Shown here piece by piece: positions 1 through 28,691 of a DNA stretch of 28,691 bases (position 1 is its first letter; every line of letters starts with the position of its first letter). The notes below the pieces were generated by a model. It saw nothing but the letters and a program-made list of their open reading frames with translations, was not told where the DNA came from and did no database searches. Source of the DNA: a virus; IMG/VR virus record IMGVR_UViG_3300005095_000041, positions 1 through 28,691 of that record; one strand, given 5' to 3'. The position numbers and the translations under genes are program-made.

Positions 1-126
1 TTAACTCATCTCGCCTCGTTTAATTATAGTTAAAGTTTAGAGTTTTTTCATCCCTTTAGTTACTATACTAAATAGCTCTAGCCAGCAAAAAAACACTACT
101 CAAGGTCACTCCCTCTTTTTGTCTTC

Positions 127-158
127 TCTTTAAAGAAGCTTAAAAGATTAAGTATAAT
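127..158 (+). promoter_or_regulatory. Probable promoter with palindrome near -35
   Basis: A perfect TATAAT -10 box lies at 153-158, about 30 bases before the first start codon. A perfect 10-bp palindrome, TCTTTAAAGA, occupies 127-136, about where the -35 element would be, and could be an operator. No good TTGACA is visible, as is usual in Campylobacterota promoters. Positions 1-126 contain AT-rich sequence with no supportable gene. The minus-strand reading frame that ends at position 1 is only about a dozen codons long. Confidence 0.5.
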
Positions 159-190
159 ACAAGGCGTAATAGCGTAAAAAAAGGTTTTTC

Positions 191-1117
191 ATGGAGGTTG
201 ATACAATAAGTTATAACGCTTGGGTCGCAAAACATAGATTAAATTTAGAAAATGTCCAGCTTTTAAGAAAACAAGGGGCGTTAGTACCCTATTTTGTAGA
301 TTTCCCAGAGTTAAATATATATGCCTACACCCCTTTGCCTATGTCTATCCCAGAAGATTTTGTTAAGAGATTTGGTTTTAGAAAGCTAGAATCCCCCATC
401 TCCTTACAAGAGATAAAAAAACACCTTGAAGCGGTACAAGAGGCTTACAGGATTGACAAGGGGGATATTGTTAATATTAAGCCTTTAAGAGAGACACCTT
501 TAAGGGTTTTAGATAAGGAGAATGAGGTTTTGTTACTGCAGATTCCTTTACGAGTAACACAAAAATATCTAGTGGTACATTCTCAAGAAGCCCTAAAAAC
601 GGATTCTCCCAAAAGTTTCTTTGATTTTAAAGTTGAACGCCCCAGTAATAGAATGTATATAGATGCGAGGGGGTTGGCTGATGACTATGCTCAAATACTT
701 CTCTCTTTAACTAAAGTTAAGGTTCTCTACCCCCGCCGTGAGGTGGTGATGTTTTTTGTTGAATCGGATGTGGTTAGAGAGTTTATAGACGATTTTCATA
801 TCTCTTTTATTGAAGGAGATCCGTTTTCTTACTTCTCTAACTCTCCCCTAAAAGATAATATTTTGGTGTACGATATGATAGTGTCAGATGATGACTCTTT
901 TTGTAAGTATGGGGTTACGATAAGCTTTAAATCCCCTCTCAACAAACGCCTACATTCTTTAGCCTCGCCCCCCCGTCGCTTTATTACTAATTACAGCTTG
1001 CATCTAGCTCAAGATTATGATAAGTTAGACTTTTATAAAATATATGGCAAGCTCCCAAAACAGCATCGAGAGGCTAGAGCCTTTCTTGAGAGATTTGCAC
1101 GGATTTTAAAGGAGTGA
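191..1117 (+). CDS. Hypothetical phage protein, 308 aa
   Basis: I do not recognise this protein. It is a mixed alpha/beta, soluble-looking sequence with no signal peptide or membrane segment. The C-terminal 50 residues are basic and aromatic and end in a helix rich in Arg and Lys. The ATG at 191 follows a weak AAGG about 6 bases upstream and a TATAAT box at 153-158, so this is probably the first gene of its transcript. It ends one base before the next gene starts, so the two are probably translationally coupled, which suggests a shared role with the HTH-like protein that follows. Nothing in the sequence shows what that role is. Confidence 0.75.
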   Translation: MEVDTISYNAWVAKHRLNLENVQLLRKQGALVPYFVDFPELNIYAYTPLPMSIPEDFVKRFGFRKLESPISLQEIKKHLEAVQEAYRIDKGDIVNIKPLRETPLRVLDKENEVLLLQIPLRVTQKYLVVHSQEALKTDSPKSFFDFKVERPSNRMYIDARGLADDYAQILLSLTKVKVLYPRREVVMFFVESDVVREFIDDFHISFIEGDPFSYFSNSPLKDNILVYDMIVSDDDSFCKYGVTISFKSPLNKRLHSLASPPRRFITNYSLHLAQDYDKLDFYKIYGKLPKQHREARAFLERFARILKE

Positions 1118-1118
1118 A

Positions 1119-1709
1119 ATGGAACGCTTTCAAGCCTCACCTGTTGATTTTTCAGAGGACTTAAGAGAGTGTTTTGAAGAATCTTTTACCCTACTTACCC
1201 CCTACTTAAACAAAATCCATTATCTTGACGCTAACTTAATCTATTTGCACCTTTATTGTAAAGCTCCTAAACCTGTATTAGCAGATATTTTTAGATTGGG
1301 AGAAGATAGGATAACTAGACGCATCTCAAGGGGTATAAAGCATCTAGGGAAGGTTTTGCAAAAGCCAACTCTAGACAACAATGTCGTAAGAGAGGAGTTT
1401 TCTTTGATTTTCCCTCCTTCCTATGTGGAGCGGTTGGTGATGTATTATGAGTTAGAAAATGTACGGGTGGCTGTGAAGGTGCTAGGAGTTAATTATATGC
1501 CTTTTATTTTTAGAGCGATTGGGACTTTAAGAAGAGTGCTTGAGCAAAAAGACCTAAAGAGTGCAGAGCAGGTTATATATCGCTCTTTAAAGCATAAAGT
1601 TGATTTGTCTAAAAGATTTAAGAGCTTTGATGAGTTTTACGATATATACATCCGCTACCTCAACTATTTTGACAAGATAAGGGAAAAAAGTTTTAAGTTT
1701 GATGCCTAA
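1119..1709 (+). CDS. Putative DNA-binding protein with two HTH-like segments
   Basis: This 196-residue protein has a segment around residues 35-80 with the spacing of a sigma-70 region-4 type helix-turn-helix: a hydrophobic helix, then PVLADIFRLGEDRITRRISR, where the second helix carries the basic residues expected to read DNA. A second, more degenerate copy of the same pattern lies around residues 103-142 (VERLVMYYELENVRVAVKVL, followed by a basic helix). Both calls come from reading the sequence, not from a profile match. The gene starts one base after its upstream partner and ends at a weak hairpin facing the minus-strand gene. A late-gene activator or sigma-like factor would fit its place ahead of the structural genes, but that is inference. 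A non-DNA-binding helical protein is the alternative. Confidence 0.5.
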   Translation: MERFQASPVDFSEDLRECFEESFTLLTPYLNKIHYLDANLIYLHLYCKAPKPVLADIFRLGEDRITRRISRGIKHLGKVLQKPTLDNNVVREEFSLIFPPSYVERLVMYYELENVRVAVKVLGVNYMPFIFRAIGTLRRVLEQKDLKSAEQVIYRSLKHKVDLSKRFKSFDEFYDIYIRYLNYFDKIREKSFKFDA

Positions 1710-1713
1710 CTAC

Positions 1714-1729
1714 CCTCCCCTAAAGGAGG
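1714..1729. terminator. Weak hairpin between convergent genes
   Basis: CCTCC at 1714-1718 pairs with GGAGG at 1725-1729 across a 6-base loop. The hairpin sits exactly in the 21-base gap between the stop of the plus-strand HTH-like gene and the stop of the minus-strand Ser-rich gene, where a bidirectional terminator would be expected. The stem is short and no strong T-run follows on either strand, so termination is only a possibility. Confidence 0.3.
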
Positions 1730-1730
1730 C

Positions 1731-1934
1731 TTATTCGGATGAGGAATCGCTTGAGTCATAAGATGAATACGAGCTGGAATATGAGGAGCTTGAACTGCTA
1801 TAAGAGCTATCACGGCTTGGTGAGCCGTTATCTCTACTCTCCCTACTATCTAAATAGCTATCCATCTCCTCTCTTGATCTTCTATTAATCAGTTTTTGCT
1901 TTTTCTTCCTGTTTAACTTCTTGGTTTCCTTCAA
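1731..1934 (-). CDS. Small basic, Ser/Tyr-rich disordered protein
   Basis: This 67-residue protein is the only minus-strand gene I support. The start is TTG at 1934-1932, with a perfect AAAGGAGG (minus strand, at 1947-1940) and a 5-base spacer, which makes it a real gene and not a shadow ORF. Residues 1-22 are Lys/Arg-rich, the middle has Arg-Ser and Arg-Asp pairs, and residues 40-67 are almost only Ser with regular Tyr and Asp. All six Ser codons are used in the run, so it was not made by simple codon slippage. It is predicted to be disordered, with a basic head and an acidic, possibly phosphorylatable tail. The function is unknown. A nucleic-acid-binding or virion-surface role is possible but unsupported. 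Confidence 0.7.
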   Translation of the reverse strand: MKETKKLNRKKKQKLINRRSREEMDSYLDSRESRDNGSPSRDSSYSSSSSSYSSSYSSYDSSDSSSE

Positions 1935-2078
1935 AATAGCCTCCTTTGTTATGATTTATTAACATTTTAACATCTTATCTTTAATAGTTACTGAAGAACT
2001 GGAGAGATTTAACTCTTTAAGCGTGTTTATTTTGTAAGGGGTTTTACCTATTATAGAAGGGTTTTTAAAGGTTAAGTT
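1935..2078. promoter_or_regulatory. Divergent promoter region
   Basis: This 144-base AT-rich gap separates the minus-strand Ser-rich gene from the plus-strand structural genes. On the plus strand TATTAT at 2049-2054 is a plausible -10, with AAAGG at 2067-2071 before the ATG at 2079. On the minus strand TAAAAT (plus coordinates 1964-1969) is a weaker -10 candidate in front of the AAAGGAGG site. No convincing -35 is visible for either. This is the most likely place where transcription of the structural module starts. Confidence 0.4.
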
Positions 2079-2456
2079 ATGATAGATATATTCGACTTTT
2101 CTAATCAGCTGTTTTCACAAGAAGGCTTGGATTTAATTTTTGAGCAGATCAACCCCCGTCCTAGTCTTAACCTTAAGGCGATAGAGAGAGTAGGCGTAGT
2201 TCCTACTTTGATGACTTCAAAGGTTGTCCAGCTTTCTCCTTTTCAAAATGTGGGAGTGCAAAGTGTTATTTCAGCCCTAAAGGTACAAAATCAAGGGATA
2301 GCACATGTTTTTTATAGTGAAGAGATCGCAAATGAAGATAAAAATGCCCTTATTAGAAAAACCGATAAGCCGATATGGGTGGCTTGCACTCAACCAGATG
2401 GAAGTATAGTGTTAAGAAAGTTGGAAGAAGAGGAGGAGTTAGATGAATGCAGATAA
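2079..2456 (+). CDS. Hypothetical protein, 125 aa
   Basis: I do not recognise this protein. It is a small, soluble-looking sequence with an alpha/beta pattern and a strongly acidic C-terminus (a run of Glu around residues 116-122). It starts at ATG 2079, behind AAAGG, right after the divergent promoter region, and its last 14 bases overlap the next gene in another frame. It opens the block that leads into the terminase. That position suggests a packaging or head-related accessory role, but no motif supports one. Confidence 0.7.
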   Translation: MIDIFDFSNQLFSQEGLDLIFEQINPRPSLNLKAIERVGVVPTLMTSKVVQLSPFQNVGVQSVISALKVQNQGIAHVFYSEEIANEDKNALIRKTDKPIWVACTQPDGSIVLRKLEEEEELDECR

Positions 2457-3153
2457 CCCAGAGAGTATAAGTTACGCGGATCAGCTCTTGAGCATGTTAC
2501 AAGAGTCAAGGGAAAATTCTTCAAAGTCACAAGTTGTTAAGAAACCTGTCACAATTTCTCCTAGTACTTTAAAGACCTATATAGCAGAGGCTCTTAAAAC
2601 AGATTTAGGGGCGTTAAAGGAGTTGATTCGGTTAGGGAGTGTAAACAGGTTACAAGAGCAAATATTTAATCTTAAAAAAGTGGAGGTTGATCTTCTTAAT
2701 CAAAGTAATCAAGAGATTCAAGATTTTTTAACCTTGATTCGCAATGGTATCATTGGTGTCCACCCCTCTATAAGGAGCGACAAGACTAATATTTATGCAT
2801 TAGCATCGGCGGAGCTATTCCACCCTCGCCTTTCACAGCCTATCATAGACCAAAAAACGGGATTGACTATACGCTTCTTTAATGGGATGCCAGCTTTTCC
2901 AGCGGAAGAGATTACCCCCTCACTTATAGAGCGATTTGCCCACTTTTATCTAGCCCCCCATATGTACAACTATATTGTAGAGAACTATGGTAGTTATTAC
3001 AACTATGCACTTGGTAAACCTTCTAAAAAAGAGGCTTTACGGCAACGAAGCCAGCTAGAAAATCAGGCAAAATGGGAGGCTATGAGAAAGGAGGCTAATG
3101 AGCAGTTTATTCGATTCTATCAAAGAGCATTCAAACCAGCTGGAAAAGCTTAA
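2443..3153 (+). CDS. Hypothetical protein, 236 aa, pre-terminase
   Basis: I do not recognise this protein. Residues 1-35 look disordered and Ser-rich. Residues 36-100 are predicted helical, with a leucine-rich, possibly coiled-coil stretch. The middle (about 105-190) is aromatic and Pro-rich and looks folded. The C-terminal 35 residues form a basic, Gln-rich helix. The start overlaps the preceding gene by 14 bases, and the end overlaps the following gene by 56 bases in another frame. It could be a small terminase or a portal-associated protein from its place two genes before TerL, but the gene directly before TerL is an equally good candidate. Confidence 0.7.
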   Translation: MNADNPESISYADQLLSMLQESRENSSKSQVVKKPVTISPSTLKTYIAEALKTDLGALKELIRLGSVNRLQEQIFNLKKVEVDLLNQSNQEIQDFLTLIRNGIIGVHPSIRSDKTNIYALASAELFHPRLSQPIIDQKTGLTIRFFNGMPAFPAEEITPSLIERFAHFYLAPHMYNYIVENYGSYYNYALGKPSKKEALRQRSQLENQAKWEAMRKEANEQFIRFYQRAFKPAGKA

Positions 3154-3583
3154 AAAGGTTTTGAGTAATAAAAAACTTCCTCTATCAGATAAAGTAAAGA
3201 TGATTATTCAGTTTAAAGCTGAACTTTTTTCTATTTTGTGGAAGTCTATGGAAAATAACAGGATAGATAGTAAAAGGGCTTCTATTATCGATAAACTATT
3301 AAAGGCGATCTCCTCTTTAGAAGATAGTGTTTATCGGCAAGCCAACTATGAACTGAATGAGGAGATCGATTTCCTACATCCTAAAATTCAAAAGGCTTTC
3401 TTGATCTATTTTGAAAGGGTGATAACCGCTTTAGAAGAGGAGGGCTTTTTGGATAAAAAAAGGAAAGGAGAGTATATTGCAAAAGTAGCGGAAAGGATGA
3501 GAGGTTTTGAAGAAGAGATGCAAGAGTATCTAAATGAGGAGGGGAAGGCTATCTTAAATCAAAATCAGGAGAAAAAGATTTAA
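3098..3583 (+). CDS. Candidate terminase small subunit (helical protein)
   Basis: This 161-residue protein is almost entirely helical, Lys/Glu-rich, and has Leu heptad-like spacing around residues 10-85. The start is ATG 3098, behind a perfect AAAGGAGG at 3087-3094. This strong site argues that the 56-base overlap with the upstream gene is genuine. It lies directly before TerL, where small terminases commonly sit, and small helical oligomer-forming proteins fit that class. No helix-turn-helix is clear, so the terminase call rests mostly on position. A scaffold-like or chaperone role remains open. Confidence 0.35.
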   Translation: MSSLFDSIKEHSNQLEKLKKVLSNKKLPLSDKVKMIIQFKAELFSILWKSMENNRIDSKRASIIDKLLKAISSLEDSVYRQANYELNEEIDFLHPKIQKAFLIYFERVITALEEEGFLDKKRKGEYIAKVAERMRGFEEEMQEYLNEEGKAILNQNQEKKI

Positions 3584-3585
3584 TT

Positions 3586-3635
3586 TTACTCATGTCTTCT
3601 TAATATGGGTAATTTTTGAGGTTTCTTACTCATAT
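3586..3635 (+). repeat. Repeated/inverted 8-mer in the terL leader
   Basis: The 79-base gap before terL carries TTACTCAT at 3586-3593 and again at 3626-3633, 40 bases apart. A near-inverted copy, ATGGGTAA, lies between them at 3605-3612. In RNA the middle element can pair with the left copy (8 bp, one G-U) or with the right copy (10 bp from 3603-3612 to 3626-3635, one G-U), but not with both. It may be an RNA switch, a terminase binding site, or chance in AT-rich DNA: TTACTCAT also occurs inside genes near 6952 and 16134. Confidence 0.35.
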
Positions 3636-3662
3636 CCCCTTCTAAATCCACCTAAAGAGTAG

Positions 3663-5450
3663 ATGATGGGAATAGCAAAAGCCCTATTACAACTATCTAA
3701 AAAGCTTGGATATGAGTTAAAGGAGCAAGGGGTTCAATTTAAAGATATTATCTCCTTTGCAGAGAGTGAGAGCGGGTTAAACCTAAAACTCTACGCTGGG
3801 CAAAAGTTTATCTTTAAGCTGTTTTACGGGTTACCTTTATCCAATAACAAAAAAGAGAATGAGATAGTTATTAAAGACAACTTCAACGAAAAGGTTTTAT
3901 ATAGGTTTAGCGAGGTTGAGTTTTTAGAATTTCTTTACAAAGAAAAAAGAATAAATGTATCTCCAGATTATATTTTAAAGAATGTAGTGGGGAATGACCA
4001 CCACTTTGATGAGGTTCTCTTTGTGATAGGACGGCGAGGGAGTAAGTCTTTTATGGTGACCCTTATTATTGTTTATACGACCTATTTGCTCCTTTCTATG
4101 TACGACCCTCATAAATTTTTCAACCTCCCTTACGATGAGTTTATAGGTATCGCAATTACCGCAAATGGGGCTGATAACGCTTTAGAGCTTCATCGTAAAA
4201 TCGTTAGCCTCATCAAGAGAACCCCGTTTTTTAAGCCTTTTATCGTGAGAGATGTGTCTCAAAATTTTGAGCTAATAACCAGTGCGGGGCTGGATCAAGT
4301 AAACGACATCTCTAAACAGTCTACACACAGGATCAATATCGCATCTTTTGGAGTAAGTCCGAGTGTAAGGGGAAAACCAAATATCGTAGTGGTGTTAGAC
4401 GAGATTGCTCACTATATCGATAGCAATAATCAAAAGAAACTCAAGCCCCTTGATGTGGAGATGTATAGTGCTTTAACTCCCTCTACTTCTACTTTTATAG
4501 GTAGAGATGGACGCTCTTATGGAAAAATATTCTTAATGACATCTCCTAACGGACCTAAAGGTTTAGCCTATAGAAAGTATGTAGCCTCTAAAAACGATCC
4601 AAATATTTTAGCGGTAAATGTGCCTAGCTGGTGGATTAACCCAAATATCTCCCCAAACCTCATCAAAAGACTCTATGAGCAAAGTGAGTTAGCTTATAGA
4701 CAAGAGTATCTAGGGGAGTTTGTAAGCTCTAATAATGCGTGGATCAAGAACCCCGATAAACTTTTTGCACAGGTGAATATTTTGCTTAAAAACTCTCTTA
4801 AAAATGGGCAGTACGGAAAGCAGTATTTTCTAGGGCTAGACTTTGCAAGCAGTAACGACAGGGTTGCTTTTGCAGTAGCCCACTATGAGCCTATCAGAGG
4901 AGAGCATATCCCTCTAGATAAGAAGTATTCAATCTTCTTGAATAACAAAGATATAGTGGTAGTGGATTATATAGGCTTGCTAATCCCAGATGAGGACTCT
5001 TTGGGGATTGATGAGATTATGAATGAGATAGTAGCTTTACATCGCCACTTTAAGATAAGCGAAGGGATATTTGACCAGTGGGCGGGAGGGTTATTTGAGG
5101 CTGAAATGAAAAAACGAAGATTAACCCATCTTAAAAAAGTTCCCGCTACCACTGATATGAATGATGAATGGGCAAAAACCTTTAAGATGTACCTCAACGA
5201 AGGGCGATTAATGCTCCCTTACTATGAGGATTTTTTAGAGGAAGTGCTAGGATTGACTGAAGTCGTGGGAAGAAATGGACGGATTAAGGTAGAAAATCCT
5301 AACCACCACGATGATATGTTTGATGCGGTTTCTAGGGCTATTTGGTTGGTACATAAAAACAAAGACAAGATAAAAGAGAGAAAAAGATTATTACATAGGG
5401 TTACGCGTCCCAAAAAACGTTATAGCTCAAAGGTAGGAGTGGTTTACTAA
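3663..5450 (+). CDS. terL: Terminase large subunit (TerL)
   Basis: This is the ATP-driven DNA-packaging motor with a C-terminal headful or site-cutting nuclease. In its 595 residues I can see a variant Walker A, GRRGSKS (123-129), Walker B VVVLDE (242-247) with the catalytic Glu247, and a coupling motif LMTSPNG (291-297). The RNase H-like nuclease has Asp393 in GLDFAS, Asp471 in IFDQW, and an HHDDMFDA motif at 548-555. Length and motif order match T4 gp17-type large terminases. Two ATGs lie in tandem (3663 and 3666), and the Shine-Dalgarno before them is weak, after a leader with pairing repeats. The stop overlaps the portal start by one base (TAATG), so the two are coupled. Confidence 0.95.
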   Translation: MMGIAKALLQLSKKLGYELKEQGVQFKDIISFAESESGLNLKLYAGQKFIFKLFYGLPLSNNKKENEIVIKDNFNEKVLYRFSEVEFLEFLYKEKRINVSPDYILKNVVGNDHHFDEVLFVIGRRGSKSFMVTLIIVYTTYLLLSMYDPHKFFNLPYDEFIGIAITANGADNALELHRKIVSLIKRTPFFKPFIVRDVSQNFELITSAGLDQVNDISKQSTHRINIASFGVSPSVRGKPNIVVVLDEIAHYIDSNNQKKLKPLDVEMYSALTPSTSTFIGRDGRSYGKIFLMTSPNGPKGLAYRKYVASKNDPNILAVNVPSWWINPNISPNLIKRLYEQSELAYRQEYLGEFVSSNNAWIKNPDKLFAQVNILLKNSLKNGQYGKQYFLGLDFASSNDRVAFAVAHYEPIRGEHIPLDKKYSIFLNNKDIVVVDYIGLLIPDEDSLGIDEIMNEIVALHRHFKISEGIFDQWAGGLFEAEMKKRRLTHLKKVPATTDMNDEWAKTFKMYLNEGRLMLPYYEDFLEEVLGLTEVVGRNGRIKVENPNHHDDMFDAVSRAIWLVHKNKDKIKERKRLLHRVTRPKKRYSSKVGVVY

Positions 5451-7240
5451 TGGATAAAAATTCTAAAGACTTCTATATTCAAGCCACCTCATTGGCATTT
5501 GAAATTCCCACTATCAACGAAACATTAGATACCGCACTCGCTTCGTCTATTGGGGCTAATCGATATACTCACGCTACATCATTGATAAGGTCGATTCTTA
5601 AAGGAAGAGGAGTAGAAAATTTAACTCCGCTAGAAAAGGTTACTCTCTTTTCCTATCTTTATAAGTTTAACCATCTTATAACTAGAATTGTAGAATTGCA
5701 CACAAAAATCCCCCTTTCCTCTATTAGGCTTCAAAAGCCCAGCGAAGTGTCTAGCCAAATTTGCAAGGATTATATTTATTACAAGTTTGAAAAGCTTTTT
5801 AACTCATCCACCTTTCAACAAGCCCTTTATATGGTAGTAAGAGATTATTGGGTTTATGGAGTGGGGGCGATATTGATACAAGATGATTACCCTTTTGATG
5901 GAGAGGTGTGGGTAGATGAGGATTCTATCGAAAAGCTGGTTAAGCCTTCTGTAAACAAAAAAACCTTAAGGCAGATTGAAAAGATTGAGGAGAAGTATGC
6001 TAACACCCCTAAAGAGGTTTCTTTTCAAGAGAGAATGGAGGTTATAAAGCATTACTTTACTCCTATAAACTCAAAAGTTTCAATCAAAGGGATAAAAAGA
6101 GTTCCCCCATCAGTGGTTTATACAAGAGGGCAAAATGAGGATATAGATTACGCATGGTACTTAATCCACAAAAATCGCCATCTTTTAAACAGCATCGAGA
6201 AGCTTATTAAGAAATACGCTTTTTCTCTTCAAGAGGGTGAGCTGATAAGGATACTTAAAAAAGCGGGGTTTTCGGAGGCGATAATTCGCGCCCACTTAAA
6301 GAATCGGAATGTGGCGACCTATGAGGCAACGAATAACCCCTTTAATCCTGATGGGATGTATGTGGCTTCGCTAGAAAGGGATTTTGGTGAGGATATAGAC
6401 TCAAGCTTACTTAACGCCGTCCTAGAACCCGCTTTATATATGATGAAAGGAATACAATTTAACTATAAGCGGTTGGATGCCTCTGTTAAAAAGATTTTGA
6501 TGATAATTACGGAAGATTTACCAGAAGAGAAAGCTAACGCCCTCATAAGCGAGATAAGCCAAGGGGTTCAAGAGGATGGAGGGCGTGCCATAGTGGCTAA
6601 TATAGGTAAAGCAGACCTAGTTGAATTGGATTTTATGGTCAAAGATAAGATTGAGATTCAAGAATTCATAGAGGAGTTAGAAAAAAGCATTACCACCGCT
6701 TTAGGGACACCTTCTTCCCTTGTGGGAGGAGAGGACACTTATGGGAGTCAATTCCTTAAAATAGAGCTTCTATCTAATGAATATGTGATGTTTAGGAATG
6801 TTATTAAGCGGTTTATAGAGGAAAAGATTTTTAAACCTTTAGCAATAAAGTGGGGGTTTGTTACTTTAAATGAGTGGGGCGATGTTATCCCTATCTACCC
6901 TAAAGTTAGGTTTGATAAGATTTCTTTAGCTAGAAGTAGTGAGGATTTTCAATTACTCATGGAGCTAGTACGAGATGGGAAGCTCCCAGTGAAATATCTT
7001 TTAGAAACTTTAGGGTTTGATTATGAAGAAGTTGCAAGCTACTTACTCAAAGAAAAAACATCTATCTTTAACGAGTCTTTTGTTAGTGGAATAATCAGCG
7101 ATGCTTCAGGAGAAATTTCTGCTCAATTAGCTTCTAACCCAGACTTTATCAAGCGTATCGCTCAAGAGTTAAATCTCCCAATCCAACCAAAGGAAGAGGA
7201 TGACGAAAAAGAGAAAGAAAAAGAACCTCCTACCCCCTAG
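5450..7240 (+). CDS. Portal protein
   Basis: This would be the dodecameric ring at the capsid vertex through which DNA enters and to which the neck attaches. The 596-residue length and the position directly after TerL fit. Residues around 400-470 show the stem and wing pattern of myovirus portals: an acidic helical stretch, then TTALGTPSSLVGGEDTYGSQ and a long amphipathic helix ending in a basic, aromatic segment. The last 20 residues are almost all Glu, Lys, Asp and Pro. That tail is encoded in the 41 bases shared with the protease gene. The start is coupled to the terL stop. I see no frameshift or truncation. Confidence 0.87.
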   Translation: MDKNSKDFYIQATSLAFEIPTINETLDTALASSIGANRYTHATSLIRSILKGRGVENLTPLEKVTLFSYLYKFNHLITRIVELHTKIPLSSIRLQKPSEVSSQICKDYIYYKFEKLFNSSTFQQALYMVVRDYWVYGVGAILIQDDYPFDGEVWVDEDSIEKLVKPSVNKKTLRQIEKIEEKYANTPKEVSFQERMEVIKHYFTPINSKVSIKGIKRVPPSVVYTRGQNEDIDYAWYLIHKNRHLLNSIEKLIKKYAFSLQEGELIRILKKAGFSEAIIRAHLKNRNVATYEATNNPFNPDGMYVASLERDFGEDIDSSLLNAVLEPALYMMKGIQFNYKRLDASVKKILMIITEDLPEEKANALISEISQGVQEDGGRAIVANIGKADLVELDFMVKDKIEIQEFIEELEKSITTALGTPSSLVGGEDTYGSQFLKIELLSNEYVMFRNVIKRFIEEKIFKPLAIKWGFVTLNEWGDVIPIYPKVRFDKISLARSSEDFQLLMELVRDGKLPVKYLLETLGFDYEEVASYLLKEKTSIFNESFVSGIISDASGEISAQLASNPDFIKRIAQELNLPIQPKEEDDEKEKEKEPPTP

Positions 7241-8450
7241 AATCGATTTACGCATGGGTCTTTATAAGGGAGAACGGAAGTTAAAACGCTCTTCTAGCCC
7301 AGCCCCTGAACGCTCTAAGGCGATCTCTTCTTCGCGCCCGTTTGTGTGCGATGAAAGTGGGAGCTGTTCAATAATCACGCACTCTCAAGGTGTTTTAGAT
7401 GATTCTAGAGGGGTTGCGTTGAGGTTTGACACTTCAAAGTGGCTCTTTACACAAGCTACGATTATATACTCTGTCAAACTGGAGGAGAACCCTCCCTATT
7501 ACCTTTCCCCTTTGAGCGAGCAGTTTGTAAACAGCCAAAACATAGCTATCTCCAACGAGAAACTAAAGCAGTACTATCAAACCTTTATCGGGTCGCATAA
7601 CTTTGTAAATCATCGTCAAAATCCTCAAGAGAGTCGCGGGTTTATTGTTGATGCGTACTTAAGAGAGATTCACCCTTATCCAGAACGCCCCGATTTTTAT
7701 GTTTATTATTGTGATATTTTAGTTGCCACCAATTGCGAGGCTGATCCCCAGCTGTGCCAATTGATTAGGGATGGTGTAATCCGTTTTATGTCTAAAGGGG
7801 TTTTATTTTCAGCTTCGCAATGCTCTAAATGCGGAAGATACGCTTTTAGTGAAACGGAAAAGTGCGTGCATTTAGAATTACTTTTGGGAGAATATTTTAT
7901 CGATGAGCGGGGGATTAAAAGAAAAATAGTTAGACTTGTTACGGATTATCCACCTAACACTGGAAGTATAAAGTTTAATGAGGCTAGCTTTATCACTAGC
8001 GACCCCGCTTATAGTGGAGCGGTTGTTAGCCATATAATTCCTATCTCAAGAGAAGAGGTTATTATCCCCACTCCTTACTTTATTTTAGAGAGAGATGGGT
8101 TTTTAAGATGGGCTAATGAGGTGGAGGTAATCCCGAGAGCAATGCAGGCTTTAAGCTCTTTAGAAAGCTGTGAGCAAAAGATAGTACAAGAGATAAAGGA
8201 GCGGGGTGTGGTTATAAATAAGGTACATCTGATTATGGGCGGAGGATGGAGAGAGGAAGACTTGTATAGAGCTACCAGCCCGCCAGATGAGAAGATGGTG
8301 ATGTATTTTTTAAGAAGATATATCGAAATACTTTGTAACACTTCTTCAACTTCTGCTTTAAAAATTTTTTCCTCTTTACCAAAAGAAACCAAAAAAGAGT
8401 TTTTCTCTCTAGTGAAAGATGCTGTAATAAACTGGGAAGGACGCTTTTAA
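7200..8450 (+). CDS. Prohead maturation protease with Cys/His cluster
   Basis: This is probably the serine protease that removes the scaffold and trims capsid proteins during maturation. Its place between portal and scaffold fits, and HNFVNH (133-138), followed by a Gly/Asp-containing strand and then RFMSKGVLFSAS (195-206), resembles the His and Ser blocks of prohead proteases. The likely catalytic residues are His133 or His138 and Ser198. Right after the Ser block, Cys208-X2-Cys211 and Cys222-X-His224 form a likely zinc knuckle. The start ATG at 7200 follows AAAGGAAGAGG and lies 41 bases inside the portal gene. Met19 (7254) is a possible later start, but it lacks a ribosome site. Residues 1-45 are basic and Ser-rich, probably disordered. 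Confidence 0.75.
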   Translation: MTKKRKKKNLLPPRIDLRMGLYKGERKLKRSSSPAPERSKAISSSRPFVCDESGSCSIITHSQGVLDDSRGVALRFDTSKWLFTQATIIYSVKLEENPPYYLSPLSEQFVNSQNIAISNEKLKQYYQTFIGSHNFVNHRQNPQESRGFIVDAYLREIHPYPERPDFYVYYCDILVATNCEADPQLCQLIRDGVIRFMSKGVLFSASQCSKCGRYAFSETEKCVHLELLLGEYFIDERGIKRKIVRLVTDYPPNTGSIKFNEASFITSDPAYSGAVVSHIIPISREEVIIPTPYFILERDGFLRWANEVEVIPRAMQALSSLESCEQKIVQEIKERGVVINKVHLIMGGGWREEDLYRATSPPDEKMVMYFLRRYIEILCNTSSTSALKIFSSLPKETKKEFFSLVKDAVINWEGRF

Positions 8451-8494
8451 TTAACCTGAATCTACAACTATAAAAAATAAACAAAGGAGTTTTT

Positions 8495-9310
8495 ATGTCT
8501 CTTACAAAACAGGGTTTACTTACTATTAGAGAAAACGGAATGCAACTTCAAAGTACGCTGGTATGGGTTGCAAAGTCGCTAGAAAAAGGCGTTATGGACT
8601 ACACCATTGCAATGGGCAATTTAGAGGCGGTGGAAAAAGCCTTGAATGAGAATTTTTCTATGCTAGAGGAGCTTTTTCCCGATGAGCTTTCAAAGTTTAA
8701 AGCCTTAATAATCAATCTTGAAAAGACTTTACTAGATGAGGATGAGGATATACAACTTATTGCTGAAACTTTTGCGGTTTTTACAATCCTACAACAGGCT
8801 TTAGATTATTTGAGTGATTATATTTCCACATTGATAAAAAATGAGATAGGAGAAGAATATGAAACAACTCAAAGTGCTACTAGCCTCTTGGGCAAAAACA
8901 GCCCTCAAGACTATGATCTCCAGCCTAAAGTCAAAAATGTTATCGGAGCTAACTCAATGGCTCAACCGCAAACTAGCCAACCTCAACAAAAGAGATCACA
9001 AAGAGAAGATGTAAATTTATTTAACAATACATTGAGCCAAACCTCACAAGCTAGCACGCCAGCACATCAACCCCAGCAAGGGCAAAGCCTTAACTATCCT
9101 CAACCAGCACCTATTCCTTCCTACCCAGTAACAGGAGGGCAGGTTCAACAACCAGCTCCACAACCTTCTACTCCATCGCTTCAGGCTCAAAGTCTGCGAG
9201 AGAGTATCGCGGTAGAGGGGTTAAAAAAACAATTGTCTCCCGCGATGCCCACTCCTCAAGGAGAAAGGGAGAATATACGCCTAGCACTTGCGAGAATCAT
9301 GAAATTTTAA
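8495..9310 (+). CDS. Probable capsid scaffold protein
   Basis: The 271-residue protein lies between protease and capsid genes, the usual place for a scaffold. Residues 1-120 are helical and acidic. Residues 140-235 are extremely Gln, Pro and Ser-rich and must be disordered. The final 30 residues form a basic amphipathic helix (ENIRLALARIMKF), of the kind that binds the inner face of the capsid in known scaffolds. The start has AAAGGAG at a good distance, and TATAAA at 8469-8474 in the 44-base gap may be a weak internal promoter for the highly expressed head genes. An internal head protein is the alternative. Confidence 0.6.
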   Translation: MSLTKQGLLTIRENGMQLQSTLVWVAKSLEKGVMDYTIAMGNLEAVEKALNENFSMLEELFPDELSKFKALIINLEKTLLDEDEDIQLIAETFAVFTILQQALDYLSDYISTLIKNEIGEEYETTQSATSLLGKNSPQDYDLQPKVKNVIGANSMAQPQTSQPQQKRSQREDVNLFNNTLSQTSQASTPAHQPQQGQSLNYPQPAPIPSYPVTGGQVQQPAPQPSTPSLQAQSLRESIAVEGLKKQLSPAMPTPQGERENIRLALARIMKF

Positions 9311-9320
9311 GGAGGGTTGA

Positions 9321-9821
9321 ATGTTAAAAGTTTTTCTTAGAGCGGGAGGGGCTATTCCTCTTCCTCTTCCTATCCAAAATAAGTATTACGATAGCTCTTT
9401 AGAGTTCCAACAAGATGTTGTTATCAAGGATTTCAAAAAAGGGCGTATTGTAGCTCTAACGGCTGAAGATGATGGGGAAGAAGTTTTAAAGCTAGCAGAT
9501 GGAGGAGTAGAAGGCGAGATACCTATTGGTATTTTGGAAGAAAACGCCTTCGGTGATGACTATGCGGATGCTGGAGCTATGCTTTCTAGAAATGTAGCAG
9601 TTTTGATGGGGGTTGGTAATGTGATAGCTACGGATGAGGTAGTTGAAGATACGATTAAGCTAGGGACACCTCTTTATGTAGGCACAGGCGATAATGTTGG
9701 TCTATTTACCTCAACTCAACCCACGGATGCAGATGGAAATCCTATTGGGCAAATAGTTGGGGTTGCCTTAAGTTCAAATAATACAGCTGATAAGACGCTG
9801 GTGATCAAACTTATGATATAG
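9321..9821 (+). CDS. Probable head decoration/stabilisation protein
   Basis: This 166-residue protein is beta-rich, with many Gly, Val and Asp turns and almost no helix. It resembles the small decoration proteins (lambda gpD or DUF2190-like) that coat HK97-fold capsids. Features of that class are a Gly-rich barrel with a TDADGNPIGQIVGVAL turn near the C-terminus, and repeated short strands separated by charged loops. It is encoded 10 bases after the scaffold and just before the major capsid gene, where decoration proteins commonly lie. The start has AAGGAGG. No Cys and no signal peptide are present. Confidence 0.55.
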   Translation: MLKVFLRAGGAIPLPLPIQNKYYDSSLEFQQDVVIKDFKKGRIVALTAEDDGEEVLKLADGGVEGEIPIGILEENAFGDDYADAGAMLSRNVAVLMGVGNVIATDEVVEDTIKLGTPLYVGTGDNVGLFTSTQPTDADGNPIGQIVGVALSSNNTADKTLVIKLMI

Positions 9822-9834
9822 AAAAGGAGGAGAT

Positions 9835-10953
9835 ATGTCTAGCTCTATAACTCATACTGGGGGAGGGTTGCCAGAATACACTTCCCAGCCTATACAAGCC
9901 CATAATGTGGATTCGTTTTCTTATGTAGGCTTACAAGAGCGTACCGACCCTTACTCTATGCAAGCGGTACAAAGCACTTATAGCACAGAATCAATCCCCT
10001 ATATAGACCCGAAAAAGAACGCTAGCCCTTACCTTACGCAGTTGGCACAGAGTCAGCAATCGGCATTGTCAGCTCTTTATCCAGACACAGTAGAGTTTTA
10101 CGATTATGTAGAAGAGGTTAAAAATCTTTTAGAAACTTCTGCTGGTAGGAGCATAGTTGCCACAGAAATGAAAAATCTCTTAATTTCTGCGAGAGACTAT
10201 TATGCGGTAGGAAGAAGGGCATTGATTGTAGATAATATTCCGCCAGAGCAGTCAGCTACTTATTTAAGAGAAGAACCTCTAATGGAAAACCCATTTATGG
10301 TCAAAAACAAAAAGGGAGATGTTGTTAATATTGGGTATGACACCACGGAAATACTAGTCCCAACCATACAACTTGAGGCAGAGGCTACAATCCCAGTCAA
10401 AGATATAAAGCGGTATGCTGAAGGGTTGATGGAAAGGATTAAGTATGCAACGATTATGAAAATCTTTAAGCAGGAAGATAAGCTTATCTTTGGTGCTTTA
10501 ATAGAAGCTGGAATGAGCGAGCTAGGAAACGAGGTGATGTTCTTCACAGAGGCTGAATTTGATGTCGGTGCTTTAAACAAGGCGATGTCTGCTGTACTAG
10601 ACCGCCATTCCTATAACACTAGTCGAATATTTATCAATCCTAGTTGGAAGCATATTTTTAGGAAAATTGTTCTTGACGCTGGGGCTTCTCTCCCAATAGA
10701 TGTAGCCGATAGAGCTTATGCTGGAAGACTAGGGGATATTTTTGGAGCTGAAATCTTTTTCTCTAATGTAATTCCAGATGACACCATTATCTTAACAGCT
10801 TCTCCACAGTTTACTGGTAGGTTGCCTCAAGATTTTGATCTCACTGCAATCCCAGTATCCAAAAATAATTCGGAGTTAGGTTTTAAAATGCTCCTAGGTA
10901 TTGGAGTTTTAGTTTACAACCCTAAAGCGGTAGCCATTATTAAAATATCTTAA
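9835..10953 (+). CDS. Major capsid protein, HK97 fold
   Basis: This is the capsid shell subunit. The 372 residues, the place after scaffold and decoration genes, and the sequence pattern support the call. There is a Ser/Tyr/Gln-rich N-terminal arm (1-80) that may be processed by the protease, then an E-loop-like segment. Next comes a long spine-like helix with many Lys and Glu (about 185-225), and then a P-domain and A-domain pattern with an INPSWKHIFRKIV helix and a C-terminal GIGVLVYNPKAVAI strand. A strong AAAGGAGG precedes the ATG. Where cleavage happens cannot be read from the sequence. The gene is intact. Confidence 0.87.
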   Translation: MSSSITHTGGGLPEYTSQPIQAHNVDSFSYVGLQERTDPYSMQAVQSTYSTESIPYIDPKKNASPYLTQLAQSQQSALSALYPDTVEFYDYVEEVKNLLETSAGRSIVATEMKNLLISARDYYAVGRRALIVDNIPPEQSATYLREEPLMENPFMVKNKKGDVVNIGYDTTEILVPTIQLEAEATIPVKDIKRYAEGLMERIKYATIMKIFKQEDKLIFGALIEAGMSELGNEVMFFTEAEFDVGALNKAMSAVLDRHSYNTSRIFINPSWKHIFRKIVLDAGASLPIDVADRAYAGRLGDIFGAEIFFSNVIPDDTIILTASPQFTGRLPQDFDLTAIPVSKNNSELGFKMLLGIGVLVYNPKAVAIIKIS

Positions 10954-10969
10954 GTAATAAGGAGAAATT

Positions 10970-11371
10970 ATGGAAACAATTAAAGTTTTAGCTCTAAAAC
11001 CTTTTGCTGTATTTGTTAGCGGTAAAAAGATAACTGCACAGAAAGGAGAGGAGGTAGAGATACCAACTTATTACGGGAAAGTCCTTTTAAAGAATGGATT
11101 TATTCGTATCATTGAAGGGAAGCTAGAGCCTGAAACCACGCAACAAAAACAAGCTTCTCCCGTTCAATCTTCTTCTACTAAAAAAAAAGTAACACCTAAA
11201 AAAGAGGAAAGCAATTCCCAAACGCTTCCTAAATCAACCACCACTAACGATACAGCTTCTCAATTAGAGCAAAAAAGTTTATCGGAGCTTCGAGAAGAGG
11301 CTATTAGCAGAGGGTTATCAGTCCCTAAAACCGCAACTAAAAAGCAACTATTGGAGCTTTTGCAAAAATAA
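10970..11371 (+). CDS. Head-region protein with C-terminal HeH/LEM-like domain
   Basis: The 133 residues fall into three parts. The N-terminal 50 form a short strand-rich unit of the pattern V-x-GKKI-x-G-E-V-x-L-K-x-G, similar to the YqbF-type domain. Residues 52-98 are a Lys, Ser, Thr and Gln-rich linker. The last 35 residues (LSELREEAISRGLSVP and following) look like an HeH, LEM or SAP-type helix-extension-helix, often seen in small phage proteins that touch DNA or other virion parts. It follows the major capsid gene by 16 bases with AAGGAG. The 55-residue gene at 13159 seems to repeat its N-terminal unit. The role at the head-tail joint is inferred. Confidence 0.5.
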   Translation: METIKVLALKPFAVFVSGKKITAQKGEEVEIPTYYGKVLLKNGFIRIIEGKLEPETTQQKQASPVQSSSTKKKVTPKKEESNSQTLPKSTTTNDTASQLEQKSLSELREEAISRGLSVPKTATKKQLLELLQK

Positions 11372-11381
11372 AGGCTTTTGA

Positions 11382-11816
11382 ATGGATTTTGATGAGCAAA
11401 TACTCCAGCAGATTATCCAAAAGGTTAAAATTAGAGGTAGATTAAACGACATCGAAAACCAGATCGCCCCACCGAATGATGAAGAGATTTTAGAGGCGTT
11501 TGAAAAAGCTTTCGCGGAAATCTCCCTAGCTCTTACCCCGCTATCCTCAAGTAGCATTGAGAACCCATTAATTAAGGAAATCTTAATAACTTGCACCGCA
11601 AAGAATGTTATAGAAACCTTAATATTCCAATGGACAGCTCAAGGTGTTGAGGCGATAGTAGAGGGTTTTTCTATAAAGGATAGACTCAATGATTATCATT
11701 CCCTTTTTAAGCTTTTAGAGGAGGAGTGTGATAAGAAAATAGGGGAGATGAAAAAGCGTTTAGTGTATATAAAGAGCTTTCGCTTCCCAACCTATCCCCC
11801 TACCAAGTTTGGATAG
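11382..11816 (+). CDS. Probable head-tail connector (adaptor) protein
   Basis: This 144-residue, mainly helical protein follows the capsid genes and precedes the neck genes. The sequence has acidic helices, a short Ser/Pro-rich loop (around 52-58), a hydrophobic helix of the type seen in adaptor proteins (EILITCTAKNVIETLIFQW), and a final charged helix. That pattern is like gp6/gp15-type head-completion adaptors that sit under the portal. The start ATG 11382 follows a weak AAAGG that overlaps the previous stop. It could also be another neck protein. The call rests on fold pattern and position. Confidence 0.5.
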   Translation: MDFDEQILQQIIQKVKIRGRLNDIENQIAPPNDEEILEAFEKAFAEISLALTPLSSSSIENPLIKEILITCTAKNVIETLIFQWTAQGVEAIVEGFSIKDRLNDYHSLFKLLEEECDKKIGEMKKRLVYIKSFRFPTYPPTKFG

Positions 11817-11818
11817 TT

Positions 11819-12433
11819 ATGTCTAGGCTCTTTGCTCCTATTCAAAAAGAGCTGTGTCGAGTTATTAATGTAGTAATTGACACGCTAGGGGTGCAAGCTG
11901 AGGTGTTTTATCCTTTAGAAGAACGCTCCTCTTATTCAGCCTCTAATACCTACTCAATATCTTACCCAGAAGCTCCTAATTACATCGGGTTGGTGTTTAT
12001 TAGGGAGATGTTTGGCTCTAACATATTTCAATACGATTTTATCGATGAGCTGTTGATGGAGAATAACAATAGGCTCTTTACCAGATGTGATGCTCCTTTA
12101 TTTCCCAACCATTCAAAAGTGGTTTTAAGAAGCTTTCTTCAAGGTAGCGATGGAGAAATAGACTATCCTCAAAGAAGCTCCCAGTATAAGATTGAGCAAA
12201 AGATGGAATATCGCTTTAACGGCGTCCCTTTGCTGGTGTACTACGAAGTTTCCCCAATCATAACCCGCGATACGCTCCCTAATACAAACGAGATACCTAT
12301 TTACTCTAAACCTATATCCACATCGGAAGGGATTGATAAGGAGTTCGTTGATGGGTTATTTGAAGAAGAGGACGCCGATAAACTGCTAAACCAAAGACAT
12401 ATAAGTAAGTTCTTTTTAAAGGATGATGATTGA
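11819..12433 (+). CDS. Putative neck / head-closure protein
   Basis: I do not recognise a family with certainty. The 204 residues begin with a basic amphipathic helix (1-25), continue as a beta-rich, Tyr and Ser-rich region (30-160), and end in a very acidic tail. Beta-rich proteins with a helical start between adaptor and sheath genes are usually head-closure or tail-terminator proteins (T4 gp13, gp14 or gp15 type). The start lacks a clear Shine-Dalgarno and lies three bases after the previous stop, so translational coupling is likely. The stop TGA overlaps the TTG start of the next gene. Confidence 0.38.
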   Translation: MSRLFAPIQKELCRVINVVIDTLGVQAEVFYPLEERSSYSASNTYSISYPEAPNYIGLVFIREMFGSNIFQYDFIDELLMENNNRLFTRCDAPLFPNHSKVVLRSFLQGSDGEIDYPQRSSQYKIEQKMEYRFNGVPLLVYYEVSPIITRDTLPNTNEIPIYSKPISTSEGIDKEFVDGLFEEEDADKLLNQRHISKFFLKDDD

Positions 12434-13155
12434 TAACACTATTGACTACCGAGATATTAGATGGGCTTTGCAACCAATTAAAAGCGATTAAGGTCCGCTA
12501 CTACTATAAGCGTTCTTCTCAAGAAGAGCCTTTGATTTTTTCTAAAGCCCCCTATATCAATGAGGGTATAAGTCATTTAAGAGGAGCAAATAACCCATCG
12601 ATTGTTGTGGGTATGTGGGATAGAAGTGGAGCTTGGATTGCTAAAGACGACAAGGGAAGGGAAGCTTATCTTCAGTCTCCAACTCCAGATATGGCTACAA
12701 AAATAAAGATGAAATATTTAAGCTGGACGATAGATGTAACTTTTTTAACTCAAGATGTACTAAACCTAGAAGTTCTAGAAAATCAGTTTTTAATAGAAAT
12801 GGACGGGGTTCTCCCTTCAGAGGAGCTTGAAATTACTCCTTCACTTCAAGATGTAATAGGGGCGGTCGCCATTAAAGTTGATGGGAAAATATCTTTAGTA
12901 GACAAAATAGAGAAGCTACCTAGTCAAGATTTGGGAGATTTATGGAAAATGGAGGTAAAAATTGATGTTACCGCTCCAGTATTCTCCTACATTTTAAGAG
13001 ATTATCCAAAAATCAAGGATGTTTATACCAATCTTAAAGAGATTAGTGGCGAAACCAATATCGCCGACCTCTCTACCATTCATTTGCATCAAGAATATGC
13101 TAGCGATGGCTCTATATCAAGTAGAGAGATAGAAATTTTAAAGAAAGGAGGTTAG
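12430..13155 (+). CDS. Putative neck / tail-terminator protein
   Basis: The 241-residue gene uses TTG at 12430 as start, preceded by AAAGGATG and overlapping the TGA of the previous gene (TTGA), which fixes this start. The protein is alpha/beta, with a basic aromatic N-terminus and long beta-rich segments, and has no membrane segment. It lies between the neck genes and the sheath, the place of T4 gp15-like terminators and gp14-like collar proteins. No motif identifies which. The next gene begins just after it, with AAAGGAGG formed by its own last codons. Confidence 0.38.
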   Translation: MITLLTTEILDGLCNQLKAIKVRYYYKRSSQEEPLIFSKAPYINEGISHLRGANNPSIVVGMWDRSGAWIAKDDKGREAYLQSPTPDMATKIKMKYLSWTIDVTFLTQDVLNLEVLENQFLIEMDGVLPSEELEITPSLQDVIGAVAIKVDGKISLVDKIEKLPSQDLGDLWKMEVKIDVTAPVFSYILRDYPKIKDVYTNLKEISGETNIADLSTIHLHQEYASDGSISSREIEILKKGG

Positions 13156-13158
13156 TAG

Positions 13159-13326
13159 ATGACTACCCCTTATTTAGTAGCTAACCCTAAAAGAGTACCG
13201 ATTTATGTGGAGTATAACGGGGAGAAGATCATATTTCCTCCCCAAGGTAGACGGGTTTTTAAGTTGGAGGATTCAGATGTGGAACGCTTTAAAAAAGCTG
13301 GATTACTTTTAGCAAAAGGAGGTTGA
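13159..13326 (+). CDS. Small 55-aa protein, repeat of the 10970 N-terminal unit
   Basis: This gene is shorter than usual ORF cut-offs but has AAAGGAGG at 13144-13151, ATG at 13159 and TGA at 13324-13326, and fills the gap between two structural genes exactly. The translated protein is a compact strand-rich unit: P-x-x-V-P-I-Y-V, then NGEKI, a Gly/Arg turn, V-F-K-L, and a final KKAGLLLAKGG. This is the same pattern as the first 50 residues of the protein at 10970. Its last codons contain the AAAAGGAGG that serves the sheath start. The function is unknown; a small neck or tail-sheath accessory protein is likely from position. Confidence 0.7.
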   Translation: MTTPYLVANPKRVPIYVEYNGEKIIFPPQGRRVFKLEDSDVERFKKAGLLLAKGG

Positions 13327-13327
13327 G

Positions 13328-16300
13328 ATGGTTGGGATGGGTAGTCCGCAAATAATCATTCAAGAGTACAATCTTTCCGTTTATATCCCGAATGCAAAAG
13401 GGCTTACCTTTGCGTTGATTATGGATAGCGAGAAAGGGGAAACTGGGGAGATACATGTTGCCACAAACCCACAAGAGTTAATAGATCAAGCTGGAAAACC
13501 TAGTCCCGAGAAGTACGGGGTTGGTATCTATTCTGCTCTTAATGTTTTAGAAGAAACCAACCGCTTGCTATGGGTGAGAGTTGATAAAGGACAGCTGTAT
13601 TCTTCGTTGCTGGTAAGAGGGAAAATCGCTCCTGTTGTAGATAAAGATAGTTATGGTTATCTATTGCCAGAGCCTCAAGTAGATCCAATTGTAAAACCTA
13701 ACGGCTCAATGAGTAAAGAGGATTGGGAAAAGTTTGAATTTCCACAATATCCAAGAAAAAGAGAAGTTGGACACTTTGAGCCAGATGTGCATTTAAAACT
13801 TATCCCCACTCAAGGAGATACGCGTATCTATGTGGACAATGTATCTAATGCTCAAGTAGGGGATTACATCACTTTCAAAGACACAAACGATATAGCAGAT
13901 AGAGAGGAGGTTTTAAAATATAGCTACTACCTCATTACTGCGGTGGGGGAAGAAGTTATAACCCAAGACTATATCGTTACTCAAGACCCTATCCCTAACA
14001 CAATTCCAGTAGGTACAGAAATTAAAAAGGTGATTGAGCAGGGAGCAGATATTGGAGCTACTCTAGAGGCAGATGCTACGGCTGGAGACACCACTTTATC
14101 AGTCAATGATGCAAGCTTATGGAGCGTTGGGGATAGAGTAACTTTTTCAACTGACATGAAGAGCGGGGTTTATACGATTTTAGAGATAGACTTAGATAAT
14201 AACACTCTAACCATCGACCCCTCTTTAAGCGATAACTATCCCCAAAGTAGTAAAGTTTATAAAGTTGTTAAGCAGTATGTAAGCTTCAACTATCCAGTAC
14301 ATATTAAATGGATTGACCCAGCTGACAACACCCGCTTGATGGTTGATTCTAACGACCCGATTGCGGAGGGAGATGTTTTAGAGATCAACGGGATAGAAAC
14401 CACTTTGAGCAGTAAATATCAACTGGACAACAAGATTAACTACTTCGATTTAGATAAAGAGTATTCCCCTGATGTAAAGCTATCGGTAGGAGATGTAGTC
14501 TACAAGCTAATCCACACAGACTGGGAATATAGAGACTGCTTTTTAATTAGAGCTGAAAGCGGGGGAGAGTGGGGTAATAGAATCAGTGTAGCAATTTATG
14601 ATAGCAAGGTTTCCATCCCAAATACTTTTGTAGTAGCGGTTTATGTAGATGGGGTTCAAAAAGAGGAACACTTATGTTCTCGACGCAAGCAAATAGATAG
14701 CAGGGGTCGCCAACTTTTTATAGAGGATGTTATCAATAACCAATCCAAATATATTCGAGTTAAAGATAATCCTCTTATGATAGATGAAAATGGCGACCCA
14801 GTTGAACCATTAAGAACCACTTACCATTATATCCAAAAAGAAAAAGAACCGCTCTATTACAAAGTTGCTACTGCTGTAGAGTCTATTTGGGATAAAGATA
14901 ATTACATACGAGTTAACCCAGAAGATATTGTAAACATCGATGTTTTAAAGCCTCTTCAAATAGCTGGAAAGTTGTACGATATTGCTGAAATTACAAAGTC
15001 ATGTGCGGAGTGTACTTATGACACGATTGTCTTAAAACAGCCTATCGATTTGAGCGATATGAGCAACCTGCTCCCGCTTGATAGAAAGCTAGATATAGGG
15101 ACGGAGCTAAAACAAAGCTTTGATAGAGCAAAAGTTATCGATGTTTTTCTTTTAGACTATCAAGACAACACCAACTACTATATTAGCATTAAGGGATATA
15201 ACGGGACAATCTATCAATACACCTATACGAGTGTTAGTGGAGATAACGCAACGGCAGTATTGCAAAAACTAGCAGACGCCATAAATGCAGACGCTAACCC
15301 TTTTGTGGATGCTAGTTTAACTAGTAGTGGGACATTAAGATTAACCGCCGATGTAGCAGGGGTTGACTTTGAGATCACCGAGACTAACCTCTCCTATGTA
15401 ATCGTTGTAGAAAACGCGAGAGCGTGGCTTGTTTATCCTTTAGAGCGTGTTGATGGCTCTATTTATGCAGATGCTACTATAGGAGCCATTGTAGAGATAG
15501 ATGGTACAAAATATATCGTTTGGGATGCTGGAGCAAATAAGGCAACTGGTGGAGACGATGCAGGTTATCCAACCATTGGTCAGTACTTACTTGCTTTAGA
15601 CCTCTTCAAAAATCCTGAAACCAGCAATTTTATAGCCTTTTTAGACGCGGGTGTAACAGAGGTGGCTTATGCTCAAGCCATTACCCAGATGTGCGAAAAA
15701 AGACAAGATTGCGTAGGGTTGTTAAGTGTGTCTTATGAAGCTCAAGCTAATCCTGATATACAGGAGGTTATTGAGTATAGAAAAAACCTAGGAATTAACA
15801 GCTCTTATGCGACTCTTACAACTCCATGGGTTAAGATAGTTGATAAATATAACGATATAGAAATTTTTATATCGCCTGAAAGCTTTGTGGCGAGGGCTAT
15901 CGCGAGAACGGAGCGAGAAAAAGGGATATTCTATCCTGCTTTTTGGTTAAAAAGAGGAAAAGTTTACGCTCAAGGATTGGGAGCAGACTATGATCAAGGG
16001 GACAGAGACCTTCTTTATGATTATCAAATCAACCCTATCTTTAGACACAAAAGCGGTCAGGCTATCATTGGAGGGCAAAAGACTCTTACCCCCGAACCAA
16101 GTGCACTTGATAGGCTTAACACAAGGTTGTTACTCATAGTGTTAGAGCAAGGGATTAAACAGGTTTTAGATTACTCAATTGGAGACTTAAATCTAGAGTC
16201 CGAAAGAAGAAGAGTTAGGCTAAACATTGAAACCTACCTCATCGATGTAAGAGCTAAAGGAGGAGTTGTCCAGTTTAGAGTAGTGGTAGATGAAACCAAT

Positions 16301-16447
16301 AACACCCCTCAACGCATCGCTAATCATGAATTTTATGCAGATGTGTATATAGCTCCTTCTTCTGCTATTGAGTATCCATTCTTAAGAATTGGGGTAACAC
16401 GAGAAGACAACATCACAAAAGTAAATATCCAGCCTCTAGTAGCATAA
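13328..16447 (+). CDS. Tail sheath protein, enlarged by two insertions
   Basis: This is the contractile outer tube. Residues 1-100 match the sheath N-terminal domain (SPQIIIQEYNLSVYIP, then LNVLEETNRLLWVRV). The ESGGEWGNRISVAI block at about 405, and the Asp, Arg and Ser-rich block at about 440-490, follow the normal sheath order. The C-terminal domain spans about 740-1039, with GGDDAGYPTIGQYLLALDLF at its start and LKRGKVYAQGLG inside. Normal T4-like sheaths have about 650 residues. Here extra beta-rich, Asp and Gly-rich segments occupy about 105-395 and 495-735. They probably decorate the outside of the tail. The ATG at 13328 has AAAAGGAGG. No frameshift is visible. Confidence 0.93.
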   Translation: MVGMGSPQIIIQEYNLSVYIPNAKGLTFALIMDSEKGETGEIHVATNPQELIDQAGKPSPEKYGVGIYSALNVLEETNRLLWVRVDKGQLYSSLLVRGKIAPVVDKDSYGYLLPEPQVDPIVKPNGSMSKEDWEKFEFPQYPRKREVGHFEPDVHLKLIPTQGDTRIYVDNVSNAQVGDYITFKDTNDIADREEVLKYSYYLITAVGEEVITQDYIVTQDPIPNTIPVGTEIKKVIEQGADIGATLEADATAGDTTLSVNDASLWSVGDRVTFSTDMKSGVYTILEIDLDNNTLTIDPSLSDNYPQSSKVYKVVKQYVSFNYPVHIKWIDPADNTRLMVDSNDPIAEGDVLEINGIETTLSSKYQLDNKINYFDLDKEYSPDVKLSVGDVVYKLIHTDWEYRDCFLIRAESGGEWGNRISVAIYDSKVSIPNTFVVAVYVDGVQKEEHLCSRRKQIDSRGRQLFIEDVINNQSKYIRVKDNPLMIDENGDPVEPLRTTYHYIQKEKEPLYYKVATAVESIWDKDNYIRVNPEDIVNIDVLKPLQIAGKLYDIAEITKSCAECTYDTIVLKQPIDLSDMSNLLPLDRKLDIGTELKQSFDRAKVIDVFLLDYQDNTNYYISIKGYNGTIYQYTYTSVSGDNATAVLQKLADAINADANPFVDASLTSSGTLRLTADVAGVDFEITETNLSYVIVVENARAWLVYPLERVDGSIYADATIGAIVEIDGTKYIVWDAGANKATGGDDAGYPTIGQYLLALDLFKNPETSNFIAFLDAGVTEVAYAQAITQMCEKRQDCVGLLSVSYEAQANPDIQEVIEYRKNLGINSSYATLTTPWVKIVDKYNDIEIFISPESFVARAIARTEREKGIFYPAFWLKRGKVYAQGLGADYDQGDRDLLYDYQINPIFRHKSGQAIIGGQKTLTPEPSALDRLNTRLLLIVLEQGIKQVLDYSIGDLNLESERRRVRLNIETYLIDVRAKGGVVQFRVVVDETNNTPQRIANHEFYADVYIAPSSAIEYPFLRIGVTREDNITKVNIQPLVA

Positions 16448-16457
16448 GGAGTAAAAG

Positions 16458-16982
16458 ATGTCTAAACTTCGCCTAACAGAACATCTAAGCGATGAAACCC
16501 AACTCACGGGGTTTTGGGATATAGTGATCGGTAGCGGTCCGTTAAGTGAATTTGCCTCGGATTTGGAAAAGTTAGTGGTAGAGCTTACACATCCAAGCCC
16601 TACCTATAACAATCCTATCGTAGATACAACAACTCAACCTATGGTGGTTCCAGGCGACATAAGCCGTATAGTAGAAGTTCCCTTTCGTTTTAGGGAAACT
16701 ACAAAGTTGCCAGTTAGTAAAGCTATAGAAACTACTTGGAATAAAAAGTATTATGAAGCTAGCGGTGGAGATGTTACTGGGAAAAGTGAAGGCTACGACC
16801 CTTTGTATCAGGATATAGAAGCGATGCTACAAGATAGAACCGATAGTACAAATGGTACTTTAAAGTTTTATAAGGGGCTTCCATCTAGTTATGAAGGCAT
16901 CACTCTAACCCCTAAAGGGGATGCGAATGTAGTGATGTATATTACGCTAAATATTATGTTTAACTTCTACACCTTCGAGTAA
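16458..16982 (+). CDS. Tail tube protein (gp19-like)
   Basis: The 174-residue protein directly after the sheath is beta-rich. It shows LTGFWDIVIGSGPLSEFASD near the start, a Pro/Thr-rich loop (47-65) and a closing strand, FNFYTFE. That is the tube fold pattern of T4 gp19 and related proteins, which stack as hexamers inside the sheath and carry DNA. The start has AAGGAG at 16447-16452. It is followed, two bases after the stop, by a second tube-like protein, so which of the two makes the main tube cannot be decided from this sequence. This one has the usual place, next to the sheath. Confidence 0.68.
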   Translation: MSKLRLTEHLSDETQLTGFWDIVIGSGPLSEFASDLEKLVVELTHPSPTYNNPIVDTTTQPMVVPGDISRIVEVPFRFRETTKLPVSKAIETTWNKKYYEASGGDVTGKSEGYDPLYQDIEAMLQDRTDSTNGTLKFYKGLPSSYEGITLTPKGDANVVMYITLNIMFNFYTFE

Positions 16983-16983
16983 G

Positions 16984-17493
16984 ATGACCTCCTCTTTAAG
17001 AAGTACTTTAACCTTTGAGCCTTATATCGAGCATAACTGGTGGGTAGCTTTTGAAGGGTTTGATGTAAGAAATAGCGGGGGAAGTATAGGGCTTGATTTT
17101 CCCGCTCTTAGTGTAGAGGAGAATGTAGCCTCCATCGAATACGACGCTCTCTATGTCGCTAATAATTTCAAGGTGGAGTTCCCCCGCAATATAAGCTATT
17201 TGGGCGATATTACAATAACTTTTTACGATGATGGGAAACGCCCTTTACTTTTAGAGCGTCTTTTGCTGGTATGGATTGATGAGGTACATTCCCACAACAC
17301 GATTAACTCCCCTCAAGATGTAGCCAAAGAGATAACTATTTATCGTAGCAGTCGCACTGATAGCAAGGTACACTCTAAATATAAAGTATTACCGCCAAGA
17401 AATCTTGATAGCAATCAAACAAGAGAGGTTAAAGTGTATAATAACACTATCACCTTGCCAATTGTGCAGGTGTTACAACTTTATGAAGAATAA
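16984..17493 (+). CDS. Second tube-like tail protein
   Basis: The 169-residue protein also reads as a T4 gp19-type tube subunit. WWVAFEGF is followed by a Gly/Ser loop, SIGLDFPALSVEEN, then a strand-rich middle with FPRNISYLGDITITFYDD, and a final beta segment. It starts two bases after the previous stop and has no clear Shine-Dalgarno of its own, so it is probably coupled. Two adjacent tube-like genes could give a main tube and a tube-initiator or completion protein (T4 gp48/gp54-like), or a mixed tube. It is not a recent copy, because the two sequences share little identity by eye. Confidence 0.6.
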   Translation: MTSSLRSTLTFEPYIEHNWWVAFEGFDVRNSGGSIGLDFPALSVEENVASIEYDALYVANNFKVEFPRNISYLGDITITFYDDGKRPLLLERLLLVWIDEVHSHNTINSPQDVAKEITIYRSSRTDSKVHSKYKVLPPRNLDSNQTREVKVYNNTITLPIVQVLQLYEE

Positions 17494-17502
17494 GGAGGAA
17501 TA

Positions 17503-18523
17503 TTGGCTACACCAAAGCAACCCCAGAAAAAGATGCGTTCAACTAAAGGGATTAGAGTTCCCAAAATAGTATTTAGCCCCGCAGAAGATTCTGTAGAGCT
17601 CAAAGAAGCCCCGTCTCGCTTTCTCCCGTATCCAACAAATAAGTTTATCATTAGAAGGCTTACTTTAGGAGAAGTTAAAAGGTTTGCTAAACTAAATACG
17701 CAACCAAGCGTAGAGTTAAATATCTCTCTTTACTCTTCAGCTTTAAAACAAGAAGACATTAGGCTTGAAGACACCATTGTAGTTGATACAAAGTGGCTAA
17801 TTTTAGCTATAACAGCCTTGACAATGCAAGAATTTCAGCTAAATGTAAGTTACTTTTGTCCTAATGAAAACTGCCCTCATAATTCCACCCCTATTGAAGA
17901 TACTCTCGCTTTAGAGGACATAGAATTTGAGGAGCTAAAGGCTAAAAGTTTCACTTATCAGGGTAAAGACTTTTTTCCATATAGAACAAAAGATGAGATT
18001 TTTTTGGAGAAGGCTCAAGAGGATATTAACGATATACTAGAAGATAGAGGGCTTCTTCCTGATGACCGCGAGATGATTACACTTACTTTATGTGCAAATC
18101 CTGAAATAGCAAATAGTCACTTTGGCTCTTTGGAAATGAGTATCGAGATGTTTGAGAGAACGCTAGAAGAAATTATGCAGTTACCCTATTTTCCTAAAGA
18201 AGTGGCAAAGCTATACGCTGATTTAACACCTGATATAGGTCTTATCGATAGGGTATGCCCATCTTGTGGAGCTCAATTTAAATTTAGATTTGAATTACCT
18301 TTAAACAAGGCTTTGCTTTAAAAACATCTCCTATAACGACATTATCGAATCTATTTTTGAAACGATTTTAAACTCCGAAAAAGCTTTTGGATATAGCGAG
18401 CTATTAAGTATGCCATTTGATGAGTTTATATATTTTTCTAACTTATCAGAGCGATATATGGACGAAAAGATAAGAAAATTGGAATCACACATTAAAAAAA
18501 TGAAAAGGGGGTCTAGATGGTAG
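17503..18523 (+). CDS. Zinc-binding tail assembly chaperone, +1 frameshift form
   Basis: The base product (17503-18321, TTG start behind AAGGAGG at 17492-17498) has 272 residues. It starts with a basic disordered tail, has RRLTLGEVKRFAKL around 50, then two Cys pairs: FCPNENCPH and, near the C-terminus, CPSCG. This is the pattern of baseplate-hub assembly or chaperone proteins (T4 gp26-like) placed between tube and tape measure. At codon 272 the mRNA reads CTT-TAA-AAA. A shift of +1 there (CTT re-pairing on TTT) opens a 67-codon extension, ending at TAG 18521-18523, inside the tape-measure start (ATGGTAG). That extension has no own start codon. The fused product would have 339 residues. The shift is inferred, and an indel error is the alternative. 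Confidence 0.65.
18307..18322 (+). promoter_or_regulatory. Candidate +1 programmed frameshift site
   Basis: AAGG at 18307-18310 is followed by five bases, then CTT (18316-18318), the stop TAA and AAA. CTT-stop is the same arrangement as in the bacterial release-factor-2 gene, where the ribosome slips +1 at CTT-TGA with help from an upstream Shine-Dalgarno-like site; there the spacing is 3, so this site is less ideal. The +1 frame is open only from 18305, so the shift must occur within 16 bases, and CTT/TAA is the only plausible codon pair. Confidence 0.55.
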
Positions 18524-21500
18524 AGAAAGGAGATCAATCGGGTGGCACTATCCAGCCCGCTAAAATTATTGTCGATACTCTTAAAGAGGAGATACAAACT
18601 GGCGTAATCGCTTTAAAAAAAGCTTGCGAGTTAAACGACAATAATACCCCCTCTGCCTCTATTCAACCCTCTTTTTCATTTGGGATTAACAGGGAAAATC
18701 TTTATCTTAAAAAAGAGGAAGCTTATCTAGAGGCTACAACCACCGACTTAACCCCCGTTGTAGAAGAGTTGAGAAACGGCTTTGATTCTTTAAAAAAAAC
18801 TTTGCAAAAAAACCAAGAGCAGGTTCAAGTAGCCGTATTAAAAGAGGTAGAAAAGTACCAAAAAGAGGTTTTAAGTCAGATTGAACCCTCTATTATAACG
18901 ATTCAAGATAAGCTTAAGTATCTTGATAACAAAGTGGAGAGAGTAGAAGAAGCCTCTATGATGCTTAAGGAGCGAATGGTTGATGAGGTTTTACCTTCTC
19001 TCCTAGCCTTAAGCCCTTTAAAGATGCTTCAACAGCAGTTGGAGAGAAAAGATAATAATGAAGCATCTTCAAGGGGTGAAATAGGCGGTCTTTTGCTAGA
19101 CTACCTTGCAAATAAGAAAAAAGATAAAGTAAGCGGGCGAATTGCTAGGGTTATAAAAAAGCAGACCTTACAAAAAATTACCCTCAAAAGCGTTGAAAAG
19201 TTTCAAGAGGAGAGCAGTAAAAAGGGGATTAAAGAGGGGTTTAAAGAAGCGTTAAGATATGGAGGTTCTAGAAGTGCAAAGGTTGTTAAGGCTGTTTTTA
19301 GCAAAAAGACACCTCAACCGCAAAGCAAACTCACCGCAACCTTAACACCTGAACTTAATATATCTTCAAAAGAAATTCAACCTCCTCAACCTAGTTATCC
19401 CATTGTACGCTCCCGCCCTTCTTCAACCTCACTAAACACCCTAACTAACCAAACCCAAAACACAATCACAGCATCGCTTGTAACAAAAAAAGAGTCTTTT
19501 CCACTAGTAAGTCGAACCCTCTCTAATGCAAAATCATTAACAAAAGGGGCTCTTAAACGACTTCCAGTAGTGGGCGGATTGGTAGAGGTAGCATCTACCG
19601 CAAAGAGCCTAGCTGAAAGCCCTACGACTGCAAAACTAAAAGAAACCGCGGGGCAAGGGATAGGTGGAGCAGTCGGTGGAGCGATAGGTGGAGTAATTGG
19701 GGCTTTAATCCCTTTACCTGCTACCTCTATCATAGGGGCTACAATTGGCTCTTTTGTGGGCGAAAAGATTGGGGGTACAATCGCTCACCTCTTTACAAAA
19801 AAAGAAGACTTTCTCCCAACGTCTATAAAAAAACTCCCCCCATTTAGGCGGTTAGAAGTTGTTACACAGGCTATCAATCAAGCTCAAAGAGAGCAAGTAA
19901 ACATTTTTACAGGTGAAGCTTTCAACTCTAAAGAGGAGTTAATTTCTTTTATCAAGAATTTAGAGGCTTATAAAAAAGAGGTACTGCGAAAAGAGATTAT
20001 CCCTACTATTAGCCATCTAAATCTTTCAAGCGACCCAGTACAAACCATAGCCAAAAAGTTTAAGACCAACAAAGAGACTGCACAGCTAATCTATTCTCAA
20101 TGGCTCTCTACAACGCAAAAAAGCGACATAACCTTAAAAAGTAAAAGCGATTCAGATAAAGAGGTACTTGCAAATCTACCGCTCTTCCTACCTTCTTCTC
20201 AAGAAAGCAAGGAGAGCCGAGTAAAAATCGCTTCTAAAGCAGAGGTTTCTTCAGCTACGCTCAAGCCAACAAAAGAATCGCTTTCTTCTAATATTAGCAA
20301 TGCAACTATATTTTTAAGAGATAGTATAACAATGGCGGACGTAGGCGATGGAGAGAAATTTAAGGCGATATTGTTTAATCAACCATCGCTGGGACAGCCA
20401 ACCATCGCGGGGCAGCCAACCATCGCGGGGCAGCCAACCATCGCGGGGTCGCCCGCCTCTTTTAATGTTGCAACGGCTCAACTGCAACCGCTTTTATCAA
20501 TAACAGGTAACCAAGGGCATAGTTTAGCATTAAAAAAAGAGGAATTAGCTCTACAAAAAGAAGGCTTCTTATCTAGCTCTATTAGTAAACTAACCTCTAT
20601 TATCAATCAAACCGCTCAAGATTCTTTTAATAATATCAAAAAACAAAACACCGCCCTTTTGGAAATAAGAGATAAACAGGAGCAACTAGTAGACGCGTTT
20701 ACTGGGTTTATTAGCTCTAGCGAAAGGGAGAAAAACAAAGATTTAACAAAAGAAAAAATGGTCTTTGGGCGGGTTAATACTAAAAGCGATATTAAGTTAC
20801 AGCCCTCCGTTTTTGCAAAAGAAGTAATAACTAAAAAACTTCTAGACACTAGAGAAGGTGGCGTATTAACTACGCACACAACGCGACTAGAGCGAGATAG
20901 GTTCTCCCTTCAAACAGCAAAAGAGAAAATTATCAAAAAGGATCACCTACAAGAAGCTCACACAAAAGAGAGTAAGGAAGTCTCAGGAGAGAAAAACAGC
21001 TACTCCTCTTTAGCCACTCAATCATCCGCCTCTTTATCGTTTCAATTTAGTAAAACAGCTCAAAACAAGTTAAATAAAATTAACGAGCTAACACAGATTG
21101 CCCAAACTAACGCTATTTGGTCAGCAGTCAATAGTATAGAGCAAAATAACAAAAATAAGATAACAAAAGAGCAAAAAAAAGCAGTAACTCAAGTAAATGG
21201 GGTTATAGATAGAGAAAAAGAGAGCAAACGAGAAACGCGTGCAGTTGTAAACATCATCCCGCCTTCATCTTTAAAGACACATAATCAGCAGTTACTTAAG
21301 AGAGATGGGGAGGTTATTGTAATTCCACAACTTAAAGAGTTTCGTAGTAGCCATATAACAACCCGTTTTACACAAAAACATCCGCCTCCTAAACCACAAA
21401 AACAGCCCCCAGAAGGTTTTGTTTATCTCAAAAGAGGGGGCAACTATACGAGTAAAAGCGAACCTTTTTTAAGAGAAGGGTCTAGGGAGTTTGTAAGAAG

Positions 21501-23856
21501 CAGTAAGATAGAGGTAATTTCAACGCCTTTAGTCTCCTCTAGTCAATCTTTTAACCAGTCCCTCTTTTTGCAACCTCAACAGCAGGCGTTAACAGCTTCC
21601 AAACTATCATCTAAAGAGTCGTTGAGGGCGATTGAGGCAACCCCTTCAATAGAAAAAACAACCTCCACCCTTTTAAGAAGCGACTCTTCTAATGACTCTT
21701 TGGTTAAAGCTGGAGTTAAAGAGTTTTTTCAGGGGACTGCTACTATCTCTACAAAACAGCAATCTTTAAAAGAGAGGGAGAAGGTTTTACCGCTAAATAG
21801 CCAGCAGTTGCTTAATAAGACATCTCAAAGATTGGAAGCGTCTGCGACCTTATCTAATAAGCAAAGCTCCACTGCACAGGTTGCAACTATAAACAGCCTC
21901 TCAAGTTACTATGATATTATAGATAAGATGAGTAGAGAGGCTTTAACTTCTTTTCTTTTATACCTAGCAACATTCCATAATATAGAAGCTCCATCTCTTA
22001 AAGATGTGCAGTCGATAAAGCAGTGGTTAAAGAGTTCTCCTAGTTTGTCTCCTATATTAAAGAACTACCAAGAATCAAATCGATTACAAACCTCCCTAAC
22101 GCTAATTGCTAAAAACCGATTTGATGAGGATATTTCAAAAGGGTTCGTTAATGTTGTAAACAGCTCTTTAAGTAGATACTCAACGCAAAAGGTCGATAAT
22201 GCATTAAAGCTATTGCAAGGAGATCCAAATACAGCTCTTTTCTTAACTCTTCTCCAAGCTCTTAATTCTCAATCTAGCAATAATCTACAAAAAAGAGGGG
22301 AGGAAGTTTTAAACCTATCTCAAGCTTCATATACCCAAGCAAATGGTTTGAGAGCTACCAAGGGAGGATTAAACACTCACCAAGTTCTCAACACCTCTAA
22401 CGCTATAAGCTTGACAGCTTCACACGAAAAAACCACCCCTTTTGTAAACACTAAACTAGGAAAAGCTTTTGATTTAACCCAGATTGTAAACTGGTCAAAA
22501 TTAACAGAGTCAAAAGCACAGAACTCTTTTCTTTTTGCAAAAAACGCTAAATTAGAAAAGCCTCACTCTTTTACAGCCCAGATCGAAAACCTATCGAATT
22601 CGAGGGGTTTAAAAACAGGTACTCCGCTTCTTTTTGTAAAAAACAATAAACTAAAAAAGCCTTACTTCTCTAGTATAGCCCAAATAACAAACTTATCACA
22701 TTTAAGAAGCTTAAGCGACTCTCCTCCCTCAACCCCTTATATGGCGGAGTTTTTTAAGAGTGTTACAGGGGAGAGTAAAGGCGTCGAGGCGTCAAGTTTC
22801 TTCAAAGAGCAAAGCACAGGTTTAACTAAAGAAGCTATCTCTACCGCCTCAATTTCTACCGCTTCGCAAGCTAGCACCGCCTCTTTAGGGGAAGAAAACA
22901 AAGGGAGTATTTCAGCAACCTTTAACCTTGCCTCCCAAGGCTTAAAAACCTTAAAAAAAGATGAGGTGGAAGCCAAACTTTTAGCGATGGTAAGAAAAAA
23001 TGAAACGGGTTCTTTTAAAGGCAACTACTCCCTTGCTAAAGATATAGGCGATGGGGCGGGGGTTTCTTTTGGAGCGTATCAATTTACCCAAAAAAGCGGT
23101 ATGATAGAGAAGTTTCTAGAAAGGTATGCTCAAAAGACTCAAGATGCTAGAGTTGAAAAGGTTTTAGAAAAGCTCAAAAAGGGAGAGGTAAGCCAAAGAG
23201 AGCTTATTTCTTTATTGGGTAGCATTGGAGGTACAAAAGAGGGGATTGCGATCCAAGATGAGCTTGCTAAACAAAACTACATTACCCCCGCCTTGAAACT
23301 AGCGAGTAAATACGGAGTAAAGAACCCTAGAGCGATAGCCCAAGTTGTGGATATGTCTATAAATGCTGGTTTAGGTGGGGCTAGAAGAATGTTAGAGCTA
23401 GCAAAAGGAAAAGTTGATGAGGAAGGTATAGCCAGTGCGAGGATAGCTTACTATCAACAACTAGCTCAAAGAAACCCCCGCCTACAAAAATTCTTAAGAG
23501 GGTGGATAAATCGCGTTAGTAGAGTAAGCAACGAAAGCCAAAATCTTTTTATCCCCTCCGACTCCGCTTCCGTTTCATTAGCTTTTAATATGCCCAAAAC
23601 AGCAAATCGTCGCATAGAGTATGAAGCCTTGCGGGATAGTTTGCTATTAAAAGAGGCGAAGGATAAAGAGTCTAAATCTTCAAAACAGCAACCCACATCA
23701 ACAACACCGCCACCACCGCCCCCAAATGTATCAAATCAACAGCTAATAACTCCAGCCTTTCAAACCCATACAAAGCAGGTCGTAGATAATTCTAGCAGTT
23801 ATGTACCAGACTTTGCCTTTGAGTTGTTTTTAACAGGAGCTGGGAATAGGGGGTAG
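18517..23856 (+). CDS. Tape measure protein with muralytic domain
   Basis: This 1779-residue protein sets tail length and is ejected during infection. Long Lys/Glu/Ser/Thr/Gln-rich helical stretches, some coiled coil near 85-160, fill most of it. Residues 379-426 form a glycine-zipper segment (GQGIGGAVGGAIGGVIGALI and following) that could insert in a membrane. Residues about 1485-1670 look like a peptidoglycan hydrolase: Glu1496 in KNETGS and Asp1512 in IGDGAGVSFGAYQF have the spacing of the acid pair in GH46-type enzymes, and a GWINRV motif closes it. The C-terminal tail is Pro-rich. The start ATG is behind AAAAGGGGG and overlaps the stop of the frameshift extension. At 0.15 nm per residue the tail could be up to about 260 nm long. 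Confidence 0.9.
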   Translation: MVEKGDQSGGTIQPAKIIVDTLKEEIQTGVIALKKACELNDNNTPSASIQPSFSFGINRENLYLKKEEAYLEATTTDLTPVVEELRNGFDSLKKTLQKNQEQVQVAVLKEVEKYQKEVLSQIEPSIITIQDKLKYLDNKVERVEEASMMLKERMVDEVLPSLLALSPLKMLQQQLERKDNNEASSRGEIGGLLLDYLANKKKDKVSGRIARVIKKQTLQKITLKSVEKFQEESSKKGIKEGFKEALRYGGSRSAKVVKAVFSKKTPQPQSKLTATLTPELNISSKEIQPPQPSYPIVRSRPSSTSLNTLTNQTQNTITASLVTKKESFPLVSRTLSNAKSLTKGALKRLPVVGGLVEVASTAKSLAESPTTAKLKETAGQGIGGAVGGAIGGVIGALIPLPATSIIGATIGSFVGEKIGGTIAHLFTKKEDFLPTSIKKLPPFRRLEVVTQAINQAQREQVNIFTGEAFNSKEELISFIKNLEAYKKEVLRKEIIPTISHLNLSSDPVQTIAKKFKTNKETAQLIYSQWLSTTQKSDITLKSKSDSDKEVLANLPLFLPSSQESKESRVKIASKAEVSSATLKPTKESLSSNISNATIFLRDSITMADVGDGEKFKAILFNQPSLGQPTIAGQPTIAGQPTIAGSPASFNVATAQLQPLLSITGNQGHSLALKKEELALQKEGFLSSSISKLTSIINQTAQDSFNNIKKQNTALLEIRDKQEQLVDAFTGFISSSEREKNKDLTKEKMVFGRVNTKSDIKLQPSVFAKEVITKKLLDTREGGVLTTHTTRLERDRFSLQTAKEKIIKKDHLQEAHTKESKEVSGEKNSYSSLATQSSASLSFQFSKTAQNKLNKINELTQIAQTNAIWSAVNSIEQNNKNKITKEQKKAVTQVNGVIDREKESKRETRAVVNIIPPSSLKTHNQQLLKRDGEVIVIPQLKEFRSSHITTRFTQKHPPPKPQKQPPEGFVYLKRGGNYTSKSEPFLREGSREFVRSSKIEVISTPLVSSSQSFNQSLFLQPQQQALTASKLSSKESLRAIEATPSIEKTTSTLLRSDSSNDSLVKAGVKEFFQGTATISTKQQSLKEREKVLPLNSQQLLNKTSQRLEASATLSNKQSSTAQVATINSLSSYYDIIDKMSREALTSFLLYLATFHNIEAPSLKDVQSIKQWLKSSPSLSPILKNYQESNRLQTSLTLIAKNRFDEDISKGFVNVVNSSLSRYSTQKVDNALKLLQGDPNTALFLTLLQALNSQSSNNLQKRGEEVLNLSQASYTQANGLRATKGGLNTHQVLNTSNAISLTASHEKTTPFVNTKLGKAFDLTQIVNWSKLTESKAQNSFLFAKNAKLEKPHSFTAQIENLSNSRGLKTGTPLLFVKNNKLKKPYFSSIAQITNLSHLRSLSDSPPSTPYMAEFFKSVTGESKGVEASSFFKEQSTGLTKEAISTASISTASQASTASLGEENKGSISATFNLASQGLKTLKKDEVEAKLLAMVRKNETGSFKGNYSLAKDIGDGAGVSFGAYQFTQKSGMIEKFLERYAQKTQDARVEKVLEKLKKGEVSQRELISLLGSIGGTKEGIAIQDELAKQNYITPALKLASKYGVKNPRAIAQVVDMSINAGLGGARRMLELAKGKVDEEGIASARIAYYQQLAQRNPRLQKFLRGWINRVSRVSNESQNLFIPSDSASVSLAFNMPKTANRRIEYEALRDSLLLKEAKDKESKSSKQQPTSTTPPPPPPNVSNQQLITPAFQTHTKQVVDNSSSYVPDFAFELFLTGAGNRG
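19651..19794 (+). other. Glycine-zipper hydrophobic segment in tape measure
   Basis: Residues 379-426 have repeating small residues (GGAVGGAIGGVIGALIP, then a second block with GATIGSFVGEKIGGTIAHLF) on hydrophobic faces. This is the pattern of membrane-inserting or pore-forming helices, often seen in tape measure proteins. It may form the channel through which phage DNA crosses the inner membrane. It is the clearest hydrophobic stretch in this otherwise polar protein. Membrane activity is inferred, not shown. Confidence 0.5.
20395..20448 (+). repeat. Three perfect 18-bp tandem repeats
   Basis: The unit CAGCCAACCATCGCGGGG occurs three times without mismatch, at 20395-20412, 20413-20430 and 20431-20448. 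A degenerate fourth copy lies just upstream (around 20379-20394). Each unit encodes QPTIAG in frame (residues 627-644). The unit is much richer in GC than the gene around it. Perfect identity suggests recent slippage, so copy number may vary between relatives. Confidence 0.9.
22528..22719 (+). repeat. Two diverged 33-residue repeats in tape measure
   Basis: Residues around 1338-1368 and 1371-1401 are similar: each has LF, then A or V, K-N-x-K-L, K-P, and an AQI-x-NLS segment. The period is 33 residues (99 bases). They are imperfect at both levels, so the duplication is old. A period of this kind could mark a repeated structural unit, and relatives may have other copy numbers. Confidence 0.75.
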
Positions 23857-23871
23857 GAAAAGGAGATAAAA

Positions 23872-24567
23872 ATGTCTAAACACAACTCCGATCTTATCTA
23901 CAATTACGCCTTTAGCCCATCCTCACCCTTTTACCAAAAATATCGCATTAAAATACTGGGGGGAGGAGCTTTGACAACCAGTGGGAAGATTTGTGAAGGC
24001 ATATCGACAACTCAAGTAAGGTTGGATTTTGGAGCTATTTATAATGGTAAACTCAACACCTTATTAGCCAATGCTCATCAAAAAGTTATGGAGATGGGTA
24101 AGAAGCTATTTAAAGAGTTTAACTACGCTCAAAGTACACTAGGGTTAGGGGGAACTTTTATTAGCGATGTATCGGTAGCGGACACTATTGCAACTTATAG
24201 CAACTCTGTAAAGCCTACAATAGTTTGCGGAATGGTTTGGGTAAGAGGAGTCACCCCTAATCTTGATGAGATGTTAAAAACCACTGCAGAGCTTATCGCC
24301 CCATACAAAATCAAGGGGTGTTATATCTCTTCTCCCGCAAATTATCGCCCAACCTCACCCTGTAAAGATGGAGTAGATGATAGCAATACTTACAGAATCT
24401 ATTTTGGGCAGTGGCTTTTAGTTAGATTGATGCTACCCGTAGGCGTTTCAATAACCCCCTCACAACAGCTTCATAGTAGCGGGAAGCCTTTATATTACAT
24501 CGTTTCTTTTACTTTTGAATCTGCTAGAGAATTAGAATATTCGGAGATTGCCAGATGGTTCGTTTAA
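23872..24567 (+). CDS. Putative baseplate / tail-tip protein
   Basis: The 231-residue protein directly follows the tape measure. It is beta-rich with a Tyr/Ser-rich N-terminal arm, a hydrophobic Gly-containing strand, YRIKILGGGALTTSG, two Cys-containing loops, and a closing strand, LYYIVSFTFESARELE, of tube-like character. This position and pattern fit a tube-initiator or baseplate-hub protein (T4 gp48 or gp54-like), but I cannot identify it with confidence. The start has AAAAGGAG. The last 13 bases overlap the gp53-like gene in another frame. Confidence 0.45.
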   Translation: MSKHNSDLIYNYAFSPSSPFYQKYRIKILGGGALTTSGKICEGISTTQVRLDFGAIYNGKLNTLLANAHQKVMEMGKKLFKEFNYAQSTLGLGGTFISDVSVADTIATYSNSVKPTIVCGMVWVRGVTPNLDEMLKTTAELIAPYKIKGCYISSPANYRPTSPCKDGVDDSNTYRIYFGQWLLVRLMLPVGVSITPSQQLHSSGKPLYYIVSFTFESARELEYSEIARWFV

Positions 24568-24842
24568 ATTCAGTTATTCCTTATGATGGACTCTCTTTTA
24601 TTAACAACCCCAAAATCCCCAGCCCTTTATTAGATAAAATCCTATCCTATCCTAAAGAGAGTGCTATAAACAACGGGTTGGGGTTGAGATTGGATCAATT
24701 AGCCGATATGCTTTATAAAGATGTTGATTTATGGTGGGTGATAGCGTTGTATAATGGGATTGCCGACCCTTTCAATGTCCCTAAAACTATCATCTATTAT
24801 ATTCCAAGAGAAGACTTATTAGAGTTGATACAAAGCGATTAA
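24555..24842 (+). CDS. Baseplate wedge protein, gp53-like
   Basis: This 95-residue protein shows the family pattern of gp53-type wedge and LysM-like tail proteins. LGLRLDQLADMLYKDVDLWW is followed directly by VIALYNGIADPFNVP and a final IIYYIPREDL. In T4 gp53 joins wedges around the central hub to close the baseplate. The start lies 13 bases inside the preceding gene with GGAG upstream, so translation is coupled. The gene is about the size of the conserved part of the family and intact. An internal promoter begins right after it. Confidence 0.75.
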   Translation: MVRLNSVIPYDGLSFINNPKIPSPLLDKILSYPKESAINNGLGLRLDQLADMLYKDVDLWWVIALYNGIADPFNVPKTIIYYIPREDLLELIQSD

Positions 24843-24845
24843 ATC

Positions 24846-24870
24846 AAACTTTGTGCTATAATGTGAGCAA
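24846..24870 (+). promoter_or_regulatory. Internal extended -10 promoter
   Basis: TGCTATAAT (24854-24862) is a perfect extended -10 (TG-N-TATAAT) in the 46-base gap before the ATG at 24889, which has AAAGGGAAG upstream. A TTGATA at 24825-24830 is too far (26 bases) to be a -35. A promoter of this type within the baseplate operon could give extra transcripts of the following genes. The layout resembles sigma-70 promoters of Campylobacterota. Confidence 0.6.
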
Positions 24871-24888
24871 TTTATTAAAGGGAAGCTT

Positions 24889-25548
24889 ATGAGAATAAGT
24901 TACAGACGATTACAGGCGACCTATGAGCATTTTTTAGCCGATATAAAGAGAAATAAAAGTATCTCTCAACTCTTTCAGACAAGCTATTTTTTCGACTCTT
25001 TAGCAGAGCGTATTATTCATAGCCTAACAAGCTTTGCTCCTAAAATAAAGCCGTACAATGTAACAAAAGCTGGTAATGAGGGGTTTTTATTTGTTTTTAA
25101 AGAACCCGATAGCTCATATACCACTTATAAGCTTTTATTTAAGAAGACCCCTCAAGGCGATTTTTGTTTATGTTCAAATCTAATTATTTTAGCAAAGAAG
25201 AAAGCTCAACTTAAAAACCCGTGCCTTATAAAGAAAAGGCTAACTTATGTGCCGATGCTATACCACACCATTAAGAAAGATGAGAGGGTTAAACTGGAGT
25301 TTGAAAATATCTTCAACCAGAAGAATGTCTCCTTTGTTTTAAACCCTAGAAGAGCAAAAATAGGGGGGGCGTATCTTCAAAAGGTGGGCTATCAAATTCT
25401 AGCAAAATCTGTAATTAATCAATGTCGTGAAAGTCAAGGCGGAATATGTGGGGAGTTTTTAGAGATTACTAATAAACCCCGTGTCGATTTTAATGAATGG
25501 TTGCCTTTGTATGAAAATATGCTTAAGTGTTTTAGGGGAGAGGGTTGA
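24889..25548 (+). CDS. Hypothetical protein, 219 aa, own promoter
   Basis: I do not recognise this protein. The N-terminal 45 residues are a basic helix; the middle is beta-rich with FLFVFKEPDSSYTTYKLLFK; the C-terminal third is Lys/Arg-rich. Its six or so Cys are not arranged as a clear zinc motif. It has an extended -10 promoter at 24854-24862, an AAAGGGAAG ribosome site, and overlaps the next gene (TTGA), which is the baseplate hub. Being between gp53-like and gp27-like genes suggests a baseplate or baseplate-assembly role. The separate promoter leaves other roles possible. Confidence 0.7.
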   Translation: MRISYRRLQATYEHFLADIKRNKSISQLFQTSYFFDSLAERIIHSLTSFAPKIKPYNVTKAGNEGFLFVFKEPDSSYTTYKLLFKKTPQGDFCLCSNLIILAKKKAQLKNPCLIKKRLTYVPMLYHTIKKDERVKLEFENIFNQKNVSFVLNPRRAKIGGAYLQKVGYQILAKSVINQCRESQGGICGEFLEITNKPRVDFNEWLPLYENMLKCFRGEG

Positions 25549-26858
25549 TAACTAAAGATGGAGAGTATCGCATAAAAGTCGCCATTAATAGAGTAGACCT
25601 TCTTCAAAATGAACTTATTGACCTTTTTTGCCACTTTGAGCTAGGCAATAAGATGGCGTGGTGTGATATAACCATTAGAACGAAAAGAAAAGAGGTTTAT
25701 AGGCAAGCTTTATTTGAGATGTCGATAATTGATGTTATGATCCAAAGTGTAGATAAAAATAACGCCCCCGTTGATAAGCAGAAGATGAGGTATTTTCTAG
25801 CCGATAATGCGATTAAGCTTAACACTCAAGGCAATGAGCAAATCTATGAAATTAAGGTTATAGGGGTGGTGGATGCGTGGAAATATTTAGGTTACCCCGA
25901 TACAAAATCCGCTAACTCCCGCCTATCCTCTCCAAAATTTCTATCTAAACTTAAGTACTGGGAGGGAAACGGCTCAAGAGGGAGTGGGAGCTTCAAGCTT
26001 GAAATAAAAGACGGGTTACAAGGAAAGGCTACCGACTGGATGTATTGGTTGCAACCTAATATAAATGGTCAAGAATTGGTTAACCAAGTGCTTTTACGCC
26101 CACTACTGAAAACAAACAGCAATAAAGGAGGAGATAGAGAGTATATCTACACCTCAAGCGTAGAGTTTGATGATGAAGGCAATCCCAAGCTGGTTTTTTA
26201 TGATGTAAAGCTACGAACTCAAGCCTTTAGCCCCCCTTCCTGTAAGCTTCCAGCTCCCAAAGGATACGGAGTGCAAAGCGTTCCTATGATTTTCTCCTTT
26301 AAAGATGGGGATCAAGGGAAGGTTAGATATTCGGAAGTTTCTCTAGACATAAAGGGGGCTACTTACTCCTCAATGTATTGGCAACGGAGCGGGATGGTTT
26401 TTGATACAGAGGAAGGGGAATATACGATTAAAAGAATAAAGCAACCTAAACTATTTCCCGATAGTATGGCTTATAGCTCTCAAATTGACCACGATGGGTC
26501 TAGTGGAACGCCCCCACCTCAATACACCCTTTTTACAAACTACTCTAGATGGAAAATGGAGTGGCACAGCACAAATCACTACAATATGAATTATAGCTTA
26601 CAAAAGTTTCAAATAACCGCTACTTTGTTGGCATTGAGAAAGATCAATATCACCGCTACCTTTAGGGGTAAGTTTATAAAAGCTAAACCTATACAGATTT
26701 GCAAATTCGAGATACAAGAAGGGGTAGGGGGCGACACCTTAAAAATTGACCCTACTCTATCGGGGCGATATATGATTACAAAGGTGGTGTATGGATTGGT
26801 AGATAGACAACTTTTTACTACAATAACTGGAAGTAGAGATAGCTTTGTTGGATCGTAA
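25545..26858 (+). CDS. Baseplate hub protein, gp27-like
   Basis: This 437-residue protein is probably the hub ring to which the spike binds. The end of the protein, LSGRYMITKVVYGLVDRQLF followed by TTITGSRDSF, is the typical closing segment of gp27-like and late-control-D hub proteins. The rest is beta-rich, with Asp and Gly-rich loops. The start is TTG 25545, behind AGGGGAG and overlapping the TGA of the previous gene, which fixes it. The spike gene follows two small genes later, as expected for a gp27/gp5 pair. Confidence 0.7.
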   Translation: MITKDGEYRIKVAINRVDLLQNELIDLFCHFELGNKMAWCDITIRTKRKEVYRQALFEMSIIDVMIQSVDKNNAPVDKQKMRYFLADNAIKLNTQGNEQIYEIKVIGVVDAWKYLGYPDTKSANSRLSSPKFLSKLKYWEGNGSRGSGSFKLEIKDGLQGKATDWMYWLQPNINGQELVNQVLLRPLLKTNSNKGGDREYIYTSSVEFDDEGNPKLVFYDVKLRTQAFSPPSCKLPAPKGYGVQSVPMIFSFKDGDQGKVRYSEVSLDIKGATYSSMYWQRSGMVFDTEEGEYTIKRIKQPKLFPDSMAYSSQIDHDGSSGTPPPQYTLFTNYSRWKMEWHSTNHYNMNYSLQKFQITATLLALRKINITATFRGKFIKAKPIQICKFEIQEGVGGDTLKIDPTLSGRYMITKVVYGLVDRQLFTTITGSRDSFVGS

Positions 26859-26876
26859 ACATAAAAGGAGAGTGAA

Positions 26877-27281
26877 ATGAAAAAGATAGAGACCATATAC
26901 GAGCCGTACCCAGCAATAAAAGTAGATGTACTAATAAAGAAAAACAATTCTTTTGAGTCGATTTGGGAAGCTTCTTTACTCCCTATTACAGAGGTAAAAA
27001 CCTATAAAGACCTAAATCGCCACTTCAAAAAGGTTTTTAAGGTTAGCTTAAAAGAGGTGGGATTAATTCAAAAACTAACAACCGACAAGATTGAAAAGCC
27101 GTTACACAAAGAAATTTTTTTTAATGATTTACCAGCTGTTATCCGCGACTCAATAAAAAAAGTAAAATACGAATTGCTAGATAAAGCTCACGATGAGCCG
27201 TATTTGCTTTTACTGGTAAACCCTTTCGCGAATATCTTAATAGAAATACCAAAATTAGAAGAGGCAGAAGATGATGCGTGA
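26877..27281 (+). CDS. Hypothetical protein between hub and spike, 134 aa
   Basis: I do not recognise this protein. It is alpha/beta, with a Lys-rich helix in the middle, YLLLLVNPFANILIEIP as a strong strand pair near the end, and an acidic C-terminus. There is no signal peptide. AAAAGGAG precedes the ATG, 18 bases after the hub gene. Its last 11 bases overlap the next small gene. Small genes between hub and spike often code for hub-assembly factors, but nothing here proves it. Confidence 0.7.
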   Translation: MKKIETIYEPYPAIKVDVLIKKNNSFESIWEASLLPITEVKTYKDLNRHFKKVFKVSLKEVGLIQKLTTDKIEKPLHKEIFFNDLPAVIRDSIKKVKYELLDKAHDEPYLLLLVNPFANILIEIPKLEEAEDDA

Positions 27282-27468
27282 GAATTATCTTGAGAAAAGA
27301 AAAAATGACCAAAGTTTTGAGGAGTACTTATTAAGTTTTCTTAAAGAGCATTTTAATAACGAGTACACCTTGAAAGAGTTTAATATTATCCCTCTTGACT
27401 TTAAAAAGCCCCCCAACAAAATGGTTGCGTCGATAGTGTTAGAGAAAGAAGAAAAAGGACAGCAATGA
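27271..27468 (+). CDS. Small charged protein, 65 aa
   Basis: This short gene has two possible starts, ATG 27271 and ATG 27274, behind AGAAG. It overlaps the gene before it by 11 bases and the spike gene by 4 (ATGA), so it is translated as part of one coupled run. The product is charged and helical at the start, with FEEYLLSFLKEHFNNEYTLK, and a Lys/Pro-rich end. I see no known motif. The coupling on both sides is the main support for its being real. Confidence 0.65.
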   Translation: MMRENYLEKRKNDQSFEEYLLSFLKEHFNNEYTLKEFNIIPLDFKKPPNKMVASIVLEKEEKGQQ

Positions 27469-28244
27469 GAGAAGACGCCCCTACCCTGTACTCCTATGAG
27501 TTTTTTAAACCATATAAGCAGTTATACGAGGGGGTGGTTGTAGATAATGAAGACCCTAAACAGCTGGGAAGAGTAAAGGTTGAGGTAACGGGATTAACAC
27601 TAGGAATAGATAAAAAGTACTTGCCATGGTATAACATAATGCTCCCAGCTTTTTTGGGCGGTAGTATGTATACTTCACAATTTGCAATCCCCCAGCTCAA
27701 TACTAGAGTTTATGTGATGTTTCCTAGCGATGATGTTTACGCTGGATTAGTAATAGGTTCAGTGCTTTCCCGCCCCACTAGACCTTTTGATCAGTTAAAC
27801 AGAGGTGCAGATTATCTACATCCTCAAGCTCAAGAGCATCACTTTACCAAAAACTGGGATAAGGCAGATGCAAAAACAAAAAACCAAAAACACTGGTCTC
27901 CCGATTTTAGTGAAGATTACCCATATAGCTGGGGATGGGTCTCTAACGCCTTTTCGTGGTTTAAAGAGAATATGATAAAAAGGACAATAGAGTTTGTACA
28001 CAACTCCTTTACTAGGTTTAAAATTTATTCCAATGGAGATACTATTATAAACATTACTGGGAATTTAAAGCTAATCGTAGAAAAAGACTTTTATCTAGAA
28101 GTAAGGGGTAATTATGACCAAATCATCAATAACAGCTCCTATCACCACACTATCGGGAATAAGGTCGAAGTGGTGGAAAAGATGAAATTTTCAGAGGCAA
28201 AGATGGGTAGGAAAGAGAAAGGGCAAACTATCGTCTTAAACTAG
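27465..28244 (+). CDS. Baseplate central spike, gp5-like, no lysozyme domain
   Basis: The spike pierces the outer membrane. Residues 15-110 are the OB-fold of gp5 and VgrG proteins: YEGVVVDNEDPKQLGRVKVE, then LPWYNIMLPAFLGG and VYVMFPSDDVYAGLVIGSVL. Residues 180-259 have the short repeating strands of a beta-helix needle, for example NITGNLKLIVEKDFYLEVRG. T4 gp5 has a lysozyme domain between these parts (575 residues in all). Here 259 residues leave only a Trp-rich linker and no lysozyme. The only wall-degrading domain seen in this window is in the tape measure. The start ATG overlaps the previous stop (ATGA). Confidence 0.85.
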   Translation: MREDAPTLYSYEFFKPYKQLYEGVVVDNEDPKQLGRVKVEVTGLTLGIDKKYLPWYNIMLPAFLGGSMYTSQFAIPQLNTRVYVMFPSDDVYAGLVIGSVLSRPTRPFDQLNRGADYLHPQAQEHHFTKNWDKADAKTKNQKHWSPDFSEDYPYSWGWVSNAFSWFKENMIKRTIEFVHNSFTRFKIYSNGDTIINITGNLKLIVEKDFYLEVRGNYDQIINNSSYHHTIGNKVEVVEKMKFSEAKMGRKEKGQTIVLN

Positions 28245-28253
28245 GAGAGAGAA

Positions 28254-28691
28254 ATGGAGATTTGGTATTTTTGCACCGAAGCTGGAGACGCTTTAAGCTC
28301 CTTAAGAGCGAAACACCCCGATATTTCTAAAGGAGAAAAAATTCTACATAATCCTAAATATTGGGACGCTCTAGCGTTTGTGCAAAGCATCTGCCCAACC
28401 TGTATGGAACGACTACCAGAGATAATGGAAAAGATACTAAAAGCAAAAAAGTATCGTCAAGAAGGGTGCTGTCCTGATAGTTGCGATATTTTATCAATGG
28501 TTAGAGCTTTAAGACCCGTAACCCCCGAAAAACTTTTAGACCCATCTTGGAAAGCGGACGTAAAAAGACTCAACCATTTCGTTTGTTGTGTAAGAATTAA
28601 AGTTATAGAGGAGTGGATCAAAGATACTAACACCTACCCACATATTGCAGAAATACCAAGTTTCTCTTATAAAGGGTTGATGGATTTTAAA
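28254..28691 (+). CDS. Cys-rich protein, truncated by window end
   Basis: ATG at 28254 follows AGGAGAG, and the frame is open for 146 codons to the end of the window, so the C-terminus is missing. The product has eight Cys (positions 7, 47, 50, 72, 73, 77, 111 and 112), including CPTC (47-50) and CCPDSC (72-77), with His at 108 and 130. This could bind zinc or an iron-sulfur cluster or form disulfides. No family is recognised. It directly follows the spike gene by nine bases, so a baseplate-linked role is possible. Confidence 0.65.
   Translation, partial: MEIWYFCTEAGDALSSLRAKHPDISKGEKILHNPKYWDALAFVQSICPTCMERLPEIMEKILKAKKYRQEGCCPDSCDILSMVRALRPVTPEKLLDPSWKADVKRLNHFVCCVRIKVIEEWIKDTNTYPHIAEIPSFSYKGLMDFK

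Follow-up and report, generated by a model that had tools for sequence, protein, structure and literature searches.

Introduction

Among the closest described counterparts of the locus analyzed here is the lambda gpG/gpGT gene, which, like ours, lies between tail tube and tape measure and yields a short and a long chaperone through a frameshift near its 3′ end. In the literature, −1 shifts are the rule for such chaperones; the tail chaperone of the haloarchaeal myovirus HSTV-2, a single archaeal case, is described in reviews as very likely made by a +1 shift, and we liken our locus to it by mechanism, not by homology. One review calls the G-T frameshift widespread "except T4", and the title of Vladimirov et al. 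2022, as cited in PMC12846349, has T4-like tail chaperones arising by a mechanism other than frameshifting. T4 itself encodes gp26 and gp51 in separate genes, neither of which has a +1 extension.

Other systems provide well-described +1 sites. The E. coli RF2 gene, prfB, contains AGGGGG-UAU-CUU_UGA_C, in which an SD-like element precedes a CUU codon and a stop codon occupies the A-site. In the tail genes of SPP1 (gp17.1*, with CCC_UAA as a documented +1 site, PMC6316719) and of a Listeria phage (tsh, CCC_UGA), a slippery Pro codon stands directly before the 0-frame stop and the shift extends the tail tube, not a chaperone. UCC_UUU_CGU is the influenza A PA-X site (PMC3498833), and UUU_Y is +1-prone in bacteria (PMC5009743). 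Here we describe a phage locus in which a single chaperone gene very probably makes both a short and a long form by a +1 frameshift at its stop codon, a reading drawn from sequence comparison. It differs from the lambda type in its direction (+1 instead of −1) and in its chaperone, which is of the zinc-type PF12322 family.

The Window and Its Tail Genes

The window is a linear IMG/VR fragment of 28.7 kb (28,691 nt, record IMGVR_UViG_3300005095_000041). With a terminase that shares 28% identity with its counterpart in a 485-kb phage, it probably comes from a large myovirus. The features discussed below all lie on the + strand. The tail sheath (13328..16447, 1039 aa, PHROG sheath E 3e-53) served as the anchor for finding relatives, and its nearest relatives are the sheaths of loci L099, L102, L004, and L005. 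Most sheaths align with only its final 330 or so residues, and the protein therefore has a large extra N-terminal or inserted region. Two tail-tube-like proteins of 174 and 169 aa follow (16458..17493), assigned by gene order and alignment; the second gives weak PHROG tube matches, and phmmer matches the tube-like proteins to second-tube genes of relatives. The tape measure protein (18517..23856, 1779 aa) is assigned by position, length, and similarity to L028 (E 3e-33). In several relatives, the large gene at the tape-measure position carries an annotation of chitosanase, glycoside hydrolase, or endolysin (L004:12682-15621, L007:9779-11872, L009:9851-12709, L012:10386-13580, L212:3496-5837, and L216:3410-5753), which suggests that the tape measure contains a lysozyme-like domain.

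Between tube and tape measure lies an open reading frame for 272 residues with two Cys pairs (17503..18321), which begins with TTG after AAGGAGG and ends with TAA at 18319-18321. Compared directly with Pfam and PHROG, this protein has no match that counts. Profile comparison links it to its syntenic relatives (hhalign probability 98, E 2.3e-13), and phmmer matches it to L046, L004, and L047 with E about 1e-6. Among the 26 syntenic relatives that were scanned, 18 match PF12322 (T4 baseplate protein) and 19 match the PHROG 150 baseplate hub family. The short form and the extension described below were modelled apart in AlphaFold (AF2), not as the fused long form. The AF2 model of the short form (mean pLDDT 74.6) resembles T4-like baseplate hub assembly proteins (Foldseek E 7e-10), represented in T4 by gp26 and gp51; a PDB fold search gave no match. 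Profile comparison, fold comparison, and gene order thus support the identification of the gene as a T4-type (PF12322, gp26/gp51) tail assembly chaperone, with the 272-aa product as its short form (TAC-N), in agreement with the initial annotation, which had named it a tail assembly chaperone.

An Open +1 Frame after the Chaperone Stop

In the window, the +1 frame is bounded by TAA at 18302-18304 and TAG at 18521-18523 and is open from 18305 to 18520. Past the shift point it offers 67 codons (18320..18520), the predicted C-terminal domain of a long form (TAC-NC), and it closes within the ATGGTAG at which the tape measure starts. The first ATG of the extension is codon 31, and the first 30 codons hold no ATG, GTG, or TTG. 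Of the other frames past the chaperone stop, 0-frame readthrough ends after 4 codons and the −1 frame after 16. The initial annotation had proposed a start-less extension that fills this gap and can be reached only by +1 or −2, and on each of these points its description is confirmed.

In first-order shuffles of the gap, a given frame stays open in about 1.3% of trials, so that the window alone is only suggestive and the relatives must decide. Against an HMM of the extensions of its near clade, the window extension is the best of 365 window ORFs at 7.3 bits, a score that 13 of 2000 shuffles equaled, and against an HMM of all other extensions it has no match (0.0 bits). It is too divergent for the all-family HMM and bears only a weak resemblance to the extensions of its clade. 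AF2 predicts three helices with a mean pLDDT of 90.8, a value to be read with no random-frame fold as a baseline, and a Foldseek search with this model found no significant match.

The Proposed Slip Site in the Window

The chaperone and the +1 frame overlap by five sense codons, and only the CTT at 18316-18318 can re-pair in +1, which makes CTT_TAA (18316..18321) the proposed slip site. An SD-like AAGG (18307..18310) lies 5 nt upstream of the slip codon, so that the signal reads AAGG-CTTTG-CTT_TAA, or AAGG-N5-CUU_UAA; the same element and spacing occur in L099, L100, L102, and L103. A slip at CCT (18298-18300), which corresponds in position to the CCC of the family, was considered and rejected because the +1 frame carries TAA there. 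Downstream RNA structure is not conserved (z −1.7 in the window, none in most relatives).

The initial annotation had likened this site to the autoregulatory frameshift of RF2. The layout of SD-like element, slippery codon, and stop is indeed kept in the clade, and the window shares with prfB the CUU before the stop, the SD-like element a few bases upstream, the stop in the A-site, and the +1 direction. The spacing differs (5 nt in AAGG-N5-CUU_UAA versus 3 nt after AGGGGG in prfB), and the gene encodes no release factor. What we reject is RF2-specific control: the RF2-type signal has UGA, sensed by RF2 alone, whereas the window stop is UAA, which both release factors read, so an RF2-specific sensor is not implied. 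Since the window has UAA and the relatives UAA, UAG, or UGA, a general termination pause is expected instead, and control by the speed of stop-codon reading, without RF2 specificity, is possible. Nor does the window match the CCC_U-stop sites of SPP1 and Listeria phage, having CTT in place of CCC directly before the 0-frame stop. At the same place its relatives have CCC_TAA, CCC_TAG, or CCT_TGA; CUU_UAA occurs in the window only, and its near relatives have CCC or CCT before the stop. Alignment with relatives, which the initial annotation had proposed as a check, thus gives a divided result in which the open +1 frame is conserved (51 + 7 loci, below) but CTT_TAA is specific to the window.

The +1 Frame in Relatives

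DNA similarity searches of phages with the window found nothing, close-relative searches with its own chaperone and sheath likewise found nothing, and relatives of its TerL (26-31% identical) yielded no closer chaperones. The sheath pointed by similarity to Carin-5 and Yersinia phage GN1. Both have an unannotated stretch between chaperone and tape measure in which +1 is the sole open frame, beginning right at the stop (CCT_TGA in Carin-5, CCC_TAG in GN1). A scan of IMG/VR with a sheath profile gave 80 loci, and the +1 frame is open across the stop in all 52 in which chaperone and tape measure could be placed. The final set, with the YerA41-type clade added and dereplicated at 60% identity, comprises 51 loci with the order sheath-tube-chaperone-tape measure. 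In 45 of these the +1 frame reaches within 30 nt of the tape measure, compared with 8.5 expected from shuffled gaps (P about 3e-41); the −1 frame does so in 7 and the 0 frame in 5, as chance predicts.

Out-of-sample loci agree with this result. Seven of seven cultured-phage loci found by chaperone similarity alone (RHph_TM39, GR11A, Peetri, SKa-4, Vibrio 1.031.O, Thermus phiLo, and YerA41) carry the +1 extension, and their slip sites are CCC_TTT_CGT (5), CCG_TTT_CGT (1), and CCC_TAG (1). Because Peetri nearly duplicates SKa-4, and YerA41 nearly duplicates GN1, the seven amount to about five independent tests. Between close pairs, the differences in the extension fall mostly at third positions of the +1 frame (for example 6, 2, and 16 in L068/L076), and at the level of sequence the extensions of the relatives carry a coding signal. 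As in phages of the G/GT kind, the gene that immediately precedes the tape measure has an extension in another frame; where that kind usually, though not universally, shifts −1 at a slippery heptanucleotide, the direction here is +1. In all cultured phages examined, among them some with E. coli or P. putida KT2440 as host, the extension is either missing from the annotation or annotated as a separate hypothetical gene.

Individual loci depart from the common pattern. In phiLo (L214:2465-3211), the chaperone homologue is annotated as "DNA methylase" and the +1 extension, with CCG_TTT_CGT, is present though the next annotated gene is not a tape measure. Several Vibrio phages have longer extensions than usual, 50-62 codons past the stop (L008:9999-10153, L012:10196-10383, L211:3292-3443, and L213:3190-3371). 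L118:9617-11147 and L119:9548-11147 have a second Cys-rich domain of 277 aa in the +1 frame after the chaperone. It runs precisely up to the next gene and may be a duplicated chaperone that has a start of its own, or else a very long +1 extension. A more distant relative (L128:9565-9738) has the −1 frame, not the +1 frame, open for 54 codons from a candidate chaperone to near the next gene start. The distant T4-like relatives L121:7967-8894 and L123:9028-10027 have TTT_TTT_Y and open +1 extensions, and +1 shifting may be spread more widely among T4-like phages.

Putative Slip Sites in Relatives

In most relatives the shift would occur upstream of the stop, at CCC_UUU_CGN, which encodes P-F-R. 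The Pro codon at the site is CCC in 34 of 47 cases, compared with 11% elsewhere (P 1e-22), the Phe codon is TTT in 43 of 43, and in-frame CCCTTT is found nowhere else in these chaperones. This heptamer shares with influenza A PA-X the layout of UUU_C in the P-site and CGN in the A-site; PA-X belongs to a eukaryotic virus and an unrelated gene, and the likeness does not extend to the window's own site.

In the clade nearest the window (YerA41/Carin-5), CCC or CCT sits right at the stop. CCC precedes the stop in L005, L099, L100, L102, L103, and YerA41, as in the SPP1 and Listeria sites. L099, L100, and L103 have AAGG-N5-CCC_TAA and L102 has AAGG-N5-CCC_TAG; in each of these four, chaperone and tape measure together contain no CCC codon besides this one. 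GN1 and YerA41 have AGGAG-TTAT-CCC_TAG, and Carin-5, with AGGGGG-TAC-CCT_TGA_C, has almost the prfB signal. An AGG starting at −8 or −9 is present in 7/7 stop-adjacent sites (window included), versus 20/1884 codon boundaries in these genes. By sheath score the stop-adjacent clade is the nearest to the window, and the sheath tree groups the window with it at low support (43). The +1 geometry, the slip codons, and the SD-like element are thus conserved.

Discussion

We weighed the +1 shift at the stop against three other explanations of the locus. The window is a metagenomic fragment in which a one-base difference would join the two parts, and a sequencing or assembly indel might have split a single in-frame chaperone gene. 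This is hardly credible, as the same +1 offset recurs in the 51 dereplicated and 7 cultured-phage loci, with the stop in place and the slip codons under selection, and no relative was seen with both parts in one frame, the observation that the initial annotation had named as decisive against a shift. The extension might instead be a small gene of its own, with translation coupled to that of the chaperone and beginning at or near the chaperone's stop. The annotations of RHph_TM39, GR11A, and Vibrio 1.031.O give it as a separate hypothetical ORF, and a loose test finds a +1-frame start codon accompanied by an SD-like 4-mer in 34 of 58 loci. A separate gene does not explain, however, why CCC, TTT, and AAGG are chosen over synonymous alternatives at the junction, and with 30 start-less codons at the head of the window extension we regard it as very unlikely.

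A real shift could also proceed by another route (−2 or transcriptional slippage) or at a different codon of the overlap. A −2 shift reaches the same frame, and the overlap has five sense codons to choose from; yet CCC_U, CUU_U, and UUU_Y are +1-slippery in known systems, the site lacks a homopolymer run of the length that polymerase slippage needs, and CTT is the one codon in the overlap able to re-pair in +1. We give this route the same slim chance as a separate gene.

Under a +1 shift at the stop, most ribosomes would terminate at UAA (18319) and release the 272-aa short form. A pause at UAA with tRNA-Leu on CUU would allow a forward slip from CUU to UUU, helped by AAGG, in which U18319 is skipped; a shift at CTT predicts the junction ...ALL-KNISYNDIIE. 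By analogy with lambda G/GT, the short form would coat the tape measure, and the long form would add a helical domain that recruits tube subunits, as in lambda GT. Slippage in cells, its rate, and the partner of the extra domain are what we infer from these comparisons.

Text searches of the literature, with most subscription journals outside their coverage, found no report of +1 shifts in this chaperone family, which apparently represents a widespread and undescribed +1 variant of the known phage chaperone frameshift. We consider it likely that a large set of T4-related myoviruses, a group regarded as making its tail chaperones without frameshifting, produces the long chaperone by shifting +1 at a dedicated heptamer, CCC_UUU_CGN, and that in the lineage of the window the signal moved onto the stop and gained an RF2-like rRNA-pairing stimulator. 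In practical terms, the finding corrects the annotation of the cultured phages examined, where the extension is missing or miscalled as a separate hypothetical gene, and it gives the UCC_UUU_CGU class of +1 sites a counterpart among bacterial viruses. For the family itself, it would show a slip site that has moved onto a stop codon in the course of evolution and gained an SD-like stimulator, and one of the best-conserved examples of phage recoding would acquire a broad +1 branch that is open to testing.
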